DNA of 64,000 nt from Candidatus Ozemibacter sibiricus (GTDB lineage Bacteria; Muiribacteriota; Ozemobacteria; Ozemobacterales; Ozemobacteraceae): assembly GCA_003327425.1 (NCBI GenBank), contig QOQW01000015.1, forward strand, positions 62,001 to 126,000, in the 5' to 3' direction. The position numbers were made by a program, and so were the translations under genes. Below the pieces are notes generated by a model. The model did not search any database. It was not told where the DNA came from and saw only the letters and a program-made list of their open reading frames with translations. This document shows, one piece after another, positions 1 to 64,000 of the stretch (positions are counted from its first letter, which is position 1; the number at the start of each line of letters is the position of its first letter).

Positions 1-1805
1 GCACCATGGCCTATCTGCAGTTCGAAGCCCTGGGCGTGCCGCGGGTCCGCACCGAACTCTCCGTCAGCTATGTCGACCACAACACCTTGCAGGAAGATTT
101 CAAGAATCCCGACGACCACAACTTCCTGCGCACCATCGCCGCCCGCTACGGCCTGGTCTTCTCCCGCCCTGGCAATGGCATTTGTCATCAGGTGCATCTC
201 GAACGCTTCGCCCGCCCCGGCCGCACGCTCATCGGGTCGGACAGCCACACGCCGACCGCCGGCGGCATCGGCTCGCTGGCCATCGGCGCCGGAGGACTCG
301 ACGTGGCCATGTGCATGGCCGGCCACCCCTTCACCCTCAAGATGCCCAAGGTGGTCAAGGTCTATCTGACCGGCGCCCTGCCCCCCTGGGTCACGGCCAA
401 AGACGTGATCCTCGAGGTGCTGCGCCGGGAAACGGTCAAGGGCGGCGTCGGCTACGTCTACGAGTACTGCGGCCCCGGGGTCGAGACCCTGAGCGTGCCG
501 GAACGCGCCACCATCACCAACATGGGCGCCGAACTGGGGGCCACCACTTCGATCTTCCCCAGCGATGCCATCACCCGCAAATTCCTCAAAGCCCAGGACC
601 GCGAGGACCAATGGGAGAAACTGGCGGCCGACGAGGGCGCCACCTACGATCGCGAGATCCACATCGAGCTCGACAAGCTCGAACCGCTGGCGGCCACGCC
701 GCACATGCCCGATCTCGTCGTTCCCGTCCGCGAACTCGAAGGGAAGCCGGTCGACCAGGTGGCCATCGGCTCCTGCACCAACTCCAGCTACGTCGACATG
801 GCCCGTGTCGCCATGATCCTGCGCGGGCGCACCGTCCATCCCCGCCTGTCGCTCGGCATCTCCCCCGGCTCGCGGCAGGTGCTGGCCATGCTCGCCGAGA
901 AGGGCTACCTGGCTGACATGATCGGCGCCGGCGCCCGCCTGCTCGAGAGCGCCTGCGGCCCGTGCATCGGTCAGGGCTTCGCCCCGCCGACCAACGGCGT
1001 GTCGGTCCGCACCTTCAACCGCAACTTCGAAGGCCGCTCCGGCACCGCGACCGCCGGCATCTACCTGGTCAGCCCCGAAGTGGCCGCCGTCGCTGCCATC
1101 GAAGGGAAGTTCACCGATCCGCGCAAGTTCGGGGAATACCCCAAGGTGACCATGCCCAAGAGCTTCAAGATCGACGACAGCATGTTCATCTTCCCGCCGA
1201 AGGATGGCAGCAAGGTCGAGATCCTGCGCGGGCCCAACATCGCCCCGCTGCCGGTCAAGGGAGAACTCGAACCCAGCCTGAAAGGCGTCGTCCTGATCAA
1301 GGTCGGCGACAACATCACCACCGACCACATCATGCCCGCCGGCAAATACCTGCCCCTGCGCTCGAACGTGCCCGAATACGCCAAGCACGTCTTCGAGGGC
1401 ATCGACAAGGAATTCGCCGCCCGCGCCAAGGCCAAGCAGGGCGGGTTCATCATCGGCGGCGAGAACTACGGCCAGGGCAGCTCTCGCGAGCATGCCGCCC
1501 TCTGCCCCATGTATCTGGGTGTCAAGGCCGTGATCGTGAAGAGCTTCGCCCGCATCCATCTGGCCAACCTGGTGAACTTCGGGATCGTCCCCCTGACCTT
1601 CCAGAACCCCGCCGACTACGACAAGATCGACCTCAACGACGAACTGCACATCGATGTCTCAGATCTGTCCAAGCCGCTGGTGCTCGACAACTGGACGAAA
1701 GGCCTCAAGATTCCCGTCGCGCATCAATTGAGCGAACGCGACATCGAGATTCTCAAAGCCGGCGGCCAGCTGTCCCTGGCCAAGAAGCAGGCGGCTGGCG
1801 GCTGA
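1..1805 (+). CDS. acnA: Aconitate hydratase, 5'-truncated by window edge
   Basis: Interconverts citrate and isocitrate through cis-aconitate in the cytosolic TCA cycle, using a [4Fe-4S] cluster. The reading frame is open from base 3, and the ATG at base 6 is internal: the first visible residues (AYLQFEALGVPRVRTELSVS) match a segment that normally lies about 40 residues into bacterial aconitases of the roughly 640-aa type, so only the extreme N-terminus is missing. Cluster ligands are seen as GSCTNSS and CGPCIGQG, and the swivel-domain active-site loop as GQGSSREHAAL near residue 490 of the visible part. The length and motifs are normal for an active enzyme. No co-transcribed neighbour is evident; the next gene starts 123 bases downstream with its own ribosome binding site. 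Family assignment is firm; the exact paralogue name is inference. Confidence 0.95.
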   Translation, partial: TMAYLQFEALGVPRVRTELSVSYVDHNTLQEDFKNPDDHNFLRTIAARYGLVFSRPGNGICHQVHLERFARPGRTLIGSDSHTPTAGGIGSLAIGAGGLDVAMCMAGHPFTLKMPKVVKVYLTGALPPWVTAKDVILEVLRRETVKGGVGYVYEYCGPGVETLSVPERATITNMGAELGATTSIFPSDAITRKFLKAQDREDQWEKLAADEGATYDREIHIELDKLEPLAATPHMPDLVVPVRELEGKPVDQVAIGSCTNSSYVDMARVAMILRGRTVHPRLSLGISPGSRQVLAMLAEKGYLADMIGAGARLLESACGPCIGQGFAPPTNGVSVRTFNRNFEGRSGTATAGIYLVSPEVAAVAAIEGKFTDPRKFGEYPKVTMPKSFKIDDSMFIFPPKDGSKVEILRGPNIAPLPVKGELEPSLKGVVLIKVGDNITTDHIMPAGKYLPLRSNVPEYAKHVFEGIDKEFAARAKAKQGGFIIGGENYGQGSSREHAALCPMYLGVKAVIVKSFARIHLANLVNFGIVPLTFQNPADYDKIDLNDELHIDVSDLSKPLVLDNWTKGLKIPVAHQLSERDIEILKAGGQLSLAKKQAAGG

Positions 1806-1928
1806 TCCTGATCGTTCCCGCGGCGCCGGTCGTAGGGCGCTCCCTCGACCGGCGGCCGCTTCGCGCTCCAGGTCCGCGCCCGGGAGCCTGCCGCCAGGCA
1901 GGCTCCCGTTCATGAAAGGACGAACGTC

Positions 1929-2741
1929 ATGTTGCTTCGTACCCCTCTCAGCGCCACGCTTCCCGAAGGCTGGCTGACCTGGGATTCCAGCCACCAGGGC
2001 TTCCTCCCCATTTCCTTCGCGGAGGGCCTGAAACGCCTGACCCATGGTGGAAAACCCCGCCATGCCGGGCCGATCCCCCCGCCCGGAACGGTTCTCCCCC
2101 CCCTCCTGCCGCCCTTCGGCGGGACCAAGATCCTGGCGGTGGGTCGCAATTACCGCCCCCATGCCGCCGAGCTGGGCAACCCCGTCCCCGAAGAACCGCT
2201 CTGGTTCAGCAAACCGCCTAGCGCGCTGATCGGCCACGACGGCGTGGTGATCCTGCCCACCGATGTCGGCCAGATCGATTACGAAGGGGAACTCGCCATC
2301 GTGATCGGGGAACGATGCCGAAACGTCCGGCCCGAAGACGCGCTGAGCAAAATCGCCGGGGTCACCCTGGCCCTCGATATCACGGCCCGCACGCTCCAGA
2401 AGAAGGAAGGACAGTGGACCCGCGCCAAGGGATTCGATACCTTCTGCCCGCTGGGGCCCTGGATCGCCGCCTTCCACCCTGGATGGTTGGAAGCCGACCT
2501 CGAAACCTGGCTCAACGGCCGTCGGGTGCAGGCCGACCGCCTGACCTCGCTGATCTTCCCTGTTCCCGTGCTGATCGCCCACCTGTCGCGGGCCATGACC
2601 CTCGAACCTGGCGATGTTCTCCTGACCGGGACTCCAGCCGGCGTGGGCCCCCTGGCCCCTGGAGACCGCCTCGAGGTGAGAGCCGCCGGCCCTGGCCAGA
2701 TGCGCCTGGCCGTGACGTGTCGAGCCGAAAACGAGGTTTGA
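1929..2741 (+). CDS. Fumarylacetoacetate hydrolase (FAH) family protein
   Basis: A 270-aa member of the FAA hydrolase family, which includes acylpyruvases, 2-hydroxyhepta-dienedioate isomerases and oxaloacetate decarboxylases. Metal-binding and catalytic signatures are present: GRNYRPHAAE around residue 73, DYEGELAIVIG around residue 118 (the acidic ligands), KGFDTFCPLG around residue 155 and LLTGTPAGVGPL near residue 235. The N-terminal 60 residues form the small variable domain. The start ATG follows an AAAGGA ribosome binding site. The exact substrate cannot be read from sequence; family members cleave or decarboxylate beta-keto acids, usually with Mg2+ or Mn2+. It is preceded by aconitase, but the 123-base gap does not prove an operon. 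Confidence 0.88.
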   Translation: MLLRTPLSATLPEGWLTWDSSHQGFLPISFAEGLKRLTHGGKPRHAGPIPPPGTVLPPLLPPFGGTKILAVGRNYRPHAAELGNPVPEEPLWFSKPPSALIGHDGVVILPTDVGQIDYEGELAIVIGERCRNVRPEDALSKIAGVTLALDITARTLQKKEGQWTRAKGFDTFCPLGPWIAAFHPGWLEADLETWLNGRRVQADRLTSLIFPVPVLIAHLSRAMTLEPGDVLLTGTPAGVGPLAPGDRLEVRAAGPGQMRLAVTCRAENEV

Positions 2742-2800
2742 CACCATGGGACCGTCATAGTAGATTGCACGCGGTGCATATCGTTGCGAGGAGAACAGAC

Positions 2801-3988
2801 GTGAAGACCGCAGTCAAAAGCTTGTTGTTGGCGATCGCCCTCGGATCCATCCTATCGGCCGCCCTGGCGGCCAGGATGGGGGTCGTCAAGGGCAGTTACA
2901 TCATCGTCCGCCAGGAGGCGAATTTCGGTTCGACGGTCCTGGCCAGGAAACTCCGGGGCGAAACGTATACCATCCTTTTCGAGGAGAAGGGATGGCGGAA
3001 GGTGACCTTCAGCGATGGCCTCACCGGCTGGATCTACCCCAGTCTGATCGAACGAAAAGGGGAGGCTCCGGCTGAAGAAGACAAGCCTCCCGCCACGGCC
3101 ACCCCCGCCAGGTCCCTTTCAGCCGTCACCCCACCAGTGGCTTCCGCCCCGGCGGCCCCCAAGAAGACGCCGCCTGCCAAAGAACCCAAAGAATCCAAGG
3201 AGACCAAAGCGGCCGTCGCCCCTCCCGACAAAAAATCGCCCCCCGCTTCCACCCAGCCTGAGGCGGGTCCATCGGACGACCTCGTCGAGCCTGGCGACAA
3301 GCGCACCTCCAAGACCGCCCAGGACTATTACAACGAAGCCATCGACCTCTACGAGAAGCGACGCTATCAACAAGCGCTCGAGGCCAACCGGGAAGCCTTG
3401 AAACAAGCGCCCCGCAACGCCCAGATCCTCAACAACATGGCCAACTGCTTCTTCAAACTCAACAAGATAGAAGAGGCGATCACCCACTGGAAAAAAGCCC
3501 TGGAGGTCTCGCCCAAATCGGCCAAGATCTGCAACAACCTCGGCATCGCCTACTACCAGATGGACGAAAATGACAAAGCCATCGAGTATTACAAGAAAGC
3601 CATCCTCTTCGAGCCGCAATTCCCGGATCCCTATTACAATCTGGCCTCCGTCTACGGGTTCAAGGGGCTGTTCCAGGATGCGCTCGAATACTACCGGAAA
3701 TTCCTTGAATTCAAGCCCGATGCCACGATGCGCCAACTGACCGAGGAGCGCATCGAATACTGCCGCAAACAACTCGAAAAGAAGAAAGCTCCGGCCGGAA
3801 CCGCTGCAGGCCCAGCAACACCTGCCGGTGCGGCAGCGCCAGCCGCCGCACCGGCTCCGACCTCAGCGCCCCCCCCGTCAGCTCCAGCGGCCGCGACGCC
3901 CACCGCGCCGCCCTCGGCGACACCGGCTCCGACAACCGCCCCGGTCCCGACGCCTGCGACCGGAGCCGCCGTCGTCGCCTCGCCCTGA
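2801..3988 (+). CDS. Secreted SH3b-TPR protein with Pro/Ala-rich linkers
   Basis: A 395-aa exported protein of unknown specific role. I chose the GTG at 2801 because it follows GAGGAGA and begins a clear signal peptide (about residues 1-23, hydrophobic LLLAIALGSILSAALAA). Residues about 25-85 look like a bacterial SH3 domain (VVKGSYIIVRQEANFGSTVL then GWRKVTFSDGLTGWIYPSLI). A Lys/Pro/Ala-rich linker follows (about 90-165), then at least three TPR repeats between about residues 170 and 320 (for example AQILNNMANCFFKLNKIEEA and AKICNNLGIAYYQMDENDKA), and a roughly 65-residue Pro/Ala/Thr tail. Such proteins usually act as envelope scaffolds. The tail is low complexity and probably disordered. 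The gene converges on the minus-strand gene ending at 4088. Confidence 0.8.
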   Translation: MKTAVKSLLLAIALGSILSAALAARMGVVKGSYIIVRQEANFGSTVLARKLRGETYTILFEEKGWRKVTFSDGLTGWIYPSLIERKGEAPAEEDKPPATATPARSLSAVTPPVASAPAAPKKTPPAKEPKESKETKAAVAPPDKKSPPASTQPEAGPSDDLVEPGDKRTSKTAQDYYNEAIDLYEKRRYQQALEANREALKQAPRNAQILNNMANCFFKLNKIEEAITHWKKALEVSPKSAKICNNLGIAYYQMDENDKAIEYYKKAILFEPQFPDPYYNLASVYGFKGLFQDALEYYRKFLEFKPDATMRQLTEERIEYCRKQLEKKKAPAGTAAGPATPAGAAAPAAAPAPTSAPPPSAPAAATPTAPPSATPAPTTAPVPTPATGAAVVASP

Positions 3989-4036
3989 GAAAGCGGGCAG
4001 CCCCTCAGCGGCGCTGAAAGGGAGCTTCTTTTCGCC

Positions 4037-4090
4037 CGCCCACCCCCCGATCGGCTTCTGGCAAGCCCGCGAGGTCGGTGGGCGTTCTTA
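4037..4090 (+). terminator. Possible rho-independent terminator
   Basis: GCCCACC at 4038-4044 pairs with GGTGGGC at 4077-4083 and is followed by TTCTTATT. The loop is long (32 bases) and the site overlaps the 3' end of the convergent gene, so this is tentative. Confidence 0.35.
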
Positions 4091-5956
4091 TTGGGCCGTC
4101 TTCCGAATGAGGTAGACCGATCCGGATCTGGTGCGAACCAGCAGACCTTCGTCGGTCACCGCGAGCGCATCCTCGGCCAGTTCGCCCCCGACATGCACCC
4201 GCCACTTCTCATGGTAGCTCCGACTGTGCAGGCAGATGACCCACCCATCCTGCGTGCCGATGTACAGCAACGGATCCTCGATCACGGGATTGGTGGCGAA
4301 GATCCGACGCGGTACCTGGAGGATGGGAGAGACTTCGCGAGTGGCACTGGAGATGGCAAAGAGGGAATCTCGATAAGCCACGAACCCCGCCGTGAGGTCG
4401 AGCGGCACCGGCATGAACGGGAGGCGATTCTCCGCCACCAGGAATTTGATCTTGCCCCGCCCCCCATCGAGCTCGGCGCGAATGAGATGCCCATCGGCCG
4501 AGAGGAAGGTCACATCGCCATCGGCGAACGCGGCGGGCGTGGTCGGATGCCATTCGACGCTGCGCGCTTCATGCACCACCCCGCCGCCAGCCGGGTTGAG
4601 GGCGACGATGCTGCCTGAGGGGAACGCCGCCAGCAGGTAGCCTTTCCCCGAACTGAGGAAGGCGCGCTGTCCCTTGCCGGAATACTTGGCCTCGGAATGA
4701 TTGTATTCCCAGACCAGATCGCCGGTATCGGCCTTGAGAGCGGCGATGCGACCGTTGTTGCAGCTGAAGCAGAGCAGATCGCCCAGGCGCAGCACATAGG
4801 CCGAGAGGAGGAATTCTTCCAGGAAAAGACGGTTGAAACGGGTGGGGGAATCCACTGGTCGGGCCCAGAGAAACCTGCCTGATTTTGGAGACACGGCCCC
4901 CCAGACCCCGTAATCGAACATCACCAGGATATGGTCGGCCGACACATCAGGGCGCAGCAGGATCGGGACGACCTGCGGCGGCGGCCCGGCTTCGCCGTCG
5001 CCCGCGGCGGGCTTGGTCAGGTCAGGCAATCCTGGGAAGGTGGCGGGCCAGGGGCATTGCATCGTTTCGGTCAGCAGGTCGCGATCGAAGAAGGTCAGGC
5101 CTTTCTCGGTGGCAACAAACGGCTGAGCCACCCGGGTCCAGGTCGGCGCCGGCAGGATGGCGCCGCTCGGTCGCGACCGGAGGCAGCGACCGCCTGGTTG
5201 CTCGATGACTGAGATCTCGGCCGGATCGTAGTTCCAGACGAAACCTGGACCGAACATGCCCGCGCTGGGAATGCGGACGAGGTATTCCTCCAAGGGGTTA
5301 TAGATACTGGGAGCCTTCCAGAGGATGCGCTCGGCACCAGCCTGCCGAGCATACCAGGCACTGAAGCCGAAATGAATGCCCAGCAGCAGGATGATGGAGG
5401 TGAGATAGGCCTGACGGCGACCATCGCTCCATTCCGTTCCGAAGACGATTTCGAAGAAATATTTAACAATCAGCGAACAGAAGAAATTGAGGATGGCGGT
5501 CAGTCCCAACAAGGCTGTGAGAATGCCCGCCATCAAGATGGGGTAGGGGACATTCTTCTTCGACCAGGCGCTTTCCAGAATGGTCAAGACCTCGCGAAAA
5601 TTCTGGAGGACCGGATTCCAGAAATCGCCGAACCAGACATGGAACATCCCACCCACCAATAGGCATCCGAACAAGGTCGAATAGATGATCGAGCGCATCA
5701 GGACCTGCATCACGAGCATCAGCATGGCGATGGCCGCGATCGTCATGTAGGAATGGATGGTGAAGATCGGGAAAGTGGTGTAGGTGCCGAGCAGACGGCC
5801 CAGGAAAAAAGCCTGAACCAGGATGATCAGGGCGAAGGGCATCATGAAGAAGAAATTCTTGACGGTGCCCGGGGGTCTGGAGGGAGCATGGCCCTTGGGC
5901 CGCGGGGCGACAACAGTCTGAACCGGGTTGCTGGTGGGAATGACAACGTCTTCCAT
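4088..5956 (-). CDS. Inner-membrane protein with C-terminal PQQ-like beta-propeller
   Basis: A 622-aa protein; the ATG at 5956 follows GGAACTCACC and is preferred over upstream in-frame codons that would run into the divergent gene. Residues about 35-250 contain roughly five or six hydrophobic segments (for example FFFMMPFALIILVQAFFLG, MTIAAIAMLMLVMQVLM, LMAGILTALLGLTAILNFF, TSIILLLGIHFGFSAWYA), as in Yip1/YckC-like membrane domains. The remainder, about residues 290-620, is made of repeated beta-strand blades typical of WD40/PQQ-like propellers (GRIAALKADTGDLVWEY, GYLLAAFPSGSIVALNPAGG, LLYIGTQDGWVICLHSRSYH, GLLVRTRSGSVYLIRKT). No catalytic motif is visible, so it is more likely a sensor or assembly scaffold than a dehydrogenase. 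Transcribed divergently from the 6153 gene. Confidence 0.7.
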   Translation of the reverse strand: MEDVVIPTSNPVQTVVAPRPKGHAPSRPPGTVKNFFFMMPFALIILVQAFFLGRLLGTYTTFPIFTIHSYMTIAAIAMLMLVMQVLMRSIIYSTLFGCLLVGGMFHVWFGDFWNPVLQNFREVLTILESAWSKKNVPYPILMAGILTALLGLTAILNFFCSLIVKYFFEIVFGTEWSDGRRQAYLTSIILLLGIHFGFSAWYARQAGAERILWKAPSIYNPLEEYLVRIPSAGMFGPGFVWNYDPAEISVIEQPGGRCLRSRPSGAILPAPTWTRVAQPFVATEKGLTFFDRDLLTETMQCPWPATFPGLPDLTKPAAGDGEAGPPPQVVPILLRPDVSADHILVMFDYGVWGAVSPKSGRFLWARPVDSPTRFNRLFLEEFLLSAYVLRLGDLLCFSCNNGRIAALKADTGDLVWEYNHSEAKYSGKGQRAFLSSGKGYLLAAFPSGSIVALNPAGGGVVHEARSVEWHPTTPAAFADGDVTFLSADGHLIRAELDGGRGKIKFLVAENRLPFMPVPLDLTAGFVAYRDSLFAISSATREVSPILQVPRRIFATNPVIEDPLLYIGTQDGWVICLHSRSYHEKWRVHVGGELAEDALAVTDEGLLVRTRSGSVYLIRKTAQ

Positions 5957-6037
5957 GGTGAGTTCCCCGTTTTTCGGCAGGATTGAGCTTCGGGGACATG
6001 TATCGGCGGGATTGGCCATTTGCCTGAACGGTTCTGC

Positions 6038-6066
6038 TTGACACCCCATGATGGGAACACTAGAAT
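6038..6066 (+). promoter_or_regulatory. Sigma-70 promoter for the GAF-GGDEF gene
   Basis: TTGACA at 6038-6043 and TAGAAT at 6061-6066 with a 17-base spacer, 87 bases before the chosen start. It lies in the divergent intergenic region. Confidence 0.75.
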
Positions 6067-6152
6067 GCAATCTGAGGTGTTCCGGGCAAAACCGGCGGGA
6101 AGTTTGCGCGCGCACGTGTCCGGTCGGCTCCGGACCGGCAAGGAGGGTGTCC

Positions 6153-8153
6153 GTGGGTTCGTTGATCAAACAGATTACGCTGAAAGTGGCCAATGAACGG
6201 GATTCCGAACTGGAGGCCTGCGAAGTTCTCGACACCTTCGCGAAAAAGTGCGATTTCCTGCCGGAATCCATCGATGAGATGCGGCTGGCTTTCATCGAGG
6301 CCCTCATCAACGCCAAGGAACACGCGCCCAAGAACCTGCCGGAAGGCGGCGAGACCGACGTCCAGACCAGTTTTCTCTACGACGGCGAGAACCTGACCAT
6401 CCTGGTGCGCGATTTCGGCCAGGGGTTCAACCCCACCCAGGTCGAAAAGCCCGACATCAAAAAGAAACTGAAATCGGCCAACAAACGGGGCTGGGGCTTG
6501 ATGCTCATGGAAAAGCTGATGGATGGGGTGGAGATTTCCTCCTTCCCGCCCTCCGGTACCCTGATCAAAATGGTGAAAAAACGGATCAAGATCGATCCCC
6601 CCGAGTCTGGCGATCTGATCCGCGAGCGGAAGCGCATCGAGCGCTTGAAATACATCCTCGGCAGCTTCATCGACCTCAGTTCCTTCCTGTGCCAGAATCG
6701 CGATCTCGAGACTGGTTTGCGCTCGATGCTCCGGATCCTCCTGGGTACCCTGGGGGTGTCGCGCGGCGCCATCTACATCGTCGATGCCACTCATCATGAC
6801 GCTCTCCACTGCATCGTCGACATCAAGCTGCGGGCCAAAGAGAAGTTCCCCCAGATCCGCTTGTCGCCGGCCGATCTGGGTACCCTCTCCACCCTCGAAA
6901 ACCTCGAGGTCTCCTCGGCCATCGCTCGCCTGTGCCCCGATTTCTTCCAGACCTTCACCAAAGAAGAGGCGGAACAGGTCTACTTGCTGAAGGCCGATGC
7001 CGAAGTGCTGGGCATCCTGGTCCTGGGCGCCCGCTTCCGCCTCGAAGACAACGAAGCCTACGACGGCGACCTGTTGAGCACGCTCTCCCGCAATATCTCT
7101 TCCGCCATCAACACCTTCCGGTTGATGGAACAGTTGAAATCCGCCAACGCCGAACTCGACACCCGGGTCAAAGAGCTGAGCGCCGTGCGGGAAGCCAGCC
7201 AGAGCATCTCTTCAGAACTCGAGATCGAGAATCTGCCCTTCACCGTCGAGCGCATCTTCCAGAATGTCATGAAGATCGGGAAGTTCTCGCTCGCGTTGCA
7301 CGACCCCAGCGAGAACCGATATTCCCTCTGCCAGACCGGTCGTGACCTGCCCCAGGTGCTCGATCTGTGGTCGTCGCCGATCTCCCGGTACGTCATTCAG
7401 AAAATGACGCCCCTCTTCGTTCCTGATGTGACCCGCGAGAAACGGTTCCAGTTCCCCCGGGCCAAGAATTACCTTACCCCGTCCTTCATCGTCATTCCGG
7501 TGGTTGTACAAGAAGAAGTCCTCGGACTGGTCAACCTGACCGACCGGACCGACGGACAGGCGCTGACCGAGCGCGACTTCCATCTGGCGCAGTTGCTGTG
7601 CGCCCAGCTCGGCATCGCCCTCAAGAATGCCAACCTGTACAAGCTCGGCATCACCGATGGCCTGACCCATCTGTATACCCAGCATTACCTGAAGATGCGC
7701 CTGGCGCAAGAGATCTCGCGCCTGCGCCGGATCAAGTCCCCGCTGTCCCTCATCATCATGGACATGGACGGGTTCCGGGCCCTCAACGAGGCGCACGGCG
7801 ATTTCGTCGGCGATCAGGTGCTGTCGAAGGTCTCGAACATCATCAAACGCCAGATCCGGTTCAACGACATTCCGTGCCGGTGCGGGGGCGAAAAATTCGC
7901 CATCATCCTTCCCGACACCAATCTGAAAGGGGCGGTGATCGCTGCCGAGAAGCTCCGCACCGCGATCGAGACCAACAAGATCCTGCATCAGGCCACCGAA
8001 TTGAAAGTCACTGCCAGCTTCGGCGTCGCGGCGTTCGACATCAACATGAGCCTCGAACAATTCCTCGATGCCGCCGAACGACAGCTGCGCGAGGCCAAGG
8101 CCAAGGGCGGCAACATGGTCTGGGGCCTCACCGAAGGCGACGAGGCGAAGTAA
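6153..8153 (+). CDS. HATPase-GAF-GAF-GGDEF signalling protein
   Basis: A 666-aa cytosolic signalling protein. I chose the GTG at 6153, six bases after AAGGAGG. Residues about 5-130 resemble an RsbW-type anti-sigma/histidine-kinase ATPase (EALINAKEHAPKNLPEGG as N box, VRDFGQGFNP as G1 box, RGWGLMLMEKLMDGV as G2 box). Two GAF-like regions follow (about 170-320 and 345-490), then a GGDEF domain (about 500-660) with ITDGLTHLYTQHYL and RCGGEKFAIILP. The signature reads GGEKF rather than GG(D/E)EF, so the metal-binding acidic residue is replaced by Lys and cyclase activity is doubtful. No TM segment or His-phosphotransfer box is seen. An N-terminal RsbW-like ATPase on a GGDEF protein is an uncommon order. 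Transcribed from the TTGACA/TAGAAT promoter. Confidence 0.8.
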   Translation: MGSLIKQITLKVANERDSELEACEVLDTFAKKCDFLPESIDEMRLAFIEALINAKEHAPKNLPEGGETDVQTSFLYDGENLTILVRDFGQGFNPTQVEKPDIKKKLKSANKRGWGLMLMEKLMDGVEISSFPPSGTLIKMVKKRIKIDPPESGDLIRERKRIERLKYILGSFIDLSSFLCQNRDLETGLRSMLRILLGTLGVSRGAIYIVDATHHDALHCIVDIKLRAKEKFPQIRLSPADLGTLSTLENLEVSSAIARLCPDFFQTFTKEEAEQVYLLKADAEVLGILVLGARFRLEDNEAYDGDLLSTLSRNISSAINTFRLMEQLKSANAELDTRVKELSAVREASQSISSELEIENLPFTVERIFQNVMKIGKFSLALHDPSENRYSLCQTGRDLPQVLDLWSSPISRYVIQKMTPLFVPDVTREKRFQFPRAKNYLTPSFIVIPVVVQEEVLGLVNLTDRTDGQALTERDFHLAQLLCAQLGIALKNANLYKLGITDGLTHLYTQHYLKMRLAQEISRLRRIKSPLSLIIMDMDGFRALNEAHGDFVGDQVLSKVSNIIKRQIRFNDIPCRCGGEKFAIILPDTNLKGAVIAAEKLRTAIETNKILHQATELKVTASFGVAAFDINMSLEQFLDAAERQLREAKAKGGNMVWGLTEGDEAK

Positions 8154-8299
8154 GGCACCCACCAAGGCGCCGCTTCCACCCTCTCCGCACCACCACCATC
8201 CCCGCGCCACCTGCCAGGACCGGGCCTGCCATGGCGGGGAGCAGAACGGCCTCCACCACGGGGGAACATCTCGGAGAACGGCCTGAGCCTGCGGGGAAA

Positions 8300-8337
8300 G
8301 CCGCCAGGGGCGACGGCAACCCTGGGGCGGCCTTTTT
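8300..8337 (+). terminator. Rho-independent terminator in the convergent gap
   Basis: GCCGCCAGGG pairs with CCCTGGGGCGGC (two-base bulge) and is followed by CTTTTTC. It ends the 6153 gene; on the other strand the same hairpin is followed by a short T run and may also serve the 8461 gene. The remaining 8154-8460 gap shows no supported gene. Confidence 0.65.
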
Positions 8338-8460
8338 CAGAAATTCGGAAATTCTGAAATGGGGGGCTGGTCGGTGTTCGTCCGTGCTGGCCGTCCGTGC
8401 TGGCTGGGGCGCCACCCGTTGCCGGGCCGGCGAACGAGGCCGGCGGGGATGGCGACCCGC

Positions 8461-9813
8461 TCAGGGCCAGGATTCGGCGGGGGGTGGGGGCGGATTCTCG
8501 AGATGCCAGAGGGCCGCCGAGGGGTTGGGCAGCCCCCGGCCGGTCTCCATATCGAAGCCGGGCGCCCCCAGATCGATGGCCGAGGTGGCCAGAGCCTCGA
8601 GCAGGGTCTCGAGATCGTCGGCGGGGCGGGCTTCCCGCATCTGGGCCCAGATGCCAGCGAAGTGCGCCGCGGCCTGCAAGGTGCCCGAACCGAAGCGATA
8701 GCTGCCTTCCAGGTTCGGGCCGTAGATCGCCACGCCAGGCTCGGCCCAATCAGGCTTGGGAATGGGCACTGCCTCGACCACCCCGGGGCCGGTTCCGGAG
8801 AATCCGGCCTTGGCCTTCCATTGGTCGAGGGCGCCGATGGTGAGGCATTCCGGGAGGGCGGCCATGCCGGTGATCCGGCTGGGGATGTTGCCCGCCGGAA
8901 TGATGGGCAGGACCCCGGCCGTCCGGCAGGCCGCCAGGATCTGGCGCACCGCCTTGGGAGCCGGCCCGCCGAAATCGACGCAGAGCAGGATGGCGGCGGG
9001 GGGCGGGTCATCCGTCGGCTGCAGCACCCATTCGATGGCCGCCAGCAGTTCGGCCGTCGGGAGCTTGCCGCGGGTCACGGTGGCCAGCGAAAGCACGGCC
9101 CCGGTCGCCACGCCCTGGAAACGGCCTTTGACGAACCCCGCCAGGACTCCGAGGGGGTGCATCAGCATCAGGTCTTCGACGGTCCCGGTATTGGCCTTGG
9201 GATCGCCGAAATGCTTGCTATGCTTGATCTTGCCGGAGAGACAAGGGTGGAGATAGGGCAGGTCGGGCCCGACCACCCCGATGAGCACCCCCTGCCCGGT
9301 GAGACCGCGCTCCTGCAGGAGGGCGGTGGCCCCGGACATGGCCAGGTTCCAGGCATTGGGAGCGGGGGGAGCCATGGTCGGTCCCGACGGGCCGGGCCGC
9401 GGCCACGGCATGATCGGTTCCGCCAATTGATCGATGGTTTCGGCCTGCAACGTGGGATACTCGGCCAGCAACCGGGTCAATTCCTCATCGGTCAAATCGA
9501 CGCAGACGCCCCGGGCCGCCCAGACGGGGCGGACATGCCTGCCGCGGCCGTCGAGAACGCGGAGGATCGCCTGCGCCACCTCGCTCCCCTCGAGGCGCAA
9601 AGCGGCCAGCGCCCGTTCGGCGGCCGGCACTCCGGCCACGCGTTCAGCCACCACGTGATGGTCGACGGCTTCGGCCAGGGTCAGGAACCGCGGCCGGGCG
9701 GCGTCGTCAGCCGCCGTGGGGGCCGGGGCCCCGAGGGCCCCGGCCATGACGGTCATGACGGTGAGGAGGAACCCCAGGGGCAAGCCCCTGGGCGGGATCT
9801 TCCGCATACCCAT
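8461..9813 (-). CDS. Secreted subtilisin-fold (S8) protein, catalytically degenerate
   Basis: A 450-aa exported protein. A signal peptide is seen at residues 1-35 (LPLGFLLTVMTVMAGALGAP). Residues about 165-440 follow the subtilase core: LTGQGVLIGVVGPDLPYLHP matches the Asp region, MHPLGVLAGFVKGRFQGVA the His region, IIPAGNIPSRITGM the oxyanion Asn region and FGSGTLQAAAHFAGIWA the Ser region. The expected catalytic Asp position reads Gly (VVGPDL), and the GTS Ser position reads Leu (GTLQA), while a His and the Asn are kept. This predicts a binding or scaffold protein, not an active protease. The first ATG follows AGAGGA by eight bases. It may be co-transcribed with the upstream secreted protein gene (59-base gap). 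Confidence 0.68.
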   Translation of the reverse strand: MGMRKIPPRGLPLGFLLTVMTVMAGALGAPAPTAADDAARPRFLTLAEAVDHHVVAERVAGVPAAERALAALRLEGSEVAQAILRVLDGRGRHVRPVWAARGVCVDLTDEELTRLLAEYPTLQAETIDQLAEPIMPWPRPGPSGPTMAPPAPNAWNLAMSGATALLQERGLTGQGVLIGVVGPDLPYLHPCLSGKIKHSKHFGDPKANTGTVEDLMLMHPLGVLAGFVKGRFQGVATGAVLSLATVTRGKLPTAELLAAIEWVLQPTDDPPPAAILLCVDFGGPAPKAVRQILAACRTAGVLPIIPAGNIPSRITGMAALPECLTIGALDQWKAKAGFSGTGPGVVEAVPIPKPDWAEPGVAIYGPNLEGSYRFGSGTLQAAAHFAGIWAQMREARPADDLETLLEALATSAIDLGAPGFDMETGRGLPNPSAALWHLENPPPPPAESWP

Positions 9814-9872
9814 CTCTCGAATCCTCTGTGGTGGACTGATGTGGCTCGGGTCGCCCGCAGCGGTCGGCCGGA

Positions 9873-10745
9873 CTACAGGGCGGAAATGCCGGTGACGACT
9901 TCCTCGCCGGTCGGTTCGTGGAGAATCTCGTAGGTCTTGCCGCAGACTTCCCAGGGGCCGGTGGACCAGCCGCTGACCTTGGCGCGCAGCAGTTCGAACC
10001 AGACCTTGTTGACCTCGAACTTCCGGTTGGTTTTGGTGGTGATCGCCTTGACCCGGGTGAAGGTGACCTTGCAGACGAAGGTCGGGGTACCATTCATGTT
10101 CACCTGATACTGCGGGCCGACGTTGAGATCCTTGATGGCGCCACCGGTCGCCAGGCCGGTCAGGATCTGGACGATGTCGAGGGTGACCACCAGTTCGACA
10201 TTCCAGGTGGTGGTGATGCTCTGCTCTTCGGATTGCCAGGAGTAGCCCTTCTGCTCACGGTCGATCTCCCGACCCTTGCGATATTTGTAGCCAGGCTCGG
10301 CATACCCGTACCCCGGGAAATACTCGGCGAATTTCTCGGCCGTCAGCGGCGGCTTCCATTCGGTGGTGAACGCGGTCTTCACCATCCCCAGAGCGGGGTA
10401 GAAGGCTTGCCGGGTGATGGGATCGAAGGAGCGATAGATGTCGCTGACCACCTCGACGACCTCGAAATCGCGGTCAAGGCTGGCCAGGATGTGTTTGCCG
10501 AGGTTGACGCTCTGCTTTTCGTAGATCTCGCAGGCTTTCACATAGGCCGTCTCCAGTTCGGGGGTGGGGGTCAGCGTGAGGCGATAGAAAAGTTCGTTCA
10601 CATTCCAGAACTGAGAGATCATGCCAAAAACCTGAGTCTGGAGCTTGAAATGCTTGTGCTCCGGGCCGAACCCATCGAAGGCCCAGGCGGCCCCTGAGGC
10701 CACCAGCCCGATGACCATCGCCAGAACGAGACAACGTTTGCGCAT
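9873..10745 (-). CDS. Exported protein of unknown function
   Basis: A 290-aa protein that I do not recognise. It has a clean signal peptide (residues 1-22, CLVLAMVIGLVASGAAWA with AWA before the likely cleavage site). The mature part is mixed alpha/beta with no TM segment; it carries a charged middle (YKYRKGREIDREQKGY) and a beta-rich C-terminal half ending in GEEVVTGISAL. Only two cysteines occur in the mature protein. The start is set by GAGGAGGAG upstream and by the sigma-70 promoter at 10785-10813. It lies 59 bases upstream of the degenerate subtilase gene on the same strand, so the two may form an envelope-protein operon. Confidence 0.65.
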   Translation of the reverse strand: MRKRCLVLAMVIGLVASGAAWAFDGFGPEHKHFKLQTQVFGMISQFWNVNELFYRLTLTPTPELETAYVKACEIYEKQSVNLGKHILASLDRDFEVVEVVSDIYRSFDPITRQAFYPALGMVKTAFTTEWKPPLTAEKFAEYFPGYGYAEPGYKYRKGREIDREQKGYSWQSEEQSITTTWNVELVVTLDIVQILTGLATGGAIKDLNVGPQYQVNMNGTPTFVCKVTFTRVKAITTKTNRKFEVNKVWFELLRAKVSGWSTGPWEVCGKTYEILHEPTGEEVVTGISAL

Positions 10746-10784
10746 TCTCTATACTCCTCCTCAAATCGGCATTGGATCACTCTC

Positions 10785-10813
10785 AATATATTGCCCGATT
10801 CGGAGAGAGGCAA
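10785..10813 (-). promoter_or_regulatory. Sigma-70 promoter for exported-protein gene
   Basis: On the minus strand, TTGCCT (10808-10813) and TATATT (10785-10790) are separated by 17 bases. The expected start of transcription leaves a short leader containing the GAGGAGG ribosome binding site. Confidence 0.6.
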
Positions 10814-10950
10814 TGGAACGCGAAGGTACACTTGCAAAATCCTCTAGAGCCCCTTGGGGAGAAGACTTCAACCAGGCGCTGCCGATTTTGTTGCAGGAAA
10901 TATGCAGCCAGCTCGAGAGCCACCTTGAAGCTGATGTGAAGGTCGCGACC

Positions 10951-13695
10951 TCAGAGAATCGCTGTCCAGGGGCAGGACAGCGATATCGTCACCCCACCGA
11001 ACCTCGACCGGGTCTTCTTGCGCCGCACCTTGGCCGCCGGCGTCACCGAACGGAGGATCTTCTGCAACCGCTGGATGGAGCTTTTGAAGGCCCCGACGTC
11101 GGTTTCCGGATCGAAGACGGTCTGCCAGACCGCATGGTACAACGCGTCGACATCGACGGGGTGGGGGAGGGCGATCAGGAGCTGCGACAGGATCCCGTGG
11201 GGGATGGATCCGGGCTTGAGCCAGGCCACATGCTCCCGCCAGACCAGAAGGCCGGCCGGGCCGTCGAAGACGAGTCGATCGCGCGGGTACTCCCGGCGCC
11301 AGGCCTCGTACTCCTCGTGGTGGATGGGCCGGGTCAGCCCATCCTCCAGACAGGTGAAGAACTCCGCAGCCCGTCGGCGCCGGGCTTCCACCGCCTGGAC
11401 GACCTTGCCCAGCGAGCGGTGGCGGGCGAGCAGGGCGGTGAGCATGGCCGCGGGGGTTTTCTGGAGATGGTATTCGATGAAACGACGGCTGCCTGGGCTG
11501 CCCCGTTGCATCATGGGCTCGGCGAGAAAGGCCCAGAACGGCTCATAGGCTTGGGTATCGAGGAAGGCGGCGATCTGGGCGTCGAGATCGACGTGCGGGA
11601 ATCGTTCTGGGTAGAGGAGCGCCCCCAACAACCGGATCTGGACCAACTGGCTGCAGTGCGGGAAGCGGGCGAACCGTCGCTCGGCCTCCGCCAAGGTGTC
11701 GGGCGCGCGGGGATCGCCCCGCATGGCCTGACAGAAAGCGAGGCCATGCAGGCAATCGCCCCCTTCGACATCGGAACTCTCGGCCTGCCGGGAGGTTTCG
11801 AGCATGCTGGCGTAGAGCCGTTCGGCGTCCAGGAATTCCCCCTTGTACAAAGCGGTCATGGCCCTCACCGCGGTGATGACGAAGCGGGCGCGAGGCTCGA
11901 GCGTCCGGCCCTCGAGGTCGGGAATCATATCCCACCAGGCCTTGGCGGCCGCGGTGTTGCCGAGCAGTTCGCACAGCCAGGCCAACAAGGCGGTCGTTTC
12001 GAGAACCCCGCTTTCGTGGCTCTGTTGGGACTTGAGGGTGTGGCATTCCCGCAAGATGCGCATGGCTTTGGAAAACTGCCCCATCTTGAGGAAGACCTTG
12101 CCGAGGGACAACGCGGCGATGGCCTGATTCCAGGTGTTTTTCAGGCTGCGGTGCAGATTGACCGATTGCTGCAGGAACAGGGCGGCCCGGCGAAAATGCC
12201 CGCTGTCATATTCGACCAGCCCGAGATTCCCCAGCAATGAAGCCTGGGCGGAGCGTTCCCCCAGATCCTTCATCACGGCGAGGCCGGCAAGATAGTGCCG
12301 ACGCGCTTCCTGCGCCATCCCACGCACGAAGTAGAGATTGCCCAGCGAGCAGTCGGCCGAGGCCAGGCGACGGCGGTCGCGGGCGACGGCGTAGAACTCG
12401 CGGGCCAGGATCAACTCGGCCATCGCTTCATTCATCCGATTCATGAGGCGAAACACATTGCCGGCGACGAAGGCCAGTTCGCCGCATTCGAGTTCGGCGT
12501 GTTCGCGCGCCTCATAGATGGCCTTGCCGCGGTCGATGACGGCGATCGCTTCGTCGAAGCGGTCCTGGCGGGCCATGGTGCGGGCGGCGATGACGTAGAA
12601 GTAGTGGGGCAGGGGGCGGTCCTGGGCCAGGTACCGGCCGGTCACCCGGTTGATGAGGTCGAAGCGGCCGGCATTGTACAGGTTGTAGGCCTGCAAAGCG
12701 AAATGCTCGATGACCAGATCGTCGAGACCCAGCAGGCAGCCCAGGTGAAGCGCCGTTTCGACCCGGTTGATGGACGGGGAGGCCAGGTTGCGTTTGATCC
12801 AATCCTCCAGCTCGTCCCGCCGCCGCTCGAGCACGTCGGGATGCTCGTCGAGCCACCGGTTGAACCGGATGGGAAAGGGCCGGGGCGGCCCGGAGTCGGA
12901 AGAGCGTCCGAAATGATCGACCAGCAGGTCATCGAGAGAGGAGGGCGAGAGGTTCAGGAACAGGGTTTCCCAGAACGGATCGAGAGCCGCGGATGCCGCC
13001 TCGCCGAGAATGGGAATGCGCCCCTGGGCGGCGATCCAGTCGCGAAAGGCCGGCATCCGTCGCAGTTCGATCCAGGAGGCGAGGTCGGCATCGAGATTGG
13101 CCGGTGGCTCGGGGAGGGCCAGGGCCAGCAGTCCGGCGGGGACTTTGAGGAAGAACCGGCTGTCCCACAGGAGGGGCTGGTCGGTGACGCGCGGGTCGAG
13201 CTTGACCGGGGTTCGCTTGAAGGCGCCGAACGGCAGCTCGTCAGCGCGGGCACGGCCCGCCCAGGCGGTGAAATAGCAGGCTCGCTTGAGAACGGTATCC
13301 GAGACCTGGCGGGCGATCGTCAGCAGGGCGCCCGGGTTGTACGGCAGCCGCACGAACAAGCCCGCCAGCTCTGGCAGCGGAGGCGCGTGGTGCATATCGG
13401 CCAGCAGGTCGAGCAGCGTCTTCTCGAGCGTCGACACCGGCAGCGCCGCCTGCTGGAACGCGGCGATCTGCAGATGGCGGGTCTTTTCCTCGGGATGGAA
13501 GACGAACACCAGCGGCCGTCCCCCCACCGTTCGATGGCGGCGGCGGCGGGGCGAGACCGCCGTCAGCGTGGCCGGCAGGTCGGGAATCTGCCCGAGCAGG
13601 AACAGGGCGGTCTGATGGGACAGATATTCGCCCTCGAGTTCCATCAGGGCCTCGAGTTCCTGGAACAGGGAACGGCCAGACGTCTGTCGCGGCAT
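10951..13695 (-). CDS. Large TPR transcriptional regulator with N- and C-terminal winged helices
   Basis: About 914 aa from the ATG at 13695; no good ribosome binding site is visible there, and the frame stays open upstream to about 14205, so the start is uncertain. Residues about 1-110 (ELEALMELEGEYLSHQTALF and LPVSTLEKTLLDLLADM) resemble AbiEi-like winged-helix antitoxins/regulators. The middle (about 330-760) holds many TPR-like helical pairs (for example SADCSLGNLYFVRGMAQEAR, ASLLGNLGLVEYDSGHFRRA, QAIAALSLGKVFLKMGQFSK). The last 100 residues (GILSQLLIALPHPVDVDALY then KSSIQRLQKILRSVT) look like an OmpR/SARP-type DNA-binding domain. The whole suggests a single-component transcription factor whose TPR platform senses a partner. 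No partner gene is evident. The long plus-strand reading frame opposite it is treated as antisense noise. Confidence 0.65.
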   Translation of the reverse strand: MPRQTSGRSLFQELEALMELEGEYLSHQTALFLLGQIPDLPATLTAVSPRRRRHRTVGGRPLVFVFHPEEKTRHLQIAAFQQAALPVSTLEKTLLDLLADMHHAPPLPELAGLFVRLPYNPGALLTIARQVSDTVLKRACYFTAWAGRARADELPFGAFKRTPVKLDPRVTDQPLLWDSRFFLKVPAGLLALALPEPPANLDADLASWIELRRMPAFRDWIAAQGRIPILGEAASAALDPFWETLFLNLSPSSLDDLLVDHFGRSSDSGPPRPFPIRFNRWLDEHPDVLERRRDELEDWIKRNLASPSINRVETALHLGCLLGLDDLVIEHFALQAYNLYNAGRFDLINRVTGRYLAQDRPLPHYFYVIAARTMARQDRFDEAIAVIDRGKAIYEAREHAELECGELAFVAGNVFRLMNRMNEAMAELILAREFYAVARDRRRLASADCSLGNLYFVRGMAQEARRHYLAGLAVMKDLGERSAQASLLGNLGLVEYDSGHFRRAALFLQQSVNLHRSLKNTWNQAIAALSLGKVFLKMGQFSKAMRILRECHTLKSQQSHESGVLETTALLAWLCELLGNTAAAKAWWDMIPDLEGRTLEPRARFVITAVRAMTALYKGEFLDAERLYASMLETSRQAESSDVEGGDCLHGLAFCQAMRGDPRAPDTLAEAERRFARFPHCSQLVQIRLLGALLYPERFPHVDLDAQIAAFLDTQAYEPFWAFLAEPMMQRGSPGSRRFIEYHLQKTPAAMLTALLARHRSLGKVVQAVEARRRRAAEFFTCLEDGLTRPIHHEEYEAWRREYPRDRLVFDGPAGLLVWREHVAWLKPGSIPHGILSQLLIALPHPVDVDALYHAVWQTVFDPETDVGAFKSSIQRLQKILRSVTPAAKVRRKKTRSRFGGVTISLSCPWTAIL

Positions 13696-14203
13696 CAGGA
13701 ATGATCGGTGCCGAGCCCGCCAGGGCCAGGCGCCGCCGAAGGAATGCTCAAGCTTGAGCTCGACGGCCATTTCGAGCGTTTCAGGCTGGGCCCAAGGCCT
13801 GGGCCCGCTGGCGAGGCGAAAGCCACGGTCAGAAGGGAAAAACGCGCGGTGGCACCGGAATTCCAGCCGGTGGGGGACAGTGACGGCTTCCTGGCACAGG
13901 GAATGGTGTTCACGGCGCGGTGGTTCTAGTATACTCGCAGGGGTTCTCTGGCGCCACCATCTACATACATCCCTGCTCCACCATCCATCGCGCACGCCAT
14001 GCCATCCTCCACCGCTCCGAGTCCAGCGCCCCGCCCCTTCCGCCTTTTCACCGACCTCGACCAGAACGGCCGGCAAGGGGCTGGGACTGGCCCTGTTGTG
14101 GTGGTGGTTCATGCGAACCGACGCGCCCGCCGATCGTCGCCCCTCTTCCTGAACAGCCAGACGAGGTTTTTCTCCGCCCACCAAGTCGTGGTATGCTGGC
14201 GGC

Positions 14204-15418
14204 ATGCAGATGCAGAAGATCCGACACGCCTTTCAAATGTTGTTCCTGGTCGCGGTAGGGATCCTGACCTTCCGCCATCTGTCCGGCTTCACCAAGGCCC
14301 ATTGCGAGTCCTATTGTCCCGGTGGCGGACTCGAGAGCATCGGGTTCTACCTCAAGAACGGAGCGTTCCTGTGCGCCACGTCGGGCATCAACCTGATTTT
14401 GTTCGTGGCCATCCTGGGCGGGACCATCGTCATGGGCCGGGCCTTCTGCTCCTGGGTCTGCCCGGTCGGAACCCTCATGGAAGGGCTGCGCGCCGCCGGC
14501 CGCCAGGCCGGAATGCTCTGGCAGGGGTTCTGGTGCACGACGGGCGGACAGTGGCTGGGCCGGCTGCGGTATCCGATCCTGGTGGCGGTCCTGTATTTCA
14601 CCTATGCTGTGACCGACCTCGTGTTCCGGCCGTTCTGCCTGTACTATGTGGGCTTTTCCGGTCAGGACCACGAAGTCGAATGGTGGTCGAAATGGGTGAT
14701 GCTGGCCTTGAGCCTGGCATCGCTGTACCTGCCGTTCGTCTGGTGCAAGGTGATCTGCCCGCTGGGCGCCAGCCTCGGGGTGGCCCGCCTCCTCGGACCG
14801 GTCTCCCCGGTGATCGATGAAAAGGATTGCACGGCTTGCCGTCTCTGTTCGCGCGAATGCCCGCAACAAATCAACGTTTTCGAGGAAAAGCGGGTCTGGT
14901 CGACCGATTGTACGGAATGCCTGGTCTGCCTCGATGCTTGCCCCACGCAGTGCCTTCACCTCGGGATCGGCTACCGCCCCTGGCCCGCCGACCGGCCGAC
15001 CGACGGCGACCGGCCGGGCCCGAGCCTGCCCCGGAAGGCCTTGCCCTGGCTGGTGGCCGCGATGATGGGCGCCGGGTTCCTGTTCGCCTTCCGCTACCCG
15101 CTGCCGACCATGTCGAAAACCTTCCCAGCCTTCTCCAGCGGCGCGACCTTCGCTCGAGTCGATCTCGTCCTGACGGGCCTGCGCTGTCGGGGCACCGCGA
15201 ACACCCTCGCCTGGATCCTCGAGGAAGAACCGGGAGTGGCGGCGCTCGACGCCTACGTGGCCGAAGGCAAAGTCCGGCTGCTGTACGACCCGGCCAGAAC
15301 GAGCCCTGAGAAACTGGTCGATCGCATCCATGCCGGACGGTTGTGGAAAAACCCCAAGACCAACCAGGAAAAACGCCTCCAACCGTTCAAAGTCGAATCG
15401 ATCCATCCGGCCCCGTAG
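14204..15418 (+). CDS. NapH/CcoG-like 4Fe-4S membrane protein with HMA-like tail
   Basis: A 404-aa polytopic iron-sulfur protein. N-terminal TM segments flank the conserved Cys-Pro motifs FCSWVCPVGT and WCKVICPLGA. Two ferredoxin-type clusters are seen at about residues 210-255 (CTACRLCSRECP and CTECLVCLDACPT). After one more TM helix (about 287-303), the last 90 residues form a ferredoxin-like fold resembling an HMA domain (LVLTGLRCRGTANTLAWILE, VRLLYDPARTSPEKLVDRI), but with CRG in place of CxxC. The family passes electrons between quinols and periplasmic partners or serves cupric reduction; the HMA-like tail hints at metal handling, which is inference. No ribosome binding site precedes the ATG; a TATGCT box lies just upstream, so a leaderless transcript is possible. 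Confidence 0.82.
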   Translation: MQMQKIRHAFQMLFLVAVGILTFRHLSGFTKAHCESYCPGGGLESIGFYLKNGAFLCATSGINLILFVAILGGTIVMGRAFCSWVCPVGTLMEGLRAAGRQAGMLWQGFWCTTGGQWLGRLRYPILVAVLYFTYAVTDLVFRPFCLYYVGFSGQDHEVEWWSKWVMLALSLASLYLPFVWCKVICPLGASLGVARLLGPVSPVIDEKDCTACRLCSRECPQQINVFEEKRVWSTDCTECLVCLDACPTQCLHLGIGYRPWPADRPTDGDRPGPSLPRKALPWLVAAMMGAGFLFAFRYPLPTMSKTFPAFSSGATFARVDLVLTGLRCRGTANTLAWILEEEPGVAALDAYVAEGKVRLLYDPARTSPEKLVDRIHAGRLWKNPKTNQEKRLQPFKVESIHPAP

Positions 15419-15555
15419 CATATTTGATGTAACGTGCACGTCCTCTCCCATCGCGGCCAGGGTCCCGACCATTGCCGGAAGCGGGAATCGCTCAGAGGCA
15501 CCTTCAGGACAAGGTGTTCCTTGTAGGAGAGGGCGAATGTTGGCATTTTTGAGGT

Positions 15556-16359
15556 ATGAATCGCACAAATGCCGCGGTGGCCGTCGTCCTGTTCCTGCTG
15601 TTGGCGGGGAGCGCCTGGGGAGTGCCCTATGTGGCGGGCCCGTACACCGTCGATGTGGTCGTCCGCAATACCACGATGGCGCTGATTCCCGATGCGGATG
15701 TCTCCTGCTGGCTCGATGGCAAGGTCATCCGCTTGAAGGCCAGCGCGCGGGGCTACGTCTCGAAAACCGCCGCCATCCAGACCGGGGCCGCCACCTATTA
15801 CAAGTACGACTTCGTCTTGGAAGACCCCGAGCTGCGCGTGGCGATCGTCGACTTGAATGGGCGGCCCATCAAATCGGCGTATCTCGAAAAAGGCCAATAC
15901 GGCTTTGCTGGCAACGAATACGGCTTCACCGTCTATATTCCGAAGCAGGTGTGGCCGATGCCAGCTCAGAAACGCGTGGAAATCATCGACGGGTTCCTGG
16001 GCGCCGCCTGGAAGCTATGGGCGAAACTCGAGAAGATCGAAGACTACTACCGGGTGAAGGTGGCCATGGATCGCAAAGCCATCTTCTGGGGCGGGCCTGA
16101 GTTCTATGTGGTGTTCGACCTGTCGAAAAAGGTGGCGCCATCCGCCACCCACCAGTGGGTCGAGCGGCTGGCTCGCCTCGAAGTCGATCCCCTGGCGCCA
16201 GCCGGCGCCGCCGCCGCCCTCGGCGCCTTCCTGGCCGAGCCGATCATGCTCCCCGACGTGATCGCCCTGGGCCTGCCCGTGCCGCGCACGCTACAGGCCT
16301 ACCACGATCAGGCTGCTCGGTTCGCCGAGCTGCATCGCGACACGCCGCAGGAAAATTGA
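15556..16359 (+). CDS. Exported protein of unknown function
   Basis: A 267-aa protein that I do not recognise. It has a signal peptide (residues about 1-23, AAVAVVLFLLLAGSAWG). Residues 30-120 are beta-rich and read like two carboxypeptidase-regulatory or Ig-like repeats (YTVDVVVRNTTMALIPDADV, LRVAIVDLNGRPIKSAYLEK). The C-terminal 70 residues are Ala/Pro rich. It is the last host gene before the tRNA-Asn gene. The ATG at 15556 begins the signal peptide directly; the ribosome binding site is weak. Confidence 0.6.
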   Translation: MNRTNAAVAVVLFLLLAGSAWGVPYVAGPYTVDVVVRNTTMALIPDADVSCWLDGKVIRLKASARGYVSKTAAIQTGAATYYKYDFVLEDPELRVAIVDLNGRPIKSAYLEKGQYGFAGNEYGFTVYIPKQVWPMPAQKRVEIIDGFLGAAWKLWAKLEKIEDYYRVKVAMDRKAIFWGGPEFYVVFDLSKKVAPSATHQWVERLARLEVDPLAPAGAAAALGAFLAEPIMLPDVIALGLPVPRTLQAYHDQAARFAELHRDTPQEN

Positions 16360-16368
16360 TGTTCGCTC

Positions 16369-16398
16369 TTGCACCCGACCCCTCGGGTGTGGTATAGT
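16369..16398 (+). promoter_or_regulatory. Sigma-70 promoter of tRNA-Asn
   Basis: TTGCAC (16369-16374) and TATAGT (16393-16398) with an 18-base spacer end 10 bases before the tRNA 5' end. Confidence 0.7.
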
Positions 16399-16408
16399 GT
16401 GTTTACCT

Positions 16409-16484
16409 TCCTGGATAGCTCAGTCGGTAGAGCAGCTGGCTGTTAACCAGCGGGCCGGGGGTTCAAATCCCTCTCCAGGAGCCA
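16409..16484 (+). tRNA. tRNA-Asn (anticodon GTT)
   Basis: A 76-base cloverleaf: acceptor TCCTGGA (16409-16415) pairs with TCCAGGA (16474-16480), with discriminator G and an encoded CCA (16482-16484). The anticodon stem GCTGG/CCAGC encloses CTGTTAA with anticodon GTT at 16442-16444. The T-loop GTTCAAATCC is standard. It is the last host feature before prophage DNA, and tRNA 3' ends are common integration sites; no second copy of its 3' end is visible inside the window. Confidence 0.97.
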
Positions 16485-16493
16485 GAAATCCAT

Positions 16494-16518
16494 CCGCTGA
16501 TTTCAGCGGTTCTTGTTT
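16494..16518 (+). terminator. Terminator downstream of tRNA-Asn
   Basis: CCGCTGA-TT-TCAGCGG is a perfect 7-bp hairpin followed by TTCTTGTTT. Confidence 0.7.
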
Positions 16519-16524
16519 AACGAG

Positions 16525-16556
16525 AAGACCCCGTGGGGTGATCCCCTCGGGGTCTT
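16525..16556 (+). terminator. Second hairpin, AAGACCCC/GGGGTCTT
   Basis: AAGACCCC (16525-16532) pairs with GGGGTCTT (16549-16556). The inner bases GTGGGG and CCCCTC... can extend the stem. It may act in both directions and insulate host from prophage transcription. Confidence 0.5.
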
Positions 16557-16755
16557 GTCGTTTCCGGCGTGTCCACGCTGACTTACGCCCGCCCGCACAT
16601 TAACCCCGATTCTCCGTTTCGAAGCTCACCGCTCGGGGTTCGGGTGCAACCGTTGGGTTTGCGCGCGCTCACCGAAAATGTCCTCTCCGAATTCTCCCGT
16701 TCTCCGTTTTTCGAGTCGCCTTGTTTAACAGCCCGGCTGCATCCGGACACCCGTT

Positions 16756-16786
16756 TCGACATTTCGAACTCCCCTCCGGTAGGTAT
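16756..16786 (+). promoter_or_regulatory. Phage bipartite promoter site 1
   Basis: TCGACA (16756-16761), 18-base spacer ending CTCCGG, then TAGGTAT (16780-16786). It drives the integration cassette through the structured leader that begins about 40 bases downstream. It is one of eight matching sites and the only one with T at the first -35 position. Confidence 0.65.
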
Positions 16787-16826
16787 CTGCCGAAAGCCGG
16801 ACCAGTGGGTCCGGCGCAAGCGGATT

Positions 16827-16990
16827 ACCAGACAGCGGAAACAGCCGTGAGATCGGAGACCGTTGTGGGTGCCGACGACATCGCCTTCGGGTGGTGTCGG
16901 ACGGGCTCCAACGGCCTTCTCGACGTCAGGCCGATCCCGCCCCAGCGGCATCCACGACGGCACCTTTACGCGGCCTCCCGCAAAAGGAGG
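16827..16990 (+). ncRNA. Structured leader RNA, copy A, with SD-masking hairpin
   Basis: Shares a 5' segment (ACCAGACA ... CGTTGTGGGTG) with the 23680 copy. A 10-bp closing stem pairs GTGGGTGCCG (16865-16874) with CGGCATCCAC (16946-16955). Inside it are a perfect 10-bp hairpin capped by TTCG (CGACATCGCC/GGTGGTGTCG, 16876-16899) and a GGCCT/AGGCC hairpin (16913-16932) nested in CGGG/CCCG. A final hairpin CCTCC/GGAGG (16974-16990) covers the ribosome binding site of the 16996 gene. It resembles a translational riboregulator; ligand and function are unknown. Confidence 0.6.
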
Positions 16991-16995
16991 ACCGG

Positions 16996-17217
16996 ATGCC
17001 GGACAACGAACACGTCCCCACCTCACTTGAAGAGGTGATATCGGAGATCGCCACGATCCTGGCCAGAGGCTACATGCGCCATCGAAACGGACGCCGAATC
17101 GCCCCAGATTCCGGCAGTGGGGCAGAGCATGTAGCGCAAGTTGAAGAATCTGAGGCGTTTACTTCGATTCGCCTTGATATTCCGGGCCACCGAAGCCTTC
17201 ATTCATTCACGAGTTAA
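16996..17217 (+). CDS. Small phage protein of the DUF2924-recombinase cassette
   Basis: A 73-aa protein starting at the ATG that follows AAAGGAGG. The N-terminal half is one predicted amphipathic helix (TSLEEVISEIATILARGYMR); short proteins with a similar EIA-ILA-GY helix commonly precede DUF2924 and serine recombinase genes. The C-terminal half is not recognisable. Its ribosome binding site lies in the CCTCC/GGAGG hairpin of the leader RNA. Function is unknown; a recombination accessory role is inferred only from position. Confidence 0.55.
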   Translation: MPDNEHVPTSLEEVISEIATILARGYMRHRNGRRIAPDSGSGAEHVAQVEESEAFTSIRLDIPGHRSLHSFTS

Positions 17218-17284
17218 CGCCCTGAGATTGCGGTGCGGACGGGCCGCCCGCAGGGCGAAGCCCATGAAGCAAAGGAGGTTTCGG

Positions 17285-17817
17285 ATGGAAGCAACAACGT
17301 ATCAAGAGGTCCAGGGGCTCTCCCGGATGACCGTCGGAGAACTCCGGGACAAGTACCTCGAGGTCTTCGGAGAAGAGACCCGCTCCTACCATAAGGAGTT
17401 TCTTCGCAAGCGAATCGCCTGGCGCATTCAGGCTCTGGCGGAGGGTGACCTTTCGGAGCGGGCCCGGCGCAGAGCTGAGGAACTGGCCAATGACGCCGAC
17501 CTGAGAACGCGGTCTCCGCGTGATCCGGTCGCCTCGGGTTCCGCCGAGATCAAGGCGAGAACGGCGACCAGCCGCATATCCCCGTCGCACGACCCGAGGC
17601 TGCCGCTGCCCGGGACTCTGCTCGCCCGCGAGTTCCGAGGCCGCGACATTGTGGTCAAGGTACTCGACAACGGCTTCGAGTTCGACGGCCGACGGTACAA
17701 GTCCCTCTCAGCCATCGCCCAGGAGGTCACCGGGAGCAAATGGAACGGGTTCCTCTTCTTCGGTATCGCCGATGCCGCGGCCAAGGGCGGGAGCCGCAAA
17801 CCCGAGAGGAGGAACGA

Positions 17818-17821
<4 letters not shown>
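17285..17821 (+). CDS. DUF2924 family protein
   Basis: A 178-aa protein. I chose the ATG at 17285 after AAAGGAGG because homologues begin with this segment; the frame also continues upstream without a gene-like start. It has the DUF2924 layout: an N-terminal helical part (MTVGELRDKYLEVFGEETRS, KEFLRKRIAWRIQALAEGDL) and a C-terminal part with LPGTLLAREFRGRDIVVKVL, YKSLSAIAQEVTGSKWNGFLFF. The second part looks like a small DNA-binding domain. It overlaps the recombinase start by four bases (ATGA), indicating translational coupling, and DUF2924 genes are regularly found beside serine recombinases in prophages. It may assist recombination, which is inference. Confidence 0.82.
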
Positions 17822-19430
<1,609 letters not shown>

Positions 19431-19434
<4 letters not shown>

Positions 19435-19862
19435 AAAATACCGCATCCGAGGGAACGGGACTGAGCCGGCTGGAGATCTCCTTCAGTTTCAAACCAAAGA
19501 ACCGCAGGAAAAGCGACAACCATCCGCACGAGGTAGACCGAACCATCGAGCCGGGGAATCTGCCCCGCATCTCGAAGTTGATGGCTTTGGCGATCCGCTT
19601 CGACGGATTGGTCCGGCGCGGCGAAGTGCGGGACTATGCCGATTTGGCCAGGCTCGGCTATGTGACGCGCGCACGCATCACCCAGATCATGAACCTGCTC
19701 AACCTGGCCCCGGACATCCAAGAGGCGATTCTCTTCCTGCCCCGGACGGTCAAGGGGCGTGACCGGCTTCGGGAGAAAGAGGTCCGTCCCATTGCCGCAG
19801 TTCCCCACTGGTCGCGTCAACGAAAGATGTGGGCGAAGCTGACCGCCGAGCGAATGAGCTGA
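19431..19862 (+). CDS. HTH protein of recombinase cassette
   Basis: A 143-aa protein, translationally coupled to the recombinase (ATGA overlap). Residues about 75-110 form a helix-turn-helix of KorB/ParB style (YADLARLGYVTRARITQIMN LL). The C-terminus is basic. Proteins of this kind usually follow the DUF2924-recombinase pair and could act as a directionality factor or regulator of the cassette; that role is inference. No enzyme motif is present. Confidence 0.65.
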
Positions 19863-19950
19863 CGCCCCCTCTCAGGGCAACCGGACGCCTCTCTATCCAC
19901 CCGTCCGATCACCGATCTCTCTTTTCATCCCCGCCGGCAATCCCCAAACC

Positions 19951-20009
19951 TCCTGATTCATGTACATTTTTTCTATTGACCTGATGCCTATCAGGTCGTA
20001 TAATATCAG
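19951..20009 (+). promoter_or_regulatory. Repressor promoter with 20-bp palindromic operator
   Basis: TTGACC (19976-19981) and TATAAT (19999-20004), 17-base spacer: a strong sigma-70 promoter. The perfect palindrome GACCTGAT-GCCT-ATCAGGTC (19978-19997) fills the spacer. Half-site-like CCTGAT at 19952 and ATCAG at 20005 flank it. It is the expected operator for autoregulation by the LexA-type protein. Confidence 0.78.
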
Positions 20010-20095
20010 CCTGTAATGTGGCCGTAGTTTGCCCTGACCGGGCCCTGCGGCCATTGGCGTTCATAAATAAGCCATTTGGATGGTTGAGGATACAC

Positions 20096-20770
20096 ATGAG
20101 TCAAAGACCGCGAGGCAGACGCCCCGTTCAGGAAATAACCGAGCCGCAACGCCGTACATTGAAGGAGATCCGCCTCTTCACGAACCGGCGGGGGTTCCCC
20201 CCGACCATGAAGGAACTCGCGGACATCCTCGGCATATCGCACGCCAGCGCCCACGGCCAGGTGAGCCAGCTTGTCCGCAAGGGCTATCTGAAGCGCGAAC
20301 CCCGGAAGGCTCGTGGAATTGCGATTGTCCGCGAACCCGAGGACGACATCCCCGATCTTGTGGCCGTCCCCATCGTCGGCCGGGTGGCGGCCGGCCAGCC
20401 CATCTTGGCCGAGGAGAACATCGTCGGAAAGGTGCTGGTCGAAGGCGGGATCGCCCGGGCAGGCCGGTGCTTCGCCCTGGAAGTGACCGGAGACAGCATG
20501 GTGGACGCCGGAATCCGGGAGCGCGACCTGGTGGTGGTGCGACAACAGCCCGTGGCGGAGAACGGTGACATCGTGGTCGCGTTGTTGGAGGACGAGGCCA
20601 CGGTGAAGCGGCTTTATATCCGCGGCGAGAGAATTGAATTGAGACCGGAAAACCGGAAGCATCGACCGATCTCCGTGGGGCCCGACGACGGGTTGCGCAT
20701 CATCGGCAAGGTCGTCGCCGTCAGGCGGCCCGGCTCGGAAACGCAAACGCCGGGAACGGCCTGGCTATAA
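20096..20770 (+). CDS. LexA-type self-cleaving phage repressor
   Basis: A 224-aa LexA/CI-type repressor. The N-terminal winged HTH (residues about 15-70) contains FPPTMKELADILGISHASAH. The C-terminal S24 peptidase domain carries the scissile Ala99-Gly100 (GRVAAGQPI), nucleophile Ser134 (GDSMVDAG) and Lys171 (EATVKRLY), so RecA-stimulated self-cleavage and SOS induction of the prophage are predicted. The ATG is preceded by GAGGA. It is transcribed from the promoter whose spacer is a perfect palindrome, indicating autoregulation. Whether it represses the phage or is a second LexA for this element cannot be told; location next to the integration cassette favours phage repressor. Confidence 0.9.
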   Translation: MSQRPRGRRPVQEITEPQRRTLKEIRLFTNRRGFPPTMKELADILGISHASAHGQVSQLVRKGYLKREPRKARGIAIVREPEDDIPDLVAVPIVGRVAAGQPILAEENIVGKVLVEGGIARAGRCFALEVTGDSMVDAGIRERDLVVVRQQPVAENGDIVVALLEDEATVKRLYIRGERIELRPENRKHRPISVGPDDGLRIIGKVVAVRRPGSETQTPGTAWL

Positions 20771-20791
20771 AGCACAAGGAGGAACGAACGA

Positions 20792-21958
20792 ATGGCGACG
20801 TACAATCTCAGGCGTTTTGCCCATGCCGACGGCCTCAAGGCCATCGCGCGTGAGCATCTGTTGGCTCTGCTGAACCCTCACAAGCCCTACTTCGACGGCC
20901 GAGGATTGACGTTGCCGTCGCCGTCCGCCTCCGACGGCATCGACTACGACCAACTCGTCAATGTGCTCATGAACCCGGATACGGACACGCCGAAGGGCCT
21001 GCTCGACGCACTCTACTTCGTGCATGAGATGGCCACGCCCGAAGCCATGGACGTCCTCCTCCAAGAGGCGGAGAACAACGGCATCTCTCTCGACGGGAAC
21101 CCGGACCCCACCGCGGCCGACGTGGCCGTTCAGGTCTACCTGCAGAACAAGGACCTTCTCGAGCGCAAGCACGCCGAGCAGTACCTTTTGAAGCCCCGCT
21201 CCTTCGAGTATTTTCAGACCGATACACATCCGATCCCCAAGTTCAAACCGCCGACAGCGAAAGCGCTCGTGGCTCTGGAAAAGGACCTCGACGATTGGTT
21301 CGAGAAGAAGAAGCGCGGCAGGGGATCGAAGGTCTTCGTTTACCCCAAGAAGGATTCCGTGTGGTTTCTGGTGCGTCACGGTGATCCGTTGCGGCGTGAG
21401 GGCAGCCTCGACGGCGGTCAGGCTTCGAGCGTCTTCTACCGTCCAGAGAAATACGACGTGCTGGTTTACGAACCGACCATCGGCGAGATTCGAATGCACG
21501 CTTGTGGAAAAGGGGAAAAGGACCTCTTCCGCCGGCAGTTCGGCCGCCATGTGTTCAGCAAGGAGGATTTCTTCCCTGAGACCGGCAAATACACGCTCGA
21601 GCCGCTCCGGACCGACGGAGATGCCTCCGTCATTTGCACGGACGTGGACGGCATGGAATGGGTGCGGCTCAAGGAGATACAGTTTTTCTGGGGCGGCGCG
21701 GAGAAGGAGACCGAGATACGCAAGGCCAACGACGTGTTCGCCGCCTACGCCGGGCGCGGCCGCACCATGCCCCAGAAGGCACGGATCATCCGGGCGAGCT
21801 TTCAGGTGAAATTCACCGACTCCAAGACGGCCCGGACCGTGACCATCCGCCCATCGAACATCGCCCAGTACACCAGGGACAGTGACGCCTCCGTGGTCGA
21901 AGACTGGCTCACCAAGCGCGGATTCATCCTTGCCGAGCAGGAAGACGATGAGGAATAG
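20792..21958 (+). CDS. Phage early protein of unknown function
   Basis: A 388-aa protein that I do not recognise. It starts after a perfect AAGGAGG, 21 bases after the repressor gene, and so is probably in the same operon. Residues 1-130 look helical (YNLRRFAHADGLKAIAREHL); the centre and C-terminus are mixed alpha/beta with a basic stretch (WFEKKKRGRGSKVFVYPKKD). The acidic end (EQEDDEE) overlaps the next gene by 11 bases. No TM segment, signal peptide or known catalytic motif is seen. The context suggests an accessory early function. Confidence 0.6.
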   Translation: MATYNLRRFAHADGLKAIAREHLLALLNPHKPYFDGRGLTLPSPSASDGIDYDQLVNVLMNPDTDTPKGLLDALYFVHEMATPEAMDVLLQEAENNGISLDGNPDPTAADVAVQVYLQNKDLLERKHAEQYLLKPRSFEYFQTDTHPIPKFKPPTAKALVALEKDLDDWFEKKKRGRGSKVFVYPKKDSVWFLVRHGDPLRREGSLDGGQASSVFYRPEKYDVLVYEPTIGEIRMHACGKGEKDLFRRQFGRHVFSKEDFFPETGKYTLEPLRTDGDASVICTDVDGMEWVRLKEIQFFWGGAEKETEIRKANDVFAAYAGRGRTMPQKARIIRASFQVKFTDSKTARTVTIRPSNIAQYTRDSDASVVEDWLTKRGFILAEQEDDEE

Positions 21959-23009
21959 GCCGACCGGATTCTGGCAGACACTTGAAACCGTTCCCGGCGC
22001 GGCCGCGGTGGATGCCGAGTGGAAAGCCCGGTTCGGGAACGATTATGGGACGGCGAAGGCCTTCCTTCGTCCGAACGGCAAACTGGCGTCTTCACATCCC
22101 TGCATGGTTCAACGCGGCTGTGGCTGTGAGCACGAAGTGGTCGTGCACGGTCCGGAGGACATTGTCGCCGTCTGCAGGTGCGAACGTGGATGCGAGACTT
22201 TTGTCCTGCAGCGATCCGACATCGTGGTCTATGAGCTGGATCGTCCGACTCTCGACACGGCGCTCGCCAAGGTCTTCGACCTGATCGCAGAAACCGACGC
22301 GGGAACCGATCTTCCCGGAACGACGCGCATCGGCGTTTACTCTCCATATGCCGGATACCGTTTCCCGGTCTACCTGACCATCCAGATCGAACCCGACGAT
22401 TTCAGCGAGGCAGTGGATGGTCTCCTGGGGAGGAATAGCACGCCGTTCATTCTCTTGTCTCCCACACGGGAACTCTGCTCCGCGAAGGCGGAGAAGCGGC
22501 TGACCGACAAGCGGTCTGGCTTCGTGTCCCTGTCGGAAAGCGTTGCCATCGGTGACAAGCGACAACTTCGGCTTCTTCGTCCACTCGATGAAGTCCTGGC
22601 CCAATTCCGCAGTTCCAATCTTCCATCGCCGAAGGAAGGAGACTCCATGGTCTTCTTCCCCACACCACCGGATGCAACCTGGAGAGACGTATCGATCCGC
22701 TTCAAGGACGGGCATACCGTCTCGGTCAAAGCGAAAACGGCCGGAGGCGTGTTCAATTACACGCAGATGGGCATGGCCAACAAGAAGAACGGCGATCCCA
22801 CCGTTCAATGGGATCTGCTCAAGACCTTCGCCGAGGAGCGAGGGGTTCTTGACTGGACCAGCAATAAGGCAGACCGGAAAAACCAGAAACGCCGCGAACT
22901 CCTCGCCGCCAACCTGCGCGACTTCTTCCGCATCGAAGGCGATCCCTTCCGCCTGACGGATGACGGAAAGGGCTGGCAGGCACTCTTCCTCATCTCCCCC
23001 GACGAATAG
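21948..23009 (+). CDS. Phage early protein of unknown function with Cys/His cluster
   Basis: A 353-aa protein; the ATG at 21948 overlaps the end of the preceding gene, so the two are coupled. A possible zinc-binding cluster lies at about residues 50-80 (CGCEHEVVVHG then CRCERGCET). The C-terminal part (about 225-350) is mixed and ends in LFLISPDE. I find no recognised family. It always appears to belong to the repressor operon, which ends at the hairpin-rich noncoding stretch downstream. Confidence 0.58.
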   Translation: MRNRPTGFWQTLETVPGAAAVDAEWKARFGNDYGTAKAFLRPNGKLASSHPCMVQRGCGCEHEVVVHGPEDIVAVCRCERGCETFVLQRSDIVVYELDRPTLDTALAKVFDLIAETDAGTDLPGTTRIGVYSPYAGYRFPVYLTIQIEPDDFSEAVDGLLGRNSTPFILLSPTRELCSAKAEKRLTDKRSGFVSLSESVAIGDKRQLRLLRPLDEVLAQFRSSNLPSPKEGDSMVFFPTPPDATWRDVSIRFKDGHTVSVKAKTAGGVFNYTQMGMANKKNGDPTVQWDLLKTFAEERGVLDWTSNKADRKNQKRRELLAANLRDFFRIEGDPFRLTDDGKGWQALFLISPDE

Positions 23010-23023
23010 TCTGTTCTCCGAGT

Positions 23024-23039
23024 CAGCGAAATTTCGCTG
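23024..23039. other. 16-bp palindrome CAGCGAAATTTCGCTG
   Basis: A perfect palindrome 15 bases after the 21948 gene. Its 10-bp core CGAAATTTCG recurs at 23157-23166. It could be a protein site or part of a terminator; it is followed by A runs rather than T. Confidence 0.4.
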
Positions 23040-23132
23040 GGCATCCGGAAAAAAAATCAAAAAAAGTTTCCTCTCTGTAGCTCAGGTATTCGCCTGAAAT
23101 ATCAGCATTTTCCTGCCCATCGCCATCGACGT

Positions 23133-23280
23133 GCCGGGCCGTTCCGCCCCTCTGATCGAAATTTCGCCAAAGAGGGGTGACGGTCCGGCGAGACCCTCAC
23201 CCTGGAAGAAACGCCCGGATGATCCGGGTGAACGCCCCCTGGGAGGTCCATTCGCCGGACCCGCCTCCCAGGGGGCTTTT
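23133..23280 (+). ncRNA. Candidate structured noncoding RNA ending in a strong terminator
   Basis: GCCGGGCCGT (23133-23142) pairs with ACGGTCCGGC (23180-23189) in a 10-bp stem; nested inside, CCCCTCT (23147-23153) pairs with AGAGGGG (23171-23177). A CCCGGAT/ATCCGGG hairpin follows, then a 13-bp terminator stem. No reading frame of note covers it. Promoter not identified, so it may be processed from the repressor operon transcript. Confidence 0.45.
23234..23280 (+). terminator. Strong rho-independent terminator
   Basis: GCCCCCTGGGAGG (23234-23246) pairs perfectly with CCTCCCAGGGGGC (23264-23276), followed by TTTT. It closes the repressor operon or the candidate ncRNA. Confidence 0.85.
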
Positions 23281-23316
23281 CGTTGATGCGCCCAAGTGCG
23301 CGAAAGGAGGTCCGGT

Positions 23317-23649
23317 ATGACGGATGTCGTGACAAAGGCGGCCCTGACTCCTGCCAGGAAACGCCTGGTCGAGCTGATGCAGGAGATCAACTACGGGCGG
23401 ATCGAGGGACTGCGCGTCCAAAACGGCGAGCCGGTCTTCGATCCCCCGCCCACCGTGCTGCGGCTGTTTCTGTTCGGCAAGGACAACGGACCGAACGAAT
23501 CCCGCGGCAACGACGGCTTCGCTCTGAAAAAGAAGGTGGCGGAGCTGTTCGAGGTCTTCGACCGGGAGCGTTCGCTCTCGATCCAGGAACTCATGATCGA
23601 CAACGGATTACCCGTCCGCATGACCGTGGCGGACGCGGTCCGGGTCTGA
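23317..23649 (+). CDS. Small phage protein of unknown function
   Basis: A 110-aa protein starting at the ATG after AAAGGAGG. The N-terminal half is helical and basic (ALTPARKRLVELMQEINYG), the middle is proline-rich (FDPPPTVLRLFLFGKDNG) and the end is helical again. No family is recognised. It sits alone between a strong terminator and a hairpin that overlaps its stop codon, upstream of the sigma factor, so it may be expressed independently. Confidence 0.55.
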   Translation: MTDVVTKAALTPARKRLVELMQEINYGRIEGLRVQNGEPVFDPPPTVLRLFLFGKDNGPNESRGNDGFALKKKVAELFEVFDRERSLSIQELMIDNGLPVRMTVADAVRV

Positions 23650-23660
23650 TTCAGACCCGG
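23640..23660 (+). terminator. Perfect hairpin overlapping the stop codon
   Basis: CCGGGTCTGA-T-TCAGACCCGG, 10-bp arms with a one-base centre. There is no T run, so termination would be partial; it may separate the small gene from the sigma leader. Confidence 0.45.
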
Positions 23661-23679
23661 CCATAGAGCACGGTCCATC

Positions 23680-23826
23680 ACCAGACAACAGACTGGCCGC
23701 AGAGCGGAGGTCGTTGTGGGTGTCGCCGATACCGGCGTACTCGCAACACCTCCGCTCGCTTCGTTTAGAGCGGTCGTCCCGGCATAGGTCGACACCCACA
23801 CGAGCTCCTCCTCGGCCCCGAGGAGG
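23680..23826 (+). ncRNA. Structured leader RNA, copy B, with SD-masking hairpin
   Basis: The second copy of the element seen at 16827. ACCAGACA and CGTTGTGGGTG are shared. The closing stem pairs GTGGGTGTCG (23716-23725) with CGACACCCAC (23790-23799); relative to copy A, one C-G pair has become T-A and a G-T has become G-C, changes that keep pairing. Internal hairpins CCGCTC/GAGCGG and CCAG/CTGG are present. A 9-bp hairpin CCTCCTCGG/CCGAGGAGG (23807-23826) then buries the AGGAGG ribosome binding site of the sigma gene. Confidence 0.62.
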
Positions 23827-23831
23827 CTCAG

Positions 23832-24419
23832 ATGGGTTTCGACAAACGCTACGAAGGAATCGACGAGTATGCCGTTCAGATCATCAAGTACAAGGCGAGA
23901 CAACTGGTCGGACGGGTGGGCTTCACCGAGTCTGACCGCGAGGACCTGGAGCAGGAGATGCTGATGGACCTGCTCCAACGCCTGCCCAAGTACAACCCCG
24001 ACCGCGCCCAACGCAACACCTTCATCGCCCGCGTGGTGGAACACAAGATCGCCACCATCATCGAGGCGCGGAAGGCCGGCCTGCGGGATTACCGGCTCTG
24101 CAATTGTTCGCTCAACGACCGCTTGGAAGACGAGGAAGGCGGCTCCGTCGAGCGCATGGAGACCATCGATCAGGAGGATTACCTGCGCCGCACCGGCAGA
24201 CTTTCACGCCCTGCCTCCGAGTTGCGCGATCTCTCCCTCGACGTTCGCAAGGCAATCGAGAAACTTCCGCCCGAGCTGCGTGAGCTGTGCCGCCGTCTCG
24301 ATACCGACACCGTCACGGAGATCTCCCGCGACACCGGGGTTCCGCGGGGGACGATCTACGAGTCCATCAAGAAGTTGCGCGCGATCTTCGAAGACGCCGG
24401 TCTGAGGGACTACCTCTGA
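23832..24419 (+). CDS. Phage-encoded ECF-like sigma-70 family factor
   Basis: A 195-aa sigma factor with region 2 at about residues 30-85 (SDREDLEQEMLMDLLQRL, RNTFIARVVEHKIATIIEAR) and region 4 at about 135-190 (VRKAIEKLPPELRELCRRLD, VTEISRDTGVPRGTIYESIK). Regions 1 and 3 are absent, as in ECF factors. It is expected to redirect host RNA polymerase to the eight CCGACR-N18-TAGGTAT sites in this prophage, the nearest of which begins five bases after its stop codon. That link is inference from co-occurrence. No site of this type precedes the sigma gene itself, so it would be made first by host sigma. Its ribosome binding site is masked by a strong hairpin, implying translational control. No anti-sigma gene is adjacent. 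Confidence 0.85.
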   Translation: MGFDKRYEGIDEYAVQIIKYKARQLVGRVGFTESDREDLEQEMLMDLLQRLPKYNPDRAQRNTFIARVVEHKIATIIEARKAGLRDYRLCNCSLNDRLEDEEGGSVERMETIDQEDYLRRTGRLSRPASELRDLSLDVRKAIEKLPPELRELCRRLDTDTVTEISRDTGVPRGTIYESIKKLRAIFEDAGLRDYL

Positions 24420-24423
24420 TCGT

Positions 24424-24454
24424 CCGACGGTCCGGGTCCGCCTCCGGTAGGTAT
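24424..24454 (+). promoter_or_regulatory. Phage bipartite promoter site 2
   Basis: CCGACG (24424-24429), 18-base spacer ending CTCCGG, TAGGTAT (24448-24454). It drives the replication operon starting at 24557. Its leader contains GCCGAA/TTCGGC and CCTCCA/TGGAGG pairings, the latter again over the ribosome binding site. Confidence 0.72.
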
Positions 24455-24556
24455 TGACCGGGTCGGATGCATGGAAGGCGTCCGAGAGGTCGCCGAAAGC
24501 ATTCGGCCCGGGCGCGCCCTCCAACAGACCTTACTGAACGGAATGGAGGCAAGATC

Positions 24557-24871
24557 ATGAACCGAGAACTTTACCGATACAACTTCGACTCCAAGGTCCC
24601 GATCCGGGACATCGAGGAGTCTCTGCTCCTGGCGGTGCTCGCCGCCGAGAGCCTTCACGGCCGGTCGCTGGTTCGGCTGGACGCGTCCTTCTGCCTGGAT
24701 TCGCACAAGCGCTCCTGCGTCGTGGATGCGGCGACCGAGGTCGGCCGCGCCATCGCCCGCATCTTCACCGGCTTTCTCACCCGAGAGTTCGGCGAAGAGG
24801 CTTTCAAAGTCGAACGCGTGGGTGACGGCCCGGTGATCGGCCCCGAACTCAAAGCCACGGGGGCCGCCTGA
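24557..24871 (+). CDS. Small protein at head of replication operon
   Basis: A 104-aa protein starting at the ATG after GGAGG. It is a small alpha/beta protein (DIEESLLLAVLAAESLHGRS, RLDASFCLDSHKRSCVVDAA, AIARIFTGFLTREFGEEAFK) without recognised family. Its TGA shares a base with the ATG of the nuclease gene, so the two are coupled. Genes of this size often sit in Sak4-type recombination operons; function is unknown. Confidence 0.6.
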   Translation: MNRELYRYNFDSKVPIRDIEESLLLAVLAAESLHGRSLVRLDASFCLDSHKRSCVVDAATEVGRAIARIFTGFLTREFGEEAFKVERVGDGPVIGPELKATGAA

Positions 24872-25887
24872 TGGAAGCGAAAACGACCACCACCTATTCG
24901 ATGTGGAGCCTGTTCCGCAACTGCCGCAAGGCATGCGAGTGGCGCTACATCCAGGAACTGGTTCCCCTGGAACGGGACCACAACCTGGCCTTCGGCACGG
25001 TGATCCACAAGTGCCTGGAGATCTGGCACGGCGGCAGGGACCTGGGGCCCGTTCTCGATTTCATCGACCGGACCTACGCCAACCGCGCGCAGGAGGAAGA
25101 GCAGAAGAGGGACTGGCACCTGGCCGCAGCGATGATGAAAGGCTACGCGGCCTGCTATGCGAGCGAGGAGTTCGATGTCGTCGCCCTCGAAAAGACCTTC
25201 GAGGGGAGCATCGTCAACCCGGCCACCGGCGCTTCATCCCGAAGCTTCGTGCTGGCTGGAAAGGTGGACGGCGTCGTCAGGATCGGCGACGAGCATTTCC
25301 TGATCGAGCACAAGACCGCCTCGCAGGTGGATGCGGACTACCTGGAGCGGCTCTGGACCGACTTCCAGATCGTCCTCTACTCCCGCTACGTGGAACAGAC
25401 GCTCGGCATCCGCATCGCGGGCGTTCTCTACAACATCCTGGTCAAGGCCCGTCTGCAACAGGGACGCGGTGAAACCGAGGCCGAGTTCGAGGCGCGGCGG
25501 GCCGATCTGATCGCCAAGTCCAAGACCGGCAAGAGCAGCGCCAAGCGCAGGCTTCCGGAAAGCGACGACGAGTTTCAGACACGGCTGGCCGCCAAGTACA
25601 CCGAGCCGGGCATGTTCCACCGGGAGATGCTTTATCTCTCCCGCGACCGATTCGAGACCCTGCAGTCCGAACTCTGGGAACTGACCCAGGCCTTTCTCGA
25701 CGCTCGCCGTCGCGGCGTCTTCTACCAAAACACAGCCTTCTGTTTCCACTACCGCCGGTCCTGCGCCTATTTCCCGCTTTGCCGCGCCGACGGCAGCACC
25801 AACGTCATCGAGAACTTTTACCGCAAAGTCCCCCCGCACGAAGAGCTGCGGGACGAGACCTCGTTCGAAGAGGCTTCGGCTTTTTGA
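24871..25887 (+). CDS. PD-(D/E)XK nuclease, Cas4/RecB-like
   Basis: A 338-aa nuclease. The core reads GKVDGVVRIGDEHFLIEHKT near residue 130-150 (catalytic Asp, Glu-x-Lys), then QIVLYSRYVEQ (motif with Gln and Tyr). Cysteines near the N-terminus (FRNCRKACEWRYIQ) and a C-terminal CFHYRRSCAYFPLC can form the Fe-S cluster seen in Cas4 and AddB families. No helicase is fused. There are no cas genes nearby, so this is a phage DNA-end-processing exonuclease supplying single strands for the Sak4-like protein. It has its own coupling with the upstream small gene and a 26-base gap to the ATPase. Confidence 0.85.
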   Translation: MEAKTTTTYSMWSLFRNCRKACEWRYIQELVPLERDHNLAFGTVIHKCLEIWHGGRDLGPVLDFIDRTYANRAQEEEQKRDWHLAAAMMKGYAACYASEEFDVVALEKTFEGSIVNPATGASSRSFVLAGKVDGVVRIGDEHFLIEHKTASQVDADYLERLWTDFQIVLYSRYVEQTLGIRIAGVLYNILVKARLQQGRGETEAEFEARRADLIAKSKTGKSSAKRRLPESDDEFQTRLAAKYTEPGMFHREMLYLSRDRFETLQSELWELTQAFLDARRRGVFYQNTAFCFHYRRSCAYFPLCRADGSTNVIENFYRKVPPHEELRDETSFEEASAF

Positions 25888-25913
25888 GGACCCCATAGAA
25901 AAGGAGAACCGAC

Positions 25914-26693
25914 ATGTTGCCTACGAAGAAAAGTCCCCCCAAGCAAGATCACGCCGATCTCACGGTGCTGGTTTACGGCCCGAGCAAGATCGGCAAATCG
26001 ACCTGGTGTTCCCGGTCCGAAGGCGCGCTGTTTCTCGCCACCGAACCGGGGCTGAATTCGCTGGATGTCTTTCAAGTCCCCATCAGGAACTGGGAAGAGT
26101 TGCTCGCCGCCTGCGGCGAAATCGCCGAGGGCAAACATCCTTACAAGACCGTCATTCTCGACACGGTCGACAACGCCTACCGTATGTGCAGCGATTACAT
26201 CTGCACGAAGTTCAAGATCGAACACGAATCCGATCTCGGCTACGGCAAGGGCTGGGCGCTGATCAACAACGAGTTCCACCGTGTCCTGACCAAGCTGGCC
26301 TTCCTGCCCTACGGACTCGTCCTGGTATCCCACTCGCAGGAAAAGGAAATCGAGACGCGGACCGGCAAGTACATCCGCATCATCCCGACGCTCCCCGACA
26401 AGGCCCGCAAGATCGTGCTGGGCATGGTCGACCTGATCCTCTTCTGCGACCTGGAAGTGACGAGCGACGAGAGCGGCAAACCGGTCTACCGCCGCGTCAC
26501 GCGCACCAAGCCCAGCCCGCACTACGAGGCGGGCGACCGCACGGGAAGGCTTCCCGAAACCATCGACCTCAATTTCCAGGCTTTCATTGAAGCGTTCAAC
26601 AGGCCGGCGGACGCGCCGAGGGCGAGTGCCCCGCGGTCGGTGCCGGCACCGGGGGACGGGCAGGACAAGAAGCCCGCACCCGCCGGTAAATAA
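25914..26693 (+). CDS. Sak4-like RecA-fold ATPase (phage nucleotide-binding protein)
   Basis: A 259-aa P-loop ATPase; Walker A is GPSKIGKST at about residues 23-31 and the Walker B region TVILDTVDN at about 80-88. The size and the short RecA-like core fit the Sak4 single-strand annealing/recombination proteins of phages. The C-terminal 30 residues are Pro/Ala-rich and probably disordered. Start after AAGGAG. It is followed by a DUF669 protein, the usual partner with a single-strand-binding role, and preceded by an exonuclease, so the three probably form a recombination module at phage replication forks. Confidence 0.82.
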   Translation: MLPTKKSPPKQDHADLTVLVYGPSKIGKSTWCSRSEGALFLATEPGLNSLDVFQVPIRNWEELLAACGEIAEGKHPYKTVILDTVDNAYRMCSDYICTKFKIEHESDLGYGKGWALINNEFHRVLTKLAFLPYGLVLVSHSQEKEIETRTGKYIRIIPTLPDKARKIVLGMVDLILFCDLEVTSDESGKPVYRRVTRTKPSPHYEAGDRTGRLPETIDLNFQAFIEAFNRPADAPRASAPRSVPAPGDGQDKKPAPAGK

Positions 26694-26717
26694 ATCCCAT
26701 AGATGGAGGAACAGACC

Positions 26718-27212
26718 ATGCAGAACGAAGATTACGGACATTTCGACGAGCCTCGCGGCCACGAGGACATCGACCTCGCGCAGTTCGACGACGATTTCGC
26801 ACATGCCGAGGTCGAGGAACGCGAGTTCGAGACCATCCCGGACGGCAAGTACCAGGTGAACGTCGAGCGGGTGGAGCTGACCCGGGCCCAGACCTCGGGA
26901 AACCCCATGCTCAAGTGGACGCTGCGCATCCTCGCCCCGAAGTTCCGGGGAAGACTCCTGTGGCGCAACAACGTCATGGCCACCCGCGAGAACATCAAGT
27001 GGCTCAAGACGGACCTGCACACCTGCGGGTTGAACCTGGACAAGCTCTCCGAGCTTCCGACCAACCTGGAAAAGCTCATCAACGTCAAGCTCGAGATCAC
27101 CAAGCGCACGCGCGGCGAGAACGAGAACGTCTACATCAACCGGCGCATCGTGCTCGAAGACGGCGGAGACGAATACGACTCGGCGGCTCGCAACGCCCTG
27201 GCCCCGTTCTGA
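26718..27212 (+). CDS. DUF669 family protein (putative ssDNA-binding partner)
   Basis: A 164-aa protein with acidic N-terminus and a DUF669 core: IPDGKYQVNVERVELTRAQT, NPMLKWTLRILAPKFRGR, LWRNNVMATRENIKWLKTDL and a terminal beta-strand pair with NENVYINRRIVLEDG. The ATG at 26718 is preferred because GGAGG lies nine bases before it. DUF669 proteins commonly sit beside Sak4 or Erf-type genes and behave like OB-fold single-strand-binding proteins; here that is inferred. Confidence 0.78.
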   Translation: MQNEDYGHFDEPRGHEDIDLAQFDDDFAHAEVEEREFETIPDGKYQVNVERVELTRAQTSGNPMLKWTLRILAPKFRGRLLWRNNVMATRENIKWLKTDLHTCGLNLDKLSELPTNLEKLINVKLEITKRTRGENENVYINRRIVLEDGGDEYDSAARNALAPF

Positions 27213-27213
27213 C

Positions 27214-27678
27214 GTGAACCGGGTCACCGTCGTCGTCGACACGCGGGAGCAGGAGCCCTACACCTTCGAATCCGGTTGCACGGAGGTCGTCCGCCGCGCC
27301 CTCCCCGCCGGGGATTACTCCATCGAAGGGCATGAGGATTCCGTGGCGGTGGAGCGAAAGACTCTCGAGGATTTCGTCTCCACCGTCATCCGATCCCGCA
27401 AGCGGTTCACCAGGGAGCTGCGCCGTCTCTGCGAGTACGACGCCGCGTGCGTCGTGGTGGAAGCGGATCTCCGGGACATCCTCGGAGGCCGCTACCGCTC
27501 CGGAGCGCATCCCAACGCCGTCCTGGGAGCTCTGCTTTCCATCGTCGTCGACTTCGGCATCCCGGTGTTTTTCTGCTCCGACCGGCAGGCCGCCTGCCGG
27601 TTCGTGGAGGAATTTCTACACAGGTATCACCGGAAGGTATCGAGACGATGCGAACAAGATCAAACAACCAATCCGTAA
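27214..27678 (+). CDS. ERCC4/XPF-type nuclease domain protein
   Basis: A 154-aa single-domain nuclease starting at GTG, one base after the preceding gene. The catalytic signature is GDYSIEGHED...VERKTLEDFV (residues about 30-52), with the family opening VDTREQEPY at the N-terminus. Such domains cleave branched or flap DNA structures. There is no helix-hairpin-helix domain, so it probably relies on partners, perhaps the RecD2-like helicase that overlaps its end by 31 bases and carries HhH motifs. Confidence 0.85.
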   Translation: MNRVTVVVDTREQEPYTFESGCTEVVRRALPAGDYSIEGHEDSVAVERKTLEDFVSTVIRSRKRFTRELRRLCEYDAACVVVEADLRDILGGRYRSGAHPNAVLGALLSIVVDFGIPVFFCSDRQAACRFVEEFLHRYHRKVSRRCEQDQTTNP

Positions 27679-29876
27679 CCGTCCGCGGCCGCATCGAGAC
27701 GGTCTTCTACGCCGGGCCGCGGTTCTCCGCAGGCCGTCTCACGACGGCAGACGGCGACGAGGTTCAGTTCGCCGGTCGGCTCTTCGCCCGTGAGAACGAA
27801 CCGGTCGTGTTGAACGGCCGCTGGGTGACCCACCCGAAATACGGCCGACAATTCGAGGTCGAGGGCATGGAATACGACCTCGATCTGGACGCCGACGGTC
27901 TCGCCAACTACCTGGCCAACCACCCGGAGATGAAAGGCATCGGCCCGGCCAAGGCCCGCTTGATCGCCGAACGCTTCGGTCACGATTTCGACCGGATCAT
28001 CACCGACGAACCCGGACAAATCGCCGAGGCGGCAAGGCTGCCGCTGGATGCCGTACAGAAGCTCCGCACGGAGTGGCTCAAGACGCGGGAGACCAACAAG
28101 GCGATCACCTGGCTGGCCGCTTTCGATCTCACCCATCACCAGGTGACGAGCCTGGTCAAAAAGTTCGGCAACGACGTGCTGGGACTGCTCAAGGCAGATC
28201 CGTACATCATCGTGCGCGAGGTCCGCGGCTTCGGCTTCAAGCGCGTGGACAAGATCGCGCGGAAGATGGGCACCGCCAAAGACGACCCCGCGCGCATCCG
28301 GGCCGGCGTCCTCCACTGCGTGAACGAATCACTGGACCAAGGCGACTGCTGGATCGAGTTCGAGGAGCTGGTCGATCAAGCCAACGTACTGCTGGTCATG
28401 GACGTTCTCGACAGCCGGGACCGCATCGAGCAGGCGCTCGACCGGCTCATCGACGAGAATCTCTTGGTCTGCGTCTCCCACGGCGGGAGGTTCCTCGTCG
28501 CCAAGCCCGAAATCCGCGCGATGGAGGAGTACCTGGCAAAGGTCTTCCGGAACGGCGGAGCGCCCAACCCGCACTTCCCCGACCGAGACCGCCTGCCCGA
28601 CATGGTCGCAGAAACCGCGCCGCAGCTCAACGCGGGCCAGCGGCAGGCCGCCGTCACAGCACTTCGTCATTCGATTTCGCTCATCTCCGGCGGAGCGGGC
28701 AGCGGCAAGACCTTCACCGTATCCGCCATCACCGGTGTTTACGAGGAACAGGGACTGCGCGTCGTCCTGGCCGCGCCCACAGGCAAGGCCGCCAAGCGTC
28801 TCGAACAGGTCGTCGGCCATCCGGCGGGTACGATCCACCGGCTGCTCGGTTTCAACGGCAAAGACTATGCCCGGGGACCGGACGATCCCATCGACGCCGA
28901 TGTGATCATCGTCGACGAGGTCTCGATGGTGGATGTGCCCCTGGCTTGGCACCTCTTTCAGAGCATCGATCTCGAGCGGTCCGCCGTGGTGCTGGTTGGA
29001 GACCACAACCAACTGCCTCCCGTCGGACCGGGCAATCTGTTGCGGGACCTGGTCCAGTCGCGGATGGTCCCCACGGTGCTCCTCGACCAGGTGGTTCGGC
29101 AGGCCGGTATCCTGAAGGAGAACAGCATCGCCGTCTTGAACGGCGAGGTCCGCAAGACGAGCGACGCCGAACCCTCCGGCCGCCGCGCCTGGTACGTCGT
29201 GGATCAGTTCACCGATCAATGGGACGCGCAGCGGTTCGTACTGGACCTCTTCGAAAATGTGCTCGTGGAACGCCTCGGGTTCGACCTGTTGACCGATGTC
29301 CAGCTTCTGACCCCGACCCACAAGGGCCCGCTGGGCACACGCGAACTCAACTGTGAGCTGCAGCGTCTGGTGCAGCGCAGACTCTGGAATGTCGAAGCGC
29401 CCCCGACGCCCCCCAGTCGCCGGCCCAAGTTTCTCGCGCATGACAAGGTCATCCAGACCCGGAACAACTACGAGATCGGCGTCATGAACGGCGCGATGGG
29501 CGTGGTTCTCCACGTCGGCCGCGACGGCTCTCTGAGCCTGGACTTCGACGGCATCCCGGTGGAGATCGAGGCCGGTTCGCCCAACCTGCAGGACATCCAA
29601 CTCGCCTATGCCCTGACGATCCACAAGGCCCAGGGCTCCGAGTTTCCATGCGCCGTGGTGGTGGTCCACAAGGCCCACTCCTTCATGCACCACCGGAACC
29701 TTCTCTACACCGGCGTCACGCGGGCCAGACAGACGACGGTCCTCGTCGGGGACCGCTGGGGCATCTCGAACTGCGCCAGAAAGAGGAAACAGGACGACCG
29801 CCGAACGTTCCTCTCCATCTTGCTGGATGCAGGTCGCCTTGAGGAATCCCGTGTCCCCGCGACGACCGGTCAGTAG
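27648..29876 (+). CDS. recD2: RecD2-like SF1B helicase
   Basis: A 742-aa 5'-3' DNA helicase of the RecD2/TraA class. An N-terminal OB-like part (TVRGRIETVFYAGPRFSAGR) is followed by HhH motifs (MKGIGPAKARLIAERFG). Walker A GGAGSGKTF is at about residue 347, Walker B VIIVDEVSMVD at about 418, and the C-terminal UvrD-like part includes LTIHKAQGSEFP and LLYTGVTRARQ. The length is typical. The chosen ATG lies inside the ERCC4 gene. It likely drives strand separation in recombination-dependent replication. Confidence 0.9.
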   Translation: MRTRSNNQSVTVRGRIETVFYAGPRFSAGRLTTADGDEVQFAGRLFARENEPVVLNGRWVTHPKYGRQFEVEGMEYDLDLDADGLANYLANHPEMKGIGPAKARLIAERFGHDFDRIITDEPGQIAEAARLPLDAVQKLRTEWLKTRETNKAITWLAAFDLTHHQVTSLVKKFGNDVLGLLKADPYIIVREVRGFGFKRVDKIARKMGTAKDDPARIRAGVLHCVNESLDQGDCWIEFEELVDQANVLLVMDVLDSRDRIEQALDRLIDENLLVCVSHGGRFLVAKPEIRAMEEYLAKVFRNGGAPNPHFPDRDRLPDMVAETAPQLNAGQRQAAVTALRHSISLISGGAGSGKTFTVSAITGVYEEQGLRVVLAAPTGKAAKRLEQVVGHPAGTIHRLLGFNGKDYARGPDDPIDADVIIVDEVSMVDVPLAWHLFQSIDLERSAVVLVGDHNQLPPVGPGNLLRDLVQSRMVPTVLLDQVVRQAGILKENSIAVLNGEVRKTSDAEPSGRRAWYVVDQFTDQWDAQRFVLDLFENVLVERLGFDLLTDVQLLTPTHKGPLGTRELNCELQRLVQRRLWNVEAPPTPPSRRPKFLAHDKVIQTRNNYEIGVMNGAMGVVLHVGRDGSLSLDFDGIPVEIEAGSPNLQDIQLAYALTIHKAQGSEFPCAVVVVHKAHSFMHHRNLLYTGVTRARQTTVLVGDRWGISNCARKRKQDDRRTFLSILLDAGRLEESRVPATTGQ

Positions 29877-29905
29877 CGAATGGACATTCTTGGAGCGGAG
29901 CACGC

Positions 29906-32900
29906 ATGGCATTCGAACGTCAGGACAACGTGAGGGAGTATTACCGGCGGATCACCGAGGTCGACATCGGTGCGGTCGCGCGGGAGTTGCTCGGCGCTCA
30001 CGTCCTGCATGAATCCGACCGCCTGCTCCAATGCGACTGCCCGAACCACAGCAGCCAATCGCACCGGTCCCTTCATGTCATGCTCGACAAGCAGGGTTGG
30101 TATTGCTTCGGCTGCGGCGTCGGCGGCGACGTGCTCCAGCTCGTGGAGTTCATCCAGTCGGGCCGGGTGACTCGGGGCCAGTCCGGCCCCATGCCGGAGA
30201 GCCATCAGCGTGCCCGCGATTTCCTCGCGGCCAAGGCCGGACTGCCGTCTTTGGCCAAGCACGGACTCTCGCCCGAGGAATTGGCCGAAGCGGAGGCCCA
30301 GCGCCTGGTCGAACTGCGGGTCCATGAGGTGCTGACGGCCCTGGCGGAACACTATCACGGGCGGCTCAAGGACAATCCCGAGATTCTTGAATGGCTCCGG
30401 TCCAAATACGGCCTTTCCGTGGAGACAATCGACAGGCTCCTCATCGGCTATGCGGACAACGACGGCGACGAGGGAATCGTCCGGAAGTTGACCTGCAAGG
30501 AACGCGGTTTCTCCCCGCGGGATTTGGCGGCATCCGGCGCGTTCCGTCCCACCAACCAAGACGGACTTGATCCGTTCTTTGACCGACGCATCGTGTTTCC
30601 CTACTGGAGCCGCGGCCGCGTCGTTTTCATGATCGGACGCAAGACACCGTGGACGCCTGACAAGCCATGGGAACAAGGAAAATACAAGAAGCTCCCGGTC
30701 CACGACGAAAACACCCGCAAGCACATCGCCCCGTGCATCGACAACAGCCACCTTTACAACGAGGACTGCCTGCTCGCCGATCCGGAACGGTTAATCATCA
30801 CCGAGGGCGTGACCGACTGCATATCCCTCATGGAACATGGCTTCCCGGCCGTGTCGCCGGTGACTGTCCGTATCCGCGAGGCGGATTGGGAGCGGCTTCT
30901 GCCGCGCCTTCGCAACGTGAAGACGGTCTACGTCTGCCAGGACAACGAGATCTCCCAGGCCGGGTTGAACGGCGCGCTCAAGACGGCGGCGGTCCTTTCC
31001 GAGCACCGCATACAGACCCGGCTTGCGGTTCTCCCCCTGGACGAAAGACGCGAGAACGCCCGCCGGGAATTGCGGGAGCGGTTCGGTCTCGACGCCGCGG
31101 TGGGAGCCCGCGAACTGACCAAGCGCCTCGACGGCCGGACCAAGGAGGAAATCCGCGAGGCCGAGCGCCTGCTCTCCGAAGCCAAGATCGATGTCAACGA
31201 CTACTTCGTAGCCGGTCACTCCGCCCAAGACTTCGAAGAGTTGCTGGCGAAGGCCGAGACGCCCTTGGAATTCGGCATCTCCCATCTGCCGACCGACGTC
31301 TCGGAGGAGGAGCGCAACCGGCTGCTCGAACCGATCCTGCGCGAAGCCGCATACCTCACCCCGCTGGAGCAGAACCGCCATCTGAAACTCGTTCAGGAGC
31401 GGTTCGGCAAGACGGGACTCTCGCTGGCCACGTTGCGCGAGCAAGTGCGGGCGGTGCAGAAAGAGCAGAGGTCCAAGGCCAGGCAGGAACGGAAGCGGGA
31501 AAAGCGATCATCGGATGCATCTCCCGGATCGTGCCGGGCGCGGATCGAGGAAGTTCTGCTTGCGACCGAAGAAGAACGCGGCTCGCCCGACTTCACCCTC
31601 GCCGCCGAAGCCGCCTACGAATGGTTCGCCGCCCACGGGGCCAGGTTCTTCCGCACGCCCCAGGGCGAGCCGTTCATGTTCTTCGAGGACACGATCCTGT
31701 GGATGGACACGCCCGACCGGGGCCGTAAGCGGCTCTACGCGTCGCTCATGTACAAGCACACCGGGATGGTGCAGACCACCGGCGGCGGCAGGATATTCTA
31801 TGAGGTGCTGTCAAACCTGGCGGTGGAGCGCGGACAGGTGCGGGAGCATTTTTCCTGGCTTCACACGGACGTGGCCAGGGAAACGGTCTACTTCAACCTG
31901 AACAACACCGACCACGAGATCGCCAAGATCACTCCGGAGGGAGTCGAAATCCTCAAGAACGGCGGCAACGCGGACGGGGTCATCCTGGACGGTTCGCGGA
32001 AGATGGCACCGATCCGGTTCCTTCCCGAGGCCGAACCCGCGGAAGCCGACCGGCTCCTGGTGGAGCTGTTGCTCGACAATCTCACCTGCGCGCCGGGGGA
32101 TCGGGTGCTGATCCTCTCTTGGCTTTCTTGCTTCCTCCTGATCGATTTCGCAGGCACGAGGCCCATGACCCGGTTCGAAGGGCCAGCGGGATCGGGCAAG
32201 ACCACCGCGAGCAAGTTGATTTCGGCCCTGCTCTACGGCGAGCCCCAACAGAAGAAAAGCACCGATGCGGCCAACTACACCGACGGCTCGCAGAACCCGC
32301 TCATCGTCCTCGACAACATCGAGGTCAAACAGATGACCGAGGACCTGACGACCTTCATCCTGACCAGCATCACCGGCATCGCCAAGGAAAAACGCAAAAG
32401 CGGCACGGACACCGAGACGGTCATCGAACGGACCAAGTGCCTGCTCAACACGACCGGCATCGAACCCCTGGGAGGGGAGCTCGCGGAAATCCTGTCCCGC
32501 TCGTTCATCATCCGCTTCGACATGGACGAGCAGGCGAGCGATTGTTTCCTCGAAGCGAAAATTCTGGCTGCGCTCCGGGAGCACCGCGATCTGATCGTCT
32601 CTTCCCTGATGAAGCGCACGAGCCACCTGCTGGCCATGCTCCGGGCCGGCGCTCAAGAGAAGGTGATGCGGCTTCTGCACCGGAGCCTCGGAAACCACAG
32701 CAAGCGGCGATGCAACGACTATCTGAGTCTCATGTATCTGATGATGCTTGCCGGGGAGCGACAGGAAGTGATCGACCGGGCGCTGGAGGAACTCCATCCG
32801 CAGTTCGTGAGCCGGATCGCCACGCTCAACAGCGTCAGCCTCGAGACCGCCCGCGAGTCCAATCCCATCGCCACCTGTCTGGCGGCGCTCTTCAAGGCCT

Positions 32901-33226
32901 ACCGGCACGCACTCGAGGCGGACCGGGAGAGCACCGCACTGAACGTCGCCAAGACCAACAAGGCGGCCTTCCTCGAACGCTACCAGCTCGATTTCCGGAG
33001 CGAGACGACCGTTGAGGGCGCTCTGGCCCGCGATCTGTTCGTGGCCGTCAAACGGCTGTCCAAGGATTTCGGTCTGTCCTTCAACATGAACTCGGTGCAG
33101 CAGTTCGCCCAGCGGTTCTCGAACGACCTGGACACCATCCGCCAGGCCGGGTTCGAGATCGTCGTCAACCGATCGGAACATTCCATCCGGCGCACCGCCA
33201 CCTACGACATCACCTACCTCGTCTGA
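29906..33226 (+). CDS. Primase-helicase: CHC2 zinc finger, TOPRIM and P-loop ATPase
   Basis: A 1106-aa replication protein. The DnaG-type zinc finger lies at about residues 40-80 (CDCPNHS, YCFGCGVGGDVLQLVEF). A TOPRIM domain is at about 290-345 (LIITEGVTDCISLM, TVYVCQDNE). A charged linker (about 395-550) precedes a C-terminal ATPase with Walker A GPAGSGKTTAS at about 759 and LIVLDNIEV at about 798, closer to SF3/DnaA-like phage helicases than to DnaB. It would prime and unwind phage DNA. Start ATG follows GGAG. It is the last gene of the replication operon, and the iteron array lies directly downstream. Confidence 0.88.
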   Translation: MAFERQDNVREYYRRITEVDIGAVARELLGAHVLHESDRLLQCDCPNHSSQSHRSLHVMLDKQGWYCFGCGVGGDVLQLVEFIQSGRVTRGQSGPMPESHQRARDFLAAKAGLPSLAKHGLSPEELAEAEAQRLVELRVHEVLTALAEHYHGRLKDNPEILEWLRSKYGLSVETIDRLLIGYADNDGDEGIVRKLTCKERGFSPRDLAASGAFRPTNQDGLDPFFDRRIVFPYWSRGRVVFMIGRKTPWTPDKPWEQGKYKKLPVHDENTRKHIAPCIDNSHLYNEDCLLADPERLIITEGVTDCISLMEHGFPAVSPVTVRIREADWERLLPRLRNVKTVYVCQDNEISQAGLNGALKTAAVLSEHRIQTRLAVLPLDERRENARRELRERFGLDAAVGARELTKRLDGRTKEEIREAERLLSEAKIDVNDYFVAGHSAQDFEELLAKAETPLEFGISHLPTDVSEEERNRLLEPILREAAYLTPLEQNRHLKLVQERFGKTGLSLATLREQVRAVQKEQRSKARQERKREKRSSDASPGSCRARIEEVLLATEEERGSPDFTLAAEAAYEWFAAHGARFFRTPQGEPFMFFEDTILWMDTPDRGRKRLYASLMYKHTGMVQTTGGGRIFYEVLSNLAVERGQVREHFSWLHTDVARETVYFNLNNTDHEIAKITPEGVEILKNGGNADGVILDGSRKMAPIRFLPEAEPAEADRLLVELLLDNLTCAPGDRVLILSWLSCFLLIDFAGTRPMTRFEGPAGSGKTTASKLISALLYGEPQQKKSTDAANYTDGSQNPLIVLDNIEVKQMTEDLTTFILTSITGIAKEKRKSGTDTETVIERTKCLLNTTGIEPLGGELAEILSRSFIIRFDMDEQASDCFLEAKILAALREHRDLIVSSLMKRTSHLLAMLRAGAQEKVMRLLHRSLGNHSKRRCNDYLSLMYLMMLAGERQEVIDRALEELHPQFVSRIATLNSVSLETARESNPIATCLAALFKAYRHALEADRESTALNVAKTNKAAFLERYQLDFRSETTVEGALARDLFVAVKRLSKDFGLSFNMNSVQQFAQRFSNDLDTIRQAGFEIVVNRSEHSIRRTATYDITYLV

Positions 33227-33252
33227 TCCTTTCCCCTGACGATGCTCTCCTG

Positions 33253-33575
33253 TGCGAAGGGTACCCTTCGCAAACCGCGAAGGACCTTCGCACCCGTAAA
33301 CATCGTCATATCAAGCTGTTGCGGCGACACTGCGAAGGTGCGAAGGGTTTCAGGGGTTCACCCCCCTTACTCAGGAAAAAATATCGCGTGCCGTGACCCC
33401 GTGTCTCCCGACGGACCACCGGTTGTTTTTTCGGTCCGCGCGGGAGTGACACCCTCTACATCCTTCGCACCTTCGCATTCTTTATTCATATCTACCAGCA
33501 ATATCAATCATCTACAGCACCGCGAAGGCTCCTGCGAAGGTTCGAACCGCATTCATCGACCTTCGCACCTTCGCA
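33253..33575. repeat. Iteron-like array of twelve octamers, candidate replication origin
   Basis: Octamer (T/C)GCGAAGG occurs at 33253, 33276, 33331, 33339, 33521 and 33533; its complement CCTTCGCA occurs at 33265, 33285, 33462, 33470, 33560 and 33568. Three pairs are exact tandem repeats with an 8-base period (33331/33339, 33462/33470, 33560/33568). An AT-rich stretch lies at about 33477-33513. There is no reading frame of note. Position after the primase-helicase gene and before promoter site 3 suggests an origin, or a multi-site operator. Confidence 0.68.
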
Positions 33576-33577
33576 TC

Positions 33578-33608
33578 CCGACGGCAGGGACCCCGCTCCG
33601 GTAGGTAT
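33578..33608 (+). promoter_or_regulatory. Phage bipartite promoter site 3
   Basis: CCGACG (33578-33583), 18 bases, TAGGTAT (33602-33608), 38 bases before the GTG at 33646. The last iteron pair ends two bases upstream of the -35 element. Confidence 0.75.
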
Positions 33609-33645
33609 CCCATGAAACGGAAACCACCCGATTGGAGCAGGGAAC

Positions 33646-34503
33646 GTGAGCCTTCTCGAACTCATGATGCAACAGACCGCCGGAGGATCGGCCCCGGTCG
33701 ATACGAGCAACCCGTCGGTCGATGTCTCCAAGCCGGAGACATCGGAACCGGCTGAGCGCAACGGTCCGCAGGAAACCGCCGATTCCGACGGCACCGCCCT
33801 CTATGCGGCCACGAATCTGGACTCCTGGGAAACCGACAAACCTCGATACTTCGCGCGGGACGTGGGCATGGACGGCGTCTGCTATCGCCGTCTGGACCCG
33901 GAATACTACGCTTGGCTCCGGCACAAGATGGCGCTGGCCAAAAAAGCGCTGGAGGCAGGACGACTCGATTCCGCCGCCTTCGACGGATTGCGAACCCGCT
34001 TCAACGACATCCATGCATGGGCCGTCGCACGTTTCGGTGAGAACGAGCTTCTCGCCGCCGTTCGGAGCCTCGACCTCAAGACCTATCCGCCGCCGGCGAT
34101 TGACCCGGCCGCCCAGAGTCGTCCCGCTTGTGCCGCACCCATCTGTCCGGTTGCATGTCCCTCTGGACCGGCTGTCGAGCAATACCTTTACCCCAAGGAC
34201 GGGGAGTGGCGTTTCACGGAGAAGGTCCCGCAATCGGCCATCGACAAGGTCGATGCCGTCCGGGACCAGGCGCTTTCCCTCGGCTGGTCCGAGGCGCGGC
34301 TCTATCAGAACCGGGGACGGTTCCGCTTCCCCTGCGGCGAGGACTACGGACTCGTCTGTTTCGTCGATGCCAAGGAGCGCATCGGCGACGTGACCCGGCA
34401 GTACATCGAGATCATCGGTCCGCCCCCGCGGGAGAACCGCCTTCGTTTTCACAACCCGGATGTGGATCAACCATGGCTCAAGAAAACGAATCCGGAAATA
34501 TGA
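33646..34503 (+). CDS. Phage protein of unknown function
   Basis: A 285-aa protein starting at GTG. The N-terminal 60 residues are low complexity and acidic. Two conserved-looking parts follow: DPEYYAWLRHKMALAKKALE with a helical bundle (about 85-145), and YPKDGEWRFTEKVPQSAIDK to FRFPCGEDYGLVCFVDAKER (about 180-260), which may be a small alpha/beta domain. No family is recognised. It is coupled by ATGA to the small HTH gene. Its promoter is site 3. Confidence 0.6.
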   Translation: MSLLELMMQQTAGGSAPVDTSNPSVDVSKPETSEPAERNGPQETADSDGTALYAATNLDSWETDKPRYFARDVGMDGVCYRRLDPEYYAWLRHKMALAKKALEAGRLDSAAFDGLRTRFNDIHAWAVARFGENELLAAVRSLDLKTYPPPAIDPAAQSRPACAAPICPVACPSGPAVEQYLYPKDGEWRFTEKVPQSAIDKVDAVRDQALSLGWSEARLYQNRGRFRFPCGEDYGLVCFVDAKERIGDVTRQYIEIIGPPPRENRLRFHNPDVDQPWLKKTNPEI

Positions 34504-34766
34504 AACGGCCCTACGCCAATGCCAGGGACGTTCTGCCGTCCGAGGTGCTCGACACCGTCCGGCGGCATTTCACCGGTCTCCTCTGGGTGCCGAGCGACGT
34601 GGGCTTTTACGAGGAACGCCGCAAGCTCGTGCTGGCGCTCAAGGGACAAGGCGTGCCTACCCGCGAGATCGCCCGGCTTTCCGGTGTGACGCCCCGCCGT
34701 GTACGCCAGATCGTGGCTCAGAGCCGCGAGGAATCCATCCCGACGCATCGCGATCCGCTCCGGTAG
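34500..34766 (+). CDS. Small HTH regulator
   Basis: An 88-aa DNA-binding protein coupled to the preceding gene (ATGA). The C-terminal helix-turn-helix is VPTREIARLSGVTPRRVRQI (about residues 52-72), resembling the C-terminal part of Mor/C-type phage activators or sigma region 4. Its stop codon TAG is the first three bases of the TAGGTAT element of promoter site 4, so the gene runs into the next promoter. It could act on late promoters together with the sigma factor; that is inference. Confidence 0.65.
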   Translation: MKRPYANARDVLPSEVLDTVRRHFTGLLWVPSDVGFYEERRKLVLALKGQGVPTREIARLSGVTPRRVRQIVAQSREESIPTHRDPLR

Positions 34767-34770
34767 GTAT
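34740..34770 (+). promoter_or_regulatory. Phage bipartite promoter site 4
   Basis: CCGACG (34740-34745), 18 bases ending CTCCGG, TAGGTAT (34764-34770), upstream of the terminase small subunit gene. It overlaps the 3' end of the HTH gene. Confidence 0.75.
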
Positions 34771-34854
34771 CGAGGGGGTTTCCCCTGAAGAAAGAGGGCG
34801 AAATCCGCCTTCCGCCCCGAACCCCGAGATGCCGAAACGAAAAACGCGGTGATC

Positions 34855-35385
34855 ATGGCAGACGACAAGGCTCAAGACAGGATCGGAAAACACGACGCGG
34901 GTCAGCTCAAACGCTGGCACCGGAACGCCGCGCCCGAGCAGGAGGTCCGCAAGACCGCCAAGGCGCGGACCGGCAGCGGCGCAGTCCCTGGCAACCAGAA
35001 CAGCCTGCGCCACGGCATCTACGCCGACCGCTTTCTCTCCCCGGAGGAGCGACCCCTCTTCGAGGCCATCATCGGCCAGCTCTACCAGGACTTCGTGTTC
35101 AACAAGAGCTCGGACTTCATGCAGGTCGAGCTGGTGGCGGTCTACTTCCTCAAGCTTGGCCGGGCGCAGGAGTCCGGCGACTGGGACGCAGCCGAGCGGC
35201 TGGACCGGATGATCCGCTGCCACCTCAAGGACCTCAAGGCCACCAAGATCGCCCGTGAGGGTGAGGCCTCCCAGGGACCGGAGACGACGCCGGCTGAGTG
35301 GGCCACGGCTCTGCTTGAGAAGCTGGCGGAGTCGCAGAAGAAACCGGCCCGGAAAACGACCGCAAGAGGGAAAACACGGAAATGA
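34855..35385 (+). CDS. Putative terminase small subunit
   Basis: A 176-aa protein. The basic N-terminus with GAVPGNQNSLRHGIYADRFL (about residues 42-61) is a hallmark of a terminase small-subunit-like family, followed by a helical dimerisation region and a Lys-rich tail (KKPARKTTARGKTRK) suited to DNA binding. I take the ATG at 34855; an in-frame GTG lies two codons earlier. It should recognise the packaging site and work with the large subunit at 37795, from which it is separated by the recombinase pair. Confidence 0.68.
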   Translation: MADDKAQDRIGKHDAGQLKRWHRNAAPEQEVRKTAKARTGSGAVPGNQNSLRHGIYADRFLSPEERPLFEAIIGQLYQDFVFNKSSDFMQVELVAVYFLKLGRAQESGDWDAAERLDRMIRCHLKDLKATKIAREGEASQGPETTPAEWATALLEKLAESQKKPARKTTARGKTRK

Positions 35386-35490
35386 GGTCGGATAACACCA
35401 CCGCCCGCCATGCAGCGACCCGCGAAACACGCGGACTTTCGGCCATGCCCGGACTGGGAATGTCGGATAAGACGTGTTCTCTGACCTTCC

Positions 35491-35520
35491 GAGAACCTCG
35501 GTCGGCGGAAGGTTCTCTTG
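35491..35520 (+). terminator. Possible terminator after terminase small subunit
   Basis: GAGAACCT (35491-35498) pairs with AGGTTCTC (35510-35517), followed by TTG. Weak T run. Confidence 0.4.
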
Positions 35521-35650
35521 ATCAATGCTTCCGCCCAGCTCCCGAAGGCTCCGATGCTGCCCGTATCATTGCCTGCGGATGTGTTCAGGGATGCGACTGT
35601 AGGCTGACTGTCTCTTGCCTTTGTCATTGCCTGTCCGAAGCAGGCAATGG

Positions 35651-35674
35651 AAAAGCGGCCCGGGTGGACCGCTT
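35651..35674 (-). terminator. Rho-independent terminator of recombinase pair
   Basis: Read on the minus strand: AGCGG, loop, CCGCT then TTTTCC, just after the integrase stop codon. Confidence 0.6.
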
Positions 35675-35696
35675 GGCTTTCATGGTCGGCGGCGGA

Positions 35697-36656
35697 TCAG
35701 AGGCGCTCGAGGGCGTCCTCCAGCGCGCCGTCCACGAGGTGTGTGTAGACCTGGGTGGTCGACAGGTCCCGGTGACCGAGGGCCCGCTGGACCACCAGGA
35801 TGTCCCCGGTCCGGCTGTAGAGGTGGGTGGCGAAGGTGTGCCGGAGCGCATGCGGACTGAGCTTCTTGTCGATGCCCGCGGCCTTGAGCCAATACTGGAG
35901 CCGCCTGGCCACCTGCCGCTCGCAGAGCCGCTCCCTGCGGTTGGAGAGGAACAAAGCCCGGCATTCGCCGTCGCCCCGGCGTCGGCGCTCGACCAGGTAA
36001 CTCCGCAGGAGGGAGCGCAGAGTGGACTTTAGAAACTTCACTTGCGGGACGGAGCCCTTGGCGAGCACGCGGAGATGCTTGGCGTCGAGGTCCACGTCCT
36101 CGATGTCAAGGTCGACGAGTTCCTGCAGCCGGATGCCGGTCCCGAGGAAGACCTCGATGATGACGCGGTCCCGGATCGCCAGGGAGGATGCCCTGCCGCG
36201 AAGTTCCTTGAGCAGACGGCGCTTCTCGGCCTCGGTCAGAAACTTGGGCGGAGTCCGGGGAAGCCTGCGAAGGGTCAACGACCCGGCCGGATTCTCCCGG
36301 ACGATCCCGTTCCGCTCGGCCCAAGTGAAAAACGACCGGACGGCCGCCTTGAACCGGTGCATGGACGCCGGCGAGCGGACGCCGCCTCCGGCCGAGGTCG
36401 TCACCTCCGGTGAGGTCAACGCCTCGTCGACCATGGCGTTGGTCACCTCGTCCGGGACGATTCCCGGATGCCTCCGGAGGAGCGCCTTTGACAAGTACGA
36501 CAGGTCGCGCAGGTATGCGCTGATGGTGTTCTCCGAACGCCCTTCGGCTGCGAGCCTTCTGCCGAAGGCTTCCAAGGAGTCGGTGAAACCGGGCCGCGCG
36601 CTGGAAGGCTCAGGACTGCTCAGCAGCCGGAGCCTCGATGGCGTCGTGTTCGTCAT
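35697..36656 (-). CDS. Tyrosine recombinase, XerC/D-like
   Basis: A 319-aa tyrosine recombinase. Catalytic residues are all present: Arg176 (GTGIRLQEL), Lys200 (VLAKGS), His269 and Arg272 (SPHALRHTFATHLY), His295 (ALGHRDLST) and Tyr304 (TQVYTHLVD). The N-terminal SAM-like core-binding domain spans about residues 24-120. The gene lies in the opposite direction inside the late region, between the terminase genes, and overlaps by 47 bases a gene for a free core-binding domain. With a serine recombinase already at the left end, this could resolve multimers, control an inversion or be an older integrase; no target site is recognised. Confidence 0.9.
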   Translation of the reverse strand: MTNTTPSRLRLLSSPEPSSARPGFTDSLEAFGRRLAAEGRSENTISAYLRDLSYLSKALLRRHPGIVPDEVTNAMVDEALTSPEVTTSAGGGVRSPASMHRFKAAVRSFFTWAERNGIVRENPAGSLTLRRLPRTPPKFLTEAEKRRLLKELRGRASSLAIRDRVIIEVFLGTGIRLQELVDLDIEDVDLDAKHLRVLAKGSVPQVKFLKSTLRSLLRSYLVERRRRGDGECRALFLSNRRERLCERQVARRLQYWLKAAGIDKKLSPHALRHTFATHLYSRTGDILVVQRALGHRDLSTTQVYTHLVDGALEDALERL

Positions 36657-37011
36657 CGCGCTCTCCTCCTTTCTTGGCGCTGCGGCCCATGGGCGTGTCC
36701 TTGGGCAGGGGCAGCTTGTCGATGCGGCCGGTATCCTTGGCCCAGATCAGAAACATGCGAAGCACCCGCTTGGTCTTTTCGACCGTGGGTGCGGACCGCT
36801 CCCGCCCGTTGGGAAGCTTGAGCAGCGCATCGGACTTGAAGAATTTTCCCACGTGCGGAATGAGGACGCTGGACAGCTTGCGCTCCGCACCGAAGAAGGC
36901 CTCGATCTGCTCGAAGTCCTTGCCGTAGGTGTAGAGCGTCCGCTCCTTCTTTCCCTGGGTCCGCAGGTGTTCCAGATAGGCCTGTGCGGCCTGATGCAGG
37001 GTCTCGTTCAT
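36610..37011 (-). CDS. Stand-alone recombinase core-binding (SAM-like) domain protein
   Basis: A 133-aa protein consisting of the N-terminal core-binding domain of tyrosine recombinases only (EHLRTQGKKERTLYTYGKDF, TVEKTKRVLRMFLIWAKDTG), with no catalytic residues. It starts after AAAGGAG and its end overlaps the start of the full recombinase gene by 47 bases. The frame is intact, so it looks like a selected partner, not a broken gene; it could compete for, or help fill, recombinase arm or core sites. Confidence 0.7.
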   Translation of the reverse strand: MNETLHQAAQAYLEHLRTQGKKERTLYTYGKDFEQIEAFFGAERKLSSVLIPHVGKFFKSDALLKLPNGRERSAPTVEKTKRVLRMFLIWAKDTGRIDKLPLPKDTPMGRSAKKGGERDDEHDAIEAPAAEQS

Positions 37012-37229
37012 GACTCGTTCTCCTTTCGTTCGTTGAGTTCAGGTTTCCCGGACCGGATGGTCCCGGCGTCGAAAACGCGCATTCGGCACCTCCTTTCAAA
37101 CGGCTCAAGTCCTTGTAATTCAAGGCTCTACGCACATTCACATACAGGCTTCGTGTGCGCCGGAAGTCAAGGCGTTCCATGCACATTCCAGAGAAAAAAT
37201 CAGGCCCCGGGCGGGCCGGGAGGGGAATC

Positions 37230-37520
37230 ATGAGAAGACAGGTCGAAACGATCCTGAAGGCGCTGTTGGCAGCGAGTCTGGCGTCATCCCTGTTGGGTTG
37301 CGCCGCTGCCAGGCCGCCTCAGCGGATTCAGGATGCCATTCACACGGCGAACCGCTACATGCCGGAGTACGTGGCCGAGGCCAACAAGGCCCTGGCCGAC
37401 GCGGAGCACCCGGACCGGGAGCGCCTGGCCGGCATCGGTGACCGGTTGGCCGAGGTATTGGACGCCCTGGACCGTTGGGCATCGGGGCAGGAAAAAACAC
37501 CGGAGGAGGACAAGCAATGA
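37230..37520 (+). CDS. Small lipoprotein
   Basis: A 96-aa protein with an N-terminal hydrophobic segment and lipobox LLGC (residues about 19-22). The mature part is helical (AIHTANRYMPEYVAEANKAL). The ATG follows AGGGGA. It is coupled by ATGA to the next small gene and then to the large terminase. Phage lipoproteins of this size may be spanin outer subunits or superinfection-exclusion factors; neither can be shown here. Confidence 0.65.
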   Translation: MRRQVETILKALLAASLASSLLGCAAARPPQRIQDAIHTANRYMPEYVAEANKALADAEHPDRERLAGIGDRLAEVLDALDRWASGQEKTPEEDKQ

Positions 37521-37795
37521 AGGAAATCCTGGAACGGAACAGCGAGGCCGTCCGCGAGGCTGGACGGCAACTGGTCAAGATCGGCGCGGAGCTGGCTGCC
37601 GGGAAGATCGACGATGCCCTGGCCCGGCTCGATACCGCACGGCAGGCTTACCCCGAGTGGGAGAAGCTCGATCAAGCCGCGGCTGATATCGAAGGGGTGA
37701 TCCGCGACCGCGAAGGGATGCTCGCCGTCCAGCACATTCTGGCCGAAATCGTCGGCACGGTCCTCGGGTCGGTCTTGAGGTCGAGGCTGCCCTGA
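37517..37795 (+). CDS. Small helical phage protein
   Basis: A 92-aa protein, mostly helical, with a heptad-like N-terminal part (LERNSEAVREAGRQLVKIGA) and a hydrophobic C-terminal stretch (VQHILAEIVGTVLGSVL) that could be amphipathic or membrane associated. Coupled to both neighbours (ATGA upstream, TGATG downstream). With the preceding lipoprotein it might form a lysis or exclusion pair; the evidence is only position and topology. Confidence 0.55.
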   Translation: MKEILERNSEAVREAGRQLVKIGAELAAGKIDDALARLDTARQAYPEWEKLDQAAADIEGVIRDREGMLAVQHILAEIVGTVLGSVLRSRLP

Positions 37796-39321
37796 TGGCC
37801 CGGATATCCGCCAAGGAGCGCAAACTGGCGGAGACCCTGGCGGACCCGGTCCTCTGGGGACAGGGATACCTGCGCAACCGCGACGGGGGACAACGGGTCT
37901 ACTGGCCGCACCAGGCGGAAGACCTGCTCTGCCCGGACAAGAATATCATCCACCTCGACGGGCGCGATGTGGGCAAGAGCGTCTGCATCACCACCGATGC
38001 CCTGCATTTCGCCTTCACCAACCGCGGCTGCCAGGGACTCGTCGCCGCGCCCCACCAAGGGCATCTCGACACGCTGATCGAGGAGATTGAATTCCAGCTC
38101 GACGCCAACCCGGACCTCATGGTCAGTGTGGCTCTCACCAAATACGGCAAGCCCAAGATTCACCGCAAACCCTACTTCCGGCTCGAATTCACCAACGGCG
38201 CGATCCTCTACTTCCGTCCCGCCGGGGCTTACGGCGATGCTTTCCGCTCGCTGCACGTGGACCGGGTCTGGGTTGACGAAGGGGCTTGGCTCACCGAGCG
38301 GGCCTGGAAAGCCCTTCGCCAGTGCCTGAAGTCGGGCGGCAGACTGCGCATCTATTCGACGCCCAACGGGCTGCGTGACACGACCTATTACCGCTTGACC
38401 GGCTCAACCCAGTTCCGGGTGTTCCGCTGGCCTTCCTGGCTGAACCCGGCGTGGACCCAGGAGCGCGAGGCCGAGTTGCTGGAGTTCTACGGCGGGCGGG
38501 ACAGCGCGGGCTGGCAGCACGAGGTGGCCGGCGAACACGGCAAGCCTTCCTACGGCGCGTTCAACATCGAGCACCTCAATCTCTGCCGACAGGATGTGGT
38601 CGAGTACCAGAAGGTCGTCGTCACCGGCGAGGAACTGCGCGGCTGCGCCACCGAGGAGGAATCCCACGACCGCCTGGAGATGCTGCTCAATCTCATGCCG
38701 CGGACCGGCGTCTTCTGGATCGGCGGAGACCTGGGGTACACCAACGACCCGACGGAGATCGTCGTGTTCCAGGAGATCGAACTGCCCGAGCGCAGGATCG
38801 TCAAGCTGGTTCTGCGAGTCCGCATGGAGCACGTTGCCTATCCTCACATCGCCCAGACCATCGCGCTTCTGGACAGGTATTACACAGCCGCAGGCATCGG
38901 CGTGGACAACGGCGGCAACGGAATGGCCGTCGTTCAGGAACTGCTGACCCTGGACAAGTACAAAGACCTGGCTCTTCAGGGGCGGCTGCGCGGTTATGAC
39001 TTCGGGGGCATGACCACCTTGGCCGTGCGCGACGGCCACCAGGTCAGGAAGCGGACCAAGGAATTCATGACCAGCCTTATCGCCGGGGCGCTCCAGCGAC
39101 GTCAGCTTGTGTTCCCCATCGACGACCTGGAGATCGAGGATCAGTTCACCACCCACACCTACACGCTGCACGACGGGCGCATCGTTTATTCCAAGGGCAA
39201 TGACCACGTCATCGACGCCGTGCGCTGCGCCATGCTGGCCCGGGAGCAGTCCACCCTCAACCAAGTGGGCGAGGAGACGGTTTCCTTGGTGCCGCTGACG
39301 ACCGACCCGGTCTTTATCTGA
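37795..39321 (+). CDS. Terminase large subunit
   Basis: A 508-aa packaging motor. Walker A is GRDVGKS at about residue 55-61, Walker B RVWVDEGAW at about 156, and the C-terminal RNase-H-like nuclease has GGDLGYTNDPTE near 309 and GNDHVIDAVRCAM near 468. The length and domain order are standard. The gene start overlaps the stop of the preceding gene (TGATG). It cuts and translocates DNA into the prohead through the portal. Confidence 0.92.
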   Translation: MARISAKERKLAETLADPVLWGQGYLRNRDGGQRVYWPHQAEDLLCPDKNIIHLDGRDVGKSVCITTDALHFAFTNRGCQGLVAAPHQGHLDTLIEEIEFQLDANPDLMVSVALTKYGKPKIHRKPYFRLEFTNGAILYFRPAGAYGDAFRSLHVDRVWVDEGAWLTERAWKALRQCLKSGGRLRIYSTPNGLRDTTYYRLTGSTQFRVFRWPSWLNPAWTQEREAELLEFYGGRDSAGWQHEVAGEHGKPSYGAFNIEHLNLCRQDVVEYQKVVVTGEELRGCATEEESHDRLEMLLNLMPRTGVFWIGGDLGYTNDPTEIVVFQEIELPERRIVKLVLRVRMEHVAYPHIAQTIALLDRYYTAAGIGVDNGGNGMAVVQELLTLDKYKDLALQGRLRGYDFGGMTTLAVRDGHQVRKRTKEFMTSLIAGALQRRQLVFPIDDLEIEDQFTTHTYTLHDGRIVYSKGNDHVIDAVRCAMLAREQSTLNQVGEETVSLVPLTTDPVFI

Positions 39322-39383
39322 AGTACATGGACGAAGCCCCCACAGTTCTTCGTGGAGGTATTCGACTTGACAATAATGTACAG

Positions 39384-39408
39384 AACCCAGGTTTTCCTCT
39401 GGGTTTTC
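39384..39408 (+). terminator. Rho-independent terminator after terminase
   Basis: AACCCAG (39384-39390) pairs with CTGGGTT (39399-39405), followed by TTCC. It isolates the terminase operon from promoter site 5. Confidence 0.65.
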
Positions 39409-39463
39409 CGTGTCAAGGTCAAGTGTAGCCGACTTCCGCTGCCACTACCGAACAACCCGCCCA

Positions 39464-39494
39464 CCGACGTTCCTTCCCCGCCTCCGGTAGATAA
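39464..39494 (+). promoter_or_regulatory. Phage bipartite promoter site 5 (variant -10)
   Basis: CCGACG (39464-39469), 18 bases ending CTCCGG, then TAGATAA (39488-39494), which departs from TAGGTAT at two positions. It lies between the terminase terminator and the portal gene. Confidence 0.62.
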
Positions 39495-39568
39495 CCCCAG
39501 GGGCGGGCTTTCCCCGCCACACGGCGCGAATGTCGCGCCCACAAGGGCAAGAAACCGAGAGGACCCCG

Positions 39569-41176
39569 GTGGAAACACGAAGCTACCCGACACCCGACAG
39601 CCCGGCGTCCGGATCGGGCGCTGAGCCGACGCCGCTTTCAGCGGACGGTCTGGTGCTCGTTCCTCTGGCAGCCGCCGCGGCCTTGGACCCGTCCGTGTTC
39701 AGCAAGGTCAACGCCTCCGAAGCGATCCCGGCCTCCTGGGAGGACCGAGCGCGCAAGGCCTGGGAGTACTACCTCGAAGAACCGTTGGTGAAGAACTGCG
39801 TCAATTCCTGGCGCACCTTCGCCGTGGGCGAGGAGATCAAGATCGCGAGCGATGACGAGAAGGTGAAGTGGGATGCCGTCGACCTCGCCGACCGCCTGGG
39901 CGTCTCCGAGTTCGTCAAGGACATGATTCTCCAGCTTCTGGTCAAAGGCGACGCCGTCGGATTCAAACGCTACACCAAGGACGGCAAGGACCTGGAGGAA
40001 CTGGTCTGCGTCAACCCGGTTTCGGTCAAGGTCAAATACGCCCAAGGGCGGCTCGTCGAAGCCCGGCAGACGCCGGAAGACAATCCCGCCGCGGACGAGG
40101 GACTGGACCTTCCCGTGGAGCAGGTGCTCCACCTCAAGTGGGACGCGCCGGCCTTCTCGCCACGGGGCAACTCGCTCGTCCTTCCCGCGTTCCAGTCCAT
40201 CGAACTTCTCCGCGATTACCGCCGGGCCGAACAGGCCATCGCCAAGCGCTGGGCCACGCCATTCAGGCTTCTCAAAGTCGGCGGCGCGTTCGGCCAGAAG
40301 ATGGTCATGCCGGACCAGAAGATGCTCGAACAGGTTCGGGACATGGTCAACAAGATGGACCTCAAGAGCGGCTTGGTCGTACCCTTCTACGTCACGGTCG
40401 AGACCCACGGCACCGAGGGGCAGGTCCTCAACGTCGAGGAAAAGGTCAAGGAAGTGAAGGAGGACATCGTCGTGGCGCTCGGCCTCTCGCGGTCGCTGGT
40501 GACCGGGGACGGCCCGAACTTCGCCACGGCATCGGTGAGTCTCCAGAAGATGCTGGTGATGATCCGGGAGATCAAGCAGGCCGCCCGGATCATCCTGAAC
40601 TGGATATTCAACGACTGGCTGGAGCTCAAAGGCTGGGAAGACAAGACGCTCCAGTTCCTCTTCAACGACCTCGATCCCTCGGACGCGGTCGATTTCAAGC
40701 GCCTGCTCATCGAGCTCTACGACCGCAAGCTCATCAGCCGTTCGAGCCTGCAACTGAAGATGGACCTCGACCCTGACATCGAGGCTGCCAACCGGGAGAC
40801 CGAGAAGCGCTCGGTGGACATGCTCGACGAAAAGCAGATCAAGCCCATCGTCGATATGGTGACCGCCGGAATCATGGGCGTCGAGACGGCTCAGGAGATG
40901 CTCGGCCTCGATCCGGCGAAGAACCCGACGGGAAGTCGCGCCGAGGCATCGTGGGCCGGGCCGTTCGCCCGCGCAAGCATCGCCGCCGCCGTGTGCGACG
41001 ATTGCGCGCATTTCGACGGTGATCTCAACCACTGCCGGGTCCAACGAAACGAAACCACCTTCGACACCCCGGTCTGCCGCTTCTTCGACCCGAAGACCGC
41101 CGCGATGGAACACGGCCCTGACCGGAAGGAAGAACCGACGTCTCGGCAGGCGTCGTGTCGGGAGTGTGGGGGATGA
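39569..41176 (+). CDS. Portal protein
   Basis: A 535-aa portal of the SPP1/lambda-like class: an N-terminal region with SWEDRARKAWEYYLEEPLVK, core with LQLLVKGDAVGFKRYTKDGK and VEQVLHLKWDAP, the clip/stem segment with LNVEEKVKEVKEDIVVALGL and the C-terminal FATASVSLQKMLVMIREIK. I prefer GTG 39569, six bases after AGAGGA, over an ATG at 39530 that lacks a ribosome binding site. The end carries four Cys (CDDCAHFDG, NHCRVQ, VCRFFDP), a possible metal-binding tail. It overlaps the MuF gene (ATGA). Forms the dodecameric DNA gate of the capsid. Confidence 0.85.
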   Translation: METRSYPTPDSPASGSGAEPTPLSADGLVLVPLAAAAALDPSVFSKVNASEAIPASWEDRARKAWEYYLEEPLVKNCVNSWRTFAVGEEIKIASDDEKVKWDAVDLADRLGVSEFVKDMILQLLVKGDAVGFKRYTKDGKDLEELVCVNPVSVKVKYAQGRLVEARQTPEDNPAADEGLDLPVEQVLHLKWDAPAFSPRGNSLVLPAFQSIELLRDYRRAEQAIAKRWATPFRLLKVGGAFGQKMVMPDQKMLEQVRDMVNKMDLKSGLVVPFYVTVETHGTEGQVLNVEEKVKEVKEDIVVALGLSRSLVTGDGPNFATASVSLQKMLVMIREIKQAARIILNWIFNDWLELKGWEDKTLQFLFNDLDPSDAVDFKRLLIELYDRKLISRSSLQLKMDLDPDIEAANRETEKRSVDMLDEKQIKPIVDMVTAGIMGVETAQEMLGLDPAKNPTGSRAEASWAGPFARASIAAAVCDDCAHFDGDLNHCRVQRNETTFDTPVCRFFDPKTAAMEHGPDRKEEPTSRQASCRECGG

Positions 41177-42711
41177 TCGGTGCGCTCGCGGCCGAACGAC
41201 CCCTCTCCCAAGCCGAGGCCATCCGCCTGGCCACGGAGAAGAGCGTCCGCGCCCGCAATCTCTACACGGAGCAAACGGTCGCCGAGCTGACCGCGATGCT
41301 CGCCGCCGCCGAAGAGGAGGTGCGCCGCGCCATCCTGCGCTACAAGAGCCTCGGCTCTCTCCCGGATAACAAGCTCGCCGCCCTCGAAGGCCTCAAGAAA
41401 CTGCAAGCCGACATCCAGGAGACCACGAGCCGGCTGCACCGGGAGCAGACGCTGCTTTTCCGGAAGACGGCCAAGACATCCTTCCGCCAGGGCGTCTACC
41501 GCGGCATCGACGAATTCGCCGCGGCCCAGCTTCCCTTCTACCGCGACTTGACCCCGGAGGGTATCGACAAGCTCGCCGCCCGAGTGTTCACCCTGGTGGA
41601 CACCGATGCCCTCGATTTCATGACCAACTACAACCTGGTCCTGGCCGGCGACGTCAACCGCGAGCTGGCCGACGGCATCAAGCGGGTCGTGATGGGCGGC
41701 GTCGTCACCGGCAAGGGCGTGGAGGACATCGTCCGCGACCTCGGGCGCGTGGTGAAAGACCCGGAGTCCTTCCGCTACGCCGGTTCCAAGGTGTTCACCA
41801 AGGCGCAGTATCGCATGGAGGTGATCGCCCGCACGGAGGTCCTGCGCGCCCATAACCAGGGGCGACTCAAGTTCCACGACCATGTCGGAGTCCGGAAACT
41901 CGAATGGATGACCATGGAGGACGAGCGGGTTTGCCCGGTCTGCGGGCCGTTGGACGGCAAGGTGTTCGACATGAACCGCTTTCCCCGGCAACCGGCCCAT
42001 CCCAACTGCCGCTGCACAAGCGTGGTGGCTTGGCTCCTGGTGATCTGCGGAGGAGAGCTGGGGGCGAAAGCCGCGGCTGAACCCGCCGCGTGCATCATCC
42101 CGCCCCAGGCCATCGAAGAGCAGGCGAAGGCCAAGACGGCGGAAGACGCGAAGCTCAAGGCAGCCTTCGAAGGCGGACAAATCGCCGACCTGAACACTCT
42201 AAGCGCGAAGCAACTCCAGACCCTGGCCAAGCAGAACGGCGTCTCCATCGCCCGGACCAAAGCCGACTTCATCCATCTGCTCGACGCAGCGGAGCCGGGC
42301 GTGGACCACTCCAGCCTCGCCGGAGCCGCCCTCGACGCCAAGCTCAAACAACACAAGATCGGCCTGCTCCGCACCAAGGACGACCTGATCCAACTCCTGG
42401 CGCAGAAACAGGCGTCCCTCAAGCAGGCGCAGCAACTGGCGGACCAGCTCAAGAAGATTCCGCCGAGCGGCGGGCTGCATGACCTCACCGTGGTCGAGTT
42501 GCAGGAGATGGCCAAAGCCAAGGGCGTTTCCCTCAACATGACCAAGCAGGACGTGATCGACCTGCTCGACGAGTTGGAACCCGGCGTCGATCACAAGGCG
42601 CTCCAAGGCGCGACCCTGATCGACGCCAAGAAGAAGCACCACATCGGCCCGCTCAAGAACAAGCAGCAGCTTGTCAAGGCGCTGGAAAAGGCGGCCGGTG
42701 AGGGAACGTAG
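41173..42711 (+). CDS. MuF-type head morphogenesis protein with tandem SAP-like repeats
   Basis: A 512-aa minor capsid protein coupled to the portal gene. The MuF signature lies at about residues 215-285: IARTEVLRAHNQGRLKFHDH, ERVCPVCGPLDGKVFD, QPAHPNCRCTSVVAW, with the Cys/His zinc site. Beyond it, about 200 residues are unusual: two related repeats, one with LSAKQLQTLAKQNGVSIART and LLDAAEPGVDHSSLAGAALD (42190-42414), the other with LTVVELQEMAKAKGVSLNMT and LLDELEPGVDHKALQGATLI (42478-42700). They resemble SAP/HeH DNA-binding motifs. MuF proteins are sometimes ejected or fused to effector domains; here the tail may bind packaged DNA. Confidence 0.82.
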   Translation: MIGALAAERPLSQAEAIRLATEKSVRARNLYTEQTVAELTAMLAAAEEEVRRAILRYKSLGSLPDNKLAALEGLKKLQADIQETTSRLHREQTLLFRKTAKTSFRQGVYRGIDEFAAAQLPFYRDLTPEGIDKLAARVFTLVDTDALDFMTNYNLVLAGDVNRELADGIKRVVMGGVVTGKGVEDIVRDLGRVVKDPESFRYAGSKVFTKAQYRMEVIARTEVLRAHNQGRLKFHDHVGVRKLEWMTMEDERVCPVCGPLDGKVFDMNRFPRQPAHPNCRCTSVVAWLLVICGGELGAKAAAEPAACIIPPQAIEEQAKAKTAEDAKLKAAFEGGQIADLNTLSAKQLQTLAKQNGVSIARTKADFIHLLDAAEPGVDHSSLAGAALDAKLKQHKIGLLRTKDDLIQLLAQKQASLKQAQQLADQLKKIPPSGGLHDLTVVELQEMAKAKGVSLNMTKQDVIDLLDELEPGVDHKALQGATLIDAKKKHHIGPLKNKQQLVKALEKAAGEGT

Positions 42712-42803
42712 AAAAATTGGACTCTCCGGCAAATTCGGGCCCAACTATGACGCTTGCCCAAATCGGCATTGAATTATGAATGATATAGAAAGGTGGTAGT
42801 TTT

Positions 42804-43760
42804 TCAGTCTTTGTAAGGGCCGAGGAACCTCTCCCCGTTAAAATGAATTAGATGGGAAGGTGCGTCAGCCACCCAGACTTCCGTTTCCCATGCGATTTCT
42901 CCAAGATACCGGCCCATGATGGAACGGTTCGGAAAGGCAGTAACATAGACAAGACCGGCTTGGGAATTGGCAAAAAGCAATGATAGCTCTGCATGTCTTT
43001 TGCCGTCAACAGGACCGTGGCTGGTAACGGATTCAACAAGAAATAACCACTTTCTTTTCGGACAGAATAGAACAACATCGGGCATTTTCCCGTGAGAATC
43101 GACACTGACGCCGAGATCGGAAAGCAGCGGCGCATCGAAATATCCCCATTTGTCACCGGTATCACCAGCATAGATCAAAACGCCACCAGGAACGAATCGA
43201 GGTCCGAATTCCTCAATGATGTCTCGTATCAGTTCGCTGTGCTCACCGGGACTCAGGGTGATCTCCTTGCCATTGGCGATTTTCACAGGAACCCGATTCT
43301 GCTCCCGTTCCATTGCATATCGCGCCGCGAGGGTGTCTCGGTCAGCAAGATAGGAAGTCAGGTTATCATGCCACGCCGAAGTGCCAAAAGAACGAAGCAA
43401 TTCCAGAACGGTATCTTCAATCTGGTAAACAGCCTTTGGGCTGTTTACAGGTCGGTCGGGTTTGTCCGGATTATAAAGGGCGATTCCTGCCTCCACGAAC
43501 TGATGCATGGTTTGCCGCCTGACGGTTTCCCGCGTATTTGGGGCGTAGTCCTTTTGATAGTGCTCACGCGCCCAATCCATGATGGGAGTTATTCCGATCA
43601 GCGGTTTTTCAGCATCATTCCACTTCTTTTCGGGCGTGAGGTTCAGCAAGGCAAGAAGGCAGAGCGCTGAACGCTCGTTTTGCTGCGCTTTTGGCATTCC
43701 AAGGGCTGCGAGGATATTGATCGCGTCACTGATGTGTTTATGGTTATTCGCCTTGCTCAT
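42804..43760 (-). CDS. Type II restriction endonuclease, BsuBI/PstI family
   Basis: A 318-aa restriction enzyme. The signature of the BsuBI/PstI family is clear near the C-terminus: PGGVLIYAGDTGDKWGYFDA, KMPDVVLFCPKRKWLFLVES, VTSHGPVDGKRHAEL. The N-terminal 170 residues form the family's helical DNA-recognition part (LLALLNLTPEKKWNDAEKPL). I start at the ATG 43760, which overlaps the stop codon of the methyltransferase (ATGA). Family members cut CTGCAG; whether this one does is inference. The gene is low in GC compared with the flanking phage genes and lies on the opposite strand, marking it as acquired cargo. Confidence 0.9.
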   Translation of the reverse strand: MSKANNHKHISDAINILAALGMPKAQQNERSALCLLALLNLTPEKKWNDAEKPLIGITPIMDWAREHYQKDYAPNTRETVRRQTMHQFVEAGIALYNPDKPDRPVNSPKAVYQIEDTVLELLRSFGTSAWHDNLTSYLADRDTLAARYAMEREQNRVPVKIANGKEITLSPGEHSELIRDIIEEFGPRFVPGGVLIYAGDTGDKWGYFDAPLLSDLGVSVDSHGKMPDVVLFCPKRKWLFLVESVTSHGPVDGKRHAELSLLFANSQAGLVYVTAFPNRSIMGRYLGEIAWETEVWVADAPSHLIHFNGERFLGPYKD

Positions 43761-45295
43761 TCTGCAATTTTCCCCATTTCTTCGTCGATCATCCCCTGAT
43801 TCAACTCCTCTTGCTTGATTGCCCATTTCCCTAGTTCAATGAGGACTTTTCGGCTCGGGTACTTCATAAGTCTAAGATCAGTAGCATTGACTTGCGTGTG
43901 GCCGCTGAATCGACGGAAATTATCATCAACAGCCGTCGAATTGAGAAAGACTGAGAGCCCTCTTGCAAGCGTCTCCGACAACGGCTTCTTATCACAATGG
44001 AAAACATTTAAGTGATTCTCGATGCCTATTTTCTCTGCTTCACCAAATACAGCTGGGTCAACAACGCTCGCCACAATTCTCCGTCTCTCTTCTTTTGAGG
44101 AGAACCGACGCACCACAGTATAAAAACCGTTCGGATACAGCCATTTTTGCGTGTTTTTGTTACACAGAATTGCGTTGGGCTTTTTCCCTCCTTCAATAGG
44201 CCATTGCATGGACTGCCCCTTGAAATGACATGGATACAACAACGGCACAGTTCCAGCTTCAGGCATAGCTCTCAACTGGTCCTTCATCCGGAAATCCACA
44301 ACTGGGCCAGTTGAAACCTGTATCCCAATTTCGGAAAGCGTGTATCTGAATAGCTTTGTATCATTAAAAAGAACAGCTTCCGGTGTGGCCGGAATATGAA
44401 CGAAAAGTTCTTTATCATCCTCTTGGATAATTTCCCTGAATGGATAATCCGAAACGGAGGTGTCACTAAAGGTGTCATCGGTAGAAGTCGAGACGGTTAC
44501 ACATTTTTGCCGACCGCCTTTTTCAAGTACTAGAATGATATTTTCCTGAAGAACTTTGTCTTCCTTAAATGCCTTGTTTCTTGATCCGAACAGATGAATT
44601 CGATGTATTGCGGCATGTTTCAGCATGAACTCCCGGAAAGGACGATAATACGGACCATTGCAAAAACTCCTGGGAATAATTGCAACCAGATACCCACCTT
44701 TTTCCAGTAGAAGCAAAGACAGGGCAACAAAAGCCGAATACAGATTAACAGTTTCAATACCAGCGGCGCGAAGGCAAGCCCGGTGACGTGACGCACTGGA
44801 AATTTTTTTATATGGTGGGTTCATGATGCAATGTGTGTACTTTTTCACATTTTCAGGCCACAGACTACTGCCCGAGGTGACCTTCCTTGATGCTTCGATT
44901 ATAAAGTCCTCTGCAATAATGCTCCAGGTCACCAAACCTCCGCTTTTCGATGCGGTTGTTTCACACAAGTCGAGATTCTTCTTCAGATATGAACGCATTA
45001 CCGGGTCGATTTCGTATGCATCCACATCAATGCGATAGCCGATTTTCCCTTTGCAGAGATACTCAACAAAAGCGGATGTCAGGCTGCCAACACCAGCTCC
45101 GGGGTCTAAAAGCCGGATGTCCTTATTTGATGGTGTTGGAAACAAAGAAGCCATAAATGAGGCAACCGTGGCCGGAGTCATGTATTGACCAAATGAACTT
45201 TTGGTTTCCACTTTGAGTTTGCCGTTTGCAATTTTCCTTGATACATCCGTCAGAGACAGAAGATTCAACGGTTCTTTCAGCAAAGCTTCAGGCAT
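43757..45295 (-). CDS. Type II N6-adenine DNA methyltransferase
   Basis: A 512-aa modification enzyme. It has SAM-binding motif I LLDPGAGVGSLTSAFVEYL (about residue 60-80) and catalytic motif IV HCIMNPPYKKI (about 155-165), the gamma-class arrangement of M.BsuBI/M.PstI relatives. The ATG at 45295 follows GAGGG; an upstream TTG also exists in frame. It overlaps the controller gene upstream and the endonuclease downstream, so the three genes are one operon from the promoter at 45546-45574. It protects the sites cut by the partner enzyme. Base composition is clearly AT-richer than the phage: hand count of 44521-44580 gives 19 G/C in 60. Confidence 0.9.
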   Translation of the reverse strand: MPEALLKEPLNLLSLTDVSRKIANGKLKVETKSSFGQYMTPATVASFMASLFPTPSNKDIRLLDPGAGVGSLTSAFVEYLCKGKIGYRIDVDAYEIDPVMRSYLKKNLDLCETTASKSGGLVTWSIIAEDFIIEASRKVTSGSSLWPENVKKYTHCIMNPPYKKISSASRHRACLRAAGIETVNLYSAFVALSLLLLEKGGYLVAIIPRSFCNGPYYRPFREFMLKHAAIHRIHLFGSRNKAFKEDKVLQENIILVLEKGGRQKCVTVSTSTDDTFSDTSVSDYPFREIIQEDDKELFVHIPATPEAVLFNDTKLFRYTLSEIGIQVSTGPVVDFRMKDQLRAMPEAGTVPLLYPCHFKGQSMQWPIEGGKKPNAILCNKNTQKWLYPNGFYTVVRRFSSKEERRRIVASVVDPAVFGEAEKIGIENHLNVFHCDKKPLSETLARGLSVFLNSTAVDDNFRRFSGHTQVNATDLRLMKYPSRKVLIELGKWAIKQEELNQGMIDEEMGKIAE

Positions 45296-45497
45296 TTTGA
45301 ACCCTCGTTTTTTTCTCAATTGGTGTGCTCATTGTTTCGTTCATCCAAGCGTCAATCCGCTCACGGTCGAAGCGCCATTGGTTGCCGACCTTGGAAGCGG
45401 GGATTTCCCCGTCTTGGGCCATGCGGTACAACTTCGTCCGGCCCATCTTCAGGTATTCGGCCAGTTCTTCTATGGTCAACCACTTTGTACGGTCCAT
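45288..45497 (-). CDS. MerR/excisionase-like HTH controller of the R-M operon
   Basis: A 69-aa protein with an excisionase-type winged HTH (WLTIEELAEYLKMGRTKLYR, ASKVGNQWRFDRERIDAWM). The ATG follows AGAGGA. It is the first gene of the R-M operon and overlaps the methyltransferase start by eight bases. Its likely operator is the inverted repeat inside its own promoter, so it may play the part of a C protein by timing restriction after modification; the fold differs from classical C proteins, so this is inference. Confidence 0.75.
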   Translation of the reverse strand: MDRTKWLTIEELAEYLKMGRTKLYRMAQDGEIPASKVGNQWRFDRERIDAWMNETMSTPIEKKTRVQNA

Positions 45498-45545
45498 CTG
45501 AATCCTCTGCTCATGGTCGCGTCTTTGCCACGAAACGATAAAGAA

Positions 45546-45574
45546 TGATAGCACACGGCACGTTCCGTGTCAAA
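45546..45574 (-). promoter_or_regulatory. Sigma-70 promoter and operator of R-M operon
   Basis: On the minus strand TTGACA (45569-45574) and TATCAT (45546-45551) with a 17-base spacer. The inverted repeat ACACGG-CACGTT-CCGTGT (45554-45571) overlaps spacer and -35, where a bound controller would repress. Confidence 0.75.
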
Positions 45575-45607
45575 CCAAAAAGTCGGGCCGCGTTTCCTGA
45601 TCCCCCT

Positions 45608-45638
45608 CCGACACTTTCCGACGGTCTCCGGTAGGTAT
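45608..45638 (+). promoter_or_regulatory. Phage bipartite promoter site 6
   Basis: CCGACA (45608-45613), 18 bases ending CTCCGG, TAGGTAT (45632-45638). It restarts late transcription toward the capsid genes immediately beyond the inserted R-M operon. Confidence 0.78.
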
Positions 45639-45741
45639 CCAAGCGACAGGGCTCTCGGCCTGATATCGGGGTTCACCCCGGGCACGGGCCGACCGCTCAC
45701 CGGCATCAACCGGATTTGTCGCGACATGACCGGAGAACCGA

Positions 45742-48700
45742 ATGGAGCTTTTCGCAACCGACCGTGAACGGCTGGCGTTCCTCCTCGAAACGGACGCCGC
45801 CCTGGACCTGGACTTCGAGGCGCTCGAGGCCCAGGCCGAGGCGGCTGCCGAGGAGCCGTCGCCGGAAGAGCGGCCTAAATACATCACCAACTACATCGGC
45901 TCCAAGCAGAAGCTGGTGGATTGGATTTGGAAGCACACCCCGGACGGCGTGGAATCCGTCGTCGACGCGTTTTCCGGTTCGGCGGTCGTGGCCTACATGT
46001 ACAAGACCAAGGGCCTGCGGGTCCTGGCCAACGACCGGCTGCACTACTGCCACCATGCGGCCCGGGCGATCATCGAGAACGACAAGGTGCGTCTCTCCGA
46101 TGAGGACCTGGAGGCGCTGCTCGCGGACAACGCGAAGGCCGGAACCTTCGTCCGGGACAACTTCAAGGGCATCTTCTTCGCCAAGGGCGTCCACGGCCTG
46201 ATCGACACGATCCGGGCCAACATCGACAAACTCTCGGGTTTCAAGAAAGACATCGCTCTCTTCGCCCTGGGCAAGACCTGCATGTCCGGCAAGGGCGGCT
46301 TCGGGCATTTCTCGTCGTCGACCCGCTACGGCAAGCGCGAGGACACCCCGGAGGAATTCAAGGAGCGGCTTCGCAAGAACGTGGCCCGCATCAACGCCCT
46401 CGTTTTCGACAACGGCAAGGAGTGCAAGGCATCCCGCAAGGACATCAACGACTTTCTGCCGGAGGCCAAGGCCGATCTGGCCTATTTCGATCCGCCCTAC
46501 GCCACGGAGTTTTCGACCACCAACTACGAAAAATCCTACCACTTCGTGGAAGGGCTGATGACCTATTGGGAGGGGCTGACCCTCGTCGAGGACTCCAAGA
46601 CCAAGCATTACGAAACCGACCACAAGACCGTGACCCGCGCCAACGCCGCGGAGTTCTTCGAGTCCTTCCTCGGCAACGCCAAGCATATCCCGCACTGGCT
46701 CATTTCCTACCGGGACCATGCCTATCCGAACGAATCGGAGATGCGGCGGATCATCGCCTCCCTGGGACGGGATTCGTCGATGCGCTCCCACGATCACCAT
46801 TACGCCATCACATCCCGGCACGGCGAGGCGTCCCACGCCAAGGAGCGTCTGTTCATCTGCCGCAAGGCCGAGGGCGCGGAGCGATCCGCCAAGGCGTCCG
46901 CAGAGGACAGCCTGCGGGCGGAAGCCGTCTGGGAGGAAACCGAGAACGAGGTACGTTTCCGCGTCCGGAACCCGGACGAGTTCGAACCCGACAGCTTCCG
47001 CCGCAAGCCCCTGGAGGGCGTCGACGGCGTGGCGATCATCATCGGGCGATTGAAGAAAAAGTTCGTGCCCGAAGGCGGCAATCCGCGCGCCATGGTGTTG
47101 CAGGCCTACCGGTTCGTCCGCAAGACGGAGAAGAACCCGGACGGCTGGACCGTGGAAAAAGCCAAGGAGTGGATCGACAAGCACGAAGCCGGACGGGCCG
47201 TGGATGCCGCCCTGCGCGTGGAGGAGAACCTGATCGCTCTGGCGGATGCGCCGCTTGGCGAATCGCTGGACCTCTTGAGCTGCCAGGCCGGGAAAGCGGA
47301 ATCGGTCCGCGTCACCGGTTTCATGGGCAGCAAGTACCTGATGCTCGGCTGGATCGAAAGCCATGTCCCCAAGGACGCGGAGAGCATCCTCGATGCTTTT
47401 TCAGGCGGGGCCAACGTCGCCTATCACTTCAAACGCAAAGGGCTGAAAGTCATCGCCAACGATCTCCTGCGGTATCCCCACCATCTGGCGCGGGCCGTGG
47501 TGGAGAACTCCAGCGAGACGCTGAGCGACGAGGACGTGGACCGAATCCTCGCCCCCAATGCGGACGCGGGCACCTTTATCGTCGATCACTTCTACGGCTA
47601 TTACTACACCAAGCCGGTGCTCCGGTGGCTCGACCAGGTCTGGGCGAACATCCAGAAGTTTCACGGCTACAAGAAAGATCTGGCGCTGGCCGCGCTCGGC
47701 ACCACCGTCAAGGCCAAGAGCGCCTTCGGTCAGTTCTCGCGGTCCAAGATGCACCGCAAGGCAGACCTCGACACGGATGCCAGCCTGGAGCAATCCCAGC
47801 TCTCCAATCCGCCGCTGTCCAAGTTCATCGAGTCGTTCCGGCGCTCGGTGGGCCAGCTCAACCGGCTCGTCTTCGACAACGGCAAAGAGTGCAAGGCCTT
47901 CAACCTGGATGCGGCCGAGGCGGTCCGGCGATTCGGCGCGGACGTTCTGTATCTGGACCCGCCCTACGTCACCGAGTTCGGCAGCAACGATTACGAGGAC
48001 TCCCTGCATTTCATCGAGGGTCTCATGACCCGCTGGGCGGACAAGGAACTCCAGGACAATCCCCGCCGCAACTATCCGTCCCGGACGCGTTACACCAAGG
48101 AATCGATCCGTTCCCTGATGGAGACGATGGCAGCCGACGCCCGGGGCAAGTACGGCACGGTGCTCCTGTCCTACCGCGACCGGGCTTTCCCGCGGGAAGA
48201 GGAAATCAAGGAGATATTCGCCGAGCACTACGGTCTCGTCCGGGTCCGCGGCATGGAGGTGGACTACAACATCGCCAAGGACATCGGCCGGGAAGGCAAG
48301 CACGCGCGGGAGCTGCTCTTCGTCGCTTCCAAATCACGCGGTGCGGCGCGCTCCAAAGCGGATACGCGGGCACCGGCGGCATGTCACACCTCGTTCCCTG
48401 TAGAGCTGTCGCTCGATACGTTCACCGGGCTCCAGACCGAAGCGGCGGCATTGGACCAGGCCGCGGGCGATCCGCAGTTCACCTTCATCCTCTGCCGGGC
48501 CGGCACGAACAAGAACGGCGACCACTTCACCCCCGACGAACTGGCCGCCCGCTACATGACGGCGGTCAACAAGAAGATCGACCTGAAGCATTCCCAGGAT
48601 TTCACCGACATCGTCGGCGGCATCGTGGGGGCGGATTACGTCGAGGACGAAAGCGGCGGCCGGATCGAGTGCGCGGGGGAACTCTATGTCTCCGACAGCC

Positions 48701-49605
48701 CGCACGCGCAGTTGGCCTACAAGCTCATCCGCAAAGGGATCATCTCCCAGGTCTCCATGGAATGCGACTACGAGGAAGGCGAGTGCTCGATCTGCGGCAA
48801 ACGCGTCGTTTCGAAGAGCGATTACTGCGTCCACCTGCGCAAGAACAAAGGCGGCGAGCTCCAGGGGCAGCCCGTCTACGAAATCCTCCACGGCGTCACT
48901 TTCACCGGGCTCGGGCTCCTCGACCGCAAAGGCGCGGACGAAAACGCCCGCATCCTAAAAGTCGCCGCGGCGGAAAACGATGGTTCGACAACCCACTCTG
49001 AAGGAGGTCCGACAATGGACGAGAAACAAAAGGATACCGAGGAACGGGCGGCGGAAGCCGCCAAGAAGAAGGACGACGGCGGCGGTGGGACCGCGCCCGA
49101 TGACAAGACCCGGCTCAAGGAGTTGGAGCGGGAGAACAAGGAACTCAAACAGCAGGTTCTCGCGCTGCAGAAGCAGCTCGAGGAACTGGAGGCGGAGAAA
49201 AAGGCCGCCGCGAACAGGAGCCGGGCCCAGAAGCTCCTGCGCAAGATCGAAAAGAGCGGGCTGGCATTCGAGAGCGACGAGGATCGCGAACAGGAGCTGA
49301 GCCGTCTGGCCGGTCTTTCCGACGACGCCTTCGCCGCCAGCGAAGCCGCTTTCGAGCGGATGATGAAGGCCGGTTCCCGCGGTCACTCCGAGGACAAGGA
49401 CGCGAAGAACCGAGGAGCGGGCGCGGAAACCGCGAAGGCGTCATGCGGTTGCGACGACCCGCCCCTGCGCAGCGACGCGGGCGTCCGTCCGAAGGATGTG
49501 GAAGACAAAAAGACGAGCCTCGAGGACCGGCTGAAGAGCGGCTTCATGGCCGCCTACCGGCAGCGAGTGGCGACGGCGACCGGCGAACCGGTTTCGACCA
49601 ACTGA
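45742..49605 (+). CDS. Four-part fusion: two D12-class adenine methyltransferases, capsid protease, scaffold
   Basis: A 1287-aa polyprotein-like product. Methyltransferase 1 (about residues 45-375): TNYIGSKQKLVDWIW, VVDAFSGSAVVAY, DPPY at 250. A linker (about 400-485, FRVRNPDEFEPDSFRRKPLE, AMVLQAYRFVRKTEK) resembles the N-terminal part of XkdF-like head proteins. Methyltransferase 2 (about 525-875): TGFMGSKYLMLGWIE, ILDAFSGGANVAYHF, DPPY at 739. Capsid maturation protease (about 910-1080): FTFILCRAGTNKNGDHF, candidate catalytic His950 (DLKHSQD) and Ser1005 (SQVSMECD), and a CSICG...YCVHL knuckle. A coiled-coil scaffold ends it. The two methylases appear to be duplicates inserted into a protease-scaffold gene. 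A second start at 49015 yields scaffold alone. Start ATG follows GGAGA. Confidence 0.85.
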   Translation: MELFATDRERLAFLLETDAALDLDFEALEAQAEAAAEEPSPEERPKYITNYIGSKQKLVDWIWKHTPDGVESVVDAFSGSAVVAYMYKTKGLRVLANDRLHYCHHAARAIIENDKVRLSDEDLEALLADNAKAGTFVRDNFKGIFFAKGVHGLIDTIRANIDKLSGFKKDIALFALGKTCMSGKGGFGHFSSSTRYGKREDTPEEFKERLRKNVARINALVFDNGKECKASRKDINDFLPEAKADLAYFDPPYATEFSTTNYEKSYHFVEGLMTYWEGLTLVEDSKTKHYETDHKTVTRANAAEFFESFLGNAKHIPHWLISYRDHAYPNESEMRRIIASLGRDSSMRSHDHHYAITSRHGEASHAKERLFICRKAEGAERSAKASAEDSLRAEAVWEETENEVRFRVRNPDEFEPDSFRRKPLEGVDGVAIIIGRLKKKFVPEGGNPRAMVLQAYRFVRKTEKNPDGWTVEKAKEWIDKHEAGRAVDAALRVEENLIALADAPLGESLDLLSCQAGKAESVRVTGFMGSKYLMLGWIESHVPKDAESILDAFSGGANVAYHFKRKGLKVIANDLLRYPHHLARAVVENSSETLSDEDVDRILAPNADAGTFIVDHFYGYYYTKPVLRWLDQVWANIQKFHGYKKDLALAALGTTVKAKSAFGQFSRSKMHRKADLDTDASLEQSQLSNPPLSKFIESFRRSVGQLNRLVFDNGKECKAFNLDAAEAVRRFGADVLYLDPPYVTEFGSNDYEDSLHFIEGLMTRWADKELQDNPRRNYPSRTRYTKESIRSLMETMAADARGKYGTVLLSYRDRAFPREEEIKEIFAEHYGLVRVRGMEVDYNIAKDIGREGKHARELLFVASKSRGAARSKADTRAPAACHTSFPVELSLDTFTGLQTEAAALDQAAGDPQFTFILCRAGTNKNGDHFTPDELAARYMTAVNKKIDLKHSQDFTDIVGGIVGADYVEDESGGRIECAGELYVSDSPHAQLAYKLIRKGIISQVSMECDYEEGECSICGKRVVSKSDYCVHLRKNKGGELQGQPVYEILHGVTFTGLGLLDRKGADENARILKVAAAENDGSTTHSEGGPTMDEKQKDTEERAAEAAKKKDDGGGGTAPDDKTRLKELERENKELKQQVLALQKQLEELEAEKKAAANRSRAQKLLRKIEKSGLAFESDEDREQELSRLAGLSDDAFAASEAAFERMMKAGSRGHSEDKDAKNRGAGAETAKASCGCDDPPLRSDAGVRPKDVEDKKTSLEDRLKSGFMAAYRQRVATATGEPVSTN
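49015..49605 (+). CDS. Internal in-frame start producing capsid scaffold
   Basis: Within the fusion gene, ATG 49015 lies seven bases after a perfect AAGGAGG (49001-49007) and is in frame, giving a 196-aa product that is acidic, Lys/Glu-rich and coiled-coil (LKELERENKELKQQVLALQK, QLEELEAEKKAAANRSRAQK). This matches the nested protease/scaffold arrangement of lambda C/Nu3. It would supply excess scaffold relative to protease. Not experimentally shown; the strength of the ribosome binding site is the main evidence. Confidence 0.75.
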   Translation: MDEKQKDTEERAAEAAKKKDDGGGGTAPDDKTRLKELERENKELKQQVLALQKQLEELEAEKKAAANRSRAQKLLRKIEKSGLAFESDEDREQELSRLAGLSDDAFAASEAAFERMMKAGSRGHSEDKDAKNRGAGAETAKASCGCDDPPLRSDAGVRPKDVEDKKTSLEDRLKSGFMAAYRQRVATATGEPVSTN

Positions 49606-49621
49606 CAAAGGAGGAATGACC

Positions 49622-49984
49622 ATGGCTTTCATCAATCCCAATCACCGGGGCCTCGCATACGGCGACGGCTACCTGCAGGGCGACGGCCAACTCGGCCAGG
49701 TGGTGAGGATCGTCGGCAACGACCTCTTCGCCGTGAACACCACGCCGACGGCCAAGTCCTTCGGCATTCTGATCAAGGATTACAAGAACGGAGAGATGCC
49801 CGGTATCTACTGCATGGGCGGCGTCTACGAGACCGACGTCTTCGAGGGGACCGTGAATCCCGGCGACGACCTGAAGGTTTCGGCCAACGGGAAACTCACC
49901 GCGGGCGTGCAGGCGGGCGAGGAAGTCATCGCCCGGGCCGTCTCCGTCTCCGGCGGAACGATCAAGTTCCGGCTGCTCATCTGA
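49622..49984 (+). CDS. Head decoration/stabilisation protein
   Basis: A 120-aa protein between scaffold and major capsid genes. ATG 49622 sits seven bases after AAGGAGG; an ATG at 49616 is too close. The beta-rich sequence (DGQLGQVVRIVGNDLFAVNT, VNPGDDLKVSANGKLTAGVQ, EEVIARAVSVSGGTIKFRLL) fits DUF2190/gpD-like capsid decoration proteins, which bind the expanded shell. Confidence 0.7.
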   Translation: MAFINPNHRGLAYGDGYLQGDGQLGQVVRIVGNDLFAVNTTPTAKSFGILIKDYKNGEMPGIYCMGGVYETDVFEGTVNPGDDLKVSANGKLTAGVQAGEEVIARAVSVSGGTIKFRLLI

Positions 49985-50002
49985 TTACAGGAGGAAAACG
50001 AT

Positions 50003-50866
50003 ATGGAGACGATCCGCGTGAACGTGCACAGCCAGGAATACATGGAGACGATGGCGCGCCTGATGTCCGAGGCGCTCGAGTCCCCGGAAGGGATGCGCGC
50101 GCTGGCTGCGGCCATCGCCGAGCCCATCGAACAGGAAATCAAACGCAAGGAGATCTCTTCGCTCCTGCTCACGAAGCACACTCTGCCCAAGGGAGAGCGT
50201 CCTCTTTACCAGAAGAAGCCCAAAGTGAAGGCCTACTGGATTTCCACCGAAGGCGAGGCTCAGGAGCAGGAAGTCGGCAAGGACGAAGTGGAGTTCCCGA
50301 CAAACCGCATCCACTCCGCTCCCATGGTCGACGTTTCGGTGCTCAAGAACGGCAACATCGGCACCCTGATGGACATCCAGACCGCGGCCGCGGACGAAAT
50401 CCGCAAGGAGATCGACAAGCGGACCATTACGGTGCTTTCGGCGGCGGTGCCCGCGGCCAACACCGTGGAGGTGACCGGCGTGACACTCACCGAGGAGGCG
50501 CTCAACGAGGCGATCTCCATCATCGAGGACCTCGAGTTGACGGTGAAGTATATCGTCATGAGGGGCCGGCGTTTCAATGACCTGCGGGGCTGGAACCTCG
50601 ACCCGGAAACCAAGGCCGAGCTGCGTGCCAAGGGTGTCATCAAGAACTATGGGACCGGCGGCATACTGCTGACCGCAGCGCAGGCCATCGACGAGGTGCT
50701 GCTCATCCCCGACGAAGAGGTGGGCAAGATGCCGGTGCGCGAGAGCCTCAAGACCGAAGCCATCGAGCAGAAGACCCGCTTCAAGACCGGCTGGCTCGTC
50801 TGGTCGGAACTGGGGCAAGGCATCACCCGCCCGGACATTCTCGCCAAGATCAAGATTCTCGGCTGA
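50003..50866 (+). CDS. Major capsid protein (HK97 fold)
   Basis: A 287-aa protein, the expected gene at this position. The N-terminal helix and basic loop (EPIEQEIKRKEISSLLLTKH) are followed by the long-spine and P-domain-like region (AADEIRKEIDKRTITVLSAA) and the A-domain region (AQAIDEVLLIPDEEVGKMPV, FKTGWLVWSELGQGI). There is no obvious N-terminal delta domain, consistent with a separate scaffold. Start ATG follows AGGAGG. It forms the icosahedral shell. Confidence 0.78.
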   Translation: METIRVNVHSQEYMETMARLMSEALESPEGMRALAAAIAEPIEQEIKRKEISSLLLTKHTLPKGERPLYQKKPKVKAYWISTEGEAQEQEVGKDEVEFPTNRIHSAPMVDVSVLKNGNIGTLMDIQTAAADEIRKEIDKRTITVLSAAVPAANTVEVTGVTLTEEALNEAISIIEDLELTVKYIVMRGRRFNDLRGWNLDPETKAELRAKGVIKNYGTGGILLTAAQAIDEVLLIPDEEVGKMPVRESLKTEAIEQKTRFKTGWLVWSELGQGITRPDILAKIKILG

Positions 50867-50878
50867 CGGAGGTGAACC

Positions 50879-51241
50879 GTGACGGTGAAACTGAAAAACA
50901 TCCGCCCGGGAGTCCTGATCATCGCCGATGTGAAGCTGCGCCTCGACCCGGGCCAGGCCTTCGAAACGGACTCGATCTCCCCTCAGATGGAGTCGGCATT
51001 GTCCGCGGGAAGGCTCGCGCGGATGGACGGCAAGGACGATCACCGGAAACAAGATGAAAGCCCCACGACCAGTATTCAAGAGGAAGACCTCTCTGGGCTT
51101 ACCGCAACCGAAGCCATCTCCCGGATCGGCACCGAGGGTGATCCCGAAAAGCTCAAAGCCCACTTGGCGGGCGAGAAACGACGGACGGTGATCGACGCCC
51201 TCAAGAAGCGGCTGACGGAGGTGGAAGGTGGCGCTGGCTGA
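50879..51241 (+). CDS. Small head protein of unknown function
   Basis: A 120-aa protein starting at GTG after GGAGGTGA. Residues 1-45 (LKNIRPGVLIIADVKLRLDP) resemble the short beta-strand domain of phage head-completion proteins, and the C-terminal part is helical with a SAP-like segment (GLTATEAISRIGTEGDPEKL). It overlaps the next gene by 14 bases and belongs to the connector operon. Confidence 0.55.
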   Translation: MTVKLKNIRPGVLIIADVKLRLDPGQAFETDSISPQMESALSAGRLARMDGKDDHRKQDESPTTSIQEEDLSGLTATEAISRIGTEGDPEKLKAHLAGEKRRTVIDALKKRLTEVEGGAG

Positions 51242-51686
51242 TCTTGTCGCCGTTCTCCGGACCGACCTGTCCGATCCACAGGGCGAGTTGTTCACTGACG
51301 ATGTCCTTTCCCGCTGCATCCTGAAAGGCGTCTATCGTCTGGCGCGCGACCTGGAAATCTCTCTTTCCATCGTGAACGGAGAGGTGGTTCCCGAGCCGGA
51401 AGGCGAACCGCGCGAGCTGCTGCTCCTGCTGGGCCAGATTCATGCATGCCAGGTCATGCGGGCCCAGACCGCCAATGCGTTTTCCTTTTCCAGCGGCGAC
51501 AAGCGGGTAGACAAGACCAAGCAACCCGAGCATTGGGCCGGACTCGAGGAAGACCTCAAGGCCGTGTACAAGCAGCGGCTGAGTGAAATCAAACCGGGAG
51601 CCGCCGCATCCCCTGAGGACTACATCATCACGCCCGGCGGACTCAGACCGGTCATCTACGACCAAGGAAGCGAGCTTGAGCTGTGA
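51228..51686 (+). CDS. Head-tail connector (adaptor-like) protein
   Basis: A 152-aa helical protein beginning at GTG. The N-terminus (ADLVAVLRTDLSDPQGELFT, DDVLSRCILKGVYRLARDLE) has the pattern of gp6/gp15-type adaptor proteins that attach to the portal. It overlaps both neighbours. Assignment rests on pattern and order, so it is moderate. Confidence 0.6.
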   Translation: MALADLVAVLRTDLSDPQGELFTDDVLSRCILKGVYRLARDLEISLSIVNGEVVPEPEGEPRELLLLLGQIHACQVMRAQTANAFSFSSGDKRVDKTKQPEHWAGLEEDLKAVYKQRLSEIKPGAAASPEDYIITPGGLRPVIYDQGSELEL

Positions 51687-52045
51687 GCCTCTTGAGCGAT
51701 CCCGAGAAAGATGCGGCCGCCGGGGATGTAAGAGAACTGATCCTGGCATGCGGGCAGGAAGCGGCGCTGCTGCGCGCCGTTCCGGGCGAGCGATTGTATG
51801 GATCGGACGACGCATCGTTCACTGAAGTGGAGACCTTTCCGCTCGAGTTCATCGAAACGCCGCCGGAGGACCTCGCCAACAAGATCGACGCCACGGCCTG
51901 CGTGCTCCCTGCCCTGGATGTGAGACCGGAAGACCGGGTGAAAAGCGGCGCGGACGTTTTTCGGGTTCAGACCGTAGTGGAAGAGCGTCTTTTCGGCGTC
52001 GTGACCCACAAGGTGCTGAAGCTGGTGCGCATCCATGGGAGTTAA
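51683..52045 (+). CDS. Head-tail joining (stopper-like) protein
   Basis: A 120-aa, beta-rich protein starting at GTG that overlaps the previous stop (GTGA). The arrangement ALDVRPEDRVKSGADVFRVQ TVV is typical of head-closure/stopper proteins of SPP1 gp16 type. The position between adaptor and tail-completion genes agrees. Confidence 0.6.
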   Translation: MSLLSDPEKDAAAGDVRELILACGQEAALLRAVPGERLYGSDDASFTEVETFPLEFIETPPEDLANKIDATACVLPALDVRPEDRVKSGADVFRVQTVVEERLFGVVTHKVLKLVRIHGS

Positions 52046-52520
52046 GCGTTTCGGCGATTGGGAACAGGCGAAAGCAAAGCTGGCCGCCAATCCCGGAGCC
52101 CGACTCGCCCTGGCGATCCGGCAGGCGACCATCAAGAACGCGCTTCTCCTCGTCCGCGAGATCAAACGCGGCATCCGGTCCCAGGCTCCCGGCGGAAAGG
52201 CGTTCGTCAAGTTGGCCGAGAGCACCATCGCGCGCAAGGGCTCCAGCAAGGCCCTGATCGACACCGGCTTCCTCGTCAATTCGATCACTCAGCGCATCCT
52301 TTCGGACCGGGCTTTCGTGGGACTCCTGCGCGGCACTGTCAACAAGGACGGCGACGACCTGGTGAACATCGGCGCGGTGATGGAGTACGGAGCCACCATC
52401 CAGCATCCCAACGGCGCGGTGATCGTCATCCCGCCCCGTCCCTTCCTGCATCCCACCATGGAAAAGTACCGCGAGCAGATCATCGAGAACTACCGCCAGG
52501 CCATCCGCGCTGCGCTCTGA
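52035..52520 (+). CDS. Tail completion protein, HK97 gp10 / Mu gpG-like
   Basis: A 161-aa protein. The characteristic end is VMEYGATIQHPNGAVIVIPP RPFL then HPTMEKYREQI, and the middle has STIARKGSSKALIDTGFLVN, both typical of virion morphogenesis/gp10 proteins that cap the neck or tail. It overlaps the preceding gene by 11 bases and is the last gene before promoter site 7. Confidence 0.75.
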   Translation: MGVKRFGDWEQAKAKLAANPGARLALAIRQATIKNALLLVREIKRGIRSQAPGGKAFVKLAESTIARKGSSKALIDTGFLVNSITQRILSDRAFVGLLRGTVNKDGDDLVNIGAVMEYGATIQHPNGAVIVIPPRPFLHPTMEKYREQIIENYRQAIRAAL

Positions 52521-52526
52521 TCCCCG

Positions 52527-52557
52527 CCGACACTTCCCGTCCGGCTCCGGTAGGTAT
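52527..52557 (+). promoter_or_regulatory. Phage bipartite promoter site 7
   Basis: CCGACA (52527-52532), 18 bases ending CTCCGG, TAGGTAT (52551-52557), 38 bases before the TTG at 52595. It starts the tail operon. Confidence 0.78.
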
Positions 52558-52594
52558 CCAGCGGAAACGTTCGCTTGAACCGGAGGAACCGGAA

Positions 52595-53143
52595 TTGGAA
52601 ACCGTTCGCACAGTCGTTGAAAGCCTGATCCGCCTGATCAAGGCGGAGATCGACCCGGACGCGGTGCTCGTCGCCGCGGACGACGTCTTCGAGGTGCCGA
52701 ACGTCCCGAGCCTGATCCTGCAGGGACCGACGCTGGCGGAAAACGGCGACCGCCGCACCATGGCCCACATAGTGGAGAAGGATGTCCCGAACCTCGTTTA
52801 TGAACAGTGTCGGCATCCCCGGCTCTACCACCTCGACTTCGACGTCATCGTCACCGCCGGCCATGAAGGCGATCTGCTGGACCTCCAGGAACGGGTGGCC
52901 CGTTTCTATCAACTCCACCCGGTCCTGGCCGTGGAAGACCGAGGCTTCCTCAACCTGACGGAGATCGTCCCCTTGGGCGGGTTGCGAAGGGTGAACCTGT
53001 CCAACCTGCGCCAGAGCAGCGGCCGCTGCCGGATCGAGGACTGCCCGGTTTACGACGGCCTCGTCGAAACGGGCCCGCTCATCAAAGACCGCCGGTTCGA
53101 GTTCCGGGACGGCGTCGAGGAGGATCGGCTCCATACCCCATGA
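52595..53143 (+). CDS. Tail terminator-like protein
   Basis: A 182-aa protein starting at TTG, with GGAGG eight bases upstream; no ATG or GTG gives a better start. The mixed alpha/beta sequence (VVESLIRLIKAEIDPDAVLV, LYHLDFDVIVTAGHEGDLLD, RVARFYQLHPVLAVEDRGFL) fits tail-terminator proteins, which cap contractile tails. This is the first gene of the tail operon. Family assignment is by pattern and position. Confidence 0.58.
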   Translation: METVRTVVESLIRLIKAEIDPDAVLVAADDVFEVPNVPSLILQGPTLAENGDRRTMAHIVEKDVPNLVYEQCRHPRLYHLDFDVIVTAGHEGDLLDLQERVARFYQLHPVLAVEDRGFLNLTEIVPLGGLRRVNLSNLRQSSGRCRIEDCPVYDGLVETGPLIKDRRFEFRDGVEEDRLHTP

Positions 53144-53160
53144 AACAAGGAGGAACTACA

Positions 53161-53430
53161 GTGATCGAGATCAAAAATCTTCTGTTCCAACCGCTCACGT
53201 TCCACCTCGCGGGAAGCGGCCGGGGACTTCATCTGAATCCCCGCGAGCGCAGAACGCTGGGAGAGGACGACATTTCCCCCGAGATCGATGCCGCGGCAAA
53301 GCGGGGCTTCGTGTCGCTGACGCCGGCGACGCCGACCGTTCCCGAACCCGAGACGGCGCGGGAAGAGCCGGTCGAGACCGAGACGGAAAACACCGGCGCA
53401 AACGGCGGCAAACGTCGGAAACGGAGGTAA
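53161..53430 (+). CDS. Small tail-operon protein
   Basis: An 89-aa protein starting at GTG after AAGGAGG. The first 45 residues (IEIKNLLFQPLTFHLAGSGR GLHL) form a short beta domain also seen in tail sheath operons; the remainder is Pro/Glu-rich and ends in a basic GGKRRKRR. It precedes the sheath gene by three bases. Role unknown. Confidence 0.55.
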   Translation: MIEIKNLLFQPLTFHLAGSGRGLHLNPRERRTLGEDDISPEIDAAAKRGFVSLTPATPTVPEPETAREEPVETETENTGANGGKRRKRR

Positions 53431-53433
53431 CCC

Positions 53434-55290
53434 ATGGGCACGTATCTTTCACCGGGCATCTATACTCGCGAAGTCGACTTCAGCTTTTACGTCAAGCAGA
53501 TATCCACCTCCTCCTGCGGCATGGTAGGTGTGGCCGAACGCGGCCCTATCAACAAGCCCGTTCTGGTCACGAGCTGGGAGCAGTTCATCAACAAGTTCGG
53601 CTCCTACCTGCAGGCCGGATACCTCGCCTACGCCGCAAGGGCGTTCTTCGACAACGGCGGCTCCGTCCTTTTCGTGAACCGCATCGCTCATCTGACCGAC
53701 CCCACGGATCGGAACACCCTGACCGCCGTGAAGGCGCAAGCCGTCCTCAAGGACCGGCGCGCGGCGACGGCGTCACTTGTAACCGGCACCGTCGGCACGG
53801 ATCGCATCGCGTGGCGGGCGATTCAGCCGGGGGCCGCGGGAAACGCCGTCTCCGTCGAACTCGTCGTTTCGGGAAACGATACGCCGCTCTCCGTCGAGGT
53901 CTTGGGACAAGCAATCACCGTCAACCTAGCGACCGACGGCGCGGGCGATCCGGTATCCACAGCGGACCAAGTGGTCGCGGCGGTCGTTGGGTCTCCGGAG
54001 GCCTCCGCGCGGGTAACTGCGGAAACGCAGGACGCGGGCATCGTCCAAGCCGCAGCCTCGGCAAACCTGTCCGGAGGACAAAACGCCCTGGACACGCTCA
54101 AGGTGCGGGCGGCCGACGAAGGAATCTGGGGTGAGCGGCTCTCCGTTCAGGTCGAAGACGGTTCTCTCGATCCGACCGGCGCGTTCAACCTGGTGGTCCG
54201 CCACAAGGGTGAGGTCGTTGAGGTCTTCAAGGACCTCTCGATGGACGAAGCGGCTCCGAACCATGTCGAGCTTGTCGTCAACGAACGGTCGGATTTCATC
54301 ACCGTCGAGGACCTTGGAACCGCATCCGGCCTTCCGTTGGACCGGCCGGTGATCGGGGTGTTCGACCTTTCGGGAGGAGACGACGGTCTTACCGGGCTCG
54401 ACGATGCCGACTACTCCGGCGATCCCTCCCAGCACACAGGCTTCTACGCCTTCGACGAGATCGACGCGCTGAATCTGGTCATGGCTCCGGGCGTCACGAC
54501 CGCCGAGGTGATCCATGCCGGCATCACCTACGCGGAAAACCGCCAGGACCTCATGTTTCTCGCCGAAGCGCCCATTCACCTCGAACCCCTGGAAGCGGTG
54601 GATTTCCGCAAGGGTCAGGGGATGTATTCCCACGGGGCCTTCAACTCGTCTTATGCCGCTCTCTACTATCCCTGGATCGAGATCAACGACCCGGTGACCG
54701 GCAAGCGCAAGCTCGTTCCGCCCAGCGGAGCCGTGGCCGGGTGCTACGCCCGCAGCGACAAGAAGACCCACGTCTGGTACGCGCCCGCGGGCATCGACCG
54801 CGGCCGGGTCTTCAACGCCTTGTCCCTGGGCTACAAGACCAGCCGGGGCGAGCGGGACGTCCTCTATCCCGAAGGTGTCAACGTGATCGCTTCCTTCCCC
54901 GACAGCGGCATCAACATCTGGGGGCAGAAAACCCTGCAAAGCCAGCCCTCGGCCCTCGACCGAGTCAACGTGCGGCGGCTGATGATGTTCATCGAGGAAG
55001 CCATCGCCGAATCCTCGCGCTTCGTGGTCTTCGAACCCAACAACCCGCAGACCTGGCGGGCGCTGATCCGGTTGATCAACCCCTTCATGCAGGACATCAA
55101 GGACAAGGGCGGTCTCTACGACTTCGCCGTCCAGTGCGACGAGGAGACCAACACCCCGGCTGTGATCGACCGCAACGAACTCGTGGCGCGCGTCTTCGTC
55201 AAGCCGACCAAAACGGCGGAATTCATCGAGCTCAACTTCGTGCTCACCGCCACGGGGGCAGATTTCAAAGAGATATTCAAGACCGGGTAA
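53434..55290 (+). CDS. Contractile tail sheath protein
   Basis: A 618-aa sheath subunit. The N-terminus YLSPGIYTREVDFSF and VGVAERGPINKPVLVTSWEQ are characteristic, as is the C-terminal core (DRVNVRRLMMFIEEAIAESS, VFEPNNPQTWRALIRLINPF, ELNFVLTATG). The middle (about 95-330) is an inserted beta-rich region that probably forms surface domains. Presence of a sheath establishes a contractile (myovirus-type) tail. It is followed closely by the tube gene. Confidence 0.93.
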   Translation: MGTYLSPGIYTREVDFSFYVKQISTSSCGMVGVAERGPINKPVLVTSWEQFINKFGSYLQAGYLAYAARAFFDNGGSVLFVNRIAHLTDPTDRNTLTAVKAQAVLKDRRAATASLVTGTVGTDRIAWRAIQPGAAGNAVSVELVVSGNDTPLSVEVLGQAITVNLATDGAGDPVSTADQVVAAVVGSPEASARVTAETQDAGIVQAAASANLSGGQNALDTLKVRAADEGIWGERLSVQVEDGSLDPTGAFNLVVRHKGEVVEVFKDLSMDEAAPNHVELVVNERSDFITVEDLGTASGLPLDRPVIGVFDLSGGDDGLTGLDDADYSGDPSQHTGFYAFDEIDALNLVMAPGVTTAEVIHAGITYAENRQDLMFLAEAPIHLEPLEAVDFRKGQGMYSHGAFNSSYAALYYPWIEINDPVTGKRKLVPPSGAVAGCYARSDKKTHVWYAPAGIDRGRVFNALSLGYKTSRGERDVLYPEGVNVIASFPDSGINIWGQKTLQSQPSALDRVNVRRLMMFIEEAIAESSRFVVFEPNNPQTWRALIRLINPFMQDIKDKGGLYDFAVQCDEETNTPAVIDRNELVARVFVKPTKTAEFIELNFVLTATGADFKEIFKTG

Positions 55291-55301
55291 GGAGGTAAGT
55301 C

Positions 55302-55763
55302 ATGCGCAGCGGCAACATGCCCAAGAGTCTGTATCAGAACTGGCAATTCGCCGTCGAGGTGAACGGTTTCGACGTGGCGCTCTTCAAGAAGGGCCAGGAA
55401 CCCAAGACCGAGTTCGAGGAGGTGGCCTTCGCTCCCGCCGGTTCCATGTTCGACCAGAAGGTGGCCGGACGGGTCAAGTTCGAGGACATCACCTTGGAGA
55501 AAGGGATTCTCCAGGACGGTTCCGACGAGGCCGCCAGGGAGTGGATCAAGAAACAGGTGGACGTCAACGCCGTGGTCGGCGGCCTGCCCAACGACTACAT
55601 GCGCGATATCGACCTCGTCCGCTACGACCGAACCGGCAACGAAACGCGACGATGGACTCTGCACGGCGCGTGGATCAAGGTCCTGGAGTATGACGAACTC
55701 GAGGGCGCGAACACGGACAACACCATCGAGAAGCTCAGCATTTGCTTCCAGTATTGGACCTGA
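55302..55763 (+). CDS. Tail tube protein (gp19-like)
   Basis: A 153-aa protein with the gp19/Hcp-like pattern: NWQFAVEVNGFDVALFKKGQ at the N-terminus, a central FEDITLEKGILQDG and the C-terminal WTLHGAWIKVLEYDELEGA. Such proteins stack as hexameric rings inside the sheath. Start follows AAGGAGG. It lies 11 bases after the sheath gene. Confidence 0.88.
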   Translation: MRSGNMPKSLYQNWQFAVEVNGFDVALFKKGQEPKTEFEEVAFAPAGSMFDQKVAGRVKFEDITLEKGILQDGSDEAAREWIKKQVDVNAVVGGLPNDYMRDIDLVRYDRTGNETRRWTLHGAWIKVLEYDELEGANTDNTIEKLSICFQYWT

Positions 55764-55779
55764 TCCGAGGAGGTAAATC

Positions 55780-56457
55780 ATGCACACCTTTGAACTGCCG
55801 AGCGGCATCGAGATCGAGCTCCGGGAGATGACCGGGGCCGAGGAGGAACTGCTCACCAACCAGCGTCTCATCCGCACCGGCGACGCCGTGAATCAGGCGC
55901 TCAAGAACTGCATCGTGCGGCTGGGGGACAACGACGAGCCGACGGTCAAGGATGTGCTGGACCTCCTCTCCGGGGACCGGCTGTTCATTCTGGTGCGCCT
56001 TCGTCAGATCTCGCTCGGCGACGAGGTCGAGCTGGAACTGACCTGCCCGAACACCGCCTGCCGGGCGTCAAACGCCGTGACGGTCAACCTGGACGAACTG
56101 GAGGTCACGCCTTACGGAGAGGAACGGGAGTTCGCGTTCACGCTGCCCGGTTCCGGAGGCAAGGTCCGGTTCGGTTACTTGGACGGCCACAAGGAGAAAC
56201 GCCTGGCCGCACTCAAAGAGCCTTCCATCTCCTCGGCCATGTTGATCCGAATCATCGACGTGGACGGCGCGCCGCCGACCAAAAAGATCATGAACGATAT
56301 GTCGATGCGGGACCGCGGCGCCCTCCGGCAGGAGATGCTGAGGGTGGACGCGGGAATCGACACGACAGTGGAGACCGATTGCCAATCGTGCGGGACACGC
56401 ATCCGCACCCGGCTGGAGGCGGAACCGGGTTTTTTGTTTCCCGGAGTTCGCTTGTAA
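55780..56457 (+). CDS. Tail assembly chaperone, short form
   Basis: A 225-aa product of the tail-chaperone gene. It has LPSGIEIELREMTGAEEELL at the N-terminus and two CxxC-like pairs (CPNTAC near residue 88, CQSCG near 201) that may bind zinc. The gene lies between tube and tape measure genes, where phages usually encode paired chaperones through a -1 frameshift. The short form ends normally at TAA 56455-56457. Confidence 0.75.
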   Translation: MHTFELPSGIEIELREMTGAEEELLTNQRLIRTGDAVNQALKNCIVRLGDNDEPTVKDVLDLLSGDRLFILVRLRQISLGDEVELELTCPNTACRASNAVTVNLDELEVTPYGEEREFAFTLPGSGGKVRFGYLDGHKEKRLAALKEPSISSAMLIRIIDVDGAPPTKKIMNDMSMRDRGALRQEMLRVDAGIDTTVETDCQSCGTRIRTRLEAEPGFLFPGVRL

Positions 56458-56606
56458 GGGACGCGTTTTTCCTCGCCTACGGCGGGCTCCACTGGAGTTT
56501 CTCGGAAACACGGGCGCTGCCGCTCTCGGTCCGCCGCGAATTCGTGGAGGCCCTGGAGCGGCAGCTTGCTTTTGAGCGTGAAGAAATGGAGCGCAGGCGC
56601 ACATGA
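55780..56606 (+). CDS. Tail assembly chaperone, -1 frameshift form
   Basis: A slippery heptamer T TTT TTG in the correct codon phase (56430-56436) allows a -1 shift from the short form into a second frame that continues with VSRSSLVRDAFFLAYGGLHW and ends at TGA 56604-56606, giving about 275 aa. The joined coding path is 55780-56436 then 56436-56606. The extension overlaps the tape measure start (ATGA). This is the gpG/gpGT arrangement, in which the long form recruits tape measure protein. Confidence 0.78.
56430..56436 (+). other. -1 ribosomal frameshift site T TTT TTG
   Basis: Canonical X XXY YYZ heptamer in phase with the 55780 frame, seven codons before its stop codon. Confidence 0.8.
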
Positions 56607-59600
56607 ACGGAGATCTCGGACTCGGCGTCATCGTCTCGATGAAGGACGCGTTCTCGCAGAACGCGGCCCGGGTCCAGTCGTCCATGCAGTCCCTGGACGC
56701 GACGGTGGCTGCCTCCAGCGAGCGCATGACGCGCAACCTCGACCGCATCCAGAAGGGCACCATGATGATCGGCGCGGGGCTGGCGCTCATGGCCGTGCCC
56801 GTCGGACTCATCGCCTCCACCGCCGCGACGCAGAAAGCCCTGGGCGAAATGGCGTCGCTCGGCACCAAGGACCTGCGCGCTCTCGAAGACGCCGCCGAGA
56901 GCTTCACCAATACCTGGGCCGGATACAGCAAGGCTGAATTCATCGGCGCGGCCTACGACGTAAAGTCGGCGTTGTCGAGCCTCTCCGACGAAGCCGTGGG
57001 CACCTTCTCCGCCATGGCCGCGCTCACCGCCAAGGCCACCAAGGCCAGCATCCAGGAGATGGTCGGCACCTTCACCACCGGGTACGGCATCTTCAAGCCG
57101 ATCATGTCGGGCATGACCGATATGGAATGGGCCAAGGCTTTCTCCGGAGCCATGGCTCAGACCGTAGCGTCCTTCAAGACCACCGGGGCGCAGATGGCTG
57201 AAGCCGTCAAAAACATCGGCGCGGTCGCCGCCGCTTCCAACATCCCGCTGCAGGAACAGCTTGCCATTCTCGGGCAACTGCAGACGACAATGCCCGGTTC
57301 GGAAGCCGGAACACTCTACAAGGCTTTCATCATGAAGGCGGCCGAGGCCGGTGAACAATTGGGATTGTCCTTCGTGGATTCCACAGGAAGGCTCAAAGGG
57401 GTCATCCCCATTCTTCAAGAGATCAAGTCGCGCTTTCCGGACCTTACCCAGGCCGCCGCGCAGGTCCAGATCAAGAAGGCCTTCGGCTCCGATGAGGCGG
57501 TGAAGTTCCTGCTCCAGATGTCCCAGGGAATGGAGTCCCTGGAGGGCAACATCCGCACCATCGAACAGGCGATGAAGAGCGGCACCGCCGTCACCGAGGA
57601 AATGGCGCGGGCCATGAACATGGATATCGGCAGTCAGTTTCAGCTTTTGCGCCAGCAGGTCGGAAACCTCGCTGAAATCCTCGGCCGCACGCTTCTGCCG
57701 GTGGTGACTCCGGTTATCCAGGGGATATCGAAAGCCGTCCTGTTCTTCCAGAAGCTCGCACGTTCGATGCCGGGGTTGACCAGAGTCCTCTTGACCTTGT
57801 CCATCGCCCTGGGTGCCGTGCTGGTCGTCGTCGGGGGAGTCATCGCCGCGGCCGGGACCATCGGCCTCATGCTCCCCGCCATCAAGGCGGGGCTTGCCGC
57901 CATGGGCGCGGCAATCGCCGGTGTGGGAAGCACGTTCGCGGCATATTTCCTTCCGGTGGTCGCGATCATCGGCGGTGTGGTGCTCGCCGTTTATCTCCTC
58001 AAGCGGGCTTGGGAGACCAACTTCGCCGGCATCAGGGACACCATCCTCGGCGCATGGGAAAAGGTGCAACTCGTATTCCAGGGAATCCGGGCGCTCGTCA
58101 CCTCGCTCTCCGGCGGAGCCGGAACCATGTCGGCCGACCTGGCCCAGAAGCTCGAACAGGCCGGACTGATGGGACTGGTGGTCACGGTCTTCCGCATCTA
58201 CTACCGGGTGCGCCAGTTTCTGACCGGCTTGTGGGAGGCATTCTCCGACGCGTTCGGAAAGATCAGGGCGATTCTCGAACCCGCGGTCCGGGCGCTCATG
58301 CAGGCTTACGACATGCTGTACAAAGCGATCTTCTCGGTCCTTGAAATCTTCGGCTTGGCGGCCTCTTCCGCCGATGCCTCCTCCTATCGGAGTCTCGGCG
58401 AGACACTCGGCACGGTGCTCGGTGTGATCGCCAAGGTCGGCGCGTATCTCCTTAAGTTCGTCATCTACAACCTGGCGGCCGTCATCACGGTGGTGGCTTG
58501 GGTGGTGCGCGCGGTCGTCTGGCTCGGCAAGACCATCGTCACCACTTTCATCGAGGCGGGGAAGTTCATCTACAAGTTCTTTCTGCCGGTCCGGCTTTTG
58601 GTCGAGGCGCTCCGCATGGCGGCCCGCGTCGTTTACGCGGTTTGGCAGGTACTCACCGGTGACCTCTCCGTGCTCGACGGCCTCAAGGCCGTCGGCGGCG
58701 CGGTCTTCGATTTCCTGGCCACGCCGTTCTGTTGGGCCCGGGACGTGATCGTCGGCGTCTGGGATTTCATCAAGGGACTTTTCTCCGCCGTCGGAAGTTT
58801 TTTCGCTTCCGCGGCATCGGCTTTGGCTGCAGCCTTCATGAACCTGCCTCTGGTCCGGACGCTGGCCGATGTCTTCAGCGCGGTGCGGGGATTCTTATCC
58901 GGCGACATGACTTTCTTCGAGGCGGGCAAGGCGATTCTCGTATCCGTCGGAAAAGGCATCTGGTCGGCGGTCACCTATCCGTTCGAGATGCTCAAGAAGG
59001 CTCTCGGGTGGCTCCGCAGACTGCTGCCTTTTTCAGACGCGGAGACCGGTCCGTTGTCGGACCTCACCGCTTCCGGCGCAGCCGTTCTCAAAACACTGGC
59101 CAAGGGAATGCTCGGCGTCCTCTCCCTGCCGGGCAAGGTGCTGGGCTTGGCGCTGCAAGGAATGCTGAACACGGTCCGCTGGGTATGGGACGGTTTGAAA
59201 AGCCTGGGAGGCGGCATCCTCTCCGCGGTCACCTGGCCGTTCAGGAAAGGAGCGGAGGCCGCGTCCGCCGTCTGGCGTACTGTCGGCACTGCGGCATCGA
59301 GCGCTTGGAACGGCATCACAACGCTCGGTCGTGGAGCTGCGGACGTGTTGGCCGCGCCCTTCAAATGGATGCAGTCCGCAGCCGGGACCGCCTGGAACGG
59401 CATCGCAAGCGCCGCAACCGGATTTTGGGGGAGCCTCGGGAACATCGGGAGCACGGCTTGGTCGCTCGTCAGCACGCCTTTTTCGTGGATCGCAGGTTCC
59501 GCGGGAGCGGCCTGGGACAAGGTCAAAACCTCCGCCGGTGCGGCCTGGGATGGAATCGCCAACCTTCTCCAAGGTGGATGGAACCGGATCGGTTCACTGT

Positions 59601-60508
59601 TCCAGTCGTCCTGGCCGCTTCTTTCCGCGCCCTTCGACTGGATCGCCGGAAGCGCCATCTCCGCCTGGAGCCGGATCACCGGCACGGCGTCGACGGCATG
59701 GGACACCATCAAGACCATGGCGCAGAGCGCCTGGGATTGGATCAAGGCCCCGTTCGAGGGGTTGGCATCGGCCGCATCGTCCGCATGGGAACAAGTAAAG
59801 ACCGCCGCATCGAGCGCCTTCGGGTCTCTGGCGTCCAGCGTGTCCTCGTTGGCGAACTCGGCGTTCGAGAGCGGCAGGGCGTTCATGATCGCGGTGGGTG
59901 ATGGCATCAAGTCCGCCGTGAGTGCGCCGTACCAGGCCGCCAAGTCGGCCCTTTCGTTCGTGCGGAATCTGCTGCCTTTCTCCGATGCCAAGGAAGGCCC
60001 GCTCGCGGACTTGACCCGAAGCGGCGCTGCGCTGATTCAGACCCTGGCCGGAGGTATCACCAAGGCCGCCTCAGCACCCGCCGAGGCCATGACCCGCGCA
60101 TTCGGGTTCATGACCGGGCTGACCGGCAAGATCGCCGCTCCCGCCATGCTGGCGGGAACCCTGGCGCTCACACCGGTCATGGCGGCGGAAGCACCGACGC
60201 TTGCCTCTTCCCTGGAAAGCACCGGAGCGGCGGTTCCGATGGAGCGACCAGCCGCCTCTCTCCCCACCGCTCAGGCCCGTCTTCTCGGCGAGACCAAAGG
60301 AGCGCTCGGTCCGGAGTCCGGCATGCCGTCCGCACCTCCGGGGGAGACGCTTCGCCCGGTGCTCGAATCCTTGCTGGCGAAGCTTCAGCAACTCGGCGAG
60401 CGGCCCATCGAGGTGTCGGTGACCACGCTGCTCGACGGACGGCAGGTGGCCCGTTCCGTGTACCGGGACCTGCGCGAGCGCAAGATCAAGAACTACGAGA
60501 CGCTGTGA
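56603..60508 (+). CDS. Tape measure protein
   Basis: A 1301-aa tail-length determinant. It has an N-terminal helical part with SSMQSLDATVAASSERMTRN, a phage tape-measure core (LGEMASLGTKDLRALEDAAE, VGTFTTGYGIFKPIMSGM), hydrophobic segments at about 390-475 (LTLSIALGAVLVVVGGVIAA, YFLPVVAIIGGVVLAVYLL) and a Trp-rich, Ala-rich region (about 870-1080, with units such as STAWSLVSTPFSWIAGSAGA). A 60-residue block containing LLPFSDA..GPL.DLT.SGAA occurs twice (about 776-838 and 1092-1152), an internal duplication. At about 1.5 angstrom per residue the tail would be near 195 nm, an estimate from the family rule. It overlaps the chaperone extension. Confidence 0.9.
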   Translation: MNGDLGLGVIVSMKDAFSQNAARVQSSMQSLDATVAASSERMTRNLDRIQKGTMMIGAGLALMAVPVGLIASTAATQKALGEMASLGTKDLRALEDAAESFTNTWAGYSKAEFIGAAYDVKSALSSLSDEAVGTFSAMAALTAKATKASIQEMVGTFTTGYGIFKPIMSGMTDMEWAKAFSGAMAQTVASFKTTGAQMAEAVKNIGAVAAASNIPLQEQLAILGQLQTTMPGSEAGTLYKAFIMKAAEAGEQLGLSFVDSTGRLKGVIPILQEIKSRFPDLTQAAAQVQIKKAFGSDEAVKFLLQMSQGMESLEGNIRTIEQAMKSGTAVTEEMARAMNMDIGSQFQLLRQQVGNLAEILGRTLLPVVTPVIQGISKAVLFFQKLARSMPGLTRVLLTLSIALGAVLVVVGGVIAAAGTIGLMLPAIKAGLAAMGAAIAGVGSTFAAYFLPVVAIIGGVVLAVYLLKRAWETNFAGIRDTILGAWEKVQLVFQGIRALVTSLSGGAGTMSADLAQKLEQAGLMGLVVTVFRIYYRVRQFLTGLWEAFSDAFGKIRAILEPAVRALMQAYDMLYKAIFSVLEIFGLAASSADASSYRSLGETLGTVLGVIAKVGAYLLKFVIYNLAAVITVVAWVVRAVVWLGKTIVTTFIEAGKFIYKFFLPVRLLVEALRMAARVVYAVWQVLTGDLSVLDGLKAVGGAVFDFLATPFCWARDVIVGVWDFIKGLFSAVGSFFASAASALAAAFMNLPLVRTLADVFSAVRGFLSGDMTFFEAGKAILVSVGKGIWSAVTYPFEMLKKALGWLRRLLPFSDAETGPLSDLTASGAAVLKTLAKGMLGVLSLPGKVLGLALQGMLNTVRWVWDGLKSLGGGILSAVTWPFRKGAEAASAVWRTVGTAASSAWNGITTLGRGAADVLAAPFKWMQSAAGTAWNGIASAATGFWGSLGNIGSTAWSLVSTPFSWIAGSAGAAWDKVKTSAGAAWDGIANLLQGGWNRIGSLFQSSWPLLSAPFDWIAGSAISAWSRITGTASTAWDTIKTMAQSAWDWIKAPFEGLASAASSAWEQVKTAASSAFGSLASSVSSLANSAFESGRAFMIAVGDGIKSAVSAPYQAAKSALSFVRNLLPFSDAKEGPLADLTRSGAALIQTLAGGITKAASAPAEAMTRAFGFMTGLTGKIAAPAMLAGTLALTPVMAAEAPTLASSLESTGAAVPMERPAASLPTAQARLLGETKGALGPESGMPSAPPGETLRPVLESLLAKLQQLGERPIEVSVTTLLDGRQVARSVYRDLRERKIKNYETL

Positions 60509-60515
60509 GGAACGC

Positions 60516-60827
60516 ATGAAACGGATATTCATTTGCAGCCGGTACGCCGGGGACGTTCCCCGGAACACGGCGACCGCCGAACGTCTCTGCCGGAAGGCGG
60601 TGGAACGCGGTTGCGCGCCCTTTGCGCCGCACCTTCTCTACACGCGCTTCCTCGATGACGGAAAGACCTCCGAACGCGAAGCGGGCATCGCCTGCGGCCT
60701 GACGTTCATGGAGAGCTGCGACGAGGTCTGGGTGTTCACCGGCGAAGGCCTTTCCGACGGCATGCGACGGGAAGTCGATCATGCCCGGCGTCTGGGCAAG
60801 CCCGTCATCGAGTTGGAGGTGATGTAG
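60516..60827 (+). CDS. DUF4406/DUF7768-like protein
   Basis: A 103-aa protein with the nucleoside 2-deoxyribosyltransferase-like fold: RIFICSRYAGDVPRNTATAE, ERLCRKAVERGCAPFAPHLL, CDEVWVFTGEGLSDGMRREV. It likely binds or modifies nucleotides. It sits between the tape measure and baseplate genes, an odd place for a metabolic gene, so it may be a moron. Its ATG follows GAGGAA closely. Confidence 0.7.
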   Translation: MKRIFICSRYAGDVPRNTATAERLCRKAVERGCAPFAPHLLYTRFLDDGKTSEREAGIACGLTFMESCDEVWVFTGEGLSDGMRREVDHARRLGKPVIELEVM

Positions 60828-60829
60828 CC

Positions 60830-61300
60830 GTGGCTTGGGACCGGAAAGAGATCACCGCGTACTTGGTGGACGTGGACACGGGCGACTACCTCGATTTTCA
60901 GTACAACCCGAACGACATCGTCGACGAGAAAAGCACGGCCTACGCGGCCATCAAGATTCCGGGCATGAGCCATCCCCGTTACCAGTACGTGGCCGGCGAG
61001 CCGCGCAAGATCGGCTTCAAGCTGGTCTTCTTCAAGGGGTCCGTAAAGGAGTCGGTGGACTGGCTGCGCTCGCTGCTCTATCCCGAACACGCCGGAACCA
61101 TGCTCAAGAACGCCCCGCACCGGGTGATCTTCATGTTCGGAGACCTCTACCCGGGCGTGCTTTGTGTCGTCCGCCAGGTGAAAGCCCGGTTCTTCCACAT
61201 GTTCGACCGGGACAACCTGCTGCCCCAGCACGCCGAAGTGGACGTGATGCTCGAGGAGTACATCGACCAGTCCGTGGACTATTCGGAGGTGCGCGGATGA
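60830..61300 (+). CDS. Baseplate/tail hub protein (LysM-less Afp7-like)
   Basis: A 156-aa protein starting at GTG. The opening ITAYLVDVDTGDYLDFQYNP with NDIVDEKSTAYAAIKIPGMS and QYVAGEPRKIGFKLVFFKGS is characteristic of contractile-tail proteins that link tube and hub (as in Afp7 or XkdP N-terminal parts). The LysM part is encoded separately in the next gene. It overlaps that gene by four bases. Confidence 0.7.
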   Translation: MAWDRKEITAYLVDVDTGDYLDFQYNPNDIVDEKSTAYAAIKIPGMSHPRYQYVAGEPRKIGFKLVFFKGSVKESVDWLRSLLYPEHAGTMLKNAPHRVIFMFGDLYPGVLCVVRQVKARFFHMFDRDNLLPQHAEVDVMLEEYIDQSVDYSEVRG

Positions 61301-61587
61301 TCGGACGTCGATCCAGATACGCGGCATCCATTCTCTACGCGTCGGGAGAAGGGGATTTCCTGGGCGCGCGTCCGGCCATCGAGAGCAAGCCCCGGCCCGA
61401 CGACCGGTTTCACACGGTGATCGAGGGGGACCGGGTCGATTTGCTGGCCCATCGCTATCTGGGACAGGCCGATCTCTGGTGGATCATCTGCGACTACAAC
61501 GACATTTTCTTTCCCATGGAACTGACGCCGGGGACCATCCTGCGCATCCCCTCGGCGGAACATACACTGATGAGACTGCTTGGCTGA
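61297..61587 (+). CDS. Tail protein X / LysM-like baseplate protein
   Basis: A 96-aa protein coupled to the previous gene. Residues about 35-90 form a LysM/gpX-like fold (FHTVIEGDRVDLLAHRYLGQ, ADLWWIICDYNDIFFPMELT, PGTILRIPS). GpX-type proteins sit at the tube-hub junction of contractile tails. The short length is normal for the family. Confidence 0.78.
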   Translation: MIGRRSRYAASILYASGEGDFLGARPAIESKPRPDDRFHTVIEGDRVDLLAHRYLGQADLWWIICDYNDIFFPMELTPGTILRIPSAEHTLMRLLG

Positions 61588-61597
61588 CATCGAGAGA

Positions 61598-62809
61598 TCA
61601 GCGCTTTCCTTTTTCGGAAGGTTCGGTCAGCGTTTTCCAGATATCCTCGACATGGAGCGGATTGAGGATGCGGACGCCCCGGATGTCGAACGGCCGCTCG
61701 CCGTTATAGAGGACCGTCCCAGGCAGGACCCGCTTGACGCCCAGCGTTTGGAACCATTCGAGTTGTTTGACGAAATCCGCGGAGAAGGTCGCTGCGGACT
61801 TGATCTCGACCGGCGTGAGCATCCCTTTTTCCCGGACGAGCAGATCGACCTCGTTGCCGTGGGAGTCCCGGAAGAAATAGATCTCAGGCCTGATCCCGCG
61901 GTTCAGGGCGTTTTTTACGATGTCGGCGATGACGAGGTTCTCGTAAAGGTTTCCCCGCAGAGGGTCGCGGGAAGCCTGCTCCGCCGTGTGGATGCCGAGC
62001 AGAAAGGCGGCAAGCCCCACATCGGTGAAGTATATCTTGGGCGACTTGATCACCCGTTTCTGGACGTTTTCGAAAAACGGGGGCAGTTCGAACACGACAT
62101 ACGAAGCCTTCAGCACTGAGAGCCAGTTTCGGATCGTCGTGGCGGAAGCGCCCACGTCGCCTCCCAGCGAGGCGAGGTTGACGATCTGTCCCACCCGGCC
62201 TGCCAACAGGGTCAGAAACTTCTGAAACAGCGACAGATCGCGCAACTGAATCAAGGCGCGGACATCCCGCTCGACGTAGGTCTGCAGATAGCCGTTGAAA
62301 AACCGGCGCGGCTCCAATCCTTCTTCATGAAGCCTGGGGAAAAAACCGCGACAGATCAAATCGAAGGGGTCAAGGGCCGAATCGTATCGGCGGATTTCGC
62401 GAAGGGAAAACGGCCATAGGGCCAGCATGGCCGTCCGGCCCGCCAGCGACTGACTGATCGCCTCATGCAGTTGCGGCTGATGACTGCCGGTCAGGATGAA
62501 CCGCCCGCGTTTCCTGGTCTTGTCGACCATGCCTTGGATATAGGAAAGCAGAACCGGAAGCCGTTGCACCTCGTCCAGGACGCCGCCGCCTTCCATCTGT
62601 GCGAGAAAACCCCGCGGATCGGCCTCGGCCGCCATGCGCACATCCGGGTCCTCGAGCGAAAAGTACGGCATGTCCGGAAACGTCATCCGGGTCAGGGTGG
62701 TCTTGCCCGACTGCCGCGGCCCGAGGATGGTCACCACTGGGTACTCGGCGGCGGATCGCAACAGCTCTTGGGTGACATCTCGAGTGATCATGGCATGATG
62801 ATACGGCAT
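61598..62809 (-). CDS. AAA ATPase with DUF4143 (cargo gene)
   Basis: A 403-aa protein of the AAA_14-DUF4143 family. Walker A is GPRQSGKTTLT at about residue 31; Walker B region VLDEVQRLPVLLSYI; the C-terminal DUF4143 part includes SGASATTIRNWLSVLKASYV-type sequence and the nuclease-like EVDLLVREKGMLTPVEIK. Function of the family is uncertain. It is on the minus strand and interrupts the baseplate genes; an AT-rich TTGCTT-17-TATCAT pair lies just upstream on that strand, near both candidate starts (62809 and 62791). It behaves like a moron with its own promoter. Confidence 0.8.
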   Translation of the reverse strand: MPYHHAMITRDVTQELLRSAAEYPVVTILGPRQSGKTTLTRMTFPDMPYFSLEDPDVRMAAEADPRGFLAQMEGGGVLDEVQRLPVLLSYIQGMVDKTRKRGRFILTGSHQPQLHEAISQSLAGRTAMLALWPFSLREIRRYDSALDPFDLICRGFFPRLHEEGLEPRRFFNGYLQTYVERDVRALIQLRDLSLFQKFLTLLAGRVGQIVNLASLGGDVGASATTIRNWLSVLKASYVVFELPPFFENVQKRVIKSPKIYFTDVGLAAFLLGIHTAEQASRDPLRGNLYENLVIADIVKNALNRGIRPEIYFFRDSHGNEVDLLVREKGMLTPVEIKSAATFSADFVKQLEWFQTLGVKRVLPGTVLYNGERPFDIRGVRILNPLHVEDIWKTLTEPSEKGKR

Positions 62810-62934
62810 GTTTGTGCAAAAAGCAAGTTAAACTTTTGATTTGCACAGACGTTGGCTTAAGCAAGACACCGCCGTCAGGGGATCGCATCCACGTGAGCCC
62901 GGAAATTCCTCGCCGACCCGCTCCCAGGTCCATC

Positions 62935-62965
62935 CCGACACCTCGCGCCGGTCGCCGGTAAGTAT
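62935..62965 (+). promoter_or_regulatory. Phage bipartite promoter site 8
   Basis: CCGACA (62935-62940), 18 bases, TAAGTAT (62959-62965; one change from TAGGTAT) with GCCGG before it. It lies 45 bases before the late-control D gene, beyond the minus-strand ATPase gene. Confidence 0.7.
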
Positions 62966-63009
62966 CCGGTGGAGTCCGTCCTTCAGGCGGGCCGACTGGA
63001 GACCGGCGC

Positions 63010-64000
63010 ATGGATATCGACACCTTCAAACCGACCTTTTTGATCCAGATCGAGGGGCAGACCCTTTCGGCGGATATCACGCAGGAGATCACCTCGTTCG
63101 TCTTCGAGGACAACGAGGAGGAACTCGACGTGTTGGAGCTCGCGGTCACCGACCGGAACCTCCAGTTCGTCGACGATCCCCTGTTCCAGGAAGGCAACGA
63201 GATCGTCGCTCGTTTTGGATATGTCGGCAACCTCTCGCCGCGCAAGAAGGCGGTCATCAAGGATATCGACTACGACTTTCCGGAGGACGGTGACCCGACC
63301 ATCCATATCAAGGCCTACGACAAAGGCTTCAAGCTGGCCGGAAAGGAGAACCAGAAGGTCTGGCAGAAGCCCGCGCCCGGCATCCTCTATTCCGAGATCG
63401 CCGAAGAGATCGCAGGGGCCAACGGCCTCACTCCGGTGGTCACGGCCACGAAAGCCCGTCATCTGCGCGTAACCCAGAGCAACGTTTCCGACGCACAGTT
63501 CCTCAAGGAACTGGCCGGAAAGGCGCGGGACAAGGACGGCGACGGCGTCACCGGATACGTCTTCTACGTCCAGGACGACGAGCTGCATTTCCATCCCCGC
63601 GATCTGGACAAGAAGCCCGCCGCGACCCTCGAGTACTTCACCGACCGCAAGGGCGTTCTGCGTTCCTTCCGCCCCTCGACGCAATCACAGGGGGCCAAGG
63701 GAGCGGGCGTCGAGACCAAGGCCGTGGGTGTGGACCCTCGCAAGAAGGAGCCGGTCGAGCACAAGGCCAATAACGAGACCACCCCGGAGCGGACCTCGCT
63801 GGGGAAACGGACCTACCTGGTGGACGGGAACACCGGCGAGGGCGCTTACAAGGAGCAGGAGTCCGGGCAGGTGGTCCCCACCTTTGACCGTTCCGAGGGC
63901 TTCCACGAGGAGCCGCGACAGGAACCGGCCCAGGACCTCTCCGAGGGGAAGTTCCGCGAGGCCGAGCTCCGCCAGGTGGAAGCCGATGCGGTGACCATCG
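63010..64000 (+). CDS. Phage late control D / tail hub protein, 3'-truncated by window edge
   Basis: At least 330 aa of an open frame from ATG 63010 (preceded by GGAGACC) to the window end. The start MDIDTFKPTFLIQIEGQTLS, with VLELAVTDRNLQFVDDPLFQ, PTIHIKAYDKGFKLAGKE and LRVTQSNVSDAQFLKELAGK, matches gpD/VgrG-like hub proteins at the tip of contractile tails. The later part (RPSTQSQGAKGAGVETKAVG) is the usual linker toward the phage late-control C-terminal domain, which lies outside the window. Confidence 0.85.
   Translation, partial: MDIDTFKPTFLIQIEGQTLSADITQEITSFVFEDNEEELDVLELAVTDRNLQFVDDPLFQEGNEIVARFGYVGNLSPRKKAVIKDIDYDFPEDGDPTIHIKAYDKGFKLAGKENQKVWQKPAPGILYSEIAEEIAGANGLTPVVTATKARHLRVTQSNVSDAQFLKELAGKARDKDGDGVTGYVFYVQDDELHFHPRDLDKKPAATLEYFTDRKGVLRSFRPSTQSQGAKGAGVETKAVGVDPRKKEPVEHKANNETTPERTSLGKRTYLVDGNTGEGAYKEQESGQVVPTFDRSEGFHEEPRQEPAQDLSEGKFREAELRQVEADAVTI

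Follow-up and report, generated by a model that had tools for sequence, protein, structure and literature searches.

In phage P4, the C-terminal winged helix of the alpha protein binds the repeats of the origin, as related in PMC4234260 (citing Yeo 2002). The SaPI Rep protein and the SCCmec protein Cch2 likewise bind, through a C-terminal domain, iterons situated 3' of their own gene (PMC7581432). Cch2 is a probable self-loading helicase, and its C-terminal domain, taken by itself, binds the direct repeats that immediately follow the gene (PMC7581432). A similar arrangement is found in the 64-kb stretch of DNA from Candidatus Ozemibacter sibiricus analysed here (hereafter the window). An array of octamers follows a primase-helicase gene. 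Very probably the replication of a temperate phage begins at this array, with the upstream primase-helicase acting as the initiator of its own origin and reading the octamers by a winged helix.

The array consists of twelve YGCGAAGG octamers across 323 bp (33253-33575), six on the forward strand (starting at 33253, 33276, 33331, 33339, 33521 and 33533) and six on the reverse strand (33265, 33285, 33462, 33470, 33560 and 33568). When the stretch between the stop codon and the next gene (33227-33645) is dinucleotide-shuffled 2,000 times, it contains 0.05 octamers on average and never more than 2, compared to the 12 observed; its commonest 8-mer occurs 10 times, and at most 4 times in the shuffles. 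All three copies of the 16-mer CCTTCGCACCTTCGCA, a double octamer, in the 5.68-Mb genome lie within the array. An earlier note on this DNA had described twelve octamers, six per orientation, within 323 bases of noncoding DNA directly past the primase-helicase gene, together with three exact 8-base tandem pairs and an AT-rich stretch. These features are all borne out, with the first octamer 27 bp after the stop and the exact pairs at 33331/33339, 33462/33470 and 33560/33568. A 120-aa ORF running over the array (33242-33604) is mechanical and was not taken as a gene.

From left to right, the array opens with a cluster of four octamers in alternating orientation (+ - + -, 33253-33292), followed by an inner left tandem pair on the forward strand (33331-33346) and an inner right tandem pair on the reverse strand that faces it (33462-33477). 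The 115-bp spacer separating the facing pairs (33347-33461) contains a GTTTCAGGGG element and an A-tract, both also present in relatives, as well as an imperfect hairpin, which is unexceptional (z = -1.5). To the right of the facing pairs lies an AT-rich segment (33478-33520; GC 0.33 vs 0.63 for the locus) with octamers on both sides, which is a candidate DNA-unwinding element. It is followed by an outer right pair on the forward strand with a 4-bp gap (33521-33540) and a terminal tandem pair on the reverse strand (33560-33575). GC skew of the window gave no sharp, clear switch at 33.4 kb.

The primase-helicase, the proposed origin-binding initiator, is a protein of 1106 aa (29906-33226, forward strand) that matches Zn_ribbon_DnaG, DNAG_N, Toprim_2 and AAA_23 in Pfam and PHROG 47 (DNA primase, E=2e-186). 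AlphaFold2 predicts a C-terminal winged helix at residues 1035-1106 (codons 33008-33223, forward strand); residues 985-1106 were modelled with a mean pLDDT of 91 as three helices and a two-strand wing, and the variable residues lie in the wing. The wing itself (residues 1083-1106, codons 33152-33223 on the forward strand) is the proposed specificity determinant, based on its covariation with the iteron. In the model of residues 640-1106 the ATPase core is weak (pLDDT <50 at model positions 142-171 and 179-240), so that the fold search with it was uninformative. When the winged helix alone was searched, no match had E below 0.001 either, and the best viral matches included C-terminal parts of primase-helicases and helicases (probability 0.94-0.99, E of about 0.01-0.1). 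A profile search of solved structures with the helicase and C-terminal part gave zero matches, and sequence matches were to DnaG primase domains only.

Upstream of the primase-helicase are genes for an exonuclease and for Sak4-like, DUF669 and RecD2-like proteins. As integrase, terminase, portal, head, sheath, baseplate and tape-measure genes are found farther along the window, the element carrying the array is a complete, temperate, contractile-tailed phage and no satellite. Records labelled Desulfatitalea, Desulfobacterium and Anaerolinea contain the nearest copies of the gene, with 96-97% identity. Amid the head genes, a 1287-aa ORF (45742-49605) matches DNA methyltransferase PHROGs and adjoins a low-GC stretch at 43-46 kb.

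The likeness to P4 extends to both protein and DNA. Both proteins combine a DnaG/Toprim-type primase with a helicase and a C-terminal winged helix, the latter predicted here. According to the P4 record, alpha is immediately followed at its 3' end by crr, whose 8-bp type 1 repeats are tandem (period 9) as well as inverted. However, P4 also has a separate origin region (9086-9809), whereas a single array was seen in the window and the remainder of its 24 octamers occur only singly. The Pox_D5 and D5_N domains of P4 alpha are absent from the window protein, BLASTP aligns the two over no more than short stretches, at the zinc ribbon and a P-loop, and P4 is a satellite while the window element is a complete phage. 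With SaPIs and other PICIs the locus has in common that the putative initiator gene is directly followed, on its 3' side, by an iteron array and that two sets of iterons flank an AT-rich region. Unlike PICIs, which are satellites, the window has terminase, portal, head, sheath and tape-measure genes, and the plan of facing pairs with a spacing of about 118 bp was measured in the window's group only. A further difference is that the primases of SaPIbov1 and SaPI5 are of the archaeo-eukaryotic type (PMC7581432). The AAGTG repeats of Cch2 also lie just downstream of their own gene, as the array does here, although there are only three iterons of 5 nt, Cch2 is a D5-type helicase with a separate primase-polymerase, and no in vivo replication has been demonstrated for that system. 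The module is therefore classed neither as P4 alpha, lacking Pox_D5 and D5_N, nor as a PICI, given the complete set of virion genes. It is best read as a self-contained initiator-origin module working like P4 alpha/crr or PICI/SaPI Rep/ori.

By analogy with P4 alpha and SaPI/PICI Rep, the protein would bind, melt and unwind the DNA, prime it and so replicate the phage. The octamer would be read by the C-terminal winged helix, with the wing setting much of the specificity, and neighbouring primase-helicase molecules would assemble on the facing tandem pairs, which are separated by about 118 bp, as well as on the outer pairs. Melting would then occur in the AT-rich segment next to them, the AAA+ domain would unwind the DNA and the DnaG-type primase domain would prime it.

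Scans with the primase-helicase protein and alignments yielded 102 non-redundant loci in which the gene end could be read; in these, the most repeated word was sought with the window octamer left out of the search. Arrays were found past the same gene in most of these loci; relatives L078, L082 and L096 had no clear array. In some relatives, 0.7-2.7 kb of other genes intervene between gene and array. Among the 48 mapped arrays of the window's group, 42 have facing tandem pairs (period 8 or 9) at 106-125 bp, and in 39 of these 42 an AT-rich segment (GC <=0.38) lies to their right, so that the order of two facing tandem pairs, then AT-rich segment and outer pairs, is kept. The iteron word itself takes 11 forms in this group (TGCGAAGG, TGAGAAGG, TGGGAAGG, TGCGGAGG, GGTGAAAGG, TGTAGAAAG, TGCCGAAAG, TACCGAAAG, TGCGGTGG, GGCGGGTG and GCAGAAG). 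At the level of sequence comparison, the relatives strongly support the reading of the array as a phage replication origin that the earlier note had proposed.

A further branch (L107:5001-7739 and relatives) has the same primase half fused to a VapE-type helicase half. Its arrays of GTTCCAG, GTCCCAG, GTGGACC or GTGCACC follow a similar plan, and the branch is a putative case of helicase-domain exchange. Among distant phage primases in the phage collection, no comparable array was present in the 4 records checked. Two such prophages with differing iterons occur together in Desulfosarcina alkanivorans PL12 (L066 and L079) and in Desulfobulbus rhabdoformis (L075 and L091), and one viral contig carries two copies (L120 and L137) with an identical iteron.

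Which protein reads the iterons is indicated by covariation. Protein pairs with an identity of at least 75% in residues 1-900 (n=295) were compared, and after controlling for background identity the partial correlation of iteron sharing with local identity was -0.43 to 0.21 for residues 1-840 and 0.85 for wing residues 1081-1104. Correlations climb past residue 840, and residues 865-1080 covary too, more weakly than the wing. Wing identity is 85% among pairs with the same iteron and 38% among pairs with different iterons. In a reduced set (n=24), the partial Mantel r was 0.67 for the wing (p 0.0005), -0.11 to 0.02 for the five N-terminal windows tested and 0.08-0.43 for windows from 841 to 1080. 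Near-minimal pairs with differing iterons follow the same pattern: residues 1-900 are 99.0% identical and the wings 29% in L131/L132, the corresponding values are 98.2% and 33% in L081/L067, and in L074/L075 they are 98.2% and 67%, with a helix region that is 100% identical and a sequence beyond the gene end that also differs. L081 has a wing and iteron like those of the window's group, though its residues 1-900 are 98% like those of L067. G010 has a frame that looks like the recognition-helix region, but it was set aside, as it is interrupted by stops.

Wing and array are linked at 27 bp to 2.7 kb, so that joint inheritance of the two in recombined blocks may explain some of the covariation. 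The pairing of wing and iteron is nevertheless kept across distances between gene end and array of 155 bp to 2.5 kb in the GTAGAAAG group and of 55 bp to 2.1 kb in the GCGGTGG group, and one wing length class pairs with GGTGAAAGG across backgrounds 60-73% identical. As the pairing holds at these varied distances and backgrounds, simple hitch-hiking is disfavoured. The array, its conserved layout, its position after the primase-helicase gene and the covariation of iteron and wing are direct observations, and the covariation points to the primase-helicase as the probable origin reader.

The earlier note had named as candidates for this role the primase-helicase and two proteins encoded beyond the array. 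Either of the latter might bind the iterons of the origin and then recruit the primase-helicase. The first, orf33646 (33646-34503, forward strand), is conserved beside the array in 47 of the 48 array loci of the window's group, but it was rejected as reader because it does not track iteron identity: it is 46% identical between L065 and L066, which share an iteron, and 90% and 89% identical in L081/L067 and L131/L132, which do not. The second, orf34500 (34500-34766), encodes a small protein with similarity to HTH proteins, among them a late transcriptional activator (PHROG 836, E=2.6e-5), yet it was not detected in 5 of the 48 loci. Of the three candidates the primase-helicase is thus singled out, and binding by either neighbour is very unlikely. 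Iteron arrays also serve as centromeres, and a terminase small-subunit-like gene lies at 34849, which could suggest that the array serves in partition or packaging and not as an origin. This is more improbable still, as no partition gene was recognised beside the array, the AT-rich segment is conserved and the covariation partner is the primase-helicase.

Alternatively, the array could chiefly be an operator, with an octamer-bound phage protein controlling the element at 33579-33608 and the later genes, and with replication starting elsewhere. The earlier note had placed a sigma-type promoter here. No sigma-70-like promoter was found at the array, but a repeated phage element, CGAC-N13-CTCCGGTAGGTAT (33579-33608, forward strand), does begin just past the last octamer. 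CTCCGGTAGGTAT has six exact copies in the window where none is expected (starting at 16774, 24442, 33596, 34758, 45626 and 52545, with the copy beside the array at 33596-33608), all on the forward strand and each with CGAC ahead, and the element is phage-wide and promoter-like. The small protein orf34500 is a candidate to act at it. The distance from the last iteron to the element could be measured in 38 of the 48 array loci; 25 of them have 21-22 bp and 9 have 30 bp, independent of the iteron word. Such fixed spacing in relatives with different iterons supports the earlier note's idea that the array may also touch transcription; a protein on the last iterons would abut the CGAC part of the element. 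The operator reading can further draw on the presence of orf33646 after the array in 47 of 48 loci. An array serving mainly as operator is nonetheless unlikely, although somewhat less so than the preceding alternatives. No octamer lies within 400 bp of any of the motif's other five copies, an operator would not need as much as twelve sites in 323 bp, facing pairs and an AT-rich segment, and specificity tracks a replication protein and no regulator. A double role as origin and operator is possible, and a coupling of replication to transcription through the array appears plausible.

Returning to the array as a probable origin read by its own primase-helicase, the slot between the stop of that gene and the array, empty in the window (27 bp), holds cargo in 18 of 48 relatives (for example L071:8405-10347, L081:8371-9908, L074:8511-10019, L076:8331-8950, L131:8353-9570 and L095:8656-10167). 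This cargo includes AbiLi/AbiLii, AbiEi/AbiEii, a Fic-domain protein (PADLOC candidate PDC-S24), Phd/ParE, a PLD/NgoFVII-like nuclease and an ABC-type ATPase; no RNA families were found in loci with a filled slot. The slot therefore looks like a hotspot for defence and toxin-antitoxin genes.

A P4/PICI-like initiator-origin module, described for satellites, is now placed in complete phages, as far as the open-access literature goes and with earlier reports possibly missed. The relatives form a natural series in which one layout is combined with at least 11 iteron words and with matched initiators, some of which are almost identical apart from a short wing. Perhaps, though this is put forward tentatively and as less than an even prospect, they represent a widespread family of complete phages with one origin blueprint, in which iteron word and wing have repeatedly been rewritten together. 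This would create replication-specificity groups whose members could coexist in one cell without cross-initiation, and the outermost iterons, in fixed register to the promoter, would act as a switch between replication and transcription. With this series it becomes possible to test by what changes a winged-helix initiator acquires a different DNA specificity, and whether incompatibility in replication causes phages to diverge.
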